From Oscillatoria sp. SIO1A7 (GTDB taxonomy: Bacteria > Cyanobacteriota > Cyanobacteriia > Cyanobacteriales > Laspinemataceae): 64,000 nucleotides of DNA. The position numbers and the translations under genes were made by a program. How positions within the stretch are numbered: position 1 is the first letter of the stretch; each line of letters begins with the position of its first letter. The DNA is taken from assembly GCA_010672965.1 (NCBI GenBank), contig JAAHFN010000009.1, forward strand, positions 70,682 through 134,681. The letters run 5' to 3'. The notes under the pieces are model-generated. The model saw only the letters and a list, made by a program, of their open reading frames with translations, did not search any database and was not told the DNA's origin. Of this stretch, positions 1 to 64,000 are shown piece after piece.

Positions 1-1688
1 CAGGGAAAACGCATCTAATTTCTGAAGTTAAGACATAATAACACTTAAAGATTGCTGGATTTTTGATTATTTTTGTTTCGACATCTAACCCCAAGGAATT
101 TTTCCCGGCTATTGCTGTTACGCATTTAAATCGGTAACCTGTATCGTGACGCGACCAGGCTAAGCGCATACTGCGAAACAAGCAACCTTATAGGGCTCGC
201 ACGCCGGGGCAAAAGTCCCTTTTTCTCCCAATCTATCCGGCGCGAAAACTGTAATTACTGTAAATATCTTAAGCTAGGGCAAACTAAATTTTACGCTTAC
301 AGATTAACTATGAAGCTATATCCCCAGAATTTTTTCTAAATAATTTTCATCCCATCCTGCTTTGAGCCTTTTGTTTTTCACCCCTAACTTTGCCGATTTT
401 TCTTCATTAATTAAGTTAGTGGCTATATGTCTTATAACTGCAAAGTTTTGGGAGGCATTTTCCTTTCTTATTCTGCAATCGTCTTCTGAAAAACTCACAT
501 CCAAAACCCAATGTAGCTCATTTTCTATTCCCCAGTGGCTGCGAACCGCATTCCAAAATTTTTTACTATCATCAACTATACTACTAATATAATAACGAGT
601 TTCGTAGGAAGTTTTTCCATCTACAGTTCTTGCGGATTCTACCATACCTATGCTTTGTATATTTTCCCATTTTCGCTCGGGATCTACAAGCTCGGCAACA
701 TCACTTATCATAAGATAATTACGAATCTCTTCCCGACCGTGAGATATCTCTTGGGTAGAATATGTACTAGCTCTAAAACCAGCCAATCTGTTTTGAATAG
801 CTTCTTCAAAAATTAGTTCTATATTTTGGGCTAGTTTTTTTTGATTTGACTTGACGGCAATTACATAATCTGCTTCTTTCTTAACTATTTGCTTAACAAT
901 TTCTTTCTGACAACCGATAGCGTCAATTGTCACAATACAACCGGATAATTCTAGGACTTTTATTAATTCTGGGATTGCTGTAATTTCGTTCGAGCCTTCA
1001 TCTACTTTTCTTTGTGCCAAAACAAGTCTAGCATTATCCGCCCAAGCACTTATCATATGAATTGCTCGTTTTTTCTTTTTTTTGTCATAAGAACTTATAA
1101 GGGTCTTGCCATCAATAGCTACTATTTCTCCTTCGGTAATTTTGTTAATAGATTTAACCCAGTCGAGAAATGATTCTTGAAATTGCTGGGGGTCTAGCTT
1201 GGCAAAAACGCGAGCGAACGTATCGTGAGATGGAATTCCATTAGGTAACTTTAAGAACTTTTTGAACCAACGGTACTTAGAGTTGCCAAAACTTTCCATA
1301 CCTACCCAAGTATCAGCACCACATATGACAGCACAAATAGCTATAAATATAATATCTATTAATAAATGTTCGCTCTTTTCGATCTACTCTTGGATCTTCA
1401 AGATTACTAAAATAATCAATAATTGTTATTTTTGGTTTTAGCTTCATAATACTGCGATCGCGATCGCTATCTTTGTTTTTTTGAATAAAGACAATTGTGT
1501 TTGGTTAAACTTTATTGTTTCTATAGATAGTAAATATTATTTGGAAAGTTGAGATATATATTTGGCAACCGAGACTACAAACTTAAATTTTACCATATTT
1601 ACTTCCTTTTGTCAAGGACAATAGAATAAAAAACGCCCCTACCACGGAGTTATCGTTTTGTCAAGAAAATTTAGATGCGTTTTCCCTG
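1..1688 (-). mobile_element. ISAs1-family insertion sequence, complete ends
   Basis: The first 18 bases of the window (CAGGGAAAACGCATCTAA) are repeated as a perfect inverted copy at 1671-1688. These are the terminal inverted repeats of one element of about 1.69 kb carrying an ISAs1-type transposase on the minus strand. The window begins exactly at the left terminus, so the left target-site copy cannot be seen. The right end abuts an IS630-type transposase fragment, which suggests this element landed in an older one. Confidence 0.85.
316..1447 (-). pseudogene. ISAs1-family transposase, frameshifted near its N terminus
   Basis: This is the DDE transposase of the surrounding element. The open part (316-1299) holds the N-terminal motif GIPSHDTFARVF, the catalytic stretch AIDGKTL and the C-terminal SHWGIENELHWVLDV block, all typical of ISAs1. 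Upstream, an ATG at 1445-1447 opens MKLKPKITIIDYF and reads to DPRVDRK. Near 1372-1378, at an A-run (AAAAGAG), the reading must move by one base to continue SEHLLIDIIF and ICAVICGADTW, which is the expected N-terminal helper domain. As read, the frame closes soon after. A programmed shift is not usual for this family, so a mutation is the simpler reading. The 327-aa piece alone lacks about 45 residues. Confidence 0.85.
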
Positions 1689-1689
1689 T

Positions 1690-2090
1690 TTTAAAGTCTG
1701 ACTGTTTCGTGAGAGATATCTGGTACAATCTCTAGTTCAACTATCTTTTCTGCTAAGAGGCGTAACGTCCAACGACTATGACCGACGGGAGGTTGACAGA
1801 GGGCGCAAAGCTATTATCTTTGCCTCTGATTCTCCATCACAAAGAAAAGGTTTTCGTGAGGGATTTGCCATTTTCTTTCTTGTTAGAACTGCTTCTAAAC
1901 CCTCTTGTACAAAGCGTTTTCTAATACTAACCACAGTATTTCTATGACAGCTAAAGGCTACTGCCGCCTTAGAGTCAGTCCATCCCGGTCCATTCGCATC
2001 AATATTCAGCAGTATATTAGCGTGTTTGATTTTGTAAGCTGCTGCTTTACCTGTCGATACAAGTTTTTGGATTGCCTTTCTTCTTAAATT
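1690..2090 (-). pseudogene. IS630-family transposase N-terminal fragment
   Basis: Minus-strand translation gives a helix-turn-helix region (GPGWTDSKAAVAFSCHRNTV), then VSIRKRFVQEGLEAVL and DGESEAKIIAL. After a frame change it reads PPVGHSRWTLRLLAEKIVELEIV and SHETV. This matches the N-terminal HTH and linker of IS630-type transposases. The DDE catalytic half is absent because the sequence is interrupted at the right terminus of the ISAs1 element. At least one internal frameshift near 1800 also breaks it. It is a dead remnant. Confidence 0.7.
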
Positions 2091-2176
2091 AATTTTAAGA
2101 TATATCGTTTGGCCATATTTTGATAGCCAAGATAAATATTAAGTCTATCGATCGCCTTTCTATTTTACCAGATAAC

Positions 2177-3180
2177 TCATAAAATTAAAATTGACATACC
2201 ACTAGCTAGTTCATTGGCGAGGGCTTGCAGACACTCTTTAAACAGGTAAGCACGAGAACTATTGCTACCTCCGCCATCACACAACAGCAAAATTGAAGTC
2301 GCTAAAGGATAGAGGATACAGCCATAGGTTAGCCACCAGTAGCGAATTGAATCACTTGCTTTCCTCACTTTTGTCATGGGAGGTACCAATCTGCACATAA
2401 CCAAGGTTGTGGGTCAGATCATATAGACCGTGGGGAATCGCTACTCCGTCTGCTAGAGATGGCCAGTCATGGTCATAAACCTCGATTGTTTTCTGAGTAT
2501 AAGTATGACCTTCACGATAGAGCTGACCAATCAACTCTTTTTTTTTGTATCCATGCTCATAACGGGATTGCCAGCCTGTTGATAGGTCTCTACAAGCTTT
2601 TCAATATTCTCGAACTGTTCATTACGTTGGGGATTGTCTCCCGTCGCCTTGGCCTTGAAGGCCTTGCGACGACGAAAATCATGTTTGTCTAGCAGTTGAT
2701 CTACCACCGTAACACTGACTTGAATCTCCTCCTCCTCCCATAGCAAGTCGGCAATTTGCTGGCGTCTCAAATGGGTCCATTTGATGGCCTCATCCATAGG
2801 AGAACCTGCTGTATGACCCTCTATGACTCGTAAGAATGCTTCGTCTATTCCTTCTATCTCCTCCAAAGCTTGTTTGCGACCCCCCCAGGCTTACGAATCC
2901 TTGGACTCTGCATCGTCTCCTCGTTATCAAGGTCTTTGATCCCCTGCCGAATTGTGTGGCGGTGACACTCAAGCAATTGGCTGATGTACCCGATCCCCCC
3001 ATACCCGCTCCTTGAGGGCTTCAATGGCCGCATAGCGGCGGCGATCCTTCTCTTAGAGGGACCGATAGTATCTGCGCATTTTTTGTTCGATTTTTTCGGG
3101 GTAAGCCTGCATCAATTGTCTTACTGTCTTTACAAGAGGAGGGCTCGATTCCTCAGCCTACCACCGCGCCCGGTAAGTTG
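2177..3180 (-). pseudogene. ISAzo13-family transposase remnant, several frameshifts
   Basis: Pieces in different minus-strand frames line up in order with ISAzo13 transposases. First comes a degraded N-terminal part around 2880-3180. Next is EGIDEAFLRVIEGHTAGSPM and a DFRRRKAFKAKATGDNP block ending in SMDTKKK (2531-2866). Then come DWPSLADGVAIPHGLYDLTH and YVQIGTS (about 2352-2520), and finally ILLLCDGGGSNSSRAYLFKE (2177-2330). Conserved acidic positions (SMDTKKK, LLCDGGGSNS) are still visible. The C-terminal block expected after the DGGGSNS motif is missing. No terminal repeats were found. It is non-functional. Confidence 0.75.
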
Positions 3181-3247
3181 GACAAGTTATTAAATCCTCA
3201 TTCCTTAGTTAAACTTAAAGAAAGTACACAAAGAAGGAAATAACTGT

Positions 3248-3934
3248 ATGTCAGCACAATTATTGCTGGTGGATGACGAGCCAGGATTGCGGGAGGCGGT
3301 GCAGGCTTATCTGGAAGACAGCGAGTATAAGGTGCAAGTTGCCAGTAATGCCACAGAAGGATGGGAGCTATTGGAGACGACTCTGCCGGATCTGCTAATT
3401 ACCGATGTGATGATGCCCCAAATCGATGGCTATCAGTTTCTCAAGCAGGTGCGAGAAGATCCGCGCTTCAAGGCCCTGCCAGTGGTGTTTTTAACCGCGA
3501 AAGGGATGACAACCGATCGCATCCAAGGCTATCAAGCCGGTGTCGATGCTTATTTATCGAAACCATTTGACCCAGACGAACTGGTGGCGATCGTCAACAA
3601 TTTGCTCGAACGTCGTGCGGCGCAAACTGGCGGCAATGGCGATAGCCCCGATATGGCAGAATTGGTGCGCCAGGTTGCAGAGATTAAGTCCCTGTTAAAG
3701 GGTCGAACTGGAATCGCCCAGAGCCCATCGCCAATTAAAATAGATCTCACTCCTCGGGAACAAAGCGTTTTAGATTTGGTAGCTCAAGGGCTGATGAATA
3801 AAGAAATTGCCCGCAAGCTAGAGACAAGCGTCCGCAATGTGGAGAAATATGTCAGCCGCTTGTTTAGCAAAACCGGGACTAACAGCCGCACGGAGCTAGT
3901 GCGCTATGCTCTAGAACACGGACTGACTCAATAA
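3248..3934 (+). CDS. NarL/LuxR-type response regulator (Ycf29-like)
   Basis: A 228-aa two-component transcription factor. Residues 1-120 form a receiver domain: acidic pair VDDE at 8-11, phospho-acceptor D53 in ITDVMMP, conserved T in FLTAK and K in LSKPFDP. A linker of about 40 residues follows. Residues 165-228 form a LuxR-type helix-turn-helix (LTPREQSVLDLVAQGLMNKE). This layout matches the cyanobacterial and plastid Ycf29 group of NarL-family regulators, but the exact orthologue cannot be fixed by eye. A purine-rich ribosome site (GAAGGA) precedes the ATG. No cognate kinase is adjacent. The gene stands alone between IS debris and a repeat-rich spacer. Confidence 0.85.
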   Translation: MSAQLLLVDDEPGLREAVQAYLEDSEYKVQVASNATEGWELLETTLPDLLITDVMMPQIDGYQFLKQVREDPRFKALPVVFLTAKGMTTDRIQGYQAGVDAYLSKPFDPDELVAIVNNLLERRAAQTGGNGDSPDMAELVRQVAEIKSLLKGRTGIAQSPSPIKIDLTPREQSVLDLVAQGLMNKEIARKLETSVRNVEKYVSRLFSKTGTNSRTELVRYALEHGLTQ

Positions 3935-4123
3935 TATGGCATGTTCGCATTGGGCATGTTCGCATTGGACACAAGAAAAAATTGCTTGATTTTCAAAACT
4001 GCCTTGACAGACTACCTAGTGCCGCTGCGCGGAAGTCAAAAGTCAAAAGTCAAAAGTCAAGGTGCCTGACTACTCTATGGCTTTTAGCTGAGCGCTGACC
4101 GCTGAGCGCTGACCGCTGACTGC
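3935..4123. repeat. Short tandem repeats between regulator and PHP gene
   Basis: The spacer contains two copies of a CATGTTCGCATTGG unit, then AGTCAAA repeated three to four times (about 4037-4062), then repeats of GCTGACC/GCTGAGC (about 4088-4122). No gene is visible. The same heptamer classes recur in many other spacers of this window. Confidence 0.7.
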
Positions 4124-4909
4124 TTACCGGCGCAAGAGCAAATTAGAGCCGTGGGTATCGGTACCGCAAGTCTGCAAGAGCCCATAGGTCTCGGCTAATT
4201 TTCTAACCGTCTTGGTTTGCTTGGGGCTGGGGCTCCAGGGCTTGGGGTTTTGATAAGCATAGTAGGTTTCAACGCCATCGATGCCCAGATGTGCAGCTTC
4301 GGGAATCAACTTTTCTGCCGATCGCCGGTAACGTTCTGGATGAGCTAGCACTGCCAGTCCCGCCGCTTCTTGAATAGCTGAAATAACTCTTATTGCTTGA
4401 TAATCGCTACCCACGGGTTCCTTGCCTTGAAGATAAGGCTGCATGGAAGTCGCTTCTGGGTCGAAAGCATAGCCGAGAATATGAACTTTTATGCCGATAA
4501 TTTCGGCTGTAATTTCTACCCCAGTCCAAAGGCGAGGGATTTTGACATTATTCTGGGAATTATTCTGGGAATTCCGTTGATGGGCTTGAGGATAAAATGT
4601 ATAAAGTTTTCCCTGGGATTGCGATTCTTGGAGATTGCCTTCCCAGGAATCCAATAAGCGGCGAACGATCGCATAGCCGCCAATAGTATGGTGATCGGTA
4701 ATTGCCATTCCTTTCAGGCCAATATCGATCGCCTGTTTTAGCAGTATTTCTGGCTCCAACTGACCATCGGAATGTACCGTATGCATGTGGAAGTTAAACG
4801 ATAGCGGACAACTGTTCTCATCAATCGTCTCGAAGACTTCCTTCAATGCGTATTTTTCTTCTGTTGCATTATAGAACGAAGCAGAACTGTCAGCAATAGA
4901 GAGAATCAT
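4124..4909 (-). CDS. PHP-domain metal-dependent phosphoesterase
   Basis: A 261-aa polymerase-and-histidinol-phosphatase domain protein. Metal-binding motifs are visible: HMHTVHSDG near the N terminus, TDHHTIGG, a central TGVEITAE, then VLAHPERY and a C-terminal GTDTHG. Proteins of this family hydrolyse phosphoester substrates using two or three metal ions. The substrate of this branch is not known to me. I chose the ATG at 4907-4909 (MILSIADSS) because a further in-frame extension to 5104 runs into the start of an interspersed repeat and has no family-like sequence. No operon partner is visible. Confidence 0.8.
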   Translation of the reverse strand: MILSIADSSASFYNATEEKYALKEVFETIDENSCPLSFNFHMHTVHSDGQLEPEILLKQAIDIGLKGMAITDHHTIGGYAIVRRLLDSWEGNLQESQSQGKLYTFYPQAHQRNSQNNSQNNVKIPRLWTGVEITAEIIGIKVHILGYAFDPEATSMQPYLQGKEPVGSDYQAIRVISAIQEAAGLAVLAHPERYRRSAEKLIPEAAHLGIDGVETYYAYQNPKPWSPSPKQTKTVRKLAETYGLLQTCGTDTHGSNLLLRR

Positions 4910-5080
4910 AACTAAATCTAAACCAAAATAAGCTCGATCGCAAGCCTTGCCCTTTGGCGGGACAGAGCGATCTATGAAGTCGGACAATTTGTCCTTAGAT
5001 ATTGTAACAATTTTTAAGGGAAGGGGGTCGGTGGGCCAGTATAAGTATTTAATGGGCCTGTGGGGAGAGGGGCAATCTGC

Positions 5081-5293
5081 GGGTATGTTTTTTATATTTG
5101 GCATTTTTGAGGGGCATCGAGTATTGACCCGGGGCGTAGGGGCGACAGCATTCCCGAGACAGCTTTTGCGCTTAGATCAAAATTATTGTATTGGAATGCT
5201 TCGCCCCAGAAACTCTGGCAGCCCACCGATTGCCCTCCGGGCACGCTCCGAGCGCGATCGCGCTCCTGCCAGGAGATTATAAAAAACATACCC
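5081..5293. repeat. MITE family A, copy 1
   Basis: An element of about 213 bp bounded by inverted repeats GGGTATGTTTTTTATA and its complement. The core is palindromic: GTAGGGGCGACAGCATTCCC on one side and GGAATGCTTCGCCCC on the other. Related copies lie at 26283-26465 and 59096-59299. No transposase is inside. This copy lies directly upstream of the NACHT gene and supplies in-frame but probably false upstream start codons. Confidence 0.75.
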
Positions 5294-5436
5294 TTGAAAG
5301 GGGGAGAGGGGGGAGCCGCCAATCGGAGAGGGGGGACGCCTATCTTACGGGGAAGCGACGGATAGAAGAAATTTTGGATCGGTTTATCCCTTTTGATAGT
5401 AAAGTTAGAATTAGAGTTAATCAAGATACGAAGCTT

Positions 5437-8400
5437 ATGGACGTAACTGCGATCGCCAAGGCAGTTGTGCCACCCTTATTGCAGCTCGCGAAAGACCCCA
5501 TTAAACGAACATTAAAGCCGACGGAGCTGGAGAAAGCTTTGATAGCTGGAATCGAGGCCGCTAGAGAACAAGAGCGTAAATATTCCCTCAATGGAGGTGA
5601 AGGTTTGTTTTCTAAATCTGCTCCTGATGGTTTGAAGGGTGTATCGGCATTTTTAAATGACTTTTTCCAAAAAGAGGCAGTACGACAAGAACTGAAAAAA
5701 CCATTTACAGACGATGGCCTAATATCGATACCCATTCTCGTCACAGAGTTTCAACTTCTAGCAGAGGAATACGACCCAATCGATCCGGTTGAAGAGAGAA
5801 GAGAACCGTGGCTCCGAGCATTTGAAGAGACCTATTTTGCCAAAACCAGTAATCATGTAAAATTCCAGGTTGCCAAAAAGAATTATTTAAAACAACTCGC
5901 CTATAGATTCGATTATATTAAGTTTGCCGGAATTGACGTGGAGGGACAGGAAATAGAGAAATCAGAAAAGCTGGCTGATATTTTCGTGATGCCAGATGTG
6001 AGGGAAGAGCTACAATATCCTCTGGACAAGAGATTAAATCTAGATCGAATAACAACGGAGAATCTGGAGAGTAGGACAGGACTAAGCCGTCAGGAACAAT
6101 TACTACAGGAACAACGATACTTTGCCCAACTAGATGACCGTTTTGGTCGAGAGTTTTTGGCAAAAGGTTTATTGAACCAAAGCCAGTCAAAAAAAATGGT
6201 ATTACTAGGTGCGCCCGGTTCGGGTAAAAGCACCTTGATGAGCTATTTTGCCGTGATGCTGGCACAAAATAAGCCTCAGCAATTAGAAGTAAGCTCGGAA
6301 AAAGACTGGTTGCCTATTTTGATTAGGATTCGAGACTTAGCAAGGCAACCGCAAATGAAAATCTTGGAATATGCACGGCATTTTGCCGAGAACAGCATGT
6401 CAGTCGATCCCTTGCCTGTGGGTTTCTTCGAGCATTGGTTATTGGCTGGACGAGCATTGATTTTGCTGGATGGCTTGGATGAGGTTGCCGAGGAAAGCAG
6501 GCGCTATAAAATCGTCGATCGCATTGAAAGTTTTTTAGGAAAATACAAGCAAAATATCGCTATTATCACTTCTCGTCCTGCGGGTTACAAGCGCGACTTT
6601 TTCCGTACCGATGAATTTCCTCATTATCAGCTTCAGCCCTTTGACGATAGCAAAATTCAGGAATTTATCTATCGCTGGTATGACAGCCGTTTTAAAGATA
6701 AAGCGCAGGCCGAATTGCGCAAAGAAAGTTTGACCAAGGCTATGAACGATAACGATCGCATTAAGCTGCTGGCCAAAAATCCCTTGCTATTGACGATTAT
6801 TGCCCTCATTCATAGCTATCAAACTGAGTTGCCAAAAGAGCGCCACGAACTCTATAAAAAAGCGGTTGAGACTCTCTTAAGGTCTTGGGATAAGAACAAG
6901 GAAATTAGCAACCGCGAAGTGTTCAAAGATTTGGAGTGGCGTGATTTACGACGCCTCATGCAAGCGATCGCCTATTGGATTCACAGTCACGGTAGTACCG
7001 GAGATACTGAAGGCGGGACAGTGATAGATCGCAAAAAACTGCTCGATAAATTGAGCCAGAAGATTAGACTTCTCAAAAACATTGAACTCTACCAGGCAGA
7101 AGAAGAGGCAGAGCGCTTTCTGAAATTGATTCGAGAACGCACCGGAATACTAAACGAACAAGGTACCGATCGCTATGCTTTCGTCCATAAGACCTTTCAG
7201 GAATATCTCTGTACCCAAGACATTGAATATCGAGCTAAGAGCGATTATAATTTCAATGTAATTTTGGATGAGATAAAAAAACACATCCACGACCCGCACT
7301 GGCAAGAGGTGTTACTACTACTGATTGCCCAACAAAATGAGAAAAACGCCGCTAAAGCGATCTCAACAATTATCGATTGCAACAGCAAGTATGAATCCTG
7401 GCTGCACCGCGATTTAATCTTTGCTGGCCGATGCCTTGCGGAAAATCCTGAATACTTACGGAGTGCCGAAGAAGATCCGTCCCAGGAGATTTTAGAAGGA
7501 CTATTTGACTTGGAAGTCAGTAAGACAGAGCAGATTGGCTACCGAGTTTCCGAGCAGGTTTTTCAAACTATTTGTAGCCTGAATGAAACGGATTTTCAGG
7601 CACAAGCCCTACAACTACTAAACGATAAAGCCTCGCAGATCGACAAAGGGCGATCGTGGCAATATCAAGTCGCACTAGGGGATAAGGAAGCCGTAATTAA
7701 TGTTCTCTTGGGACGGCTCCAGGACGAGGATTCTGGAGTGCGTGGGTCTGCTGCTTATGCCTTGAGCAACTTGGCAAACAGCTCGGGGGAGGTAGTCAAT
7801 GTCCTCTTGGAGCGGCTCCAGGATGAGGATTCTGGGATCCGTGGCTCTGCTGCAGAAGCTTTGGGCAAGTTGGGAAACAGCTCGGGGGAGGTAGTCAATG
7901 CCCTGTTGGAGCGGCTCCAGCATCAGTATTCTGAGGTGCGTGGCTCTGCTACAGAAGCTTTGGGCAAGTTGGGAAACAGCTCGGGGGAGGTAGTCAATGC
8001 CCTGTTGGAGCGGCTCCAGGATCGGGATTCTGATGTGCGTGACTCTGCTGCTTATGCTTTGGGCAAGTTGGGAAACAGCTCGGGGGAGGTAGTCAATGGC
8101 CTGTTGGAGCGGCTCCAGGATGAGGATTCTGATGTGCGCGACTCTGTTGCTTATGCTTTGGGCAAGTTGGGAAACGGCTCGGGGGAGGTAGGGGAGGTAG
8201 TCAATGGCCTGTTGGAGCGGCTCCAGGATAAGGGTTCTGAAGTGCGTGACTCTGCTGCTTCTGCTTTGGGCAAGCTGGGAAACAGCTCTGAGGAAGTAGT
8301 CAATGGCCTGTTGGGGCGGCTCCAGGACGAGAATTTTCGGGTGCGTTACTCTGCTGCTTCTGCTTTGGGCAATTTGGGAAACAGCTCTGAGGAGGTAGTC

Positions 8401-9285
8401 AATGGCCTGTTAGAGCGGCTCCAGGATGAGGAGTCTGGGGTGCGTGACTCTGCTGCTTCTGCTTTGGGCAACTTGGCAAGCAGTTCGGGGGGGGTAGTCA
8501 ATGCCCTGCTGGGGCGGCTCCAGGATCGGGAGCCTGGGGTGCGTTACTCTGCTGCTTCTGCTTTGGGCAAGCTGGGAAACAGCTCTGAGGAAGTAGTCAA
8601 TGCTCTGTTGGAGCGGCTCCAGGATGAGGATTTTCGGGTGGGTTACTCTGCTGCTTCTGCTTTGGGCAAGTTGGCAAACAGCTCTGAGGAGGTAGTCAAT
8701 GGCCTGTTGGAGCGGCTCCAGAATGAGGATTCTCGGATGCGTTATTCTGCTGCCTCTGCTTTGGGCAACTTGGGAAACAGCTCGGGGCAAGTAGTCAATG
8801 CCCTGTTGGGGCGGCTCCAGGATGAGGAGCCTGGGGTGCGTTACTCTGCTGCTTCTGCTTTGGGCAAGTTGGCAAACAGCTCGGGGAAGGTAGTTGATGG
8901 CCTGTTGGGGCGGCTCCAGGATGAGGATTCTGAGGTGCGCAGCACAGCTGCCTCTGCTTTGGGCGAGTTGGGAAACAGCTCGGGGGAGGTAGTCGATGGC
9001 CTGTTGGAGCGGCTCCATGATGAGGATTTTCGGGTGCATCACTTTGCTGCTTCTGCTTTGGGCAAGTTGGGAAACAGCTCGGGGGAGGTAATCAATGGCC
9101 TGTTGGAGCGGCTCCAGGATGAGGATTTTTGGGTGCATCACTTTGCTGCTTCTGCTTTGGGCGAGTTGGGAAAAAAATCTAGCGATCTTGTTCCATATGT
9201 TGTGCAATGGATTTCCCAGCATCAAGATTCAGATTATGTCGGTCGAGGCATCGATTTGTTGTGGGATTTGGTGGCGGAAGGTTAG
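5437..9285 (+). CDS. NACHT NTPase with C-terminal HEAT repeats
   Basis: A STAND-class NTPase of 1282 aa. The N-terminal 230 residues are helical with no motif I recognise. The NACHT domain follows: Walker A GAPGSGKS at about residue 258, Walker B ILLDGLDEV with D345, and sensor region ITSRPAGY. A winged-helix-like linker with FVHKTFQEYLCTQ comes next. Residues about 755-1252 are 15 HEAT-like repeats of 33 aa, each with the pattern LLERLQDED..VR.SAA.ALG.LGNSS. Such proteins sense a ligand through the repeats and oligomerise on ATP. Bacterial NACHT proteins include antiphage sensors, which is family knowledge and not shown here. The start ATG at 5437 is preferred because earlier in-frame starts fall inside MITE copy 1. 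Ribosome site is weak. Confidence 0.85.
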   Translation: MDVTAIAKAVVPPLLQLAKDPIKRTLKPTELEKALIAGIEAAREQERKYSLNGGEGLFSKSAPDGLKGVSAFLNDFFQKEAVRQELKKPFTDDGLISIPILVTEFQLLAEEYDPIDPVEERREPWLRAFEETYFAKTSNHVKFQVAKKNYLKQLAYRFDYIKFAGIDVEGQEIEKSEKLADIFVMPDVREELQYPLDKRLNLDRITTENLESRTGLSRQEQLLQEQRYFAQLDDRFGREFLAKGLLNQSQSKKMVLLGAPGSGKSTLMSYFAVMLAQNKPQQLEVSSEKDWLPILIRIRDLARQPQMKILEYARHFAENSMSVDPLPVGFFEHWLLAGRALILLDGLDEVAEESRRYKIVDRIESFLGKYKQNIAIITSRPAGYKRDFFRTDEFPHYQLQPFDDSKIQEFIYRWYDSRFKDKAQAELRKESLTKAMNDNDRIKLLAKNPLLLTIIALIHSYQTELPKERHELYKKAVETLLRSWDKNKEISNREVFKDLEWRDLRRLMQAIAYWIHSHGSTGDTEGGTVIDRKKLLDKLSQKIRLLKNIELYQAEEEAERFLKLIRERTGILNEQGTDRYAFVHKTFQEYLCTQDIEYRAKSDYNFNVILDEIKKHIHDPHWQEVLLLLIAQQNEKNAAKAISTIIDCNSKYESWLHRDLIFAGRCLAENPEYLRSAEEDPSQEILEGLFDLEVSKTEQIGYRVSEQVFQTICSLNETDFQAQALQLLNDKASQIDKGRSWQYQVALGDKEAVINVLLGRLQDEDSGVRGSAAYALSNLANSSGEVVNVLLERLQDEDSGIRGSAAEALGKLGNSSGEVVNALLERLQHQYSEVRGSATEALGKLGNSSGEVVNALLERLQDRDSDVRDSAAYALGKLGNSSGEVVNGLLERLQDEDSDVRDSVAYALGKLGNGSGEVGEVVNGLLERLQDKGSEVRDSAASALGKLGNSSEEVVNGLLGRLQDENFRVRYSAASALGNLGNSSEEVVNGLLERLQDEESGVRDSAASALGNLASSSGGVVNALLGRLQDREPGVRYSAASALGKLGNSSEEVVNALLERLQDEDFRVGYSAASALGKLANSSEEVVNGLLERLQNEDSRMRYSAASALGNLGNSSGQVVNALLGRLQDEEPGVRYSAASALGKLANSSGKVVDGLLGRLQDEDSEVRSTAASALGELGNSSGEVVDGLLERLHDEDFRVHHFAASALGKLGNSSGEVINGLLERLQDEDFWVHHFAASALGELGKKSSDLVPYVVQWISQHQDSDYVGRGIDLLWDLVAEG
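7699..9192 (+). repeat. 15 tandem 99-bp coding repeats (HEAT units)
   Basis: Fifteen in-frame units of 99 bp (33 aa) run without a gap. Unit 5 has a 9-bp insertion duplicating GEV. The backbone (TTGGGCAAGTTGGGAAACAG and CTGTTGGAGCGGCTCCAGGA) is almost invariant. Differences concentrate at the residues after the LQD motif and around VR.S. This pattern suggests recent duplication or gene conversion. Confidence 0.9.
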
Positions 9286-9394
9286 AGGATTCAAAGTTCA
9301 AAATTAAAAATTCAAAATTGCGCCTCTTCTCCAGTTCGGGCTAATAGCCAAAAATAAGCCATGTTTGGTCTATGCCCTCCTTGGGCAGGCTTCG

Positions 9395-9680
9395 CCCTAC
9401 GACTCCGCGATCGCCCGAACGGTACATAACTAACGGTAACTGCGATCGCCTAACAGGCTTCGACAAGCGAGCGCCCGAACGGTATGTAAATATAACTCTG
9501 CGAGCGCCCGAACGGTATGTAAATATAACTCTGCGAGCGCCCGAACGGTATGTAAATATAACTCTGCGAGCGCCCGAACGGTATGTAAATATAACTCTGC
9601 GAGCGCCCGAACGGTATGTAAATATAACTCTGCGAGCGCCCGAACGGTACATAACTAACGGTAACTGCGATCGCCCACCC
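9395..9680. repeat. 33-bp tandem repeat array containing HIP1-like motif
   Basis: Five identical 33-bp units (GCGAGCGCCCGAACGGTATG plus TAAATATAACTCT) run from 9467 to 9631. They are flanked on both sides by related units with GGTACATAACTAACGGTAAC and GCGATCGCC. The unit core, a GCGAGCGCC or GCGATCGCC octamer followed by an ACGGTAT stretch, recurs at 11660-11725 and 16840-16925. There is no spacer diversity, so this is not a CRISPR array. It spans the end of the downstream minus-strand gene. Confidence 0.8.
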
Positions 9681-10308
9681 CCATTCTTTGGAGAAAATCC
9701 GTCCAAGTTATTTTGCAATCGGACAAGGAGCCTTTAGGTAAAGTGCGGATTAATACCTTGTGAGAGCCAACATAACGTATGGGATTAAGTTCTCGACGAT
9801 TAAAGCTTCTGGTGTTGCCCGGAGCAACAATAGCCCCAATAATTTTATAATCATCTGGATTGCTATAAACCTCTTCTAACGTTTGAGATTTATTGATAAC
9901 TGGCATATATTTAACGATCTGTTCTATAGATTCGAGCAATTGCTTAAATTTATTCTCTTCTTGTTTTTTCTTTACTAATACATGACGCAACTCGACGACA
10001 ATCAGGTAACAATCGCCTTGATAGGAACCAATGATTAAATAATCGGCCTGCCTCCCGGTCCACCGATCTTTCTGGGCTGCATAGTCGGCATATTTTTCTA
10101 GCTCGCAGACGGCCAGCGGAAAGTCATCGGCCTCCAGGATAAACCAATAATAATAAGCGCGATCGCTCTCGGGTATAGATTGATGGAGTAAGACCTCATC
10201 TCCTGAACTAACGATCTGACAAAAGTCATCTAAGCCACTGGGCGTTTCTTCAATTTTAACTATTGGAATATCTTTAGGTAAGTTATCCCCCGTACAATCT
10301 AATGGCAT
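9655..10308 (-). CDS. Unknown protein with possible PD-(D/E)XK-like nuclease core
   Basis: A 217-aa soluble protein of no family I can name with confidence. The middle reads ADYLIIGSYQGDCYLIVVEL followed by RHVL. A hydrophobic strand ending D-(x)n-E-L-R resembles the D...ExK core of restriction-type nucleases, with R replacing K. That is an inference only. The gene starts 6 bp after the stop of the upstream ATPase gene (10315-11550), so the two almost certainly form one operon. The last residues (MGVGDRSYR) are encoded by the adjacent repeat array, so the natural C terminus may have been altered. An ATPase plus small nuclease-like partner is a common two-gene defence layout. Confidence 0.6.
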   Translation of the reverse strand: MPLDCTGDNLPKDIPIVKIEETPSGLDDFCQIVSSGDEVLLHQSIPESDRAYYYWFILEADDFPLAVCELEKYADYAAQKDRWTGRQADYLIIGSYQGDCYLIVVELRHVLVKKKQEENKFKQLLESIEQIVKYMPVINKSQTLEEVYSNPDDYKIIGAIVAPGNTRSFNRRELNPIRYVGSHKVLIRTLPKGSLSDCKITWTDFLQRMGVGDRSYR

Positions 10309-10314
10309 TATAAT

Positions 10315-11550
10315 CTAGCTCCACAATATATCATAAGCTTGAATGTGGTTATATTCCATCTCAAGATTGCCCAGTACGCTTGAAAGCTTACTTTCATCTA
10401 ACTCTCCAGATTCCCGATCGCGAATTGAAATAGCAGTGCCATCCGAAAATAAATAGGCGGAAAGCAGATTGGGATTTAATCTTTGTGAAGCTACTGGAAG
10501 ACCGGAGAAGTCTTTATTTTGCAAATTTTGAGCTGCCAACACTAAATTATTCAAGACATATAAGATAAACAGCGAGTGGGTTGTAATTACAAGTCGAAAT
10601 CCTTTGTTGCATAAATATGCTAAGAGTTTAGCGATCGCTACCTGAGCAGAAGGATGTAAGTGAGTTTCCGGTTCTTCGATATGGATGAATAGAGGTCTTT
10701 GCCAGGGTTCCCAGCCAAACATTGCTTGAGCCATTGACACCATTGGCCAGGTTTCCATCTGTCCCGAAGATGCCATTTCTATTTCGATTGGGCGCTCGCT
10801 CTGTTCGGGCATCCATTGCCATCTGCGAGCATAAGAGCCTTTGCGAGAAAAAACTGCCCGTCCCCTTAGTTCGCGGGCAATAATATCCTCAATTTCACTG
10901 GCTTCTAATGGCAGCTCTCCATCTTTTTCTTCTTGCCATTTTTGATGAGTATCTGCTGCTTTAAACAAAACCCTTGTAAATTCTCGCATCGTTATTGGCA
11001 AGTCTCTACTTCCCAGAGATTGGGGAGCGGAGTTAATCAGACGAGAAAAGAACGAGCGCTCTGCTGGAACAAACACGGCCTGGGATTGAATTTCTCCTGA
11101 CGATGCCGGATTATCTGCTACTTTTGTTAACCACGATTCAATCTCCTTTCTTAATTTATTTTTTGGTATAATCTGTCGGTTTTGCTCGTGGTAGGTAATT
11201 GTCCAATCGCGATCTGGTTGGTCGGTTTGTTTTCTAATATATTGAATATTGACGCTCTTGCCCATCACAAAAGAGGAGAAGGATCCAGAACTATTTTCTC
11301 CCGAACGAATACCTTCAATGACTTTTGTAACACTAACATCCGGTACATCCTGTTTTGAATGACCAGAAATCAAATATTGAGCATCGCGGAAAAAATACAA
11401 CAACTGGCTTACCAAAGACTTGCCAGTTCCTTGCGGCCCAATAAAAACTGTCAGAGGAGATATTTCTAGGACGAGGGGGGAACTTACAGCCCGGATTGGA
11501 CCTAAATGTCCTTCAATTGAAATACTTTCCCGAATAGGTTGGTCTATCAT
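10315..11550 (-). CDS. AAA ATPase of the OLD/AAA_15-AAA_21 type
   Basis: A 411-aa ABC-like ATPase. It has Walker A GPQGTGKS at 38-45, a signature-like ASSGQMETWPM, Walker B FIHIEEPETHLHP and the H-loop LVITTHS. This order matches the SMC/OLD-like ATPases found in overcoming-lysogenization and related systems. No TOPRIM nuclease domain follows, so any nuclease must be supplied in trans. The adjacent 217-aa gene is the obvious candidate. Proteins of this type use ATP to gate an effector. Substrate and trigger are unknown. The start ATG at 11550 precedes a glutamate-rich N terminus (MIDQPIRESISIEG). The gene pair lies beside the NACHT-HEAT gene but on the opposite strand. Confidence 0.8.
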   Translation of the reverse strand: MIDQPIRESISIEGHLGPIRAVSSPLVLEISPLTVFIGPQGTGKSLVSQLLYFFRDAQYLISGHSKQDVPDVSVTKVIEGIRSGENSSGSFSSFVMGKSVNIQYIRKQTDQPDRDWTITYHEQNRQIIPKNKLRKEIESWLTKVADNPASSGEIQSQAVFVPAERSFFSRLINSAPQSLGSRDLPITMREFTRVLFKAADTHQKWQEEKDGELPLEASEIEDIIARELRGRAVFSRKGSYARRWQWMPEQSERPIEIEMASSGQMETWPMVSMAQAMFGWEPWQRPLFIHIEEPETHLHPSAQVAIAKLLAYLCNKGFRLVITTHSLFILYVLNNLVLAAQNLQNKDFSGLPVASQRLNPNLLSAYLFSDGTAISIRDRESGELDESKLSSVLGNLEMEYNHIQAYDILWS

Positions 11551-11559
11551 AATTTGCTT

Positions 11560-12080
11560 CTTTCATTAGAAAAACCGGGAGCGGGCAAGCGAATTGTAGA
11601 TTTTGTCGAGGAATCTGCCATCCCCCATGCCATGTTTAGCATACTGCGTGAGTACCGTTGGGGCGATCGCGGAGTCGAAGCCCCAACGGTATATATGTAA
11701 CTGCGCGATCGCCCCAACGGTGACTTATTACCTTGAGACTTATTACCTTGAGACTTTTAACTTTTGACTTATTACCTTGAGACTTTTGACTTCCGCGCAC
11801 TTATTAGTTCTAGACCTTCGCCAAAAAGGCAAAGGTTTAGAATTAGCATCCTTGTCAATACGACATCAGGCAATCTACCAGCTCTGATAGGTTGGAACCA
11901 AAAAAAAAGTTAGTCACTTTACACTCAAATTTTAGCTTGAAAGGACAAAGGCAAAAATGCGATCGCGTTATCTAGTGCAGCTCGGCAGAAACAATAAGCG
12001 AGCGCCAGATAGCAGCCGATAGCCCGGACTCAAAATAATTTTGAATGCGTGAATTTTGAACTCCGCACAGCGGCAGGGGT
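11560..12080. repeat. Gene-free spacer with HIP1-type and other short repeats
   Basis: No coding region is supported. The stretch contains HIP1-linked units with ACGGTATATA or ACGGTGAC at 11660-11725, three copies of a CTTATTACCTTGAGA unit at 11723-11785 and AT-rich sequence to about 11940. It separates the ATPase operon from the RNA candidate that follows. Confidence 0.6.
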
Positions 12081-12110
12081 TTGGAGCCCCCCGTCGGGCA
12101 CTGCTATAAT
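12081..12110 (+). promoter_or_regulatory. Sigma70-like promoter of the RNA candidate
   Basis: TTGGAG at 12081-12086 and a perfect TATAAT at 12105-12110 are separated by 18 bp. Transcription would start near 12117, just before the structured segment that ends in a strong terminator. Confidence 0.6.
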
Positions 12111-12116
12111 TCTTTC

Positions 12117-12434
12117 TGTTTCTACAATCTAGAAAAGGCAAGGAGGTCCGTTGCCCACTTACCAGTGCTAAAAAAGAAGACGAATTTCTCCCAAGGGAAA
12201 CCCACCCGCTGCAGCGATCTCTTGCACGATCGCTGCCGGTCTAAGGGTGGGCTATCTTCCCAGCCGGGCTATTGGAGGCGTGCCAATGGACTACTTTGCC
12301 CAGAGTCCAAAGGCTACCCCATACGAACCCGGTTTAAGGGAGAAGTTTTTTTTCTTCGAGTGAGAAAACCTCCTTGCTAGGTTTACTGTTTTTGCTTTTA
12401 TAAAAGGTCGCGTTTAGTCGCGGCCCTTTTTTTT
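12117..12434 (+). ncRNA. Structured non-coding RNA candidate, class unresolved
   Basis: Between a TATAAT promoter and a rho-independent terminator lie about 318 nt with strong pairing and no convincing protein. GCAAGGAGGT (about 12139) pairs perfectly with ACCTCCTTGC (about 12368), closing a domain of about 240 nt. Inside are an ACCCACC/GGTGGG stem enclosing a hairpin CAGCGATC/GATCGCTG, a GGACT/AGTCC hairpin and a TTCTCCC/GGGAGAA pairing. The size and long-range closure would suit 6S RNA, but I do not see its signature clearly. RNase P RNA, tmRNA and SRP RNA motifs are absent. Confidence 0.5.
12404..12434 (+). terminator. Rho-independent terminator
   Basis: The stem GGTCGCG/CGCGGCC (one G-T pair) has a TTTAGT loop and is followed by eight T residues. 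It closes the RNA candidate starting near 12117. Confidence 0.8.
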
Positions 12435-12919
12435 GCTCCTCTAACGGAGCCATGAAAGTATATTAGCACAGCTTTGCTCGAACTTTAACGTTAAATAGAA
12501 AAATTTTTTGCACTTCTGCACTTCCCGCACTTCCTCCACTGTCGCATGGCCTACTCCTACAGGCTCGGTGGCCATTAGCCGATCGCCGGCCGACAGACTT
12601 GCCCTGCACCACAAACATTCGCGGCAGAACAGTCCACCGCATTGTTCGAGAAAGCAGATTTCTTCTTACAGTTATGCCACATTTGACTATCCCACAGGTA
12701 ACAGGTTCTTCAGGACTTGTCTTGTAAAACTGTTGTAATGCAAACGTAAAAATGTAAAGTATAAAATTAAATTATTTTAAGCATAATCCTTGCAGAGCTT
12801 GACTATAGAGAGTTTTTGTGTTATAATATATAATGTAGCATTCCAGCCAAACAAGGAAATTTAGTATCAATGCCATCTTTAGCTCAGCTCAGTCTAATGA
12901 CAAATTTGCTTAAATTTAG

Positions 12920-13052
12920 GGGAGCAATTCAATTTTGCAAGGGATACATAGCAATGTAGGTTGGGTTGAGGAACGAAACCCAACAAAACTGACGCTATTG
13001 TTGGGTTTCGTTCCTCAACCCAACCTACTACTTACAAAAGTGAAATGCTCCC
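12920..13052. repeat. MITE family B, copy 1, in the ISL3 transposase
   Basis: This 133-bp element has inverted termini GGGAGCAATTCAATTTTGCAA and GGGAGCATTTCACTTTTGTA (right, inverted). It is flanked by a perfect 8-bp duplication AAATTTAG (12912-12919 and 13053-13060). Its core is a long perfect hairpin (12956-13028) with arms GTAGGTTGGGTTGAGGAACG and complement. There is no coding capacity. Confidence 0.9.
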
Positions 13053-13070
13053 AAATTTAGTAATTTTAAA

Positions 13071-13257
13071 GGTTCTTCAGGACTTTTCTTGTAAAGGTTT
13101 CGGTAGATAGAGGGCAAAACCCTTACTATATCTAGCTTACGGGCTGCTTACGCCAGCATTTTGTATCAAAATTACCGAAAATGACACGAATGCCTCTACT
13201 GATAAGATTTTGCTCCCTTTTTTGGAAGTAATTTTGTAAGGACAGTCCGGAAGAGCC
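13071..13257. repeat. MITE family C, ISL3-derived, in the ISL3 transposase
   Basis: This 187-bp element has termini GGTTCTTCAGGACTTTTCTT and, inverted from the right, GGCTCTTCCGGACTGTCCTT. They closely match the ends of the surrounding ISL3 element. A perfect 8-bp duplication ATTTTAAA flanks it (13063-13070 and 13258-13265). It looks like a non-autonomous derivative that jumped into its parent family. Confidence 0.88.
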
Positions 13258-15340
13258 ATTTTAAAGTTATCGACTATAGCATTAAAGAAGACATTGGTGT
13301 ATTTTTAAAAATAGAAAAAACCGACAAAAAAGCAATCTGCCCATGCTGCGGCCGGACAACAGACAAATTACATCAAAATTATTGGAGTCTAGTTAAAGAT
13401 TTACCTTTGGGAGACCAATCTGTATATTTGCAAGTAAATCCCAGCTGTTTAGAGGTGCGATAGCTGCAAAAATAAATTTACTGAAGAACTAGGAATAGTC
13501 AAAAAAAACCAAACGCATACAATACGATTAAGAGATAAAATTGTGTCTGATGTTTTGTCAAGTGACGTAAAAAACGCAGCCAAAAAAAATTATTTGAGTC
13601 AAGGAGAGTTAGAAACAATGTTAAAAGATAAATACGATGAATTAAAAGAATAAAAACCTACGGGATTGAGAAAAATAGGCATAGATGAAATAGCTGTAGT
13701 AAAAAGAAAAAAAATTATTATGTTGGTGGATTTGGAGAAAAAAAAGGTCATAGGAATGATAGAGGGTAGGAAAAAAGATATTATCAAAAAGTATCTATAA
13801 GCTTCGTGAGACAAGGTATTGAGCGAAATAAAAAAAGTAAGTATAGATTTATTTCAGCTCTATAAAAGTTTAGTAAAAGAGCTGATGCTTCAAGCGGAAA
13901 TAGTAGCAGACAGATTTCATGTAATGAAGAAGATAAATGAAGAGTTAGATAGCCAACGAAAGAAAATAAAAAGGTTAGCACAAAAGGAGGGAAATTATCA
14001 AGAAAAAGAAAAAATATTAGAGACAATAAATAAAAGTAAGTATGCGCTTTTAAAAAATGAAGAGGATTTAAAAGAATCGGAAAAGGAGAAAATTAATGCT
14101 ATTAGAAGATATCTGCCTCGATTGGGAGAAATGCATGTGCTTAAAGAGGAATTTAGAGAGATATTTGAGAAAAGTAAGTCTTGGCTTGAAGGATTATTAA
14201 AATTAGGCGATTGGCTTGATAAAAGTAGGGAGTTATTTACATCAAGTTGCGGTACTATTAAAAGATGGATTGGCGAAATAATTGCTTATTTTGACGATAA
14301 AATTAGCCAAGGAACAGTTGAAGTTATCAATAATAAATTAAAACTAATCAAAAGGAAAGGTTATGGGTCTAGAAACTTCAATAACTTTGAAATAAGAGCA
14401 TTTTTAACCTGGCATTTTTCTAGTTAGTTTTACAAGATAAGTCCTGAAGAGCCAGGTAACAGGACTAGCAACTTGGAGTTTTGGTATGGCGATGACTCGT
14501 TCTAGCAGTTTATCAAAGGTATCGGAATTCATCGCACTTGTCAACGAAGAGTTGCCCAATACAGTACGTACCCTTGTTAAAAGAGTGATATCGGAACTCA
14601 TCAGACAAAAAAGAGCAAAAAAGAACGGAGTTGAATGTAACTAATTGTTTTGCTCCGTTGCTTAATTGGCTTGTTTCGTCATGGCCGGAAGATAATTATT
14701 GCTTGCCCTTAGCAATGGATGCAACCAACATTGGAGACAACTTTACAGTTCTTTCGATTCATGTTTTAGATCGCGGTTGTGGTATTCCCTAAGCGATGGA
14801 AAATAGTAAAAACAACGGCAAAGGGATCCTGGAAACCTTTATGGCTAGAATTATTCGACCATCTTCAAGGTATCGTACCAACATCAAAGTATTTGCCGAT
14901 AGAGGTTTGTATGCTCCCTGGTTGTACGCTCGAATAGTTTCACTCTTGCTGGCATCCCATGTTACGAATCAATCATCAAGGCTTTTTTCGGGCGGGAGCT
15001 GATTGGGAGCCCCTAATCAGTCTAGCTCCTCATAGCGGTATAGATTGGTCTGGAAGGGTGACTTGTTTTAAAAGCAATCCACTTGAGAAGGTTACTTTAT
15101 TAGTTCGTCCTTGATGATGGTTATAAAGAGCCAATGTTTATAGTGACAGATTTAGAGACAAATATTGCCCGCGCCTTGTGGTATATGCGCTATTGGATTG
15201 AATGTAGTTATAGAGATATCAAAAGTGATGGATGGCAATGGCAGAGAACTCGTTTAAGCTGTCCAGAAAGAGCAGAACGAATATGGTTGGCAATGGCAGT
15301 GGCTACTATTTTTACTGTATCTATAGGGGGTGATGCTGAC

Positions 15341-15465
15341 GGGAGCATTTCAATTTCGTATCTAGCCGCCTCGCCCCTTGGGCTTAGCCGCTCCTAGACG
15401 GAGCCTGGCGCGGCTACACAAACAAAGCCCTTTGGGCTACCTTGTTACAAAAGTGAAATGCTCCC
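15341..15465. repeat. MITE family B, copy 2, in the IS4-like gene
   Basis: This 125-bp element has termini GGGAGCATTTCAATTTCGTA and, inverted from the right, GGGAGCATTTCACTTTTGTA. It is flanked by a perfect 8-bp duplication ATGCTGAC (15333-15340 and 15466-15473). The core differs completely from copy 1 (TAGCCGC...GCGGCTA palindrome), so only the ends are shared. Confidence 0.9.
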
Positions 15466-15763
15466 ATGCTGACCGGGTTGCGAAGCATTCAGATATACTG
15501 GAAGAACACCAAATAAAAGAAGATAGATCCTTAGGGAAAAACCCGGAGCCAATACCCAAAAAAATTATTGCTAACATTTCCTGTTTCTCGCGAGGTTTAT
15601 TGACCATTTTAGCCGCAATACTCAAGGGTAAAGATATCTGTTTTAGACCATTTTACCCCTCACCTTGGCCAGATTCGGAAGAACTGCCCGTTCCTAACGC
15701 TCTTTTATGACTCTCGGAGTATTAAAATAGAAAAAAAATTATCCTTATTTCCAGAAATAGTCC

Positions 15764-16777
15764 ATGACAGCTCCAAAGATCCCTATAGCTACGATAAGTC
15801 TAGTGGATGATTATTGTAACTTATACTCAGACTTGTTTCCAGAAGTGAGGACATTTGAAAATTTCAAATATATTCATGTTGGTATAATTTCCGACATTAA
15901 ACGTAAGTCACTACCTGCGATCGCTCCTTGTCGTAGGTTTACACGACGCACAACCATTACAAAACTTTTTAACAGAGTCACCCTGGGATGTAAAAGAGTT
16001 GAGACAGCGGCGACTCGATTTGACGAGTCATTGGCTAGCTGGTCGGCCATTTAAGCTAGTTATAGATGATAGTGGAGATAAAAAAAAAGGAAAGCATACA
16101 GATTATGTTGCTCGCTAATATATAGTAAATTTAGGTAAAGTAGAAAATGGAATTGTTTCGGTCAACGCTTACGGGGTTATAGAAAATGTAATCAACGCCG
16201 CTGCTATTTAAAATTTTTAAACCTCGCTAAGCGTCTTAAAGCTGGGGATAAATATAAGACAAAACCAGAACTAGCCGTGGAAATAATTAAAGAAGTGCTA
16301 GCGTTAAATTTTAAGATATAATTAGTTTTAGCAGATAGTATTTATGGAGAAAGTACGACGTTTTTCGGGGCTCTTAATCAATTAAAACTATCCTACATAC
16401 TATCAGTAAAATCTAACCATTTTGACTGGCTGAAATCTAATGAAGGCGTTACTTATGGTGAATGGCAAAAATTTAGTATAATTTTTACTAATGGTGAAAT
16501 TGAGAGAAGATATATTCAAGAAATTAAAGTAGGCATACAGCCGGTTACTTATTGGAGATTGACTACAGATACAGAAAAATTGCCTGGAAATAAAACTAGA
16601 TATTTAATGACTAACATAAAAGGAGATATAGAAACCATGCTTGGCAATAAGTATGGGTTTAGAAATTGGATTGAATATGCTTACAAACAGGCGAAAAACG
16701 AGTTGGGATGGGCTGATTTTAGGGTGACAGACTATAAGCAAATAGAAAAGTGGTGGGAGATAGTGACGATCGCCTAA
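15764..16777 (+). pseudogene. IS701-family transposase remnant
   Basis: The opening MTAPKIPIATISLVDDYCNL, FPEVRTFENFKYIHVG is followed by a frameshift after KSLPAIA near 15918. It then reads VVGLHDAQPLQNFLTESPW, ELRQRRLDLTSHWLAGR, KLVIDDSGDKKKGKHTDYVA, and later AYKQAKNELGWADFRVTDYK. These are hallmarks of IS701 transposases (DDSGDKKKG is the first catalytic acid). Stops near 16118, 16210 and 16321 and the frameshift make it non-functional. The 3' end decays into HIP1 repeats after 16777. Confidence 0.8.
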
Positions 16778-16839
16778 TGGTTAGCCAACAAACCTTAGCT
16801 CGGTTGCCAAATGCTACTCCAGAAGAAAAGGTATATAAC

Positions 16840-17090
16840 TGCGATCGCCCGGACGGTATATAACTGCGATCGCCTGACCGGCTTCGACTCCGCGAGCGCC
16901 CTAACGGTATATAACTGTGCGATCGCCTGCTGCCAAACCTGAGTTTTTCCCGTTCTGCTTGCCCAATGCCCAATGCGAACATACCCAATGCCACCCACCC
17001 CCCGACCCCCTCCCAAGAGCTTTTTAAGGGGGGCTTAAGACTATTGCCCTCCTTAAAAAGCTCTTGGGAGGGGGGTTGGGGGGATCGTTA
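16840..17090. repeat. HIP1-linked repeats and an inverted repeat
   Basis: Three units joining a GCGATCGCC/GCGAGCGCC octamer to ACGGTATATAACTG lie at 16840-16925. Further on, CCCTCCCAAGAGCTTTTTAA (about 17008) pairs with its complement ending near 17083 to form a long hairpin. No gene is seen from 16778 to 17292. Confidence 0.65.
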
Positions 17091-17292
17091 CCTGCGGAAA
17101 AATGGCGCAGATATTATTTAAAAACCCCCGCTTTCTATATCCGGTTCGGAGCCTAACCGATTTAACGCAAACTGCATTGACAAATACAGATTACAGTTAC
17201 AAAACGCGCTTTTGCTTAATAAAATTGCAATAGTTTGACTAAAAGCTGACCGCTGACCGCTGACCGCTTACTGCTATAATTTCAATTGCTAT

Positions 17293-17904
17293 ATGGAAAG
17301 TTCTGATTGGCTCGTAACCGAAGATGGCCAGTGCCTTGCCTGCAATGTACCCAAGGAAGAGGAATTTCCGTCGCGGCCTTATCGGCTCTATCGGTTTTTG
17401 ACAGATGTAGAGAATATTCTTTGGCATATACCGGAAGATAGCGATCGCCTAGAAGCGATTCGTCCTTTAGTGCGTCGCTTGCTCGTTAGTTCCGACTGGT
17501 TGCAAGGAGAATATATCAATCCCGACCCAGAAACTGGCTGGTCTGTATTGATGCTTTATGACGAACCGGATTTCCCGCTCACAGTGCAGATGGTAGCTTG
17601 GCTGCCCGGAAGCAAGTCGCCGATTCATAACCACGGCACTTGGGGGGTGGTAGCTCTAGTGAGCGGGGAAGAAAAAAATAACTTTTGGCGGCGTTCCCCT
17701 GCCCCAGAATTGCCAGACCGAATCGAACCAGCGGGCGATCGCATCTTAGTTCCCGGCGATATTATCAGTTTTTTGCCCGATGCCATTCACAGCGTAGAAC
17801 CCTTGGGCGACGAACCAACGATTACCTTTAATCTCTACGGCGAAACCAATTACGATCGCCGCTTTGAATTCGATACAACAAATAATACCGCGCAAGTCTT
17901 TTAG
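17293..17904 (+). CDS. Cupin protein related to cysteine dioxygenases
   Basis: A 203-aa single-cupin protein. The metal-binding motif IHNHGTWGVVALVSGEEKN supplies two histidines, and the second cupin motif PGDIISFLPDAIHSVEP supplies the third. The layout matches the cysteine dioxygenase-like or PCD-like cupins widespread in cyanobacteria, which typically bind Fe(II) and oxidise small thiols or related molecules. The substrate cannot be read from sequence. There is no signal peptide. The upstream spacer carries AGCTGACC repeats, and downstream is a GGGTGTAG repeat with its complement, which could act as a transcription stop. Confidence 0.75.
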   Translation: MESSDWLVTEDGQCLACNVPKEEEFPSRPYRLYRFLTDVENILWHIPEDSDRLEAIRPLVRRLLVSSDWLQGEYINPDPETGWSVLMLYDEPDFPLTVQMVAWLPGSKSPIHNHGTWGVVALVSGEEKNNFWRRSPAPELPDRIEPAGDRILVPGDIISFLPDAIHSVEPLGDEPTITFNLYGETNYDRRFEFDTTNNTAQVF

Positions 17905-18132
17905 GGTGTAGAGTGTAGGGTGTAGGGCCCCACACCCCACACCCCACGCCCTACATTCTACTGGGTGCGGGTGGCGGAGTTTCTGTCTCGCCTTCCTCGC
18001 CTTCAGCGGCTGTAGAGAAGAATTGCCGCGTAATCCAAGCAGTGAGAAGCTGATGTTGCTCTGACTCCCATTCCCCAAGCCGATGGGACAATAAAAAATT
18101 GTCCAGTGGTCTTGCTAAGGGAATTGCCCCCT

Positions 18133-18374
18133 TATCAAGACTTCTTAGTTTGTGGCATTAGTACCCAAATCAAGAAGTGGTGGGTTTTGATGATGTCATT
18201 TCTCCAGACGATTCAGACTTTATTGCTAGTGGCTTGAGAGTAAAATCTTTAATTAGATTGGGTTTTATTGCTGTAGTCCCTCGTACTAGAGCCCTCGGTT
18301 CTATCGGTTCAATCTCATCAGCAAGGCATGAGCGTTTGCTGATGAGATTGAGTAATTACCTGGTCAGTAATTGA
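18133..18374 (+). pseudogene. MazF/PemK-type toxin C-terminal remnant
   Basis: Frame one reads YQDFLVCGISTQI, then a one-base shift near 18170 leads to EVVGFDDVISPDDSDFIASG, LRVKSLIRLGFIAVVPR and the C-terminal SSARHERLLMRLSNYLVS. These correspond to the last two thirds of MazF-family endoribonucleases. The N-terminal beta strand and start codon are missing and no antitoxin precedes it. It is a decayed toxin gene. Confidence 0.6.
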
Positions 18375-18594
18375 TTGGCATCGAGAAAGTCTATCGCGTT
18401 TTTCCCAGCAAAGAGCGATCGCCTACCAAGCAAAGAAACCGGTTTTTTTAGATAAATGTATGCTTCGTAAGCGATATGTTTGATAAAAACCCGGTTTCTG
18501 AGTCACGGGCGATCGCTTTTTTATTTGGCAATAAGCGCGCTTGCAGAGGTTATGGCGGATATATGGGGGAAAAGAGGCGCAAGCAAATGCCTAA

Positions 18595-18945
18595 CTATAG
18601 CCCAAATAAACTGGAATCAACTTTAAAGAAGTTACCCAACGATTCAGCCAATTCATTGCTAATATGACTCCTACCATTTACCAAATCAAAGACAGTATCT
18701 TCCGAACCAACCACCTCCACCAAATCTTCTGCTGTAACCTCCTGCTGTTCCATCAATAATAGCAAGATGGAATGAGGAGTCGATGCCGAACCAGGACGAT
18801 AAAAATTTTGCTCAAATTCTTCAATTAAAAAAATCAATAACTCATAGAGTTCATCCTGTTCTAGACTGCGATTTTCAAGGTGCATCAATTCCTCTAGCAC
18901 CGCCAAGGCTCGTTCGTTCTCTTCTTCTGTCTTAATTACCTGCAT
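18595..18945 (-). CDS. HigA-type antitoxin, apparently without a toxin partner
   Basis: A 116-aa protein. Residues 1-60 are acidic and helical (MQVIKTEEENERALAVLEEL). Residues 65-116 form an XRE-type helix-turn-helix (EQQEVTAEDLVEVVGSEDTV, LVNGRSHISNELAESLGNFF). This matches HigA antitoxins, which bind HigB and their own operator. HigB normally lies directly upstream in the same operon, but 18946-19179 holds no such gene. The protein may act alone as a regulator or be a leftover. Confidence 0.7.
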   Translation of the reverse strand: MQVIKTEEENERALAVLEELMHLENRSLEQDELYELLIFLIEEFEQNFYRPGSASTPHSILLLLMEQQEVTAEDLVEVVGSEDTVFDLVNGRSHISNELAESLGNFFKVDSSLFGL

Positions 18946-19179
18946 TGGTTAATCGGACAAACAAATGGGGCTTGCTATGCGATCGCAGAGCCGATCGTAG
19001 GCTGTTATAGGCTCTCGTTTCACAATACCTTCCCTGAAATTTTTTTAACCTGGTACTTTTGGCGCAAGTTCCGAGTCATTATAGCATATAACAAACCAAT
19101 GTCCAGACAGCGAGCCTCCCTAGAAGGGGCTTCGCTTACGCTATTTTATTTTATCTTCAAATAAGGAACAAATAGCATT

Positions 19180-19470
19180 ATGGTGCCAAGACAAATATGG
19201 TGCGGATGGCAAGGGGCGTGCTTGTGGTTGCCGGTACAGCTAGCGATCGCCTTTTGGTGTGCTGCCCCGCCTCAAGTGCGATCGCAGGATCTTCCTTGGC
19301 AGAAAGCAACTGCCCCAAAGCAAATATTAGCGGTAGCTAAGAACGCAAAAAGCGATCGCGAAGACAGCAACGATGACGGCAAAGATGACAGCAACGATGA
19401 CGGCAACGATGACGGCAACGATGATGACAACAATATATGCGGTCATCATCCAGGGTGCGAAGATCGCTAA
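19180..19470 (+). CDS. Small exported Asp/Asn-rich protein
   Basis: A 96-aa protein I do not recognise. Residues 1-35 look like a signal peptide with hydrophobic core LWLPVQLAIAFWCAAPP and a possible cleavage after VRS. The C-terminal 45 residues are a run of DSNDDGKDD/DGND units encoded by direct DNA repeats, ending in a CGHHPGC motif. The aspartate repeats recall calcium-binding linkers. It is convergent with the downstream peptidase gene with only 2 bp between stops. The coding status is moderately supported by the signal peptide. Confidence 0.5.
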   Translation: MVPRQIWCGWQGACLWLPVQLAIAFWCAAPPQVRSQDLPWQKATAPKQILAVAKNAKSDREDSNDDGKDDSNDDGNDDGNDDDNNICGHHPGCEDR

Positions 19471-19472
19471 GA

Positions 19473-20864
19473 TTAGCCAAGGAGCTGTTCGATATCGTTA
19501 GGCTCTTTTGGCAAAGCTGCGGTCAATACCTCGCTGCCAGCTTCTGTCACCAAAACATCATCTTCTATGCGAATGCCGCGAACGTCGGCAAACTTAGCCA
19601 GCAAGTCCCAGTTGACAACTTCTTGATATTTTTCTCGGTTCGCCCGATCGTTCAAAATAGCGGGTACTTGATAGAATCCAGGCTCTATTGTCACCAACAT
19701 TCTCGGACGCAAGGGGCGGTCTAGGCGCAGGAAGCACAAACCAAAGCGATCGCTCCTGACCCTAGATTCCTCATATCCGGCAATATCCCCCAAATCCTCC
19801 ATATCATGTACGTCGAGCCCGAGCAAATGGCCGACGCCGTGGGGGAAAAACAGAGCGTGAGCATCCATCTCGACCAAATCTTCCGGGTTGCCGCGCAAAA
19901 TACCTAAAGCCACCAACCCTTCCGCTATAGTCCGACAGGCGAGCAAGTGGATGTCTCGATATTCGACCCCCGCCCGGACTTTCGCAATACAAGTCTTTTG
20001 AGCGGCGAGAACTAGATTGTATATTTCTCGCTGGGTCGGCGATAACTTTCCGGAAACCGGCCAAGTTCGAGTAACGTCCGCAGCCCAGCCAGACTGGGTT
20101 TCCGCACCAACATCTGCTAATAACAAGTCCCCGGATTTGAGGGGATGATGATGTATGTCATTATGGAGAACTTCGCCGCGAACCGTCACGATACTGTTGT
20201 AGGCACATTGCATATTGTTGGCGATAATAACCCCCTCCATCGCCCCGCGTACCATAGCTTCTGTATTTGCGTTTCGGGTCGAGACCATTCCGGCATAGTG
20301 GGCCTGCACCGTACAAGCAGCAGCTTGTAGCAGTTCGGCCAAGGCAGCATCATCGTGGCAGAGTCGGATAGCAGCGATCGCCTTGGCCAAATCCCTATCT
20401 AACTCTGTTGGCCTCTCTCGGTTTAGAATTTGATTTTGCTCCCAAACAACGGCCCGATCCTGCAGGGGGATTGTGGCTGTAGATTCCAGAGGCGATCGCT
20501 CTTGCAATTCTTGTTTTGGAAAAGCAGCATCGGCTCCTATTGCCCTTGCAATCTGGTCTCGACTCGGCATCTCCCCGTGCCAGAGAATGCCCTTAGGGTT
20601 CGGGTCGTCCATATACAATTCCAACTTTCCACCCTCCAGGCGGATTGCTGCATCCTCTAAAGGCAAACCGGCAAAGTAGAGAAAATGACTGCTAGCACGA
20701 AACGGGAAGGGACTACCGGCATTGCGCTCCTTCCGTTTCCCGGACCAGAGAATTACCGGCATATCAATGGACCCTGCCAGATTTTCGCGCCGCTGGCGTA
20801 GTGCTGTAGCTAAAGAGTTGCTTGGGTTGGTCGGAATTTGCATTGGCTCGGGCATTTCAGTCAT
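19473..20864 (-). CDS. pepP: Xaa-Pro aminopeptidase, M24B
   Basis: A 463-aa cytoplasmic metallopeptidase that removes N-terminal residues linked to proline. Residues 1-170 form the creatinase/prolidase N-terminal domain (FPFRASSHFLYFAGLP). The pita-bread catalytic domain carries the dinuclear metal ligands: two aspartates in LLADVGAETQSGWAADVTRT, histidine in FFPHGVGHLLGLDVHD, glutamate in LVTIEPGFY and glutamate in IRIEDDVLVT. Length and motif order match bacterial aminopeptidase P. The gene is monocistronic and divergent from the DUF4332 gene. Confidence 0.9.
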   Translation of the reverse strand: MTEMPEPMQIPTNPSNSLATALRQRRENLAGSIDMPVILWSGKRKERNAGSPFPFRASSHFLYFAGLPLEDAAIRLEGGKLELYMDDPNPKGILWHGEMPSRDQIARAIGADAAFPKQELQERSPLESTATIPLQDRAVVWEQNQILNRERPTELDRDLAKAIAAIRLCHDDAALAELLQAAACTVQAHYAGMVSTRNANTEAMVRGAMEGVIIANNMQCAYNSIVTVRGEVLHNDIHHHPLKSGDLLLADVGAETQSGWAADVTRTWPVSGKLSPTQREIYNLVLAAQKTCIAKVRAGVEYRDIHLLACRTIAEGLVALGILRGNPEDLVEMDAHALFFPHGVGHLLGLDVHDMEDLGDIAGYEESRVRSDRFGLCFLRLDRPLRPRMLVTIEPGFYQVPAILNDRANREKYQEVVNWDLLAKFADVRGIRIEDDVLVTEAGSEVLTAALPKEPNDIEQLLG

Positions 20865-21147
20865 AATAAATATTAATGTTTTCTCAAGATCGATTTCAAA
20901 ATTTTATGAGGTCACTTGCCATCAGTACCAGCCGCCAAAGCCCCATCTAACCATCCCATCTAACCATCCCATCTAACCATTGTGTTAACTCAGATTGGCA
21001 ATCGGCAAATGACATCTATAAATACCTCCCTGGCAACTATTTTAATCTTGCAACATCTTTGACATAAGGAAAGCGCGATCGCATTTTCCTTATGTTAAAA
21101 TTGAAACCCTTTTGGTGGCAATTATTGGCCGTTAGTATTTTTTTATT
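20865..21147. other. Divergent intergenic region
   Basis: This is the spacer between two divergently read genes. It contains three copies of CATCTAACCATCC (20943-20980) and an inverted repeat TAAGGAAA/TTTCCTTA around a HIP1-like core near 21065-21092. No gene is seen. Confidence 0.5.
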
Positions 21148-21573
21148 ATGAAAGCTTCACAGACTGGGGTCAAACCAAGGGACTGGCCGATCGAGCAACT
21201 GCCCGGACTAAGCGATCGCGATCGCGAGGGACTAAGCCAGTGCGGAATCCGCTCCACTGGGCAATTGCTCCAACAAGCCAGAACCCCAGAAGCGAGGCTG
21301 AACCTCGCCAAGCAGTTGCACCTGCATATTCAGTATCTAAATAAATGGGTGGCGCTAGCCGATCTCGCTGCTATTCCCAGCGTCGGCTGCCAATACTGCG
21401 GACTGCTGCTCCATTCAGGAGTTGCCTCTTCCAAGCAGCTAGCCCAACTACCCGCCCATAGATTGCACCAACAAATTTCGCGATTACAAGTCTCTATGAC
21501 GCAACAGAAAGAAGCCGTTTCTATGGCTCGGGTGGCTCGGTGGATTCAGGAAGCAAAATCAATTGACAGATAA
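21148..21573 (+). CDS. DUF4332 helix-hairpin-helix protein
   Basis: A 141-aa soluble protein with two helix-hairpin-helix-like segments: QLPGLSDRDREGLSQCGIRS near residue 20 and ADLAAIPSVGCQYCGLLLHS near residue 75. This repeated LPGI..... L..AGI pattern defines the DUF4332 family common in cyanobacteria. HhH pairs often bind DNA without sequence preference, but no function is established for this family to my knowledge. The gene is convergent with the TetR gene 38 bp downstream. Confidence 0.75.
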   Translation: MKASQTGVKPRDWPIEQLPGLSDRDREGLSQCGIRSTGQLLQQARTPEARLNLAKQLHLHIQYLNKWVALADLAAIPSVGCQYCGLLLHSGVASSKQLAQLPAHRLHQQISRLQVSMTQQKEAVSMARVARWIQEAKSIDR

Positions 21574-21611
21574 GCTATTGACAGATAGGCCAGAGTGGCT
21601 GCCCGTTCCCT

Positions 21612-22235
21612 CTATCCCTTTGCCAAAACCCCATTGAGAAAAATATCGGCGATTCCTTCTGCCATTTCTAATTCTTCTTTAGGGGACGCTCCTTCATCTA
21701 GGACGCTGTAATGGCCAAAGCCGGAGATAGCGAACATCCCTACAAAAACCTGGGCTATCAGTCTGGGATTCATGCGGCGATAAATGCCCTTATCCATTGC
21801 GGTTTGGAAAAACGCCTCAGCCACATCCATCATTTTGTCAAGCACCTCTTCTTTAATGCGATCGCGCAATTCAGGGTGGTATTGGGCCTCCACAAAGCAA
21901 ACCTGCCAAAGCTCCCAATTCTTCGGCATAGCCAACATTCTTCGTCGCATCACCTGAGCCACCGCTTTGTAGCTGCCCATTTCGCTCAATTCTGTCAACA
22001 AATCGGTAAGTATTTCCACCCATCCTTGAGTCGCCAACTCGATTAAAATCGCCTTTTTATTGGGAAAATGGCGAAAAATTGTTCCCTCTGCCACCTTAGC
22101 AGCTTGAGCCAAATCGCGGGTAGAGGCACCGCTGAAACCCTTGCGGGCAAACAACTTTTTCGCCGCACTTAGGATCCTGGCGCGGGTGTGGACTTCTGGT
22201 ACATCGGTAGGTAAAGGAAAAGTTTTCATAGTCAA
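21612..22235 (-). CDS. TetR/AcrR-family transcriptional regulator
   Basis: A 207-aa repressor-type protein. Residues 15-62 hold the TetR helix-turn-helix (ILSAAKKLFARKGFSGASTR, AKVAEGTIFRHFPNKKAIL). The remaining 140 residues are helical, as in the ligand-binding and dimer domain of the family. It is divergent from the M16 peptidase gene, with 150 bp between starts, an arrangement typical for a TetR regulator controlling its neighbour. That link is inference. The ligand is unknown. Confidence 0.85.
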   Translation of the reverse strand: MTMKTFPLPTDVPEVHTRARILSAAKKLFARKGFSGASTRDLAQAAKVAEGTIFRHFPNKKAILIELATQGWVEILTDLLTELSEMGSYKAVAQVMRRRMLAMPKNWELWQVCFVEAQYHPELRDRIKEEVLDKMMDVAEAFFQTAMDKGIYRRMNPRLIAQVFVGMFAISGFGHYSVLDEGASPKEELEMAEGIADIFLNGVLAKG

Positions 22236-22385
22236 TTGGGTAAAAAATCAGTGCTAATTAATATGGATACGATCATTGTGTCAACTACCTTGCACAACTC
22301 GGCAAAACTTCACATATTATTAAGAACCGTTCGATAAACCCTAAGACTTGCCCCAATAATTAAGCCTCTAACAAGCGATACTTCC

Positions 22386-23975
22386 ATGACACCCATTCCA
22401 AGATTGCATTCGTCAATTGCTTATAACTGGACCGCCAAAAATCTCCGTTCTCGGTTGCTCCCGCTCGTACTGGTAGCTTTATTGCTGTGTTGGGGAATAC
22501 CCACAGCGCTTGCAGCCGCCAAAAACCCCCCGAATCAAAGGGCACAATCCATCCAGCCTTATTTAGATCGGGTCATGCAACAAGTGACCGAGTTTCGTCT
22601 GGATAACGGTCTTAAGTTTATCGTCCTAGAAAGACATCGCGCCCCTGTGGTCTCTTTTCTCACCTATGCCGACGTCGGTGGGGCTAACGAACCAGAGGGT
22701 CAAACAGGAGTAGCTCACTATCTAGAGCATTTAGCATTTAAAGGCACGAACCTCATCGGTACGAAAAACTACCAAGCAGAAAGGCAATTGCTTGCAAAAC
22801 TAGACAGGCTTAACGCACGAATTCAGGCTGAAGAAAAAGCCGGTCGCGAAGAAGCAGCGACAACACTACGGAACGAGTTCGCGCAGATACAAGCGGAGGC
22901 AGGCAGCTATGTTAAACCAAATGACTTTGGTCAAATTGTCGAAAAAGCTGGCGGCGTGGGTCTTAATGCTACTACCTCTGCAGATGCTACTCGCTATTTC
23001 TATAGCTTTCCTTCTAATAAGTTGGAACTATGGATGTCTCTGGAGTCGGAGCGGTTTCTAGATCCCGTGTTTAGAGAATTTTATAAAGAAAAGCAGGTTA
23101 TCCTCGAAGAACGACGCTTGCGCACCGACAACTCGCCAATTGGCACGATGGTAGAAAATTTTCTGGAAACCGCATTCCAAGTGCATCCCTATAAGCAGCC
23201 AGTGATTGGCTATCCAGAAGACTTGCGCAATCTAACCAGAGAAAACGTGCGCCAATTTTTCGAGACTTATTATGTACCAAACAATCTGACGATCGCCGTG
23301 GTTGGAGATGTTGACCCGACGGAAGTTAAACGCTTGGCAGAAATATACTTCGGGCGCTATAAAGCCGGACCGGAACCACCGCAAGTGAAAGCGGTCGAAC
23401 CTTCCCAAAAAGAAGCCCGAGAAGTAACTTTGCGGCTCCCTTCCCAGCCTTGGTATTTTCAGGGATACCACACCCCAGCAATGAACCATCCCGATCGCTC
23501 GGTCTATGAAATTATTGGCAGCATTCTCAGCGACGGTCGCACTTCTCGCCTTTATAAGTCTCTGGTAGAAGAAAAGCAATTAGCCCTGACAGCTCAGGGT
23601 TTTACCGGTTTTCCAGGGGACAAGTATCCCAACTTGGTGCTGTTCTATGCCATGACTGCACCGGGCCATACAGTAGAGGAGGTGGCAGCAGCTTTGAATG
23701 CAGAAATCGACCGCCTCAAAACAGAGCCGGTTTCCGATGAGGAGCTAGAACGAGTGAAAACGGGGGCCCGGGCCGATTTGTTGCGATCGCTCGACTCCAA
23801 CTCCGAGATGGCGAGCTTGATGTTGGAATATGAGGTAAAAACTGGTTCTTGGAAAAATCTCTTCCAACAAATAGAGCAAATCGAGGCTGTTACCGCCCAG
23901 GACATTCAGCGCGTTGCCCGCTCCACTTTCACTCCCGAAAATACAACCATCGGTCGCCTGCTATCTTCGGAATAA
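22386..23975 (+). CDS. M16 zinc peptidase, catalytic subunit type
   Basis: A 529-aa exported protease of the pitrilysin family. Residues 20-45 form a signal peptide (LLPLVLVALLLCWGIPTALA). The inverted zinc motif HYLEH gives H111, E114 and H115, and the distal glutamate lies in VILEERRLRTDN. A second M16 domain (VRQFFETYYVPNNLTIAVVG) follows. It should degrade small peptides in the periplasm. The paralogue 528 bp downstream lacks the zinc motif, and such pairs often form a catalytic/non-catalytic heterodimer. It is divergent from a TetR gene. Confidence 0.88.
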   Translation: MTPIPRLHSSIAYNWTAKNLRSRLLPLVLVALLLCWGIPTALAAAKNPPNQRAQSIQPYLDRVMQQVTEFRLDNGLKFIVLERHRAPVVSFLTYADVGGANEPEGQTGVAHYLEHLAFKGTNLIGTKNYQAERQLLAKLDRLNARIQAEEKAGREEAATTLRNEFAQIQAEAGSYVKPNDFGQIVEKAGGVGLNATTSADATRYFYSFPSNKLELWMSLESERFLDPVFREFYKEKQVILEERRLRTDNSPIGTMVENFLETAFQVHPYKQPVIGYPEDLRNLTRENVRQFFETYYVPNNLTIAVVGDVDPTEVKRLAEIYFGRYKAGPEPPQVKAVEPSQKEAREVTLRLPSQPWYFQGYHTPAMNHPDRSVYEIIGSILSDGRTSRLYKSLVEEKQLALTAQGFTGFPGDKYPNLVLFYAMTAPGHTVEEVAAALNAEIDRLKTEPVSDEELERVKTGARADLLRSLDSNSEMASLMLEYEVKTGSWKNLFQQIEQIEAVTAQDIQRVARSTFTPENTTIGRLLSSE

Positions 23976-24503
23976 AATTTGCGTTTTTTCTAGGGGCGAA
24001 GCATCGGGGCAGAAACATTGAGTCATAATTGGTTCATAATCTGTCGCTCCTTATCCCGATTCTTCGCCCTTTTATATCGGAACTTCTCTCAACAATCTTT
24101 GACAGAAAAGGGATTCACTTACACCTCGGGAGCATTCCGTACCGCAGGCTCTGGGCAACCCTTACAAAGCGACTTTCGGCGTCGGGCGAGCCCGACCCAG
24201 GATAGACCCATATCAAACTGGGCGAAACCTTTTCATCGGGACTCATCGGTACTTACGCTTTCTTATAGGATCGAAATCTATATGTAGCGTCTGGTGCCCG
24301 GGAACCCCCTACGAATAGCATCAGTGCCTAAGTCCTCTTCGTAAGGCATGGTTCGATCGGCGGGCAGAAAGGCAGGCTTTGGCTGCAAAACTCGTATGCT
24401 CTCAAATAATACCATAAGATAAGGTATAATAACTAAGCTGGGTGCTGCCTATTCTCAATTTCTGTATTCTGCAATAATTATCTATTTGCTTTGAGGAGGT
24501 TAA
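23976..24503. other. Gene-free spacer between the two M16 genes
   Basis: No recognisable gene, RNA or repeat family is visible. A short plus-strand frame at 24018-24287 has no family features. The segment ends with TTTGAGGAGGTTAA, a strong ribosome site for the second M16 gene. Confidence 0.5.
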
Positions 24504-25985
24504 ATGCTTAAGAAAAACGGCAAGCAATATTTAGTTTATATATTCCTGGTGCCTTTAGTATTATTGTTCTTCCTGTTTCGACCGGCAGTAGGAGAAACGC
24601 CAAAACACTATAGCGAGTTAGAATTTCCAGAGCTGGCGGAAATTCAAATTCCCGATTACGAGAAGTTCGAGCTAGACAACGGTCTGAAAGTTGTTTTGAT
24701 GGAAGACCACGAACTGCCCTTAATTAGCGGAATTGCCTTAGTTCGCACTGGCGATCGCCTGGAACCAGCAGAAAAAATAGGGCTCGCCAATATTACTGGG
24801 GATGTCATGCGCAGCGGCGGCACCAAATATCACGATCCAGACGAACTCAATCAGCTCCTAGAACAGCGAGCCGCTTCGGTGGAAACCAGTATCGGCACCA
24901 CTTCAGGCAGGGCCAGCTTTAATGCTTTGAGCGAAGACTTAGAAGATGTTTTCGGGCTTTTTGCTGAAGTCCTGCGAGAGCCGAGTTTTCCTCAAGATAA
25001 ATTAGACTTGGCTAAAAAACAAATCGCCGGATCTATAGCTCGGCGCAATGACGATCCGAAAGATATCGCCAGCCGCGAATTTAATAAACTAATCTATGGC
25101 GATCGCAGTCCCTATGCGCGCACCATAGAATACGCCACCCTAGACCAAATTAACCGCCAGGATTTAGTAGAGTTTTACCAAAAATACTTCCATCCCAACA
25201 ACATACTGCTGGGAATTGTGGGGGATTTTGACTCTGTGAAGATGAGAGCCCTCGTCGAGCAGAAGTTTGGCGACTGGAAAAGGGATTCCAATATAGATAG
25301 AATGGGTAATTTGCCCTCCGCTCTGGCATCCCCAGCACAACCAGGGGGTGTATTTTTTGTCAATCGCCCTCAACTTACCCAAAGCAATGTTCTGATGGGC
25401 CATGTTGGCGGTCGCCTCGACAGCCCCGACTATCCGGCTCTAGCAGTAATGAATGGGATACTCAATGGATTTGGGGGTCGGTTATTTAATCAAGTGCGAT
25501 CGGCCAAAGGTCTCGCCTATTCCGTCTATGCAGTTTGGAGCCCTCGCTACGACTATCCGGGAGTTTTCCTCGCTGGGGCTCAAACTCGCTCTGAAACAAC
25601 AGTTCCTTTAATAGAAGCCATCCGTGCTGAAATCGAGCTAATTCGCAACGAACCCATTACTCCCGCCGAGCTAGAATACGCCAAAGATTCCACCCTCAAT
25701 TCCTTCGTGTTCAATTTCCAAGATAGCAGCCGCATTCTCTCCCGGATTTTGCGCTACGAATACTACGGCTATCCAGAAAATTTTATCTTCCAATACCAGC
25801 GCGGTATCGAAGAGACCACCATTGAAGACGTCCAGCGAGTAGCCCAAAAATACTTATCTCCCGATAAAATCGTCACCTTGGTCGTGGGCAATGCAGCAGC
25901 AATTCAGCCACCCCTGAGCAGCCTCGGCCCAGAAACAGATGTCACCTCGATTGACATTTCTATTCCCAAACCGCAAAATAGTTAA
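24504..25985 (+). CDS. M16-family protein lacking the zinc motif
   Basis: A 493-aa exported M16 paralogue. Residues 1-31 form a signal peptide (YLVYIFLVPLVLLFFLF). Where HxxEH is expected, the sequence reads GLANITGDVMRSGG, so no zinc can be bound. The second domain retains the R/Y pair region (LFNQVRSAKGLAYSVYAVWS). This is the non-catalytic partner type, like the beta subunit of mitochondrial processing peptidase. AGGAGG precedes the ATG. Co-expression with the upstream catalytic M16 gene is likely but the genes are 528 bp apart. Confidence 0.85.
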   Translation: MLKKNGKQYLVYIFLVPLVLLFFLFRPAVGETPKHYSELEFPELAEIQIPDYEKFELDNGLKVVLMEDHELPLISGIALVRTGDRLEPAEKIGLANITGDVMRSGGTKYHDPDELNQLLEQRAASVETSIGTTSGRASFNALSEDLEDVFGLFAEVLREPSFPQDKLDLAKKQIAGSIARRNDDPKDIASREFNKLIYGDRSPYARTIEYATLDQINRQDLVEFYQKYFHPNNILLGIVGDFDSVKMRALVEQKFGDWKRDSNIDRMGNLPSALASPAQPGGVFFVNRPQLTQSNVLMGHVGGRLDSPDYPALAVMNGILNGFGGRLFNQVRSAKGLAYSVYAVWSPRYDYPGVFLAGAQTRSETTVPLIEAIRAEIELIRNEPITPAELEYAKDSTLNSFVFNFQDSSRILSRILRYEYYGYPENFIFQYQRGIEETTIEDVQRVAQKYLSPDKIVTLVVGNAAAIQPPLSSLGPETDVTSIDISIPKPQNS

Positions 25986-26282
25986 TTATATTTTGAGTTA
26001 GGCATTGGCCACTCCCGTCCCCTCCTGGGAGGGGCTAGGGGTGGGTTGGGAGCGGTTGGAGGTGGGTGGCATTCGGCATTGGGGGAAAAGCCCAACTCAA
26101 GAATGTAAATTTAAAATTAATCCTATCTAACACTAAAAGAATAAATGATTCTGATTATCCAACACCACAAGCTAATAACTATGGAAAATTTTCATTAGAC
26201 AAGAGTGCATAAATCCAAAAAGCCCCCCTTTCAAAGGGCATTAATGCGCTTCCTTCGATTTTCAACCCACCCCTACCCCTCC

Positions 26283-26465
26283 TTCAAGGGTATGTTTTTT
26301 GTATTTGGCATTATTGTGTATCGACCCGGGGCGTAGGGGCGACAGCATTCCCGAGACAGCTTTTGCTTTTAAAGAAAAATTATTGTATTGGAATGCTTCG
26401 CCCCAGAAAGCCTGGGAACCCACCGATCTCGTCAAAAAAAGATTATAAAAAACATACCCTTGAAA
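26283..26465. repeat. MITE family A, copy 2
   Basis: Inverted termini TTCAAGGGTATGTTTTTTGT and TATAAAAAACATACCCTTGA enclose the same GTAGGGGCGACAGCATTCCC / GGAATGCTTCGCCCC core as copies 1 and 3. The surrounding spacer (25986-26663) otherwise holds G-rich and C-rich short repeats and no gene. Confidence 0.8.
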
Positions 26466-26663
26466 GCCCCTACCCCTCCCAGGAGGGGAATCCGAGGTAA
26501 GTTCCCCTCCTGCGGGCGGTGTGGGTGGGTCTCTTACAGATAATTTTTCAAGCAAGAACGAATAATCTCCCCTTTCATTCGCGGGGTTGGAGGGATTTTT
26601 CGCGAATTGTGCAAGAAGTTTATTTAGCACTGGGCGCGTCTCCTATAGCAAACATTACCAGCA

Positions 26664-29054
26664 TTAACTTTTTGCCGCAGCAATTGGAATCTCAATCATA
26701 AACTCTGCTCCTGCTCCTGGAGATGAAACGCAGCTTAGTTTACCCCCGTGGGACTCTACCACAATCTGGTAGCTAATCGACAATCCCAAACCCGTACCAG
26801 ACCCCACAGGCTTAGTCGTAAAAAAAGGATCGAATATCTTCTGTAGGACATCTTCTTGCATCCCCAGACCATTATCAGCAATTCTGATTATGACCGAATC
26901 ATCATCAGTCACCTCCGTAGCGATCGCAATAGTAGGCATTGGGTATTGGGGAGAGTTTTCAGTTATTAGCTTGAGAGCTTTAACTTGGGCATTTTTTTCT
27001 TCCCTGTCCCCAAGTCCCCCAAGTCCCTCGATCTTCTTATCCCCAACTTCCCTTGTCTCTGCTCCCCTTGTCTCCCCTGCTCCCTGCCCCTCTGCTCCCT
27101 GCTTCCTGCCCCCATTCCCCATTCCCCATTCCCCATTCCCTTTTTCTATGGCATCGATCGCATTATTCAAAATATTCATAAAAACTTGGTTTAATTTACT
27201 CGCATAACAGGTAACCTCTGGCAGTTGACCGTATTCTTTAATAATCTCAATAGCGGGACGGCTTTTTTGTTCTCCGAGGCGCTTCTGCAATACTAGCAAA
27301 GTCGATTCCAGACCTTGATGAATATCCACAGGCTTCATATCAGACTCGTCAAGGCGAGAAAAATTGCGCAGGGAAAGGACTATATTGCGAATGCGATCTG
27401 CCCCAGACTTCATAGAACTCAACAATTTTTCTAGGTCATCCACTACAAATTCTAAGTCTGTTTCCTCCACAGCTTCTAGAACATTAGGACTTGGATTGGG
27501 ATATTCTTGCTGATAAACTTCAATCAGGCCAAGTAGGTCTTGTATATAATCCCGAGCATAATCGACATTGCCATAAATAAAACTAACTGGGTTGTTAATT
27601 TCGTGAGCGATACCGGCAACCAGTTGACCCAGACCAGACATTTTTTCTGCTTGAATAAGCTGGGCTTGGGTGCGCTTCAGTTGTTCTAGAGCCTTATGGA
27701 GATCGATATTTTTGTCTTGTAATTCTTGCGTTCTTTGTTCTACCCTAGTCTCTAGCTCCTCATTTGTTTTTTCCAGAGCAGTAAAAGATTCTCTCAACTG
27801 CCGAGCCATTTGGTTAAAAGAGCGGGCGAGAACTCGCAATTCCTTTACATCACTCAACTCTACTTTTTGGTTTAATTTACCGCTAGACATTGCTCTAGCT
27901 GCCTCGCTCAAACGCAGAATGGGCTCGCCAATTCGTCGGGAGGTTTCGATTCCCACTAAAGTAGCCAATACCAAAGCTGTCATGCAAAGTCCTATTGTAA
28001 TGCGGGTATTGGCATTAATTCGTTCCATGAAATCCTCTTCGGGAATAACCACCACGCTCAACCAATCCAAACCCAATTCATCTTGTAGGGGTCTGACTTG
28101 AACCAGTTGCAGCTTGCCATCGAGAGTAAAGGCAAACTGCGATTCCTCAGTAACCCGAGCGTAGCTGCCAAACCTTTGTAAAATTTGTCTTGATGTGGAG
28201 TTAATGAAAAGCTCTCTGCTTGAAGTGGCGAGCAATCTTTCTTCTCCTTCTGAGGTAGAGACTAAGGGTGGCTCTCTTCCAGAACTAGCAACAATTTCTC
28301 CGGAGCGTTCGATAATAAAAGCCTGTCCCGAGGGGCTGATGTTCAAGTTGCGTAAAAATTCGCTAAGTTGCGATAGAGTAATCGTACCGCCTAAGATAGC
28401 GGTTAAATTGTCGGTTTTATCGTAGATAGGTCTAACTGCTATAATGGCCAGAACCGGTCGGGACGCAACCTGCAAAATTGGACTCCAGGTGGAGGTGCGA
28501 GACTTTATGACAGCTTTGTACCAGGGTCTATCGCGCGGATCGTACTCTTTCCTTACTATTAAGCTGGAGCGATCGCCGCTAGAGTTTAGTCTATGAATTT
28601 CCCAGTTTGGCTCGGTAGATTCATCTCTAATCATCAGAGTAGTACTACCTGTTACATCTCTTCTAATACCTAGAAAATCTCCCTGTGGATTGCTTGCAAA
28701 AAAGCTAGTTCCCAAATCCGCTTGCTGAATCTGATGCCAAAAAAAGTTCTCTAAAGCTATAAAATCTTCTAGATTTAGATCTCCGCTGCGAACGGCAGAC
28801 TCGAACATTTGATTAAATAGATGGGGTTTCGCTAAGTAATTTTGTACATGGCGATCTATACGGGCAGTAGCTTGACTGCTTAATTGGAACGCTAGGTCAT
28901 CAATCGCTTGTCGTCCGTTACGCATGGACAGCCAACCCGTCAGACCTACGGCAGCAAAGATTTGCAGTACAAATGGCACCACTAAGAGGAGGCGCAAGGG
29001 GATTTTTTGAGAAACTTTTCTTAAAGCATTGGTTGGGATTTTCAAAGACATCAA
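26664..29054 (-). CDS. Sensor histidine kinase (dCACHE-HAMP-HisKA-HATPase)
   Basis: A 796-aa membrane kinase. A first membrane helix (LLLVVPFVLQIFAAVGLTGW) leads to an extracytoplasmic double-CACHE sensor of about 300 residues. A second helix (ITIGLCMTALVLATLVGI), a HAMP domain and a coiled coil (RQLRESFTALEKTNEELETR) follow. The HisKA box is GLGQLVAGIAHEINNPVSFI. The ATPase domain shows the N box (FMNILNNAIDAIEKG), DNGLGMQED, FDPFFTTKPVGSGTGLGLS. Between the N box and the DNGLG box lies a low-complexity stretch of about 65 residues rich in G, E and K, encoded by intergenic-type repeats. No response regulator is adjacent. Confidence 0.88.
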   Translation of the reverse strand: MMSLKIPTNALRKVSQKIPLRLLLVVPFVLQIFAAVGLTGWLSMRNGRQAIDDLAFQLSSQATARIDRHVQNYLAKPHLFNQMFESAVRSGDLNLEDFIALENFFWHQIQQADLGTSFFASNPQGDFLGIRRDVTGSTTLMIRDESTEPNWEIHRLNSSGDRSSLIVRKEYDPRDRPWYKAVIKSRTSTWSPILQVASRPVLAIIAVRPIYDKTDNLTAILGGTITLSQLSEFLRNLNISPSGQAFIIERSGEIVASSGREPPLVSTSEGEERLLATSSRELFINSTSRQILQRFGSYARVTEESQFAFTLDGKLQLVQVRPLQDELGLDWLSVVVIPEEDFMERINANTRITIGLCMTALVLATLVGIETSRRIGEPILRLSEAARAMSSGKLNQKVELSDVKELRVLARSFNQMARQLRESFTALEKTNEELETRVEQRTQELQDKNIDLHKALEQLKRTQAQLIQAEKMSGLGQLVAGIAHEINNPVSFIYGNVDYARDYIQDLLGLIEVYQQEYPNPSPNVLEAVEETDLEFVVDDLEKLLSSMKSGADRIRNIVLSLRNFSRLDESDMKPVDIHQGLESTLLVLQKRLGEQKSRPAIEIIKEYGQLPEVTCYASKLNQVFMNILNNAIDAIEKGNGEWGMGNGGRKQGAEGQGAGETRGAETREVGDKKIEGLGGLGDREEKNAQVKALKLITENSPQYPMPTIAIATEVTDDDSVIIRIADNGLGMQEDVLQKIFDPFFTTKPVGSGTGLGLSISYQIVVESHGGKLSCVSSPGAGAEFMIEIPIAAAKS

Positions 29055-29961
29055 TTTTCTAGATCTACCAATGGTATTAATTTCGCTTTTAAAGCCACGA
29101 TATAGCAGTAAGCCGATTCTCCTAGGGACAGCCGCAGTAGGGGCGTTTCATGTCGCGTTGGCGCAGCCTGCGCGGAGCGCATAGCGAAACAGCCGTTTGC
29201 CCCTACAATACCCAAGAATAACTTAATTTACTTGCGATATAATATAAAACAACATGTTTTCTAAAATAACTTAGTATAGTATTTAACTGGGTTACTCAAG
29301 TCTAATTTTTCTTATATATTAATAAGTATTTAACTGGGTTACTCAGGTCTAATTTTGCTTATATATTAATAAGCATATTTGCTTAGGGCAACTAAAGGGT
29401 TACCAAAGCTACAAACAGCAGCAATGCTTGTGCTAAGGCATTGAGAAGAAATAAGTTTAACACTCAGCTCCTTGTACTGACTATCGAATCTAGGTTTGGC
29501 CCAAACTTGTGTAAAAGTTATTTATGCGCAATGCCTAAAAGCTGACTGCTAAAAGCTGACTGCTAAAAGCTGACTGCTAAAAGCTGACTGCTAAAAGCTG
29601 ACTGCTAAAAGCTGACTGCTAAAAGCTGACTGCTGCTATAAATCATAGCGTAGGTGTAGCTTAGCGTAGAGCTAACTCAGAGCAATAGCGATTTCTCCCC
29701 TGGGTAGCTGAATGCTTTGAGCTGAGCGATCGCCGATTGTTGATTAATTTCTCAGTGCCCAGGGATTTATTTTTTTGACGATTGGCTGGCGCGATCGCTG
29801 CCCTTGTTTTAGCTGAGCTTTGAGCTACTACCAAAAGCTACCAAAAGCTGACCGCGCTACGCACCGACTCCCGAACGCTGTTTTGTATCGAGCAATTGCG
29901 AAAAAGCTCAAACGCTTATAAGATGAGATCGTAAATTGTGATTTTAATTAACAATATTGAA
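29055..29961. repeat. Long gene-free spacer with palindrome and tandem repeats
   Basis: No gene is visible. The spacer holds a palindromic element at 29137-29206 (GTAGGGGCGTTTC ends and a GCGTTGGCGCAGCCTGCGC centre), a 47-bp direct duplication (29278-29324 and 29325-29371), seven perfect copies of the 14-mer AAAAGCTGACTGCT (29537-29634) and further CTGACCG/CTACCAAAAG repeats up to 29860. Confidence 0.8.
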
Positions 29962-30966
29962 ATGAAAATTAAAATTGCCCTAAGCAGCTTATTAGCGACC
30001 CTCTTAGCCGTAGTGCCCAGTAACAGCGTTGCTGATGCGAGGCGCGATGTAGGTCTTCTTTTCCGGAAAGCTGAAGCCAAACAGTCTATCCCTGCCAAAG
30101 ACTCTATCCTTATCAACAACGAATACGATTGGCGACAAATTATTGATAAAAATGCCCGGGTAGAAAAGGTGGCGGAAGGTTTCCAGTTTACAGAAGGACC
30201 GCTTTGGCAACCGGATGGCTTTCTGCTCTTTAGCGATATTCCTGCCAACACTATATATAAATGGAAGCCAGATAAAAAACTGGAAGTATTTCGCCGTCCT
30301 TCTGGGAATGCCAATGGCAACGCTCTAGATAAGCAAGGGCGCTTAATTACTGCCGAACACGGCAATCGTCGCCTATCCCGCACCTTAGAGAATGGGGAGA
30401 TTGTTACTCTAACAGATCGATACGAAGGCAAACGGCTAAATAGCCCTAACGATCTTGCAATTAAGTCAGATGGAAGTATCTATTTCACCGATCCTCCCTA
30501 TGGAATCAAACCAGAACAAGAAGAACTCGGCTTCTACGGCGTCTATCGGTTAGCGCCAGATGGGACGCTGACTCTGCTGGTTCGGGACTTTGTGCGTCCG
30601 AATGGAATTGCCTTTTCACCAGATGAGAAAAAATTATATGTAAACGATTCTCAAAAAGGTCACATTCGCGTTTTCGATGTTAAGACAGACGGAACCCTAG
30701 AAAATGGCCGTATCTTTGCCGAGCAAAAAGACTCCAGTAAGGAGGGAGTGCCAGATGGAATGAAGATAGACAATGAGGGGAATGTTTACAGCACTGGGCC
30801 GGGAGGAGTCTGGGTTTTCTCGCCGTCGGGCAAACTCCTGGGCAAGATTGAAGTACCAGAAGCTCCTTCTAACCTAGCTTGGGGCGATCGCTCCTACAAA
30901 ACCCTCTACATTACTGCCAGAAATAGCCTCTATCGAATCCGCCTCAAAGTTGCAGGCGATCGCTAG
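29962..30966 (+). CDS. SMP-30/gluconolactonase-family exported hydrolase
   Basis: A 334-aa beta-propeller protein. Residues 1-25 form a signal peptide (KIALSSLLATLLAVVPSNS). The propeller shows family motifs: EGPLWQPDGFLLFSDIPAN with the metal-binding glutamate, NGNALDKQGRLITAEHGNR, NSPNDLAIKSDGSIYFTDPP with the N-D pair, RPNGIAFSPDEKKLYVNDSQ and GVPDGMKIDNEGNVYSTGPG. Enzymes of this family open lactones using one divalent metal. I chose ATG 29962 rather than the GTG at 29938 because it places the signal peptide correctly. Confidence 0.85.
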   Translation: MKIKIALSSLLATLLAVVPSNSVADARRDVGLLFRKAEAKQSIPAKDSILINNEYDWRQIIDKNARVEKVAEGFQFTEGPLWQPDGFLLFSDIPANTIYKWKPDKKLEVFRRPSGNANGNALDKQGRLITAEHGNRRLSRTLENGEIVTLTDRYEGKRLNSPNDLAIKSDGSIYFTDPPYGIKPEQEELGFYGVYRLAPDGTLTLLVRDFVRPNGIAFSPDEKKLYVNDSQKGHIRVFDVKTDGTLENGRIFAEQKDSSKEGVPDGMKIDNEGNVYSTGPGGVWVFSPSGKLLGKIEVPEAPSNLAWGDRSYKTLYITARNSLYRIRLKVAGDR

Positions 30967-31306
30967 TATTTGATGAATAATTAATAACGAATAATTATTC
31001 ATCAACTACTAGGTAATCTGTCAAGGTAGTTTTGAATAATTTGGCATTTTTTTCTGTAGGCGTAGCCGCCCCTACGCCCCGGAGGGCGGGCTACGCCTAC
31101 GGGGCTTGCCCGATGCCATCCCCCCCTACCCCCGCGAGTGAAAGGGGGGACTGCCCAATTCCGCTCTTCCGCTCTTCCGCTCTTCCGCTCTTCCCAATTC
31201 TTTCTTGACAGAATACTAGCCCGTCAAGGTAGTTTTGAATAGTTGAGCAATTTCTTCCAATGCCCAATGCCCAATGCCCAATGCCCAATTCTTTCTTGAC
31301 AGAATA
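30967..31306. repeat. Repeat-filled spacer
   Basis: Contents in order: an AT-rich palindrome (GATGAATAATTA/TAATTATTCATC), a GTAGGCGTAGCC palindrome with a CCCC centre (31054-31101), four copies of CGCTCTTC (31162-31194) and four CCCAATG copies (31262-31289). Two pieces, TTCTTTCTTGACAGAATACTAG and GTCAAGGTAGTTTTGAATA, occur twice about 90 to 200 bp apart, showing a local duplication. There is no gene. Confidence 0.7.
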
Positions 31307-33103
31307 CTAGGGTTTCTTCTGCGATCTCTTAAGCCTAAAATAATCTTCAAGAACCCGACGCACCATTGGAGCTGCCACAGTCGAGCCGCCGCCGCCAGAA
31401 TTTTGTCCAAAAGCCACAACCACAATCTCCGGATTGTCCAAAGGAGCATAGGCCCCAAACCAAGTGTGAGACTGGCGAGGTTGGTCTTCCGCAGTACCAG
31501 TCTTACCGGCGAACGGCGGAATCGTAGATACGTTCATCTTTTTTCCGGTTCCCCAAGTTATCACTTGTCGCAGGCCGCTACGCAGAATCCAGATTGTCTC
31601 CGGACTCAAATTTAACGATTTTCGCCACTTTTTCTTATCCTCGTTATCTTTGAGTAAATGTGGCTTGACTTTATAGCCACCATTGGCGGGAACCGCAAAC
31701 ATCACTGCAACTTGCAGGGGGCTACCCAAAAGATACCCTTGACCGATAGACATATTAATGGTGTCCCCCTCGAACCATCCTTGCCCAAATTGCTTTTGCT
31801 TCCAATCAGTATCTGCCACTAAGCCAGGGTCTTCTTCTGCCTCCAACTCAATGCCTGTTTTCTCACCAAAGCCAAAATTGCGAGTCCACTCAATTAGCTT
31901 TGGTCCTCGAATACCCCGGCCGATTTGATAAAAGAAAGTATCGCTACTCATAGCCATTGCCCCCTCATATCCCAAATAGCCAAACCCAGCTCGGTTCCAG
32001 TCCCAAAACTTAATACCTCCTGCCACAACATAGGGATAGGTTGGCAGAACTGTACCTACGGGAAACTTTCCCGATTTTATTCCCGCAACTGTGGTGACAA
32101 TTTTAAAGGTACTCGCTGGAGCAAAACCTCGTATAGCCCTGTTAACAAAAGGAAAGTCAACGCCCTGCACTTGTCTCCAGGTTTCCTCTGTAACATTCTG
32201 GGAAAAAGTATTGGGGTCGAAGGTGGGGCGGCTCGCCATTGCCAAGACAGCACCATCATTAGGGTCAATGGCAACGATCGCCCCTTTCGTATAGCCTAGG
32301 GCTCTCTCTGCTGCCTTTTGTAAATCTAAATCCAGAGTTAAGCGCACGTCCTGTCCCGCTTGTGCTGGCTCGTACTTGTTGGGATCTACTCGCAGAATAT
32401 TACCCCTGCTATCCACCTCAACTAACTGGCCTCCCCATTTGCCCCGCAGCTTTTCCTGGAAAGCATCCTCGACTCCCATTTGACCGATATAATCTCGGAG
32501 CCTATAGCCTCTTCCCTTAAGTTTTTTTAGCGCTTCGGCATCCACTTCTCCCGTATAGCCCAAGACATGAGCGGCGATAGAGCCGTTGGGGTAAGTGCGC
32601 ACCGCCTCAGCCTGAACTTCAACCCAAGGCAACTCATCGCTGTATTCTTCTATAGCTGTTGCTTGGGCTGAAGTAATGTTGCGAGCAACTCGCACTAATT
32701 CTATAGAGTTCTCGTCAACTTTTTCGAGCTTCTCCAAAATCTCTTCTTCTGGGCTATTAATGATTTGAGATATGCGTCTTACGATCGCACGCCAAGACGG
32801 ATTTTTTTTGACAGTAGGCCAGACAAACACGGCATGAGAGAGACGAGAAGTCGCTAAAATCCTGCTTTTACGGTCAAAAATATTTCCTCTTACGGGTTGT
32901 TTCGGAACTAATCTAATCCGGTTTTCTTCCGCCTGCTTCTGGTGGTATTTGCCCTCAACCAATTGTAGGTACGCCAATCGAGAACCTAGCCCACCTACTA
33001 GCGTTAAGGTAACGATCGCTATCATTAATAAGGACTGATAACTTTGTCCTACGGTGCGAGTGGTCGCTTTCTGGCTAACTGAGTAAGACTCCATTAAGTT
33101 CAT
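31307..33103 (-). CDS. mrdA: Penicillin-binding protein 2 (elongation transpeptidase)
   Basis: A 598-aa class B PBP that cross-links peptidoglycan during cell elongation. It has an N-terminal anchor helix (SLLMIAIVTLTLVGGLGSRL) and a pedestal/dimerisation domain with RGNIFDRKSRILA. The transpeptidase domain carries active-site serine in ASTFKIV, the SxN-like motif MSSDTFFYQ and the KTG motif FAGKTGTAED. Length and motif spacing match MrdA/PBP2 rather than FtsI, which is present separately at 52018-54021. The C terminus (RVLEDYFRLKRS) is short. The gene is monocistronic. Confidence 0.9.
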   Translation of the reverse strand: MNLMESYSVSQKATTRTVGQSYQSLLMIAIVTLTLVGGLGSRLAYLQLVEGKYHQKQAEENRIRLVPKQPVRGNIFDRKSRILATSRLSHAVFVWPTVKKNPSWRAIVRRISQIINSPEEEILEKLEKVDENSIELVRVARNITSAQATAIEEYSDELPWVEVQAEAVRTYPNGSIAAHVLGYTGEVDAEALKKLKGRGYRLRDYIGQMGVEDAFQEKLRGKWGGQLVEVDSRGNILRVDPNKYEPAQAGQDVRLTLDLDLQKAAERALGYTKGAIVAIDPNDGAVLAMASRPTFDPNTFSQNVTEETWRQVQGVDFPFVNRAIRGFAPASTFKIVTTVAGIKSGKFPVGTVLPTYPYVVAGGIKFWDWNRAGFGYLGYEGAMAMSSDTFFYQIGRGIRGPKLIEWTRNFGFGEKTGIELEAEEDPGLVADTDWKQKQFGQGWFEGDTINMSIGQGYLLGSPLQVAVMFAVPANGGYKVKPHLLKDNEDKKKWRKSLNLSPETIWILRSGLRQVITWGTGKKMNVSTIPPFAGKTGTAEDQPRQSHTWFGAYAPLDNPEIVVVAFGQNSGGGGSTVAAPMVRRVLEDYFRLKRSQKKP

Positions 33104-33644
33104 AACGCGGCTCTAAGCAAAAAGCATCCCTGGTAAAAGCGGCAGTTTTTAAAAATTTGCCTGTATAAATTATATTGTTTTTGTTTTTTTGGATGGTTAG
33201 ACTTGTAAGCGGACCTTACAATGTCTATTCCCTTATTCTTGTATTACATCAATGCAACAACTCATATCTGATAACAAAGTCGTTATACTCTGGCAGCGTG
33301 ACTCTTGCTTGCACCCTCTTCCCCCCTCTTACCTGGGTGTTTATTCTGACGCTTGTCCACGCCAATTGGTCACATCCTGTTATCGTCACGACGAACATCC
33401 CGAAACCTAGCTTACCGTAGGGCTTTCCAGCTCCCGAAAGCGGTCGGGAAATAGTTATGAAGTTCCCTACACACCCCACACCCTACACAAGAGCACCCTC
33501 CTCTTGCCCTCTCTTGCGCTATATCATCACAAGATTTGTAACGCCATAACCAAAGAACCTAGATAAAATAAACCAAAGCTCGGATCTGAGCTATATATCA
33601 AAGGTAGCTAACGAATACAAGGGGCATCCCTGCCTGGAACAGCC

Positions 33645-34775
33645 ATGATATTTCAAACTGCTGCGCACAAACCAGACACCTCCGAACATGATAGCGCCCA
33701 AGACGTGGAACTGCGCAAAGTTTTTAAGGTGTTTGATGGGGAGACTGCCGTGCGGGGGGTTGACCTAGAAATTAGCCGGGGAGAATTCTTTAGCATTTTA
33801 GGTCCCTCTGGATGTGGTAAAACTACCACCCTGCGTTTAATTGGGGGATTCGAGACTCCCTCAGCCGGAGAGGTACTGATTCGGGGCAAGTCCATGAACC
33901 ATATCCCTCCTTACCAGCGACCAGTCAACACTGTATTTCAGAGCTACGCTCTGTTTAACCATCTGAGCATTGCCGAAAATATCGCCTTCGGGCTGCGGAT
34001 TAAACGCTTGGGCAAAGCTCAGATTGAGGAGATGGTCGAAGAAGCCCTCAAATTGGTCAAAATGGAGTCCTACGCCAATCGCTTTCCCTCTCAACTATCG
34101 GGGGGGCAGCAGCAGCGGGTAGCTCTGGCTAGGGCTCTAGTCAATCGGCCCGCAGTGGTTTTGCTGGACGAACCCTTGGGAGCTTTAGACTTGAAACTGC
34201 GCAAACAGATGCAGGTAGAGTTATCGAATCTACACCAAGATTCGGGATTGACATTTGTGATGGTGACTCACGATCAAGAAGAGGCCCTAAGTCTATCGGA
34301 TCGGATTGCAGTTATGCATGATGGTAGGATAGAACAGGTTGGCTCCCCGACAGAAATATACGAACGTCCTAAAACTGCTTTTGTGGCGGATTTTATTGGC
34401 GAAACAAATCTGCTGTACGGTCGAATTGAAGCTGCCGATCGCAGAGTCCTCCATATTCGCACTGGAAACGGACTTAAGATTGTGGTTGAAACCTCCGAAC
34501 CCTGGAGCCATTCCGGCAGCCAGGTAGTGGTGAGCGTGCGCCCTGAGAAAATTCATCTTTCTCTCAATCCACCGGAAGTGAAGGCCAATTGCTTTGAAGG
34601 AAGGCTCAAGAATGTAATGTATCTGGGAACGCACGTCTATTATGTTGTGCAATTATTATCCGGAGAAAACCTAACTATCCTACAGCCAAACACAAAAGGT
34701 AGCTTGCCAGACCAGCAGACGCCTATATACGTCCACTGGTCCGAAAAAGACTGTATTGCTTTGCAAGGGAGCTAG
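33645..34775 (+). CDS. potA: Spermidine/putrescine ABC transporter ATPase
   Basis: A 376-aa ATP-binding subunit. It shows Walker A GPSGCGKTTT, Q-loop VFQSYALF, signature QLSGGQQQRVALARAL, Walker B VVLLDEPLGALD and H-loop VMVTHDQEEA, then a TOBE domain at the C terminus (SVRPEKIHLSLN, LGTHVYYVVQL). It powers polyamine uptake with the downstream PotD, PotB and PotC. The four genes are co-oriented with gaps of 348, 85 and 167 bp, so one transcript is likely although the first gap is large. Confidence 0.9.
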   Translation: MIFQTAAHKPDTSEHDSAQDVELRKVFKVFDGETAVRGVDLEISRGEFFSILGPSGCGKTTTLRLIGGFETPSAGEVLIRGKSMNHIPPYQRPVNTVFQSYALFNHLSIAENIAFGLRIKRLGKAQIEEMVEEALKLVKMESYANRFPSQLSGGQQQRVALARALVNRPAVVLLDEPLGALDLKLRKQMQVELSNLHQDSGLTFVMVTHDQEEALSLSDRIAVMHDGRIEQVGSPTEIYERPKTAFVADFIGETNLLYGRIEAADRRVLHIRTGNGLKIVVETSEPWSHSGSQVVVSVRPEKIHLSLNPPEVKANCFEGRLKNVMYLGTHVYYVVQLLSGENLTILQPNTKGSLPDQQTPIYVHWSEKDCIALQGS

Positions 34776-35123
34776 GGAGCAAGTCCAACCCAGACAATGA
34801 AATTGCAGCAAGCGATCTTTTTTCCTCTGTAGGGAGGCGCGATCGCGCCTATCTAGAGCTGCTTACTTCTAAAATAATCTGGACGGTATAGCAGTAAGCA
34901 GTCAGCTATCAGCAGTCAGCAAAGTCAAAGTCTTGCCATCTAAGCAATAGAGAGATTCGTAACCTTCCTAACCATGTAGTGCTATAACAAAAATTATGCC
35001 GATAAACAAAAGACTTGCCGATGGCTCCTTGGAAAATTCAAAACCTTGAAAATTAAACCACTGTCCATAGCGCGTTAGACGCCCTCCCTCTGCTCTTTTC
35101 TCAGAAACCACGGGTAGAAAACA
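34776..35123. other. Spacer between potA and potD
   Basis: No gene is seen. It contains a HIP1 site and a short AGCAGTCAGC/AGCTATCAGC repeat cluster (34890-34922). No clear terminator is visible, so readthrough from potA is possible. Confidence 0.5.
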
Positions 35124-36284
35124 GTGCCTTTGACCAATCTATATAAATCTCGAATTTTAGGTAAAAGTCCCAACCGACGCCGGTTCTTACAAAACTCTGC
35201 GGCGGCGCTATCGGGGCTATGTCTCTCCAGTTGTGGGTGGACTCTGGGCGCAACCCCGGAGGCAACAGAGCAAGAAGACCCCAGCGATAAGGGGAAGACT
35301 CAAAGATCCTCTGACGAACTGTACATATATACTTGGGCCGATTACACCGATCGCGATTTGCTCGATAGTTTCACCGCACAGACTGGTATCAAACCGATAG
35401 TTGATATTTTTGACTCTAACGAGTCAATGCTGGCGAAAGTTCAGGCAGGTGGCGGTGGAGCCTATAGTATTATCTATCCTTCCGATTATATGGTTCGGAA
35501 GATGGCTGGATTGCAACTGCTTCGAGAACTAGACCACTCTAGAATAGAAGGTCTGGGCAATCTTTTCGAGAAGTTTCAGAACCCCGGCTATGACTCCTAT
35601 AACCGCTATAGCGTGCCTTTTACTTGGGGAACGACGGGGCTAGTTTATAACGCCGATAAAATTTCTCCCGAGCCAGAGGATTGGAACTATCTCTGGGAGC
35701 GCAAGCCGGAACTATTTAGGCAAATGACATTGATGAATGACGTGCGGGAGGTGATGGGAGCAGCGCTGCGAAGTCTGGGTTATTCCTATAATTCTGAAAA
35801 CTCCGCAGAAATTAGAGCGGCTTATGAAAAGCTAGTAGAACTCAAAGCAGCTCTGGCTAATTTTACTACCGATGGTTGGCGAGATCTAATTTTGGCGGGA
35901 GATTTGGAAATCGCAATGGGATACGGTTTTGATGCCCTGACAGTTTCTGAAGAAAACCCAAGTATCAAGTATGTCGTACCCAGCAGCGGCACTTCTTTAT
36001 TTACCGACACGATGGTAATACCGAAAAAAGCCCCCAATATTAAGGGTGCTTATGCCTGGATTAATTTTATGTTGCAGCCAGAGGTGACTGCCGAACTATG
36101 CGAGCGACTCTATTTGTCCACGCCGAATCGCAAAACCTTCGATCTGTTGCCTACAGATTTCCAGGAAGATGCAACCTTATTTCCGTCAGAGTCAGTTTTG
36201 GCAAAATGCGAAGGGATCCTGCCTCTCAATGACGAAAAAGAAAAAGAGTATGCGCGTTACTGGATTAAACTAAAGAGTAGTTAA
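35124..36284 (+). CDS. potD: Polyamine-binding lipoprotein of the Pot transporter
   Basis: A 386-aa periplasmic binding protein starting with GTG. The N terminus has a twin-arginine motif (RRRFLQNSAAALSG) followed by a lipobox ending LSSC. It is therefore likely exported folded by Tat and anchored by lipid. The mature part shows the PotD/PotF fold: ELYIYTWADYTDRDLLDSF, then YSIIYPSDYMVRKM and FTWGTTGLVYN with aromatic residues that stack on the polyamine. It delivers spermidine or putrescine to PotBC. Confidence 0.88.
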   Translation: MPLTNLYKSRILGKSPNRRRFLQNSAAALSGLCLSSCGWTLGATPEATEQEDPSDKGKTQRSSDELYIYTWADYTDRDLLDSFTAQTGIKPIVDIFDSNESMLAKVQAGGGGAYSIIYPSDYMVRKMAGLQLLRELDHSRIEGLGNLFEKFQNPGYDSYNRYSVPFTWGTTGLVYNADKISPEPEDWNYLWERKPELFRQMTLMNDVREVMGAALRSLGYSYNSENSAEIRAAYEKLVELKAALANFTTDGWRDLILAGDLEIAMGYGFDALTVSEENPSIKYVVPSSGTSLFTDTMVIPKKAPNIKGAYAWINFMLQPEVTAELCERLYLSTPNRKTFDLLPTDFQEDATLFPSESVLAKCEGILPLNDEKEKEYARYWIKLKSS

Positions 36285-36369
36285 TCGATGTTTTTTGGCA
36301 GGGCATTGGGTCTGGACTGAAATAAGATAGCCAAAATCTACTCTCCACTCTCTAAAATCTTACCTCGAT

Positions 36370-37305
36370 ATGACTTCTAACTCTACTGCCTCCCCTAGCA
36401 AGCCAAAGCCCGATGTTGGCACGAATCAGCCCAAACCAAATTGGCTCGGGCCTATGGTATTGCTTGGACCGGCCGGCATTTGGTTATTTCTGTTGTTGGT
36501 GCTGCCAACTCTGGTGATTTTCGAGCTAAGTTTGGTGCCGGAAATTCAACCTGGGGATACAGTGATTCCGTCGGGGTTGGATAACTATTGTCGTGTTTTG
36601 GGATTTGTCAAGTGCCAGTGGAATAACTTCGATCCGGTTTACTTGCAAGTAATTTGGCGATCGCTCCTATTTGCCTCTGGAACTACGGTCATTTGTCTGC
36701 TACTGGGATTTCCCGTAGCCTACTGGCTGGCCCTGAAAATACCCAAGCGATGGCAAACTCTAGTATTATTGACCTTTGTCTTGCCCCTGTGGACTTCATT
36801 TTTGCTGCGCTCTTACGCATGGAGGACTATCCTGCGACCCACCGGAGTTCTTAACAGCATACTAACTGCGATCGGACTGCCTCCATTAGACTTGCTCCAC
36901 TCGGGGACTGCTGTTTTAATTGGCATGAGCTACAGTTTTCTGCCCTACATGGTTCTGAGTCTTTATGTTTCTCTGGAAAAACTGGACAAGCGCCTGCTAG
37001 AAGCGGCCGCCGATTTGGGAGCCAATCCCTTGGAAACTTTCTGGAAAGTCACCGTACCGCAAACTTTACCCGGAATTGCTGCCGGTTCTTTGCTAGTGTT
37101 TATCAGCGGTTTGGGAGATTTTGTCAATCCCGAACTCTTGGGCGGAGCCTCTAGCATGACCGTATCCCGGTTGATTTACGATCAGTTTTTGGGCGCGGCT
37201 CGGGATTGGGGATTTGGCTCGGCTCTCAGTATGGTATTAATTCTCGCTGTCAGCATCGCGATCGCCCTGATGATGAAATTTGGCGATGCTACACCGAAGA
37301 AATAG
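36370..37305 (+). CDS. potB: Polyamine ABC transporter permease
   Basis: A 311-aa inner-membrane permease with six predicted helices, the first being GPAGIWLFLLLVLPTLVIFE. The EAA coupling motif that touches PotA is EAAADLGANPLETFWKVTVP. The N-terminal 30 residues are soluble and proline-rich. It pairs with PotC to form the translocation channel. Start ATG at 36370 is preceded by an AT-rich leader without a strong ribosome site. Confidence 0.88.
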   Translation: MTSNSTASPSKPKPDVGTNQPKPNWLGPMVLLGPAGIWLFLLLVLPTLVIFELSLVPEIQPGDTVIPSGLDNYCRVLGFVKCQWNNFDPVYLQVIWRSLLFASGTTVICLLLGFPVAYWLALKIPKRWQTLVLLTFVLPLWTSFLLRSYAWRTILRPTGVLNSILTAIGLPPLDLLHSGTAVLIGMSYSFLPYMVLSLYVSLEKLDKRLLEAAADLGANPLETFWKVTVPQTLPGIAAGSLLVFISGLGDFVNPELLGGASSMTVSRLIYDQFLGAARDWGFGSALSMVLILAVSIAIALMMKFGDATPKK

Positions 37306-37310
37306 ACTGG

Positions 37311-37400
37311 GTATAGGGGGTAGGGTGTAGGGTGTGGGGTGTGGGGAGTGTGGGGAGTGTGGGGAGTGTGGGGAGTGTGGGGAGTGTGGGGTGTAGGGAA
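37311..37400 (+). repeat. GGGTGTAG/GGGGAGTGT tandem repeats between potB and potC
   Basis: GGTGTAGGGTGTGGGGTGTG leads into five copies of GGGGAGTGT. The plus strand carries more than four runs of three or four G, so it could form a G-quadruplex in the transcript. The repeats extend the potC frame upstream, but that extension (GSV repeats) is not part of the protein family. Confidence 0.75.
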
Positions 37401-37472
37401 GAGAAGGGAAAAGAATGGAAAGACCGGAAAAATAAGCAAAGCCAGAAGAAAAGAAAGATTTACCAAAAGCTA

Positions 37473-38315
<843 letters not shown>

Positions 38316-38318
<3 letters not shown>

Positions 38319-38378
38319 CGCCGCCATCATCACGCTTAGGTTCCAGATTTGTTACCGCCAGGGATGGCGGCGTTACAA
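38316..38378 (+). terminator. Hairpin at the end of potC
   Basis: TAACGCCGCCATC, overlapping the potC stop codon, pairs with GATGGCGGCGTTA about 35 bases later. There is no T-run, so it may protect the 3' end or act as a repeat element rather than a classical terminator. Confidence 0.5.
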
Positions 38379-38417
38379 GGCAAAATTGAGATGCTTCCAT
38401 TGAAGTTTTTCCCTGCT

Positions 38418-38636
38418 TTATTTTACGGCGAATTTGTCAATTACTCCCTCAATCGGCAGGTTGGGGGTCAGAATTCGCAACGCGCTGCCGGTAAAGTCCT
38501 GCGGATTGCGCGTGACAATCGCATCCAATCCATTAGTGACCGCAGCTCCGTACTGAATTGCATCTTCAAAATCTCTGAAATTTGCAGTTAGCGCCATCCT
38601 TATTGCTGCCTCATTGACGCGCTGCGCGGAATTCAA
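38418..38636 (-). pseudogene. PIN-domain (VapC-like) toxin fragment
   Basis: A 72-aa piece with the C-terminal half of a PIN nuclease: ANFRDFEDAIQYGAAVTNGL with two conserved acids, DAIVTRNPQDFTGSALRI with a further one, and ending LTPNLPIEGV. The N-terminal strand with the first catalytic aspartate is missing. Upstream, the sequence passes abruptly into ATTCAAA tandem repeats (38632-38663), which seem to have replaced it. No antitoxin is adjacent. Confidence 0.6.
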
Positions 38637-38905
38637 AATTCAAAATTCAAAATTCAAAATTCCTTTGGATCCGGCTCCCGGCCACAAGGATCGCGCTCTG
38701 GATTACTTCTGCCGCGCTGCACTAGGCTAGGGCCAAAACAAAGGGCGATAAAGAGGGATATATATAAAGAGGGGAGATGGGGAAACACAATTAGGCCCCC
38801 ATCTTAATCCCTCGCCATCTCCGCTCCCTACAGTCCCCACAATCCCCCCAAAGTCCCCGTCTGAGCAACTTCTGGGCAGCTCCCAAAAAAATTTTTCCCA
38901 ACCCC

Positions 38906-38934
38906 TTGACAGTTTTGTAGTATGCGTGTAGTAT
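38906..38934 (+). promoter_or_regulatory. Strong sigma70-type promoter upstream of the RNA array
   Basis: A consensus -35 box TTGACA (38906-38911) lies 17 bp from TAGTAT (38929-38934), with TATAGA overlapping as an alternative -10. It is one of the best promoter matches I noticed in the window and reads toward the 66-aa gene and the Y-RNA-like array. Confidence 0.65.
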
Positions 38935-38939
38935 AGAAA

Positions 38940-39588
<649 letters not shown>

Positions 39589-39747
39589 AAAGCTTTTAGC
39601 TATCAGCGGTCAGCTATCAGCCCCGAGCAATAAGCACTTTCTGCGGGAAGGGCTAGCGCCTATCAACTCTTAGCGCTCGGCGATCGGTTCCTCTGACTGC
39701 TGAGAGCTGACCGCTGACTGCCGATCGCTCACTATTAAAATTTCGTT

Positions 39748-39890
39748 CCGCGCCCCAACTCGAAAAGCATACATACATTGGGATCTAGTTCCGTAAGGAT
39801 TGTGGGTGAAAATCCCACTGAGGGCGATCGCTCTCATGGTGGAATATCAGACACGCTAGAGTTATGACAAGCTTTTCCGACTTGCGCGGA
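39748..39890 (+). ncRNA. Y-RNA-like module 1: circularly permuted tRNA-Leu mimic
   Basis: The scaffold halves CCGCGCCCCAACTCGAAAAG and AAGCTTTTCCGACTTGCGCG pair with each other. The insert holds the 3' half of a tRNA-Leu (variable arm GATCTAGTTCCGTAAGGAT, T-arm GTGGG..CCCAC, acceptor TGAGGGC). A GATC loop then leads to the 5' half (acceptor GCTCTCA, GGTGGAAT and GACACGCTAGA). The acceptor strands pair 7/7 with one G-T. The open ends of the permutation lie in the anticodon loop, where the scaffold is attached. No CCA is encoded. Confidence 0.75.
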
Positions 39891-39920
39891 GCGATTATAA
39901 AACTCTTGTAAAACCCTCAA

Positions 39921-40005
39921 CCCCGCACCCTAACAGGTAAAGCTTACATACAATTCCTTTGGTTAAGGCATCAGTGTAATAATAGCTTTGCAGACTTGTG
40001 CGGGG
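39921..40005 (+). ncRNA. Y-RNA-like module 2: short insert
   Basis: The scaffold is CCGCACCCTAACAGGTAAAG with CTTACATAC on the left and AGCTTTGCAGACTTGTGCGG on the right. The GCAC/GTGC base change is compensated on both sides. The insert of about 30 nt (TCCTTTGGTTAAGGCATCAG region) has no tRNA arms. This is the minimal version of the module. Confidence 0.6.
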
Positions 40006-40034
40006 CTATCTGCCAGAAATTGAAAGTAACACTT

Positions 40035-40152
40035 CGCGCCCCAACCGATAAAGCTTACATACTAGCTCATTGGTAGAGCATTACCCTATCACGGTAAAGG
40101 TAGTAGGTTCAAATCCTGCGTATAACAAACAGCTTTTTCGACTTGCGCGGGG
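40035..40152 (+). ncRNA. Y-RNA-like module 3: tRNA-like insert, normal order
   Basis: Scaffold left CGCGCCCCAACCGATAAAGC, right AGCTTTTTCGACTTGCGCGG. Between them lies a tRNA-like body: D-arm TAGCTCATTGGTAGAGC, anticodon arm TTACC-CTATCAC-GGTAA, T-arm AGG-TTCAAAT-CCT. The acceptor position is taken by scaffold strands TACATAC and GTATAA, which pair. The apparent anticodon ATC is not used by bacterial tRNAs and no CCA follows, so it is a mimic and not a working tRNA. Confidence 0.75.
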
Positions 40153-40209
40153 TGCCTTTCAATTTTTAACATAAATCTATTTTTCCGCAAATTAACAAAT
40201 TTAAAAAAT

Positions 40210-40223
40210 CCCGCGCCCTAACC
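40210..40223 (+). other. Isolated left half of the Y-RNA-like scaffold
   Basis: CCGCGCCCTAACC matches the left scaffold strand, but no right strand follows before module 4 starts. A weaker similar trace (CCCTAACCAATTATTATTTA) precedes module 5 at about 40434. These look like remains of lost modules. Confidence 0.45.
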
Positions 40224-40246
40224 AATTCTTATTTTGAAGTTCACTT

Positions 40247-40370
40247 CGCGCCCCAACCGATAAAGCTTACATACTAGCTCATTAGGATTAGAGCGTTACC
40301 CTTGAACGGTAAAAGTAGCAGGTTCAAATCCTGCGTATGAAAAAACAGCTTTTTCGACTTGCGCGGGGTG
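40247..40370 (+). ncRNA. Y-RNA-like module 4: tRNA-like insert, normal order
   Basis: The scaffold is identical to module 3 across CGCGCCCCAACCGATAAAGC and CTTTTTCGACTTGCGCGGGG. The insert has D-arm TAGCTCATTAGGATTAGAGC, anticodon arm TTACC-CTTGAAC-GGTAA and T-arm GCAGG-TTCAAAT-CCTGC. The pseudo-acceptor TACATAC pairs with GTATGAA in six of seven positions. The loop triplet is TGA, but there is no long variable arm as serine tRNAs need. Confidence 0.75.
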
Positions 40371-40465
40371 CCTTTTAATTTTCAACATCAATCTACTTTA
40401 CAGCAAGTTAACAAATAACAAATTTTGTCTCTTTCCCTAACCAATTATTATTTATATTTCCACTT

Positions 40466-40587
40466 CGCGCCCCAACCGAAAAAGCTTACATACTAGCTCA
40501 TTAGGTTAGAGCAATCGGCTGTTAACCGACTGGAAAGGGTTCGATTCCCTTGTATAAACCAAAAGCTTTTTTGACTTGCGCGGGGTG
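40466..40587 (+). ncRNA. Y-RNA-like module 5: tRNA-Asn(GTT)-like insert
   Basis: Scaffold CGCGCCCCAACCGAAAAAGC and AGCTTTTTTGACTTGCGCGG. The body has D-arm TAGCTCATTAGGTTAGAGC, anticodon arm TCGG-CTGTTAA-CCGA with GTT in the anticodon place, and T-arm AAGGG-TTCGATT-CCCTT. The acceptor is again formed by scaffold TACATAC/GTATAAA and is imperfect. A tRNA finder might call it tRNA-Asn, but the acceptor and missing CCA argue for a mimic. Confidence 0.75.
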
Positions 40588-40611
40588 TTTTATTTTCGTT
40601 CTTATTTCCAT

Positions 40612-40800
40612 CTCGCACCCTAACAGATCGAGCGTACATACTCTAAATAACGGTCCTAAGGTAGCGAACATCGGGCGACCGATCTAGCGACAGCGTTGGC
40701 CATCTTACCGAGATGTGCGATCGCGTGCCCACTGCTCGGCACAAACCGAGTAAGAGCGGCCGTAAGTAATGGAACCGCTTTTTCAACTTGTGCGAGGTGC
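40612..40800 (+). ncRNA. Y-RNA-like module 6: circularly permuted 23S rRNA helix-69 segment
   Basis: Scaffold left CTCGCACCCTAACAGATCGA with GCGTACATAC, right CCGCTTTTTCAACTTGTGCG. The insert opens with TAACGGTCCTAAGGTAGCGA, the universally conserved 3' side of 23S helix 69 and the following strand. It ends with GAGCGGCCGTAAGTAATGGA, the 5' side of the same helix. The order is therefore swapped and the ends lie in the helix-69 loop. Between them is non-conserved paired sequence including TGCTCGGCAC/CCGAG and CATCTTACCGAGATG. Confidence 0.75.
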
Positions 40801-40820
40801 CCTTTATCGCCCTTTATTTT

Positions 40821-40900
40821 TCGCGCCCTAACCCGGAGAAACTAGGGTGTGGGGTGTAGGGTGTAGGGAGAAAAATAACACCCTACACCCTTATCCTCGC
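40821..40900 (+). other. Half scaffold interrupted by GGGTGTA repeats
   Basis: TCGCGCCCTAACCCGGAGAA matches the left scaffold strand and is followed directly by GGGTGTGGGGTGTAGGGTGT and its complement ACACCCTACACCC. The right scaffold strand is missing. Repeat expansion or insertion seems to have destroyed this module. Confidence 0.5.
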
Positions 40901-40948
40901 CCAATTCCCAATGCCCCATGCCCAATGCCCATATTTTTTATTTCTGTC

Positions 40949-41109
40949 CCGCGCCCTAACTGGTAAAGCCTACACGCAATTTAACCGACTGGTCGTAGGT
41001 ACTCTTCGAGAAGGCTTCGCCAACAAATCCTACCAGCCCCGCTCATGGGGTTGTAGCTCAGCGGTAGAGCGATCGGAGTGTCAAATGCTTTGCTGACTTG
41101 CGCGGGGCA
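40949..41109 (+). ncRNA. Y-RNA-like module 8: circularly permuted tRNA mimic with T-loop insertion
   Basis: Scaffold CCGCGCCCTAACTGGTAAAG and CTTTGCTGACTTGCGCGGGG. The insert begins with a tRNA 3' half (TTTAACCGACTGGTCGTAGG, later ATCCTACCAGCCCC). A GCTCAT linker then leads to a 5' half (GGGGTTGTAGCTCAGCGGTA, GAGCGATCGG). The acceptor strands GGGGTTG and CAGCCCC pair 7/7 with one G-T. The 3' half resembles tRNA-Asn. A hairpin-prone extra stretch (CTTCGAGAAGGCTTCGCC) fills the T-loop. The open ends are in the anticodon loop. Confidence 0.72.
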
Positions 41110-41283
41110 CCTTATTAGGGAATTGGGAATTGGTAATTGGAGAGAGCCTTGATTTTATATCTCTGATTTTTCAGCTTAAAACTTAAAACTTAAAACTTAA
41201 AAATCAAAACTCTCCCATGCCCAATGCCCCATGCCCAATTTTATCCTGAGCCTGTCGAAGGGGCCCAATGCCCAAATTTTATT
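41110..41283. repeat. Repeat spacer between array modules
   Basis: AATTGGGAATTGG, AAAACTTAAAACTTAAAACT and CCCAATGCCCCATG heptamer repeats fill the space between modules 8 and 9. Similar GGGGCAT and CCCAATG repeats lie at 41425-41585 between modules 9 and 10. No coding sequence is present. Confidence 0.7.
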
Positions 41284-41412
41284 TCGCGCCCTAACCTAGA
41301 AAGCTTACATACTAGCCGAATTGGTACAGGCGACAGACTTAAGATCTGTTGGGCGCAAGCCCGTATGGGTTCAAATCCCATGTAACAAACAACAGCTTTC
41401 TCGACTTGCGCG
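41284..41412 (+). ncRNA. Y-RNA-like module 9: tRNA-Leu(TAA)-like insert, normal order
   Basis: Scaffold CGCGCCCTAACCTAGAAAGC and AGCTTTCTCGACTTGCGCG. The body has D-arm GCCGAATTGGTACAGGC, anticodon arm ACAGA-CTTAAGA-TCTGT with TAA, a class II variable arm GGGCGCAAGCCC and T-arm ATGGG-TTCAAAT-CCCAT. The long variable arm identifies it as leucine-type. It has no intron, unlike the usual cyanobacterial tRNA-Leu(UAA) gene, and no CCA or proper acceptor. Confidence 0.75.
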
Positions 41413-41598
41413 AAATTTCTAATTGGGGCATGGGGCATGGGGCATGGGGCATGGGGCATGGGGCATTGGAGAGTTTTGAGGTTTAAATTTTAAGTTAAAG
41501 ACTCAGAACTCAGAATTTTTCCCAATTCCCAATTCCCCAATTCCCCAATGCCCAATGCCCAATGCCCAATGCCCAATGCCCAATTAAAGCAGTTGTCG

Positions 41599-41712
41599 CT
41601 GCGCCCAAACCGGGAAGGCATACATACTCTCCGACAAAAAACGGTGCGCTTTGGAGAAAGCGCTGCAAGCCTGAACCAAAATAGCAGGCAAAGCCCTCCC
41701 GACTTGCGCGGC
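41599..41712 (+). ncRNA. Y-RNA-like module 10: unassigned insert
   Basis: Scaffold left GCTGCGCCCAAACCGGGAAG with GCATACATAC, right CCTCCCGACTTGCGCGGCG. The GGGAAGGC/GCCCTCCC lower stem has changed on both strands together. The insert folds into TCTCC/GGAGA, GCGCTTTGGAGAAAGCGC and GCCTG/CAGGC hairpins, and I do not recognise the parent RNA. It ends 65 bp before the first Ro gene. Confidence 0.6.
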
Positions 41713-41726
41713 GTCTTCTCTTATGA

Positions 41727-43214
<1,488 letters not shown>

Positions 43215-43520
43215 GGTGTAGGGTCTTTTTAGGGTGTAGGGTGTGGGGTGTGGGGGAATTAATTAGGGTGTAGGGTGTAGGGTTTAGGGTGTAGGGAGAA
43301 GAAATAAATGCCCCGCCTTCATCCTTTATCCTTTATCCTTCATCCTTCATCCTTCTTATCTTCCTACACCCCACACCCTACACCCTACACCCTTCTTATC
43401 TTCCTACACCCTACACCCTTCTTATCTTCCTACACCCCACACCCTACACCCCACACCCTACACCCTACACCCCACACCCTACACCCTAAAAAGACCCTAC
43501 ACCCTTCCCCAACGGATTAT
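43215..43520. repeat. GGGTGTA heptamer repeat block, inverted halves
   Basis: G-rich GGGTGTAGGGTGTGGGGTGT copies (43214-43297) are followed by ATCCTTC repeats and then C-rich complements (CACCCTACACCCCACACCCT, 43370-43505). The transcript could fold back on itself over about 100 bp or form G-quadruplexes. There is no gene. Confidence 0.85.
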
Positions 43521-43536
43521 CAACCCACGAAGAACA

Positions 43537-44361
43537 ATGGCAAAACAACTCAATCACGTTGACCTGTGTTTTGCGATCGATACTACTGGCAGTATGGGTT
43601 CTTTTATCCAAGCAGCCAAGCAGCAGTTGTTGGATGTCCTAAGCTTGCTGTCAGCAGACAATAATATAGATTTGCAAATTGGTTTGGTGGAATATCGCGA
43701 CCACCCGCCACAAGACAACTCGTTCGTAACCCGAGTCTATCCGCTAACGAGCAATCGGAAGCAGATGCAAAAATCTATTAATAAACTGCAGCCTCATGGG
43801 GGCGGCGATGCTGCCGAAGCAGTTTATAGCGGGGTATATGATGCTTGCGTCAAGATGAAATGGCGATCGCACAGTTGCCGCTTTGTCTTACTCGTAGGAG
43901 ATGCTCCTCCCCACGGCTTTGCTCGGTGGCTGGAAGAAATGACAGAAGAAAAAAATAGCCGCAACAGAAATAGCGACGGTTGGCCGGATGGATGCCCCAG
44001 CGGTCTAGACGTTCAGTCGGTCGCAGGCGCAGCAGAAGAAGCTCGGGTTGTAGTTCATTCTCTTTGCATGAGAAGTGACAATCTGACTGTCAAATCCTTT
44101 ACGGCGATCGCAAATGGAACCGGCGGCCAATCCGCTCTAGCCAATAATGCCAAAGATGTTATAAGCAAAATGGTCTCTATGCTAAGCAGCGAATTTCAAA
44201 ACTTGGCATTCGATCGGCAAGTTTTGGCAACTGTAGAGCAGTTTGGCAATCTCGATATTGCTCTAACCGCCGAGACTCTTAATTGCCCTCGCCTGCAAGT
44301 AGCATCTGCGATCGATCGTCTGGGCAAACGCGGTTTTTTAGCCAAGTTAGTCAAGCGGTAA
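43537..44361 (+). CDS. Stand-alone von Willebrand A domain protein
   Basis: A 274-aa protein. Residues 8-210 form a vWA domain with an intact MIDAS (DTTGSMGSF), PHGGGDAAEA for the third metal loop and LLVGDAPPH for the fourth strand. The C-terminal 60 residues (FQNLAFDRQVLATVEQFGNL, EVASAIDRLGKRGFLAK-like) look like a winged helix. It lies between the two Ro-like genes on the same strand and is not similar to their vWA domains. Its role in the locus is unknown. vWA proteins usually bind a partner protein through the metal site. Confidence 0.8.
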   Translation: MAKQLNHVDLCFAIDTTGSMGSFIQAAKQQLLDVLSLLSADNNIDLQIGLVEYRDHPPQDNSFVTRVYPLTSNRKQMQKSINKLQPHGGGDAAEAVYSGVYDACVKMKWRSHSCRFVLLVGDAPPHGFARWLEEMTEEKNSRNRNSDGWPDGCPSGLDVQSVAGAAEEARVVVHSLCMRSDNLTVKSFTAIANGTGGQSALANNAKDVISKMVSMLSSEFQNLAFDRQVLATVEQFGNLDIALTAETLNCPRLQVASAIDRLGKRGFLAKLVKR

Positions 44362-44369
44362 CCTTAAAA

Positions 44370-45990
<1,621 letters not shown>

Positions 45991-46052
45991 ATGGCAAGTA
46001 GGGCGGCATGTAGTCCGCACTACTTGCCGACATTTCCAGAAGGAAAGATATC

Positions 46053-46376
46053 GTGGGAAAAAAATATAAAGATAAAAAGTCTAATCTTCTCTGCCAAAGG
46101 CTACAAGAAGCTCTGGAACGAGGCTCCAAGGTCTGGGTGGAAACGGAGGATAGGAGTTTCAGCGGTATCCCTATTAATTTAACCGACCAATTTGTAGAAC
46201 TGCTGGTACTGATTTCTCCCTATGAGGAGGACGATGACGATACCTACGAACGGACCACCTGGCTGCTGCGGATTTCATCCATATCGGCGATCGCTTACCA
46301 TACTGAATACTGGTCCAAGGATAAATTTGACCGCTTGATCGAAACGGATGCGATCGGCTCGCCACAAGACGATTAA
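46053..46376 (+). CDS. Small acidic protein, possibly Sm-like fold
   Basis: A 107-aa protein starting with GTG after AGAAGGA. The pattern SNLLCQRLQEALERGSKVWV, ETEDRSFSGIPINLTDQFVE, LLVLISPYEEDDDD, WLLRISSISAIAY gives a helix followed by about five strands with G at the first turn and a hydrophobic last strand. That is how LSm/Hfq-type folds look. The match is by eye and weak. It lies 62 bp after the second Ro gene on the same strand. An RNA-binding role would fit the locus, but this is inference. Confidence 0.6.
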   Translation: MGKKYKDKKSNLLCQRLQEALERGSKVWVETEDRSFSGIPINLTDQFVELLVLISPYEEDDDDTYERTTWLLRISSISAIAYHTEYWSKDKFDRLIETDAIGSPQDD

Positions 46377-46629
46377 AGCTATTCTTAGCCTGAGAGTTTT
46401 GAGTTTTGAGCGTAACCAGTTGTAATTTAAATTAGCTCAAACTCAAAACTCTTAGCTTATAGCAGTAAGCTTTTCAGCTTTCAGCAGTCAGCAGGAGAGC
46501 AGGAGACTCAGAAAACGTAACTTATTTAGGACTGCTATAGATAGCATGTGGTGCTACTCCAGTACGTTACAAACTGGGCACCCAACTATCGCCCTATAAG
46601 ACTAATTAATAATTAATATCAAATTCGTT

Positions 46630-46769
46630 TATAGCGTTTCTCAAATTAAGTGTAGTAAAAGAAACGTAGGGGCGACAGCATCCCTTGGACGATCTCGGCT
46701 GTGGAACGGTAATTCCCGTATTGGGATGCTTCGCCCCAGACACCTCACATCAATTTGAGAAACGCTATA
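46630..46769. repeat. Palindromic element with MITE-A-like core
   Basis: Outer arms TATAGCGTTTCTCAAATT (46630) and the complement ending at 46769 enclose GTAGGGGCGACAGCATCCC and GGGATGCTTCGCCCC. The core matches MITE family A, but the termini are unrelated, so cores and ends are exchanged between families. A second palindrome GTAGGACAGGCGTCTCGCCTG / GGACGCCTGTCCTAC follows at 46796-46866. Confidence 0.7.
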
Positions 46770-46970
46770 ATCCCCCTAAAAAATTGAGCTTCCCGTAGGA
46801 CAGGCGTCTCGCCTGTCTCCTTCTCAGGCTTTCCCAAGTAGGGACAGGCGGGACGCCTGTCCTACGGGGGGTTCCAAATTGTTTGGATATTTAACCGCAT
46901 TTGATAACTCAAAACTTAAACCTCAAAACTCAAAACTCAAAACTTAAAACTTAAAACTCACACTAAACCT

Positions 46971-47648
46971 ATGAATACTTTCTCAAACATCCCTCGCCAA
47001 ACTGCAAACCCGAGCGATGCGGGGGAATTCGGCAGATTTAATTATAAATTCAAAAAACAGACCGGCGGCCCGGGTCAATACGCTCATGTCATCGGTCGTC
47101 TCGAACCTTGCGAAGAATCTTTTATTTTCGAGAATCGAGTCAAAGGCGGCGATATTCCCCAACATTTTATCCCTGCTTGCGAGCGGGGTTTTCGAGAAGC
47201 AATGGATAAAGGTTTGCTGGCGGGATATCCGGTAACTGGGGTGAAAGTTATTTTAGAAGGAGGCAGCTATCACGAAGTTGATTCAAGCGATCGCGCCTTT
47301 CAATTCGCAGCCCGCCAGGGATTCTATCAAGGATTTGCCAGAGCCAATCCGATAATTATCGAACCCGTAATGCGAGTTGCAGTCGAAACTCCCAGTCAAT
47401 TTTTCGGTTCGATTCAGGGAGATCTAGTATCTCGGCGAGGTTTGCTCCTGGATTTCGAGACTCTCGGCAACAATACCGCGATTCGAGCCGAAGTGCCCCT
47501 AGGAGAAATGTTCCGCTATTCTACTTCGTTACATTCTCTGACTTCCGGTCAAGGGCGCTTTTCGATGGAATTCGCCTGCTATCGACAAGTTCCCGCTTTA
47601 GTTCAAGAGCAAGTCATACAAAAAGCTGCTGCAAGCAGGCAAAAATAG
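46971..47648 (+). CDS. Stand-alone EF-G domains IV and V
   Basis: A 225-aa protein that matches only the C-terminal third of elongation factor G. Residues 20-140 are domain IV, which mimics the tRNA anticodon arm in the ribosomal A site: GRFNYKFKKQTGGPGQYAHV, PACERGFREAMDKGLLAGYP and the tip loop GGSYHEVDSSDRAF. Residues 145-215 are domain V: IIEPVMRVAVETPSQFFGSI, GDLVSRRGLLLDFE, FRYSTSLHSLTSGQGRFSME. No GTPase domain is encoded in or near the gene. It is co-oriented with the Ro genes and sits 595 bp after the small Sm-like gene. Confidence 0.85.
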   Translation: MNTFSNIPRQTANPSDAGEFGRFNYKFKKQTGGPGQYAHVIGRLEPCEESFIFENRVKGGDIPQHFIPACERGFREAMDKGLLAGYPVTGVKVILEGGSYHEVDSSDRAFQFAARQGFYQGFARANPIIIEPVMRVAVETPSQFFGSIQGDLVSRRGLLLDFETLGNNTAIRAEVPLGEMFRYSTSLHSLTSGQGRFSMEFACYRQVPALVQEQVIQKAAASRQK

Positions 47649-47850
47649 GGTGTGGGGTGTGGTTTTTGGGGTGTAGGGAAGAGAGAGGGGGGAGTGTGGG
47701 AAGAGGGGGAAGGGTGGGAAGAGAGGGGAGAATATTATATTATTTATTTCTTCCCAAACCCCACACCCTAAACCCCACACCCCACACCCTAAACCCCACA
47801 CCCTAAACCCCACACCCCACACCCTAAACCCCACACCCTACACCCTATTT
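47645..47850. repeat. GGGTGTGG/CCCACACC repeat block
   Basis: GGGTGTGGGGTGTGGTTTTT at the 3' end of the EF-G-like gene is followed by AGAGGGG repeats, then CCCCACACCCTAAACCCCAC repeated to 47846. The two halves are complementary. No gene is present. Confidence 0.8.
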
Positions 47851-47865
47851 TTTGGAGAGTAGCCG

Positions 47866-48702
47866 ATGAGCGATATGAAAACTGCTTATAAAGTAGCCGC
47901 TTCTGCAGTCCGGCAGCGCTTTGCCGAACAGCACCCAGATGACCTAGCAATTCTCAAGCGGATTAGTGCTGGGGAAGTTGCGGTTTATTCTGGAACCTAC
48001 GATCGCGTCGAGGATATTTTGGGCTGCCTCCAGGTGCCGGTAACTATGAACCCAGATGCCAAGAAACTGAAAGCTAAGATTGTCTTTGTCAATTGTTCTA
48101 ACTCCTACGAGCAAAATTTAATTTACGCCCTAAGAAAAAAAGTGGCAGCGGGCAAATGGCTGGTTTCCTCGGACTGGGCGCTGGGTCATTTTATCGCCAA
48201 AGCTTTTCCCGATATGGTGGGCTATAACCAAGGCAGCACTGGGGATGAAGTTGTCTCCGTCGAAGCCAGTCTCAATAGTCTCTGGTCGGAAGTGGTGGTT
48301 TTGGGTGCAGATCCGCAGTGGTGGTTGGAGGGAGCCAGTCATCCTATTAAAGTGCTAAACTGGGAAAAAGTAACTATCGAAGCTGCCAGCCACGACTTGC
48401 TGGCTCGCTATAATGCGCCGGCGGTTGCTGTTAGTTTTGATTGGGGCAGAGGCCATGTCTTTCATGTTATCAGTCATTTTTGGTGCAAGCGCAGCCGCAC
48501 GCCAACGGCACGACATAAAGGCCCATGTACTGATTTTCTGAAGGCAGGGATGAAGTTGAGCGAGGAAGGAATTAAAAAAGTATTCGGGCGATCGCAAATT
48601 CAGCCCGATACTCTGAACTTCGCTCAATTACAGAGCGCCGCGACTTCAACAGAGTTAGTAGCTCAGCTTTGCGTCCGTGCCCTCAAAAATGCAAAAAGCT
48701 AG
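47866..48702 (+). CDS. Unknown protein, possible ThuA/GATase-like fold
   Basis: A 278-aa soluble protein I do not recognise with certainty. It has alternating strands and helices: DLAILKRISAGEVAVYSGTY, AKIVFVNCSNSYEQNLIYAL, GKWLVSSDWALGHFIAKAFP and AVSFDWGRGHVFHVISHFWC. A central strand leading to a D/W-x-x-G-H-F segment and a late GHVFHVISH recalls ThuA-like or class I glutamine amidotransferase-like folds, without an obvious catalytic cysteine nucleophile. GGAG precedes the ATG. It is the last co-oriented gene after the Ro, vWA and EF-G-like genes and may belong to the same functional group. Confidence 0.6.
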   Translation: MSDMKTAYKVAASAVRQRFAEQHPDDLAILKRISAGEVAVYSGTYDRVEDILGCLQVPVTMNPDAKKLKAKIVFVNCSNSYEQNLIYALRKKVAAGKWLVSSDWALGHFIAKAFPDMVGYNQGSTGDEVVSVEASLNSLWSEVVVLGADPQWWLEGASHPIKVLNWEKVTIEAASHDLLARYNAPAVAVSFDWGRGHVFHVISHFWCKRSRTPTARHKGPCTDFLKAGMKLSEEGIKKVFGRSQIQPDTLNFAQLQSAATSTELVAQLCVRALKNAKS

Positions 48703-48841
48703 CCTAAATATATTGGATGCACGGCGAGGCAGATGGTTTTCAGAGCGTCGGAAACGACGTTTTCTCGTCCCAAAATTTGCCACCTTGACAGGGCTGGACG
48801 GGCAGCCTAATTCCCTATTCCCTATTCTCTATTTCATAAAG

Positions 48842-50341
48842 TTAGATGTTTAGGTTAAATTTATCGACATAGGAGAGAACTTGCGATCGCGATACGGCAT
48901 TTTTCCGTAAGGCAGCGAAATTGCCCCTGACCCCTTCTAGCTTGTCTGGTTCTACTCGATCTGGAGACAGATCGGCAAAAGGAATAAAGTCAGCGGGAAT
49001 TACAACATCATGGTTCAGGCCGAGCCAGTTTTTGTAAGTAGTCTCCTTCTCGTCAATAGGTAGGCTAGGATAAAGGCTATGGATGGGGTCGCCAGCCTCG
49101 TCAAAAGCAGCCAGTACCCGATGTAAATGCGGTTCGTCGAGCTTACCAATGATGTTAGCGAACAGCAGGGGCGCGCTTGTTTTCATCAGCTTCACAAATT
49201 CGACAGAGCCGTATTGAGGGGAAAACTCATTATTGCCTTGGTACATATCTAATTGGATAAAGTCAAATTGCTTCCGGTTAGAAGCGAGGAAGGCTTCCGC
49301 ATCTGCCTCGACAATTTCCAGCCGACCCGCATCTATATAATGCTGCACCAAAGGAAAGAAGGTCAGACAAAGCCGAATAACTACTGGGTCGATCTCAACT
49401 ACGGTGAGGCGCGTCTGGGGAAAGCAAGCAAGGCTCATTACTATACCCGCACCGCAACCGAGTCCCAGTACTAAGCCCGAAGAATGCGGCAGCTTGCAGC
49501 CGACAAGAAGAAAACCAATAGCGAAGAAACTATTGGGCAAAAAACCCGGCCCGGGTCGGCAAGTCGGTTCGCATTCGTTGGCAGCAGGCTTTTTGCAGAC
49601 AGTCCCTTGTGATTGATTGCCAATCCAGAGAGTACGGAATTCGGCAGTGTCGGTTACTTTCACCGTGCCGAACATTCCCTCTTCCACGGCCAGAACTACA
49701 GTTTCCTCCGGATTCATAGCACGCCACTGCTCGTAGGCAATACCTGCCTCGCGCAGTCTGGAGAGCCGCATCAGCATTGCCGCTTTGTTAGCGAGGGATT
49801 CGGAATGTTTGGGATTGCGCTTGAGGGCTTCTTCGTAGGCTTCTAAGCTGTCGAGATAGCGCTCCTGGCGTCCATAGATAAATCCTAAACTGTAAAAGGG
49901 CAAGAATGATTGGGGCAAGCGATCGGCAATCTGCCAGTTAATGGCAGCAGCGGCGTCGAGCTTGCCCTGGTGAATAGCTATTTTTGAGGCTAAGAATTGT
50001 TCTTCTAGAAAAGGGTCTGGCAGGATGCCATTGTCCCGAGCCAGCGCGATCGCCTCCTCCGCTCTGGGGACAGCAGAGTCTAACTGATGCAGCAGGTTAT
50101 TGACAATGAAAAAAACTTCGTTAGTATAGCCGCAGCAGCTACAAGGCTTGGGCAAGGTTTTGAATAAAATACTGCCCAGCTGTAAGGTTCCGGCCTCCGG
50201 CAGACTCTCGGCAAATTCCTTGGCACCGCAAGCGACGCAAGGGTGGCTGTTGTAGTTCGAGAGTGCTTCGCTGTCCGAAGAAGGCCGGTAGGCGTGCTGA
50301 ACGGATAGTCCGGGGCCAGAGTTCCCAAAAATAAGTGTCAC
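48842..50341 (-). CDS. TPR protein fused to a spermidine-synthase-like methyltransferase domain
   Basis: A 499-aa protein from a GTG at 50339-50341 (VTLIFGNSGPG). A longer frame to 50488 exists but has no family-like sequence. The N-terminal part has paired cysteines (CVACGAKEF, CSCCGYTNE) that may bind zinc. Residues 110-230 contain TPR-like helices (FLPFYSLGFIYGRQERYLDS, EEALKRNPKHSESLANKAAM). The C-terminal 230 residues have a Rossmann core: LVLGLGCGAGIVMSLA for SAM or decarboxy-SAM, then VVEIDPVVIRLC and FDFIQLDMYQGN. The fold is that of polyamine synthases, but the substrate is unknown. It stands alone and convergent with the Ro-locus genes. Confidence 0.7.
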   Translation of the reverse strand: MTLIFGNSGPGLSVQHAYRPSSDSEALSNYNSHPCVACGAKEFAESLPEAGTLQLGSILFKTLPKPCSCCGYTNEVFFIVNNLLHQLDSAVPRAEEAIALARDNGILPDPFLEEQFLASKIAIHQGKLDAAAAINWQIADRLPQSFLPFYSLGFIYGRQERYLDSLEAYEEALKRNPKHSESLANKAAMLMRLSRLREAGIAYEQWRAMNPEETVVLAVEEGMFGTVKVTDTAEFRTLWIGNQSQGTVCKKPAANECEPTCRPGPGFLPNSFFAIGFLLVGCKLPHSSGLVLGLGCGAGIVMSLACFPQTRLTVVEIDPVVIRLCLTFFPLVQHYIDAGRLEIVEADAEAFLASNRKQFDFIQLDMYQGNNEFSPQYGSVEFVKLMKTSAPLLFANIIGKLDEPHLHRVLAAFDEAGDPIHSLYPSLPIDEKETTYKNWLGLNHDVVIPADFIPFADLSPDRVEPDKLEGVRGNFAALRKNAVSRSQVLSYVDKFNLNI

Positions 50342-50482
50342 TATAGACTCCCTGAAAAATAAATGTACAATTAATTTTGCACGGGTGCTTATTAAACCCG
50401 GTCTCCCAGATATCCAAGAAACCGGGTCTCTTACAATTATAAATAAAAAACATCCCGATTTAGCAACTCCAAGATAATAACC

Positions 50483-50755
50483 ATGCAATGTCCCCTCTGC
50501 CAGCGCGAGGTTGAAATGCTAACCGTCCATCACCTAATTCCCAAACAAAAAGGCGGGAATAAAGGTCCTACTATCGACATTTGCCCCGCCTGCCACAAGC
50601 AAATCCATAGCTTGTTTGACAATACCCGTCTCGCCCAAGAACTCAATACTCGGGAAAAACTGGAGACAGAACCGCAAATGCAGAAGTTTCTCTCTTGGGC
50701 GAGGAAGCAAAAATCAGATAAGCGCATCCGAGTCCGCAGGAAAAAAAGAAAATAA
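50483..50755 (+). CDS. Small HNH endonuclease-like protein
   Basis: A 90-aa protein with two CxxC pairs (CPLCQ, CPACH) that hold a structural zinc and the HNH core VHHLIPKQKGGNKGPTIDIC followed by HKQIHSLF. This is a compact HNH nuclease of the type found alone in many bacteria. The C terminus is basic (KRIRVRRKKRK) and probably binds DNA. The stop is 4 bp before the start of the GNAT gene, so the two are translated from one mRNA. Its target is unknown. Confidence 0.8.
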   Translation: MQCPLCQREVEMLTVHHLIPKQKGGNKGPTIDICPACHKQIHSLFDNTRLAQELNTREKLETEPQMQKFLSWARKQKSDKRIRVRRKKRK

Positions 50756-50759
50756 GATA

Positions 50760-51641
50760 ATGAACTCATATAGTTTTAAACGCTCTTTTTCGGAAGAGCC
50801 TAGATTAATCGATCGCCTGCTCGACCTAGCAGAAATAGCATTATTTCCTGGCATCACCGAGGTTGCCGAACGCAGCAGGGAGCTTGGTGCTTCTTGGGAA
50901 GATGCTTCCACGCCTTTCATCTATTTCCAAGACGACCTGGCCATTACCCATGTTGGCGTTTTGGAAATTCCGATAATTTTGATGGGAAAACCGGCGATCG
51001 CTGGCGGCATCCACGGAGTTTGCACTCATCCCGATTTCCGACGGCGAGGCTACTACCGTAAAGTAATGGAAGAGGTTCTCGATTACTGTGCCAACCGCTA
51101 CGAAACTCTTGTCCTCACCACCGACCGACCGGAATATTATTATTCTTTTGGCTTTCACGTCGTCCAAGAGAGTGCTTGCGCAATTTCTCGTATTTCTCCC
51201 GGAGGCAGCGAGGGCTTTAGATTGCTAGATTTCGATCGCGCTGAGGATAAACAGATATTGCATCGACTTTTGGCAGAACGCCAACCAATCTCCAATATTG
51301 TCGGGATTCGGGGCGGCGAAAAAGCGATCTTTTGCTTTAACGAAGGCAGCAATCCCCTTTACTATGCTCCAGATTTAGATTTGATGGTTTCGATGGAAAT
51401 CGATAAAACCACTTTAAAGCTATTCGATTTAGTAGGTACTAAGGGCTATAATCTGGACGAAATTCTAGAAAGAATTCCCCAGGCTATTGAAGAAGTGAAG
51501 GTTTATTTTGCTTGCGATCGCTTGGCTCCCGAGGCTCCCTCCTTCCCCAACGTTCTGGATGGGAATTCTTTGCTAATGGTGCGCGGTCCGTTTCCAGCAG
51601 AAGGGCATCCTTTTACGATGCCGCGATCGACCCGTTGCTAA
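50760..51641 (+). CDS. GNAT-family N-acetyltransferase (Eis-like)
   Basis: A 293-aa acetyltransferase. The acetyl-CoA loop is HPDFRRRGYYRKVMEEVLDY after the strand GGIHGVCT. The next strand is TLVLTTDRPEYYYSFGFHVV. A second GNAT-like or small C-terminal domain follows (LMVSMEIDKTTLKLFDLVGT), as in Eis-type or DUF4081-like enzymes. The acceptor is unknown. I chose the ATG at 50760 (MNSYSFKRSFSEE), 4 bp after the HNH stop, rather than an overlapping upstream start. Confidence 0.75.
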   Translation: MNSYSFKRSFSEEPRLIDRLLDLAEIALFPGITEVAERSRELGASWEDASTPFIYFQDDLAITHVGVLEIPIILMGKPAIAGGIHGVCTHPDFRRRGYYRKVMEEVLDYCANRYETLVLTTDRPEYYYSFGFHVVQESACAISRISPGGSEGFRLLDFDRAEDKQILHRLLAERQPISNIVGIRGGEKAIFCFNEGSNPLYYAPDLDLMVSMEIDKTTLKLFDLVGTKGYNLDEILERIPQAIEEVKVYFACDRLAPEAPSFPNVLDGNSLLMVRGPFPAEGHPFTMPRSTRC

Positions 51642-52017
51642 ACTATTGTTATTTTGCCGGGACAGGCGAGGACGCCTGTCCTACGGGGGAATGGCACGGT
51701 CAGCTCAACGACGCTATCTGTTTTTAGAAACGTGAGTTCGACAGTTTTCACTATAAATCTGCGCCATTTATTCTTGTGGCCGGCGATCGCTCAACCAAGC
51801 CTCCAGGTCTGCGATTGTTTGGCGCTATAGTTAAATTCACAGTCGGGAGGAATCTCCGGTAGTATTTTTGAAATTAGACCAGGACTTACGCAAATTGTCG
51901 GTTATAACTCTTTATATAGTGTCTGGTGCGCAATGCGCACCCTACAAATAGACTACCTGCGTAAGTCCTATAGACTTGGCCTATTTAAGAAAATCCTGTA
52001 AAATAGCTTGTCTGTTT
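51642..52017. repeat. Spacer with two palindromic elements
   Basis: GGGACAGGCGAGGACGCCTGTCC (51658-51681) is a hairpin also found near 46800. AGGACTTACGCA at 51891 pairs with TGCGTAAGTCCT ending at 51969, around an inner palindrome GGTGCGCAATGCGCACC. No gene is seen. Confidence 0.7.
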
Positions 52018-54021
52018 TCATTTTGCTACCTCTTTCTCGCTAGCGGGAGTGATGCCCTCAATACTAATTAGGGCTTGTATCATTTCTTTTACTACTGGGG
52101 CGGCTATAGTGCCGCCGGTTCCGCTTTCGGGTTCGTCAATAACTGCTAAGACGACGTAACGGGGAGACTCCGCCGGTAAAATTGCGGCAAAGCTGGTAAT
52201 TTTGGCATATTCAGAATAGCCGCCGCCACTATAGGAAGTGACTTTTTGAGAAGTGCCGGTTTTGCCAGCAATTCGATAGCCGGGAATTTTAGCATTCTTA
52301 CCAGTCCCGTCTCGCACGACGTTTTCCATCATCGAGACCACTGCCCGAGCAGTTTCTTCAGAAAAAACTCGTTTCGGTTTCATTTGCTTTGGCTGCCAGG
52401 ATAGTTTTCCCTCGCTGTCGAACAAGCCCCGCACCACATGAGGTTTTACCAAAAAGCCGCCATTGGCCAGAGAGCCTTGGAGTTGCAGCAACTGAATTGG
52501 GGTTAAGGCGAATCCTTGGCCAAAAGAGGTAGTTGCCGGATGAACTGGAGAAGCGGTAAACTCCCATCCAGGTCGGAGCAGGCTGGCGATTTCAAAGGGC
52601 AAATCAATACCTGTTTTTCCTCCCAGACCCAATCGCTGGAGCCAATTATATAGAGTAGATGGTTGCATCTCCTCTAAGATGCGAACCATCCCGACATTGC
52701 TAGAATGTTTCAGTATTTCCGAGACGCTGAGATTACCTCTAGCACCGATATAGCTGTAGTCAAAGTTTTCGATTTCCCAATGTTCGCGATAAATCTTGCC
52801 GTCGTCGTAAAAAACGCTGTCCGGCTTTATCGCGTCGGCTTCCAGAGCGATCGCCACCGCAATTGGTTTAAAAGTAGAACCCGGTTCGTACAGATCCGTT
52901 AGCGCCCAATTTTTAAACAATTCCAAGTCAAACTCATAATACCGATTCGGATCGTAGGAAGGCTCGCAAATTAGAGATAGTAATGCCCCATTCTTGGCAT
53001 CCATCACCATCACCGTACCTCGCTTGGCACTGGTTTCTGCCAGCTTTTTTTTGAGAATTAAGCGAGCTGCCCGTTGCAGGCGCGAGTCAATTGTAAGCTG
53101 CAAGCTCAGGTTGTCAAGATAGAGAAATTCTCCAGCCACGGGATCTGGCGTTATTGCCCCAAGAGTTAACTGTAGCGCTACGTCAGAGCGAGCGAGCAAA
53201 TCTTGGTGAAGGTATTCCAGGCCAGCTTGACCTTGGCGCTCTCCATCCACATAGCCGACTACATCGGCTAATAGGTCTTGGTAAGGGTAAAAGCGTTGGT
53301 GCCTTCGCACGAACTCTAGACCGTCCAAGCGTTCTTGGATAATCGAGCGATGCACCTCTTCTGTCAAATCGCGAGCAAGGACGATGCCGCTTTCAGATTC
53401 ACTCAAATTGATGAGAATTTGGGTTGCCGATCGCCGCAAATGGGGTGCGAGCTTCTCGGCTATTTCTTCTTTCGACTTAGTAAATAGTTTCGGGTGGGCG
53501 TAGAGCTGATAAACTGGCTCGTCTAAAGCAACTGCATTGCCCATGCGATCGACAATCGGACGGCGCGGTATAAAAGGATGCACCGTCACCAACTGCTGCT
53601 GTCGAGCCAGTTTTTGCAGGTTCTGATGAGAAACTACTTGGAGCTTATATAACCTGAGCGCCAGAGCCAAGCAAGCTCCTATCAAAATTACCCCAACTAG
53701 AGCCAATCGAGTTTGTAGGTCTCTGGTTCCTGGCTCAGTCGCCTTCTGCCGAAGAGCTATCTGTTTTTCTGACCGTATTTCTCTTGGCGATCGCAGCCAA
53801 TTAATACTCGATCTTTGCCGACGAGCCATCTGTCTTTGTCCCTGTCTTTGTCCCTGTCTTTCTCTTGGCGATCGCCGCCAATTAAAAAGCAGGGCGACAA
53901 CTGACTCTGGAGCCGCCGATTTATTTTTGCTCTTTCTTTTTGCTCCTTTAGGGATTGGCATCCTTGGCCGCCGGCGGCGCCAATAACCATCTCTGGGGGA
54001 TGGAGGTCTCCGAGATGTCAC
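52018..54021 (-). CDS. ftsI: Septal peptidoglycan transpeptidase PBP3/FtsI
   Basis: A 667-aa class B penicillin-binding protein of the division machinery. The N-terminal 95 residues are cytoplasmic, basic and repetitive (RQGQRQGQRQ, RRSPRE twice). One membrane helix follows (LALVGVILIGACLALAL). The pedestal domain shows RRPIVDRMGNAVAL. The transpeptidase domain has EPGSTFKPIAVA with the nucleophile serine, HSSNVGMVR and IAGKTGTSQK. The unusually long basic tail includes duplicated sequence. The gene lies downstream of an FtsL-like gene on the same strand, as in division clusters, with a 170-bp spacer holding a hairpin. Confidence 0.9.
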   Translation of the reverse strand: MTSRRPPSPRDGYWRRRRPRMPIPKGAKRKSKNKSAAPESVVALLFNWRRSPRERQGQRQGQRQMARRQRSSINWLRSPREIRSEKQIALRQKATEPGTRDLQTRLALVGVILIGACLALALRLYKLQVVSHQNLQKLARQQQLVTVHPFIPRRPIVDRMGNAVALDEPVYQLYAHPKLFTKSKEEIAEKLAPHLRRSATQILINLSESESGIVLARDLTEEVHRSIIQERLDGLEFVRRHQRFYPYQDLLADVVGYVDGERQGQAGLEYLHQDLLARSDVALQLTLGAITPDPVAGEFLYLDNLSLQLTIDSRLQRAARLILKKKLAETSAKRGTVMVMDAKNGALLSLICEPSYDPNRYYEFDLELFKNWALTDLYEPGSTFKPIAVAIALEADAIKPDSVFYDDGKIYREHWEIENFDYSYIGARGNLSVSEILKHSSNVGMVRILEEMQPSTLYNWLQRLGLGGKTGIDLPFEIASLLRPGWEFTASPVHPATTSFGQGFALTPIQLLQLQGSLANGGFLVKPHVVRGLFDSEGKLSWQPKQMKPKRVFSEETARAVVSMMENVVRDGTGKNAKIPGYRIAGKTGTSQKVTSYSGGGYSEYAKITSFAAILPAESPRYVVLAVIDEPESGTGGTIAAPVVKEMIQALISIEGITPASEKEVAK

Positions 54022-54074
54022 GGCTATTTCCTCTGCTTGCGAAAACCTTATCTAGCAGTAAGCAATCAGCAATC

Positions 54075-54147
54075 AGCTTTCAGCTTGAGCGTCCAAGTCT
54101 TGCCAATAGCTTGAATTAGCAAGACTTGGACGCTCAAGCTGAAAGCT
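54075..54147. repeat. Long perfect inverted repeat before ftsI
   Basis: AGCTTTCAGCTTGAGCGTCC (54075) and its complement ending at 54147 form arms of 29 bp around a 15-bp loop. It is in the leader between the FtsL-like gene and ftsI and could stop or slow transcription between them. Confidence 0.75.
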
Positions 54148-54191
54148 ATGCCTGCGCGCAGCGCATAAGCTTAAAGCCGATTGCCTATATA

Positions 54192-54773
54192 TTAATATCC
54201 TAGGGGTTGATTGCTCGAAAAAGGTTGCGGTGCCTTAACGGCCGGCCCTGGCAGAAAAGGGCGGGGCGGCGAGGCAGGCAGCCGAACAAAATTAGCTGAA
54301 GCCGGATATTCTAGGCCCGACTCCGGTGCTTCGGCATTATCGCCGCTATTTTTTTTCAGCATTTCGTTTCTAGCTATTAGCTGCCGCTCTTCCCGTCGCA
54401 ACTTTTCTAACTTGCCATACTGTTGGCTCCACTCTTGCTGGGAATAGACTGCCGTGCCATAGATTGCCAGCACGGCTCCACCAAATATAAATGTTACTAC
54501 GGTGCTGACTGAGGCGATTCGGACTGGCAATCCCAACCAAAAGGGTAACTGCCGCGCCGAAGTTATTTTCTTAATCCCTCCACTCTGCAAGACTCCGCCC
54601 CGAGGTTTTTCTCTGCCTTTAGCTGCCCCCTCCATGCTCGCGATCGCATTTTTCCCAGGCGATCGCATTTTTCGCACTCGCGATCCCGGAGGTGTTATTA
54701 CTGAAGAACGGGCGGCGGCTCTTTTAGGCAATCCCTGACCTACAGTTTCGGGGCGTTTAAAAGCAACAGTCAT
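54192..54773 (-). CDS. FtsL-like bitopic division protein
   Basis: A 193-aa single-pass membrane protein. Residues 1-85 are cytoplasmic and basic. One membrane helix follows (IASVSTVVTFIFGGAVLAIY), then a short coiled coil outside (QQYGKLEKLRREERQLIARN) and a proline-rich tail. This topology and position upstream of ftsI match FtsL-type proteins that bridge the division complex. Sequence similarity within FtsL is low, so the call rests on layout. ATG at 54773 has GGAG before it, so it is preferred to the one 12 codons upstream. Confidence 0.65.
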   Translation of the reverse strand: MTVAFKRPETVGQGLPKRAAARSSVITPPGSRVRKMRSPGKNAIASMEGAAKGREKPRGGVLQSGGIKKITSARQLPFWLGLPVRIASVSTVVTFIFGGAVLAIYGTAVYSQQEWSQQYGKLEKLRREERQLIARNEMLKKNSGDNAEAPESGLEYPASANFVRLPASPPRPFLPGPAVKAPQPFSSNQPLGY

Positions 54774-54889
54774 ATATTTTCTCCAATATCTGGCTGCCAT
54801 TGCAGCCAATATCTCTAAACAGCAAATTTAGGTCAAGCTTAACTTTTTTATTTTTCCCTATCAAGGGAGCGAAAATCTATCGCATCCAT

Positions 54890-55081
54890 CCTAACATCGT
54901 CGCGATCTCTATCCCTTGGCCCCATTGTAAAAGGGTGTGGGGTGTGGGGTGTGGGGGTCCAAAGACATGGGAAAGTTTTGAGTTTTAAGTTTTAAATTAA
55001 GAATTGCAACTCAAAACCCAAAACTTAAAATTTAAAACTTTCCCCACACCCCACACCCCACACCCCACACCCAATTAGCTT
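54890..55081. repeat. GGGTGTGG and AAACTTAA repeat spacer
   Basis: GGGTGTGGGGTGTGGGGTGT (54934), then TTTTAAGTTTTAAATTAAG, then complements AAAACTTAAAATTTAAAAC and CCCCACACCCCACACCCCAC (55042-55072). The block forms a nested inverted repeat of about 140 bp just before the GST gene. Confidence 0.7.
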
Positions 55082-55747
55082 ATGTTATTACTGCAATTCA
55101 GTACCTCTCATTACTGCCGAAAAGCAAGATTAGCTTTGGGCTATAAAAAAATTCCTTACCAGGTTCAAAATTTAACTCCCGGACTCCATGCATTAAAAAT
55201 TAGACCTCTTACTGGTCTGACAACAACGCCAGTTTTGCTACCCCAGCTAGAGGGTCAACCCAAAGCGATCGGCGATTCAACCCGAATTTTCAAATTTTTA
55301 GAAACTTATCGCCAAGAACCCCCTCTAGTGCCGGAAGGTCTCCTAGAGGCCGAAGCTTGGATGCTCGAAGACTGGCTCGATGAAAGCATCGGCACTGCCA
55401 CCCGCTTCGTTTATTACGACTTTCGAGCCAAAGAAGGCAAATCCATTGACCCCTCTTGGTCTAGCCAATTGGTAATCTCAATTGTCCGCAAGCAGTACAA
55501 CATAACGCCCCCGGCAGTAGAATTGGCCGCCGTTCGACTGCAAGGGGCAATGGCAGTATTGGCCCAAAAGTGGCAAGAGAGTCCTTATCTAGTTGGCGAT
55601 CGCCTCAGCGTAGCCGATATTGCCGCTGCAGCTCTTCTCAGCCCACTGGCCCTCATCCCCAGCTACCGCCAAGACTATCCCTGGCTCTTCGATCGCATTG
55701 CTTGGGTTCACAATATTTGTGGCGAACCTCTGCCCCCTGGGTTGTAG
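55082..55747 (+). CDS. Glutathione S-transferase family protein
   Basis: A 221-aa cytosolic protein. Residues 1-78 form a thioredoxin-like domain with the glutathione site region LLLQFSTSHYCRKARLALGY and the conserved cis-proline context TTPVLLPQL followed by IGDSTRIFKFLE. Residues 90-215 form the helical C-terminal domain with the N-capping motif SPYLVGDRLSVADIAAAALL. It should conjugate or reduce substrates with glutathione. Substrate specificity cannot be told. There is no operon partner. Confidence 0.85.
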   Translation: MLLLQFSTSHYCRKARLALGYKKIPYQVQNLTPGLHALKIRPLTGLTTTPVLLPQLEGQPKAIGDSTRIFKFLETYRQEPPLVPEGLLEAEAWMLEDWLDESIGTATRFVYYDFRAKEGKSIDPSWSSQLVISIVRKQYNITPPAVELAAVRLQGAMAVLAQKWQESPYLVGDRLSVADIAAAALLSPLALIPSYRQDYPWLFDRIAWVHNICGEPLPPGL

Positions 55748-55913
55748 GAGGCAGGGGGGACGGGGGGACCCAAGGACAGGCTCAAGACGGACAATGGGAC
55801 CCTAAAAAAGGGGACCAGGGAAGTTCTTAGCTTGTGAGTTTTGAGTTTTGAGTTGCAAAAAAAACTAATTTAAAATTTAAAACTTAAAACTCAAAACTCT
55901 CCCCCAATGCCCA

Positions 55914-56270
55914 ATGCCCCCGTCCCCCCGTCCCCCCGTCCCCCCGTCCCCCTTGTCTCCCCTTGCCCTGCTATTACTCTGTTGGGCGATAAACCCGGAA
56001 TCCGCTGCGGGTTTGCCGCCGCCGGAGGATATACCCGAGGAAATTTTGCGCGGGCAAATTATCACAGAAGCGCGATCGCCTATCGACGGCCAACCTATGA
56101 CTGTAGCAGAATATGCCCGATTAATTCAAACCCACCCAGAATTGGAATATCCAGATTTCCCGCCGCCGCCAGAACCCGAGGTTTCTAGCCCCGCTCCCTC
56201 TAGCCCCTCACCGACCATTATTGATTGGCAGTCCCTCCGGGACCTATTTCGCCAAGTTTTTCCTTTCTAG
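55914..56270 (+). CDS. Small exported proline-rich protein
   Basis: A protein of up to 118 aa. A hydrophobic stretch (LSPLALLLLCWAINPESAAG) looks like a signal peptide. The body has a conserved-looking motif PEEILRGQIITEARSPIDGQ, then MTVAEYARLIQTHPELEYPD, and a proline-rich tail ending WQSLRDLFRQVFPF. The first residues (PPSPRPPVPPSP) are translated tandem repeat DNA, so the true start may be different. Similar small proteins are common in cyanobacteria, and no function is known to me. Confidence 0.6.
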   Translation: MPPSPRPPVPPSPLSPLALLLLCWAINPESAAGLPPPEDIPEEILRGQIITEARSPIDGQPMTVAEYARLIQTHPELEYPDFPPPPEPEVSSPAPSSPSPTIIDWQSLRDLFRQVFPF

Positions 56271-56275
56271 TATTG

Positions 56276-56470
56276 CTAGATTTGGTTACATTCCTTTAAT
56301 ATTTTTAATATTTGCTGCCTTTGAGCAAAAACTTCAGCCCCTTTGATGAAAGGGTAGTATCCAATAGCCAATTTAACTGGGGCCAAGGCTCCGGTAGAAC
56401 CCTCGCAAATCCCGTGCAGTCTCAAATGACTTTTGTCGGGATAGTTATCAAAGTCATATAGAAAATCCAT
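56276..56470 (-). CDS. Hypothetical 64-aa protein, weak support
   Basis: A short frame between two convincing genes (MDFLYDFDNYPDKSHLRLHG). It starts 16 bp from the divergent glgB start and ends 5 bp from the upstream stop, so it fits the space without overlap. No ribosome site or family is visible. It may be real or chance. Confidence 0.3.
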   Translation of the reverse strand: MDFLYDFDNYPDKSHLRLHGICEGSTGALAPVKLAIGYYPFIKGAEVFAQRQQILKILKECNQI

Positions 56471-56486
56471 TTAGTCAGGCAGCCGC

Positions 56487-58832
56487 ATGTCATACGCAAT
56501 TAGCCCCGACCAAATTGACCGTATTGTTAACAATCAGCACCAAAATCCCTTTGAAGTGCTAGGTCCGCATCCCATAGAGGATAATGGCAAAGTTACCTCT
56601 TGGGTGGTTCGAGCTTACCTACCCTCCGCAGAAGCGGCATGGGTGGTTCTTCCTCAAAAACGAGAAGAGTACCCCATGCGATCGCAGCACAACCCTCACT
56701 TTTTTGAATGCACCATCGATACCGAAGAACTGACCAACTACCAGTTGCGCACCAAAGAAGGGGAAGGGGAGCGAGTCTTCTACGATGCCTATGCTTTCCG
56801 CTCTGCGAAACTCACCGACTTTGACATCCATCTTTTTAGCGAAGGCAACCATCACCGCATTTATGAAAAACTCGGCGCTCACCCAACCGAAGTCAATGGC
56901 GTAAAAGGGGTGTATTTTGCAGTATGGGCACCTAACGCCCGCAATGTCTCGATTTTGGGCGATTTCAACTGGTGGGACGGTCGCAAACACCAAATGCGGA
57001 TGCGGGGCAATGGCGTCTGGGAGCTATTTATTCCCGACATCGGTCCGGGCGAAGGTTATAAATATGAAATCAAAAACATAGAGGGTCATATCTATGAAAA
57101 ATCAGACCCCTACGGATTCCAACAGGAACCGCGACCCAAAACCGCCTCTGTGGTATCGGACTTAGACATATATAGTTGGGGCGATCGCGACTGGATGGAG
57201 CGCCGCCGTCAGACAGACATTCTCGGCGAACCTATTTCCGTCTATGAATGCCATTTGGGCTCTTGGCTCCATGCCTCCTCCTCAGAACCGCCCATCGGAG
57301 CCAACGGCAATCCAGAGCCAGCAGTTATTGTCTCCGAACTCAAACCCGGGGCTCGATTCCTGACCTATCGCGAATTGGCCGATAAATTAATTCCCTACGT
57401 TGTAGAGCTAGGATTCACCCATATCGAACTCTTGCCCGTCGCCGAACACCCCTTTGACGGATCTTGGGGCTATCAGGTCACCGGCTACTATGCCCCAACC
57501 TCTCGATATGGCACTCCCGAAGACTTCATGTATTTTGTTGACCAATGCCATCAAAACGACATTGGCGTAATAGTCGATTGGGTTCCCGGTCATTTCCCCA
57601 AAGACGGTCACGGTCTGGCTTTCTTCGACGGCACTCATCTCTACGAACATGCCGATCCTCGCAAAGGCGAACATAAAGAATGGGGCACCTTGGTTTTTAA
57701 CTACAATCGCAACGAAGTGCGGAACTTCTTAGTTGCCAATGCCCTATTTTGGTTTGACAAATACCATATCGACGGCATTCGAGTCGATGCGGTAGCCAGC
57801 ATGCTCTATCTCAACTACGCTCGCAAAGACGGAGAATGGGTGGCTAACGATTACGGCGGAACGGAAAATATCGAAGCCGCGAACTTTCTGCGCCAAGTCA
57901 ACCATCTCATTTTTAGCTACTTCCCCGGGACAGTCTCCGTTGCCGAAGAATCTACCTCTTGGCCGATGGTCTCTTGGCCGACCTATGTCGGAGGCTTGGG
58001 CTTTAATTTAAAATGGAACATGGGCTGGATGCACGATATGCTGGATTATTTCAGCATGGATCCCTGGTTCCGCCAGTTCCACCAAAATAATGTCACCTTC
58101 AGTATGTGGTACAACCACAGCGAGAACTTTATGCTCGCCCTCTCGCACGATGAAGTGGTTCACGGCAAGAGCAATATTATTGGGAAAATGCCCGGCGATC
58201 GCTGGCAACAGTTTGCCAATGTCCGCTGCCTATTCGCCTATATGTACACCCACCCGGGCAAGAAAACCATGTTTATGGGCATGGAGCTTGCCCAATGGAG
58301 CGAGTGGAATGTTTGGGGCGACTTGGAATGGGAGCTTCTCCAATACGAGCCGCACCAACAGATAAAGCAATTTTTCAGCAAGTTAAACGATCTCTATCGT
58401 AGCGAACCCGCTCTTTACAGCCAAGACTTTGCAGAAGAAGGATTTGACTGGATAGACTGCAGCGATAACCGTCATAGCGTCGTTTCTTTCCTGCGCCGCG
58501 CCAAAACCGACGGAACTGCGGAAGAATCGGAAGATGCTGTAAAAGATGACTTTGTAGTAGTAGTCTGCAACTTCACGCCCCAACCTCACAGCCACTATCG
58601 CGTCGGCGTTCCCGTCCACGGCTTCTACCAAGAACTGTTTAACAGCGATGCCAAAGAATATGGCGGTAGCAATATGGGCAATCTCGGCGGTAAATGGGCT
58701 GATGAATGGTGGATGCACAACTATCGTTATTCCTTAGACTTGTGCTTGCCACCTTTAGGAGTCTTGGTTCTGAAGATAGATCGCGAAAAAACAGAAGAAG
58801 TGCGCAAAACCTGGCACCTGCAGGGGGAATAG
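56487..58832 (+). CDS. glgB: 1,4-alpha-glucan branching enzyme
   Basis: A 781-aa GH13 enzyme that makes alpha-1,6 branches in glycogen. An N-terminal beta-sandwich ([20 protein letters not shown]) and a CBM48 module ([20 protein letters not shown]) precede the catalytic barrel. Catalytic regions: [20 protein letters not shown], the nucleophile aspartate in [16 protein letters not shown], the acid glutamate in [11 protein letters not shown] and transition-state residues in [14 protein letters not shown]. The C-terminal all-beta domain contains [19 protein letters not shown]. Full length for cyanobacterial GlgB. Monocistronic. Confidence 0.95.
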
Positions 58833-58884
58833 GTAATTTAGGGTGTAGGGTGTAGGGTGTAGGGTGTGGGGCATTGAGCTGTTA

Positions 58885-59043
58885 AGAAACCCGGTTTTTT
58901 GGACAATACCTTCGCCATTTTCCCGTAGGTTGGGTTGAGCGGAGCGAAACCCAACGTATTTGTTGGGTTTCGTGCCCGGGCCCAACCTACGAATCAGAGT
59001 TTTTTTCGGATTGGCGAAGGTATTGTTGGAAAAACCGGGTTTC
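58885..59043. repeat. Nested palindrome after glgB
   Basis: Outer arms AAACCCGGTTTTTTGGACAA with ACCTTCGCCA pair with their complement ending near 59043. Inside is a second hairpin GTAGGTTGGGTTGAGCGGAG / GGGCCCAACCTAC, related to the core of MITE family B copy 1. It may end transcription of glgB. GGGTGTAG repeats lie at 58838-58868. Confidence 0.75.
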
Positions 59044-59095
59044 TGGCACTCAGGACTAACGTTCGGGCTGAGCTTGTCGAAGCCCTCCCCACTCC

Positions 59096-59299
59096 CTTTC
59101 AAGGGTATGTTTTTTATAATCTTCCTAAATGAGCGCGGTCGGTGGGCTGCATAGGTTTATGGGGCGAAGCATTCCAATACAATCATCTTCTTTATTAGCA
59201 TAAGCTGTCTCGGGAATGCTGTCGCCCCTACGCCTTATTTCTAGGGTCGATCGTGGCCAAAAAACATCAAATCAAATATAAAAAACATACCCTTGAAAG
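59096..59299. repeat. MITE family A, copy 3 (inverted core)
   Basis: Termini CTTTCAAGGGTATGTTTTTT and the complement AAAAAACATACCCTTGAAAG enclose the same core as copies 1 and 2 in the opposite orientation (GGGGCGAAGCATTCC, then GGGAATGCTGTCGCCCC). It is followed by a C-rich CCCCACACCCCACA block to 59390. Confidence 0.8.
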
Positions 59300-59389
59300 C
59301 CCCACACTCCCCACCCTCCCCACACCCCACAGTCCCACACCCCACAGTCCCACACCCCACACCCCACACCCCACACCCCACACCCCCAC

Positions 59390-59953
59390 CTACGGCTTGC
59401 AATCATCATTCTTAGCCGTTCGGATCGTGCCGATTAGGGTAGAAACAATTACACATCGTTTATCCTCGGAATTGCTATTGCTGCCCAGAGTGATTCTACC
59501 CATGCGCCCGTTAGTATTGCCCTTGTAATTGAATTGAACTCTGTATTGCTTCGTCGATTTATTAAAATAGAAAGTGCTGTAGTTCGGGTCGTCGGGGCGG
59601 AGACTCGTATCCACAATGCGAATATTCTGCTCTAAACTCTCCCAATCGGACGGACTTGGGACGGTATTTTTGTGGTGAACCGCCAGTTGAACTTTTCCAT
59701 CTGATTCTCGGAAGCTCGCTTGCCAGGTATTCTTGTGTCGTCTGGCATTTGTTTTCGCCCGCTGCATCGCCCAGTAAATTCGGCGTATCGAGGTTTTTAG
59801 TTTGGAGCGATCGCTAAGCCCCTGCCAAGTGGGAATCACAATCCCTACCAATATTCCTACTATCAAAACCACGACCAAAGTTTCGAGCAATGTCCCGCCG
59901 GCTGCTGGCGACCTCCTCAAGTCCTGGGAATCAAACCTGCCCCTTCTTTCCAT
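59390..59953 (-). CDS. Prepilin-like protein, GspH/FimT type
   Basis: A 187-aa pseudopilin. A prepilin-like signal lies at residues 16-45: AAGGTLLETLVVVLIVGILV with the conserved +5 glutamate. After the hydrophobic helix comes the GspH-like body (SKLKTSIRRIYWAMQRAKTN, GRMGRITLGSNSNSEDKRCV) and a C-terminal cysteine pair (CVIVSTLIGT..DDC) as in the gene upstream. It is exported and assembled through type IV pilus-like machinery. It is the last gene of the pseudopilin cluster, 433 bp after the preceding one. Confidence 0.8.
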   Translation of the reverse strand: MERRGRFDSQDLRRSPAAGGTLLETLVVVLIVGILVGIVIPTWQGLSDRSKLKTSIRRIYWAMQRAKTNARRHKNTWQASFRESDGKVQLAVHHKNTVPSPSDWESLEQNIRIVDTSLRPDDPNYSTFYFNKSTKQYRVQFNYKGNTNGRMGRITLGSNSNSEDKRCVIVSTLIGTIRTAKNDDCKP

Positions 59954-60385
59954 TATCCTGCACCCTACTACTGAAATTAAAAATACCCAGGGACAAGTCT
60001 CTGGGCTGTTTCAGTATTATCTAGGGGTAGGTCGATACTATATCGAATTTCCTTAGAAAAATTTAACAATTGTCCCCACCGTAGGACGGGCCTCTGGCCT
60101 GTCCCCCCCTTCAAAACAACCGTAGGACGGGCCTCTGGCCTGTCCCCCCCAAACAACCGTAGGACGGGCCTCTGGCCTGTCCCTTCAAAAACCACCGTAG
60201 GACGGGCCTCTGGCCTGTCCCCCCTATCTCTCTGACTGGACAGGCCAGAGGCTCGTCCTACGAATTAGGGCTTGCTGAATAAGCCGTATCGACGCAGTTG
60301 GTCGGCTTGTCCCTTGCAAAAAGGGCGCACATTACCGAGAAATCGCTCGCTACCGAGAACCTTATCCTCGATATTTTTGTATCTA
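59954..60385. repeat. Repeated GTAGGACGGGCCTCTGGCCTGTCC units
   Basis: Four direct copies of a 24-bp palindromic unit (GTAGGACGGGCCTCTGGCCT plus GTCC) at 60081, 60122, 60159 and 60196, then one inverted copy near 60238-60262. The remainder to 60385 contains GGGCTTGCTGAATAAGCC, which could be an insertion-sequence end, but no transposase is seen. Confidence 0.75.
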
Positions 60386-61057
60386 TTATGTAGGGCATTC
60401 AGTTGAGCCCGTTCCCGTAGTTATAGATCCTAAAAGCGTTCTTAGGCTGACGCATCTTCTATCCTCAGTCGGGTCTCCATCCGAATAGTCTCCTTCTGGC
60501 GTAGCCACTGTGATAGTTAAGGGATCGTTTTCATCAAAATCTGGATCGGGTGCTATGACTCCGGCGCTATCAAAAGTAATAGTTCTTCGACTTGCTAAAT
60601 CGCTTGGCTTACACAAGGTTGACGCCCCTCTTTGGTTAGCGTTTGTGTCAGAAATGTTAGTACAGAGTAAAAATTGCCCGGCCTTGATATCTAAGCCTTC
60701 ACCCAGCAACCTCCAATCTTTTTTGGTTGGAGTCTTATCGGCGTTGAGAACGGCTACCTCTGCTTTTTGGTAGTTTGCATCGCTTGGGGTGTTATTTATT
60801 CTAAAACTAGCGCTATAGCTTATTCCCTTCCTTTTCGCTTCTAGCTGGGCTTCTTCTATCGCCCGCTGCACCGCATTATTGAGGCGCGAGATTCGCTGAC
60901 GATTCGTGAAGCTCACCCAGCTCCCCCCAAGGGTCGTAGCTAAAATCCCCACCATGATGACCACCACCAGCAATTCCAGCAAGGTCATTCCCGATTCTGG
61001 TTGCCTAGACTTTTGCTTAGACCAATGCAGAAGTTGTTTGAAAATTGCCATACCCAT
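60386..61057 (-). CDS. Pseudopilin, HpsD-like position
   Basis: A 223-aa prepilin-like protein. The signal is SGMTLLELLVVVIMVGILAT with +5 glutamate, followed by a helix (NNAVQRAIEEAQLEAKRKGI) and a beta-rich GspH-like body with several cysteines near the C terminus (RCVSLRTLLG, STECPT). It lies in a minus-strand series of pseudopilin genes after an HpsA-like gene. In Nostoc punctiforme the hps locus, needed for hormogonium polysaccharide and gliding, has hpsA followed by pseudopilin genes hpsB-D. The order here fits, so HpsD is a reasonable but unproven name. Confidence 0.8.
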   Translation of the reverse strand: MGMAIFKQLLHWSKQKSRQPESGMTLLELLVVVIMVGILATTLGGSWVSFTNRQRISRLNNAVQRAIEEAQLEAKRKGISYSASFRINNTPSDANYQKAEVAVLNADKTPTKKDWRLLGEGLDIKAGQFLLCTNISDTNANQRGASTLCKPSDLASRRTITFDSAGVIAPDPDFDENDPLTITVATPEGDYSDGDPTEDRRCVSLRTLLGSITTGTGSTECPT

Positions 61058-61113
61058 CCCGTTTTTTCTCCCTTGCTTGCCATTGTTACCATGCCATTTT
61101 TCGCTCGACTCCC

Positions 61114-62226
61114 TTATTTAACAAAGCCAACTCCTTGCACTCGAATGCTGCTTCTGGGAAAGAAGTTTGCTCTGTGTTCTTCGTAGCCTACTTCCTTCGC
61201 GAAGTTAGCATTATTTCTATCAATACCGTTCAGGCGGAGTAGCCCGTTTCCTCTTAGGTTAACCTCAGCAATGGGCTTGCGCGGCGGATCCGAGCCATCT
61301 GGCGTTGCAATAGGAACGCAAACGTAAAAACTGGCTGTTTTAAACTTGTCTGCAACTTTGGTAAAGTCTGGAATTGTTGCCTCGTTTGCTCCGCAAGTTG
61401 GCGTCGGTAAGCTTGTAGTATCGTATCTATTATAATCAATGAAATCTACCAAAACGGTTAGTGGGTTTCTATTTGTTGTGTCGTAAGCTTCATCTGGATA
61501 GCGGCTCCACTGATTCATCTTTTGTGCGGTATTGTTACCTGCCGCTGATAAGTCAAACGCCTGAAACCCAGAATCGGGATATAGCAGGTAGTCTTGGTTG
61601 TCGGCTCCCGCCCTATCCGGCAAAATATTTGGATTTACTGAGTTTGTGGTTGTAATGCCGTCGTGAATTTCCCAGCGCCCGATTCGCATCCCCTGAGACC
61701 ATGTACCGCCGGGCTCGTCAATCAGGTAGTAAGCCACCAGGGAAAAGGCAAAGTAGTCTTGTTCGCTACAAATATCTGACCCACTAGAATTTGGTATCTT
61801 CTCCAGGCAACCTACCTTTTCAGTCGACTTAGGACCATCTCTATCTGGGTCAATTTCTCTCTCCCAGTTTAATAATTCGCGCTTCCAAAAGACCAGTACG
61901 GGGGTGCGGTTGGCATCGGTAGAGAAAGGAAGTTCGTCCTCGATCGCCGCCACCCCATCGGCATCGTAGATAAAAACTGCCTGCTGCAGGTCGCGGGCGA
62001 TATAGTCCAGGGCGGCTTGCAATTCTTGTTCGCTGCGGCCTTTCACTTGTTCTTGCCGGTCTGAGTTGAGAAGGCTAACTACCAGTCCTAAAATGGGCGT
62101 GATAATCAACCCTCCCATTGCGATCGCCACCAGCAGCTCGATTAGAGTAAAGCCCAGGGTAAAGCCGCCCGGTTTTTTCCGTTCCTGGCGGCGTCGGCGC
62201 AGTAGTTTTCTTAGTCCCTTCATCAT
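61114..62226 (-). CDS. Pseudopilin, HpsC-like (GspJ-type)
   Basis: A 370-aa prepilin-like protein starting at the first of two ATG codons (MMKGLRKLLRRRRQERKKPG), 22 bp after the stop of the gene upstream. The signal is GFTLIELLVAIAMGGLIITP with +5 glutamate. The body starts RSEQELQAALDYIARDLQQA, typical of GspJ/PilW-like minor pilins, and is large. A longer in-frame start inside the upstream gene is possible but not family-like. Second pseudopilin of the hps-like cluster. Confidence 0.8.
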   Translation of the reverse strand: MMKGLRKLLRRRRQERKKPGGFTLGFTLIELLVAIAMGGLIITPILGLVVSLLNSDRQEQVKGRSEQELQAALDYIARDLQQAVFIYDADGVAAIEDELPFSTDANRTPVLVFWKRELLNWEREIDPDRDGPKSTEKVGCLEKIPNSSGSDICSEQDYFAFSLVAYYLIDEPGGTWSQGMRIGRWEIHDGITTTNSVNPNILPDRAGADNQDYLLYPDSGFQAFDLSAAGNNTAQKMNQWSRYPDEAYDTTNRNPLTVLVDFIDYNRYDTTSLPTPTCGANEATIPDFTKVADKFKTASFYVCVPIATPDGSDPPRKPIAEVNLRGNGLLRLNGIDRNNANFAKEVGYEEHRANFFPRSSIRVQGVGFVK

Positions 62227-62248
62227 GGTGCGATTTCCCTGTCTCGAA

Positions 62249-62923
62249 TTAATTGCAAGCATCAGCTCTGGCAGCAGAGGGATTGAGGCGGGAGCAGAAA
62301 TCCTCGTAATCGGTACTTCCAGAAATGCTAATTTCCGTGGAGATTTCCACCACTGGCGCTTTGCGATTTCCCGAGCCCCCCGTAAAAGCTGCTTGTTGCG
62401 TTCCGGTTTGGAGCGCGATCGCATCCCCAAAGGCATCCGCTCGATAGACCCGCGCCAGCAGTCGGTAACCGTCAGCGGGAGTAGCGCCAGTAGTAGGGTT
62501 GAAAGCCACCCCCTGAACCACCATATCCGCGACGCTATCAGGTTTACAGGAACCATCTCCATCCCCATCCACGCAATATAGTTGCCTTCCCGCAGGAACA
62601 GTGCAATATGCCCTGTGATTATTGTTGCAGTTGAAGGCTCCCGCAGTCGGAGCTGGCGCTGCTGAGGGTAGGGTACTGCTGGGGGTGGGATGGTTGTTCG
62701 TATCCGTCTCAGAGCGCAGATAATCGATATAGGTTCGTGCCGCTTGCTGGCCTAGCTCCACCCGTCGCGCCTGGACTCGGGTCGCCACGGCAATCCCGAG
62801 AACCGGCGTAATTCCCACCATCAGAATAGTGACAATTATTATTGCTGCCAAAGACTCGATAATGGTAAACCCCGCTTCCGCCGACTGGCGCAAATTGCCT
62901 GGTAGTTTTCGTATCTTCATCAT
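62249..62923 (-). CDS. Pseudopilin, HpsB-like (PilV/GspI-type)
   Basis: A 224-aa prepilin-like protein. The signal is AGFTIIESLAAIIIVTILMV with +5 glutamate, followed by VARRVELGQQAARTYIDYLR-like helix and a cysteine-containing body. Its ATG overlaps the stop of the HpsA-like gene by one base (TAATG), so the two are translationally coupled. Confidence 0.8.
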   Translation of the reverse strand: MMKIRKLPGNLRQSAEAGFTIIESLAAIIIVTILMVGITPVLGIAVATRVQARRVELGQQAARTYIDYLRSETDTNNHPTPSSTLPSAAPAPTAGAFNCNNNHRAYCTVPAGRQLYCVDGDGDGSCKPDSVADMVVQGVAFNPTTGATPADGYRLLARVYRADAFGDAIALQTGTQQAAFTGGSGNRKAPVVEISTEISISGSTDYEDFCSRLNPSAARADACN

Positions 62924-64000
62924 TAACCTCCCGTATTGCTGGTACAGAAGCTGCTCGGACGCTGCTCGTCAGGAGCGGCATTTTTAGTAGGTTCTGCCTG
63001 CAACTTGGCGCATAGCAGGGTTTCAATCCAGTCGTCATCCCGGCTCACTTCCCGGAAGAATTCGTTAGGAGAATTATCGGCAGGGGGCAGGGTGAAGGTT
63101 TGGGCAAACAAGTCCGGCGGCTGAGACAGCAACCCTACATCAAAACCCCAATTACGACTTGGCCCATTGAAGAAGGGCGTCTTACCCTGACCCACGTTGA
63201 TGTTATAGATCTGCGGGTAGTCGAAAAGATTTCCATTGGGAGGAGGCGTACTCGGTATCAATGGCTGAAACGGTCCGCTAGCATATTTACTGCGACCCAA
63301 CTGGATGAACGAGCCAAGGATTGTTGTCGTATAGAAGTTTCCACGTCTAATGCGCCAGTTTTCCAGCAAGCGAGGCAAGTTTTGCATCCCGCCATTGTAG
63401 TCGCCGCTACCGCCATTAATAGCCCGGGACGGCGTATCCCGCGAGCCAATGACGAGATTAAAAGTTGTATCTTGAGCCCTGGGCACCCACCGGGTATCAT
63501 CCCTGACGTCTCTCCTGGACGCTCCTGCCTGGGGATTCGGGAAAGTGGCCGTGTTCTGTGCGGGTGCCCCTGTGCCGTTATGGATTTGCAAGACTGGCAC
63601 TAGCAGGGGTTGCTGCACTGTTCCGCTTGTTACTGTGGTATTTCGGTAAAACAGGGGATAATCGTAGCCCCAGTTATTGGCTCCGTTATTGTTCGTCTTA
63701 AACCACAGAGCATTATCCTGTAGCCGAGGTCGGTTTCCGCTGCTGTAGGCAGGGTAAGAGGTCATTGTACCGCCTGCGGTAACCTCAAGGTCGCCGTAAG
63801 TTGGATAATAAGTCGGTACTGGGCTGCTAGCGTCTGAAATACCCATAGGAACTGGTCTTGGTGGATCGGTTCCGTTGTCTTCTACAACCAAATTGTTGTT
63901 GTCGGTTCCCCCAGTAAACCCGGCATTGACTGTAAAGTTGCTCCCTCGCCATCTTAAGAAAGCAACGCGGCGAGGATACCGCTGATCTGCGGGATTTTTA
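62923..64000 (-). CDS. HpsA-like protein, C-terminal part (cut by window edge)
   Basis: The frame is open from the stop at 62923 through the right edge of the window, at least 358 codons. The last visible residues inward from the edge read NPADQRYPRRVAFLRWRGSN. The body is rich in N, G, P, T and aromatic residues (TFPNPQAGASRRDVRDDTRW, FQPLIPSTPPPNGNLFDYPQ), as in large secreted pilus-associated proteins. Position directly upstream of and overlapping the HpsB-like pseudopilin gene supports HpsA. The start lies outside the window. Confidence 0.7.
   Translation of the reverse strand, partial: KNPADQRYPRRVAFLRWRGSNFTVNAGFTGGTDNNNLVVEDNGTDPPRPVPMGISDASSPVPTYYPTYGDLEVTAGGTMTSYPAYSSGNRPRLQDNALWFKTNNNGANNWGYDYPLFYRNTTVTSGTVQQPLLVPVLQIHNGTGAPAQNTATFPNPQAGASRRDVRDDTRWVPRAQDTTFNLVIGSRDTPSRAINGGSGDYNGGMQNLPRLLENWRIRRGNFYTTTILGSFIQLGRSKYASGPFQPLIPSTPPPNGNLFDYPQIYNINVGQGKTPFFNGPSRNWGFDVGLLSQPPDLFAQTFTLPPADNSPNEFFREVSRDDDWIETLLCAKLQAEPTKNAAPDEQRPSSFCTSNTGG

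Follow-up and report, generated by a model that had tools for sequence, protein, structure and literature searches.

A stand-alone EF-G domain IV-V gene in a putative Ro/Y RNA cluster of the cyanobacterium Oscillatoria sp. SIO1A7

The window, by which we mean the whole 64,000-nucleotide stretch of the Oscillatoria sp. SIO1A7 genome that was analysed, contains a cluster of RNA-like units and protein genes that includes an open reading frame for domains IV and V of elongation factor G (EF-G) (Table 1). This gene has a member of protein family c7 on one side, 594 bases upstream, and a member of family c27 on the other, 217 bases downstream; all three share the strand of the two Ro-like genes. Another Ro locus, L185, has the order Ro-vWA-Ro-c27-HNH-c7-KptA and lacks the EF-G piece, and N-terminal fragments of c27 are also present at L134 and L136. 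Pfam searches recognised neither RtcB nor RtcA in the window cluster, and no RNA ligase, nucleotidyltransferase or end-processing enzyme was recognised there.

Table 1. Features of the window cluster, with positions counted from the first letter of the window.
Feature	Position	Strand	Evidence or remark
Y-RNA-like unit, no tRNA match, lead AAGCATACATAC, tail GACTTGCGCGG	39743..39892 (approximate)	+	tail motif 39879
Y-RNA-like unit, no tRNA match, lead AAGCTTACATAC, tail GACTTGTGCGGGG	39920..40008 (approximate)	+	tail motif 39993
Putative tRNA-like Y RNA unit (ARAGORN 'Asp')	40033..40155 (approximate)	+	ARAGORN, Rfam tRNA, tail motif
Putative tRNA-like Y RNA unit (ARAGORN 'Ser')	40246..40369 (approximate)	+	ARAGORN, Rfam tRNA, tail motif
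Putative tRNA-like Y RNA unit (ARAGORN 'Asn')	40463..40586 (approximate)	+	ARAGORN, Rfam tRNA, tail motif
Putative Y RNA unit, head with 23S helix 69-71 segment	about 40605..40796	+	22-nt exact match
Y-RNA-like unit, possible partial tRNA-like head	40950..41110 (approximate)	+	weak YrlA match, 40972-41099, 17.7 bits, cut-off 69
Putative tRNA-like Y RNA unit	41282..41415 (approximate)	+	Rfam tRNA, 40 bits
Y-RNA-like unit, no tRNA match	41590..41713 (approximate)	+	tail motif 41701
Ro-like protein 1	41778..43214	+	78% identity to Ro-like protein 2
vWA protein	43537..44361	+	family in 6/90 Ro loci including the window
Ro-like protein 2	44557..45990	+	structural matches of AlphaFold2 model: Ro60, Rsr, TROVE
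107-aa protein, family c7, no Pfam match	46053..46376	+	family in 19/90 Ro loci including the window
Stand-alone EF-G domain IV + V protein, 225 aa	46971..47648	+	Pfam, PDB sequence and fold matches
278-aa protein, family c27, no Pfam match	47866..48702	+	family in 5/90 Ro loci including the window
HNH protein	50483..50755	+	72-77% identity to near-Ro genes of L038 and L138

In Pfam, residues 22-126 of the IV-V protein match EFG_IV (E 4e-37) and residues 129-214 match EFG_C (E 4.5e-26), with no further family at E 0.1; about 20 additional residues precede domain IV. It aligns with residues 496-689 of the EF-G chain 2bv3_A (E 2e-53). Since this alignment begins at domain IV, domains II-III are absent, and the NCBIfam EF-G models remain far under their cut-off (best 256.5 vs 583 bits). 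An AlphaFold2 model of the protein (mean pLDDT 85, with residues 1-18 unreliable) matched EF-G domains IV-V in the PDB at E 8.5e-26, with a TM-score of about 0.5 to 0.6, probably owing to a different angle between domains IV and V. Both motifs QTGGPGQYAHV and GGSYHEVDSS are present, and in an alignment of 20 EF-G IV-V sequences Q30 is invariant and H101 nearly so, in a region that we take to be the one usually held to form the tip of EF-G domain IV.

A G domain was sought upstream of 46971. Full-length queries of the accessory EF-G type described below matched 47022-47639 and gave chance-level stretches elsewhere, and the 599 bases 5' of the gene gave no match better than E 0.22. The genome (9.08 Mb, 182 contigs) contains two full-length EF-Gs elsewhere. 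The initial annotation had described a protein made of EF-G domains IV-V only, with the two tip motifs kept and no GTPase. This description holds throughout: Pfam, the 2bv3_A alignment and the comparison of a predicted structure with EF-G, which that annotation had proposed, agree on the domain content, the motifs are as it stated, and no G domain was found by Pfam, by the full-length queries or by the upstream search.

The closest relatives of the IV-V protein belong to an accessory full-length EF-G, which we label EF-G3, with 58-64% identity over domains IV-V, as against 32-52% for ordinary EF-Gs. In a two-row profile search, EF-G3 was present in 57 of the 388 genomes of the order, in most as a protein of ~670-735 aa. 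The cut-off for this count, E 3e-66 or better, was chosen after the scores had been seen and admits one ordinary EF-G (G510:C51, L174 in the tree), yet G510 also has an EF-G3 and so the count of 57 stands. Another ordinary EF-G (L070, from G135) was excluded from the EF-G3 loci. A tree of 64 rows places the window protein within the EF-G3 clade as the sister of a second stand-alone IV-V protein, found in genome G159 (support 97/93). The G159 row has a long branch (0.79), and this sisterhood could therefore be long-branch attraction. No full-length EF-G3 was found at the E 3e-66 cut in the window genome or in G159, and the 13 other searched genomes of the window's family, all of which have Ro, gave no EF-G3-type match. 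Judged by these sequence relationships, the IV-V gene is a descendant of the accessory full-length EF-G3.

EF-G3 loci (L057-L068, L172, L173, L240-L259) are scattered across cyanobacterial families and have no conserved neighbourhood. A candidate ORF that is presumably RtcB lies near EF-G3 in two loci and is not a general neighbour. Broken copies of EF-G3 exist in G313 (L061) and G515 (L169), where remnants of the G domain are found in other frames, and a short EF-G copy in G634 runs off the end of its contig. Short copies of other EF-G types in G042 (200 aa) and G026 (151 aa) turned out to come from full-length EF-Gs that are broken, with stretches of G domain upstream, and neither has a Ro-linked family nearby. 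A phage or plasmid origin of the IV-V gene was also considered and set aside, an IMG/VR scan having given no relative. The IV-V protein matched 301 plasmid and 23 phage records, all below 60% identity (50.8% for the best listed), and among the 63 plasmid and phage rows listed the annotated records are named elongation factor G.

The two Ro-like proteins have no match to the Pfam TROVE family at E 0.1, and the sequence match to Ro is weak (E 0.006 with a single sequence, 0.027 with a profile). A Foldseek search with the model of Ro-like protein 2 returned Ro60, Rsr or TROVE chains for all of its 12 best matches (E 3.6e-12 to 5.2e-9). From this model the Ro-like proteins are predicted to be a divergent Ro family with the Ro fold, a helical ring plus vWA.

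Ro was detected in 136 genomes, and we surveyed 90 Ro loci from 88 genomes by clustering the ORFs of these loci. Recurrent families, whose members share the strand of Ro with few or no exceptions, were c1 (43 loci), a ThiF-like family c2 (42), L7/L12 (22), c7 (19), KptA (17), an AAA protein (16), HNH (10) and vWA (6). Rarer were a family that we take to be RNA-ligase-like (6), c27, EF-Ts, DUF6939 and DUF4291 (5 each). The Pfam names of these families are based on one or two members each, and the window HNH gene dropped out of the clustering through its overlap rule. The c1 family, which is on the Ro strand at every one of its 43 Ro loci, encodes proteins of ~277 aa with no Pfam or NCBIfam match (for example L069:8372-9205 and L239:7071-7901) and is also found away from Ro. 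Two further families without a Pfam match, c3 (37/90) and c5 (24/90), lie upstream of Ro (L125:8143-8868, L184:2208-2666).

Among the RNA units of the window, ARAGORN recognises three as tRNA-like and Rfam tRNA recognises four. A 22-nt segment of the unit at 40605-40796 is identical to part of the genome's own 23S rRNA, in what we take to be helix 69-71, while no Rfam family reaches its cut-off over units of this helix-69/71 type. The claim of the initial annotation that RNAs resembling tRNA and helix 69 share the locus of the IV-V gene is borne out by these matches, and both kinds of unit recur at Ro loci. Of the 90 loci, 72 have tRNA-like units with Y-type flanks on the upstream side of Ro. 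The helix 69-71 segment, allowing at most 4 mismatches in 19, is found on the sense strand in 29 loci, in none on the antisense strand, and in three when the pattern is reversed; other examples are L189:15681-15898 and L118:8792-8979. In blastn searches against each genome's own rRNA operon, 15 loci matched the helix 69-71 segment, and no other part of the rRNA genes was matched by more than one locus (L118, L117, L123). L123 (genome G372) carries a stretch of rRNA operon upstream of Ro, at a distance of a few kilobases, as 16S- and 23S-like rRNA sequence on the opposite strand.

The basal stem of the helix-69 unit covaries. Across 23 aligned units, 96.3% of the cells of its 14 pairs are paired, compared with at most 54% in slid controls, and 10 pairs have changes on both sides. 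The stem had been derived from the consensus structure of these same aligned units, which favours such a result. One of five measures, that of pair types, was reached by 48 of 500 shuffles. The alignment omits six of the 29 units, four with no recognised 3' end (L200, L219, L126, L129) and two by our own choice (L184 and L210, the latter without a clear 5' strand). We also considered whether the 3' half of the unit is a copy of 23S rRNA; its scores fall within those of shuffles, leaving this unproven. The helix-69 likeness itself is real as sequence, and we read the tRNA-like and helix-69-like units as putative Y RNAs.

Genes for translation factors are a further recurrent component of Ro loci. 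The L7/L12 and EF-Ts genes counted above, and EF-Tu genes at 3 of the 90 loci, stand beside Ro on the same strand, and 26 loci, the window included, hold a translation-factor gene of this kind, in counts that are not independent because the loci are related by descent. Example loci are L117 (6212-6604 and 6615-7865), L191 and L189. The 22 loci with L7/L12 come from seven families, and in 21 of these genomes a whole-genome search shows the Ro-linked gene and one or more further L7/L12 copies, the exception being G529, where the single L7/L12 reported genome-wide is not the Ro-linked one. G223, G045 and G578 each have an EF-Tu gene upstream of Ro, at a distance of 1.6 to 5.2 kb between midpoints, and a second EF-Tu elsewhere. 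The window genome and G159 have one L7/L12 and one EF-Tu each. In 35 control windows there was no L7/L12, EF-Ts or EF-Tu, apart from EF-Tu queries matching the GTPase of EF-G3 itself. An association between helix-69 units and translation-factor genes within the same locus was considered as evidence and rejected; p rose from 0.041 to 0.085 once the counts included the EF-Tu loci L115 and L221.

The recurrence of L7/L12, EF-Tu and EF-Ts at Ro loci means that a translation-elongation theme is not peculiar to the window. This broader pattern of extra elongation-factor genes and a helix-69-like putative Y RNA beside Ro is better supported than the case of the EF-G IV-V piece, which belongs to it as a rare member. 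The theme suggested in the initial annotation, a system built around ligands of the ribosomal A site, is therefore upheld in part: L7/L12, EF-Tu, EF-Ts and the Y RNAs recur, whereas EF-G IV-V is seen at a single Ro locus and the helix-69/factor association falls short.

The stand-alone IV-V gene of G159 provides a second case. It is intact, encodes 191 aa, has no G-domain match upstream, and lies 110 bp upstream of a c1 gene on the same strand, with GGAG preceding its ATG. Neither a tRNA-like nor a helix-69-like unit was found beside it; Ro and two tRNA-like units of G159 are on another contig. If a Ro-linked family is defined as one found in at least 10 Ro loci, both stand-alone IV-V genes (2/2, in two genomes and hence a small sample) have a Ro-linked neighbour, compared with none of the 34 other EF-G3 loci, full-length or broken, with flanks of 0.3 to 12 kb (Fisher 0.0016). 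The window counts as Ro-linked through c7 (19 loci), c27 alone (5 loci) being under the threshold. A match to family c11 in L249 was not counted, having 30% identity to a family that we judged kinase-like and that occurs on both strands; with it included the Fisher value is 0.005. As c1 is also present away from Ro in the window genome, a shared insertion site is possible.

The explanation that we favour, and hold tentatively, is that an EF-G3-derived IV-V protein has been retained as an accessory of a Ro/Y RNA cluster, as a GTPase-free binder of the A site and helix 69. It starts from the domain content, the ancestry, the purifying selection described below, the Ro-type neighbourhood, the Ro-linked gene of G159 and the recurrent elongation-factor genes; beyond a conserved gene in a Ro-type neighbourhood we infer every step of the mechanism. 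EF-G inserts its domain IV into the A site, next to helix 69. An EF-G3 would have lost its GTPase and domains II-III, and the remaining IV-V protein would have been kept at the Ro/Y RNA cluster. Because it cannot hydrolyse GTP, the free IV-V protein should bind and block rather than translocate. It could bring the Ro ring and the Y RNAs to stalled, damaged or dissociated ribosomes, tagging or retaining those that are stalled or dissociated, or might instead make direct contact with the head of the helix-69-like Y RNA; the Ro ring would thereby reach damaged translation RNAs. The Ro particle would in this way be helped in selecting or protecting the RNAs of translation that are to be degraded or repaired.

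A bolder proposal, which we regard as rather doubtful, is that the Ro particles of cyanobacteria serve the elongating ribosome specifically and that the IV-V protein is an adaptor between the Ro ring and the helix-69-like Y RNA or the A site. L7/L12 and EF-Tu are partners of the step at which EF-G domain IV enters the A site. The heads of the Y RNAs would imitate tRNA and helix 69-71, its partner on the ribosome, and the clusters would recruit spare L7/L12, EF-Tu, EF-Ts and IV-V, which bind those same surfaces. The whole would be a surveillance or repair system for translation RNAs, of a kind that we have not met in the literature. If cyanobacterial clusters do hold matched RNA and protein look-alikes of the A site, it becomes directly testable whether Ro acts on ribosomes and by which surface, and a selected, GTPase-free IV-V protein would be a natural tool for separating the binding of domain IV from the effect of GTP hydrolysis.

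The retained-accessory explanation has to be weighed against one in which the IV-V protein is real, selected and derived from EF-G but has a function unrelated to Ro, for example as a general A-site competitor or as a regulator of EF-G or its partners, and was received by chance in a Ro region that is prone to insertions in large cyanobacterial genomes. The distribution of the gene is in keeping with this. An EF-G IV-V match near Ro is found in the window only, with none in the 89 other loci and none in the 12 loci of another collection drawn partly from the same genomes; the IV-V gene and Ro of G159 are on separate contigs; and c1 occurs away from Ro. At the level of whole genomes, Ro is present in 34 of the 57 genomes with EF-G3 and in 100 of the 331 without it (odds ratio 3.4, p 3e-5), and 23 of the 57 have EF-G3 without Ro. 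Within family f33 Ro is found in 13/17 EF-G3-positive versus 11/45 EF-G3-negative genomes. This difference vanishes at 7 Mb and above (10/14 vs 6/8) and persists among f33 genomes below 6.5 Mb (3/3 vs 5/34). The association is reversed in f14 (1/5 vs 8/14), and in f28 it is 4/7 versus 2/6. These strata comprise the genomes listed by name, with at most 27 EF-G3-negative genomes, over all families, lying outside them. Co-occurrence independent of genome size and family was not found, and because the size and family strata fail we reject the genome-level association as evidence, reading genome size as its main driver. The link to Ro genes that the initial annotation had proposed to check thus appears confounded at the genome level and is confined to one locus near Ro, and it survives in the neighbourhood of the stand-alone genes. 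That contrast, 2/2 against 0/34, and the presence of L7/L12, EF-Ts and EF-Tu genes beside Ro argue against a function unrelated to Ro, which we consider somewhat unlikely.

The same list of parts, Ro-locus families with tRNA-like and helix-69 units, would also suit a decoy or antitoxin, with the free IV-V protein and the two kinds of RNA, tRNA-like and helix-69-like, soaking up ribotoxins, modifying enzymes or inhibitors whose target is the A site. No toxin gene was recognised among the proteins of the window cluster, in a search that was not directed at toxins, and the IV-V protein has diverged from EF-G3 (58-64% identity) rather than remaining an exact copy. We consider a decoy improbable.

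Broken EF-G3 copies such as those of G313 and G515 raise the further alternative that the gene is a dying remnant, a 3' half that survives by chance and will decay. The rates at the three codon positions speak against it. On a fixed tree of 34 sequences, from which L145 was dropped for a stop codon, the terminal branch of the window gene has 0.127, 0.118 and 1.08 changes per site at positions 1, 2 and 3. The ratio of third to first and second positions is 8.8 on this branch, 6.0 over the whole tree and 2.5 for G159, where constraint is weaker than in the window gene and third positions are probably saturated; for a pseudogene the ratio is expected to approach 1. The window branch is under purifying selection, and the gene does not look like a decayed fragment; on this ratio we reject a fragment in decay, although decayed EF-G3 copies are known. 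The ORF is intact and without a stop, it has no trace of a G domain upstream, unlike those of G313 and G515, and a second intact stand-alone gene exists in G159 with its GGAG before the ATG, so that we think a dying remnant very unlikely. A sequencing or assembly artefact, in which error has broken a full EF-G frame as the initial annotation had cautioned, is in practice ruled out, since nothing was found in its favour, no G-domain sequence lies upstream in any frame, the neighbouring genes are the same as at other Ro loci such as L185, and G159 provides a second stand-alone example.

The window cluster can be compared with several known systems. Its IV-V protein shares sequence, fold and tip motifs with domains IV-V of elongation factor G (fusA), and since it has neither the GTPase nor domains II-III it is no translocase. 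EF-G3 differs in being full-length and in having no Ro-linked neighbour in 34 loci, whereas the window encodes a separate 225-aa protein. With Ro60 (Rsr)-Y RNA particles the cluster shares the predicted Ro fold and putative Y RNAs with tRNA-like heads, and the helix-69-type Y RNA of cyanobacterial loci likewise has a covarying basal stem. The cyanobacterial clusters differ from these particles in their divergent Ro, their arrays of several units and their helix-69/71-like unit, and they add L7/L12, EF-Tu, EF-Ts and EF-G IV-V.

The role of bacterial Ro and Y RNAs is a long-standing question. As far as the text excerpted from each source goes, known Ro particles tether PNPase through the tRNA-like head of the Y RNA (PMC8394870), and in Salmonella the rsr and Y RNA genes sit with RtcB repair genes, while in 2020 the functions of bacterial Ro and Y RNAs were described as studied in Deinococcus only and were left open in Salmonella (PMC7790460). 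A translation-factor paralogue coupled to RNA repair is known from PrfH-RtcB, in which a paralogue of a release factor is paired with an RNA ligase; here the factor is a release factor rather than an elongation factor, and the excerpt of that paper mentions neither Ro nor Y RNA (PMC6514570). In the titles and abstract openings covered by our literature search, nothing links EF-G domains or copies of elongation factors to Ro or Y RNAs. Compared with the rsr-yrlBA-rtcBA RNA-repair operons, the window cluster has no recognised RtcB or RtcA; repair genes are found at its sister loci (KptA in 17 of 90). Ro clusters at L117 (9663-13216), L111 and L195 contain genes for a PolyA_pol-type nucleotidyltransferase, DUF4291, DUF6939, KptA and AAA proteins.
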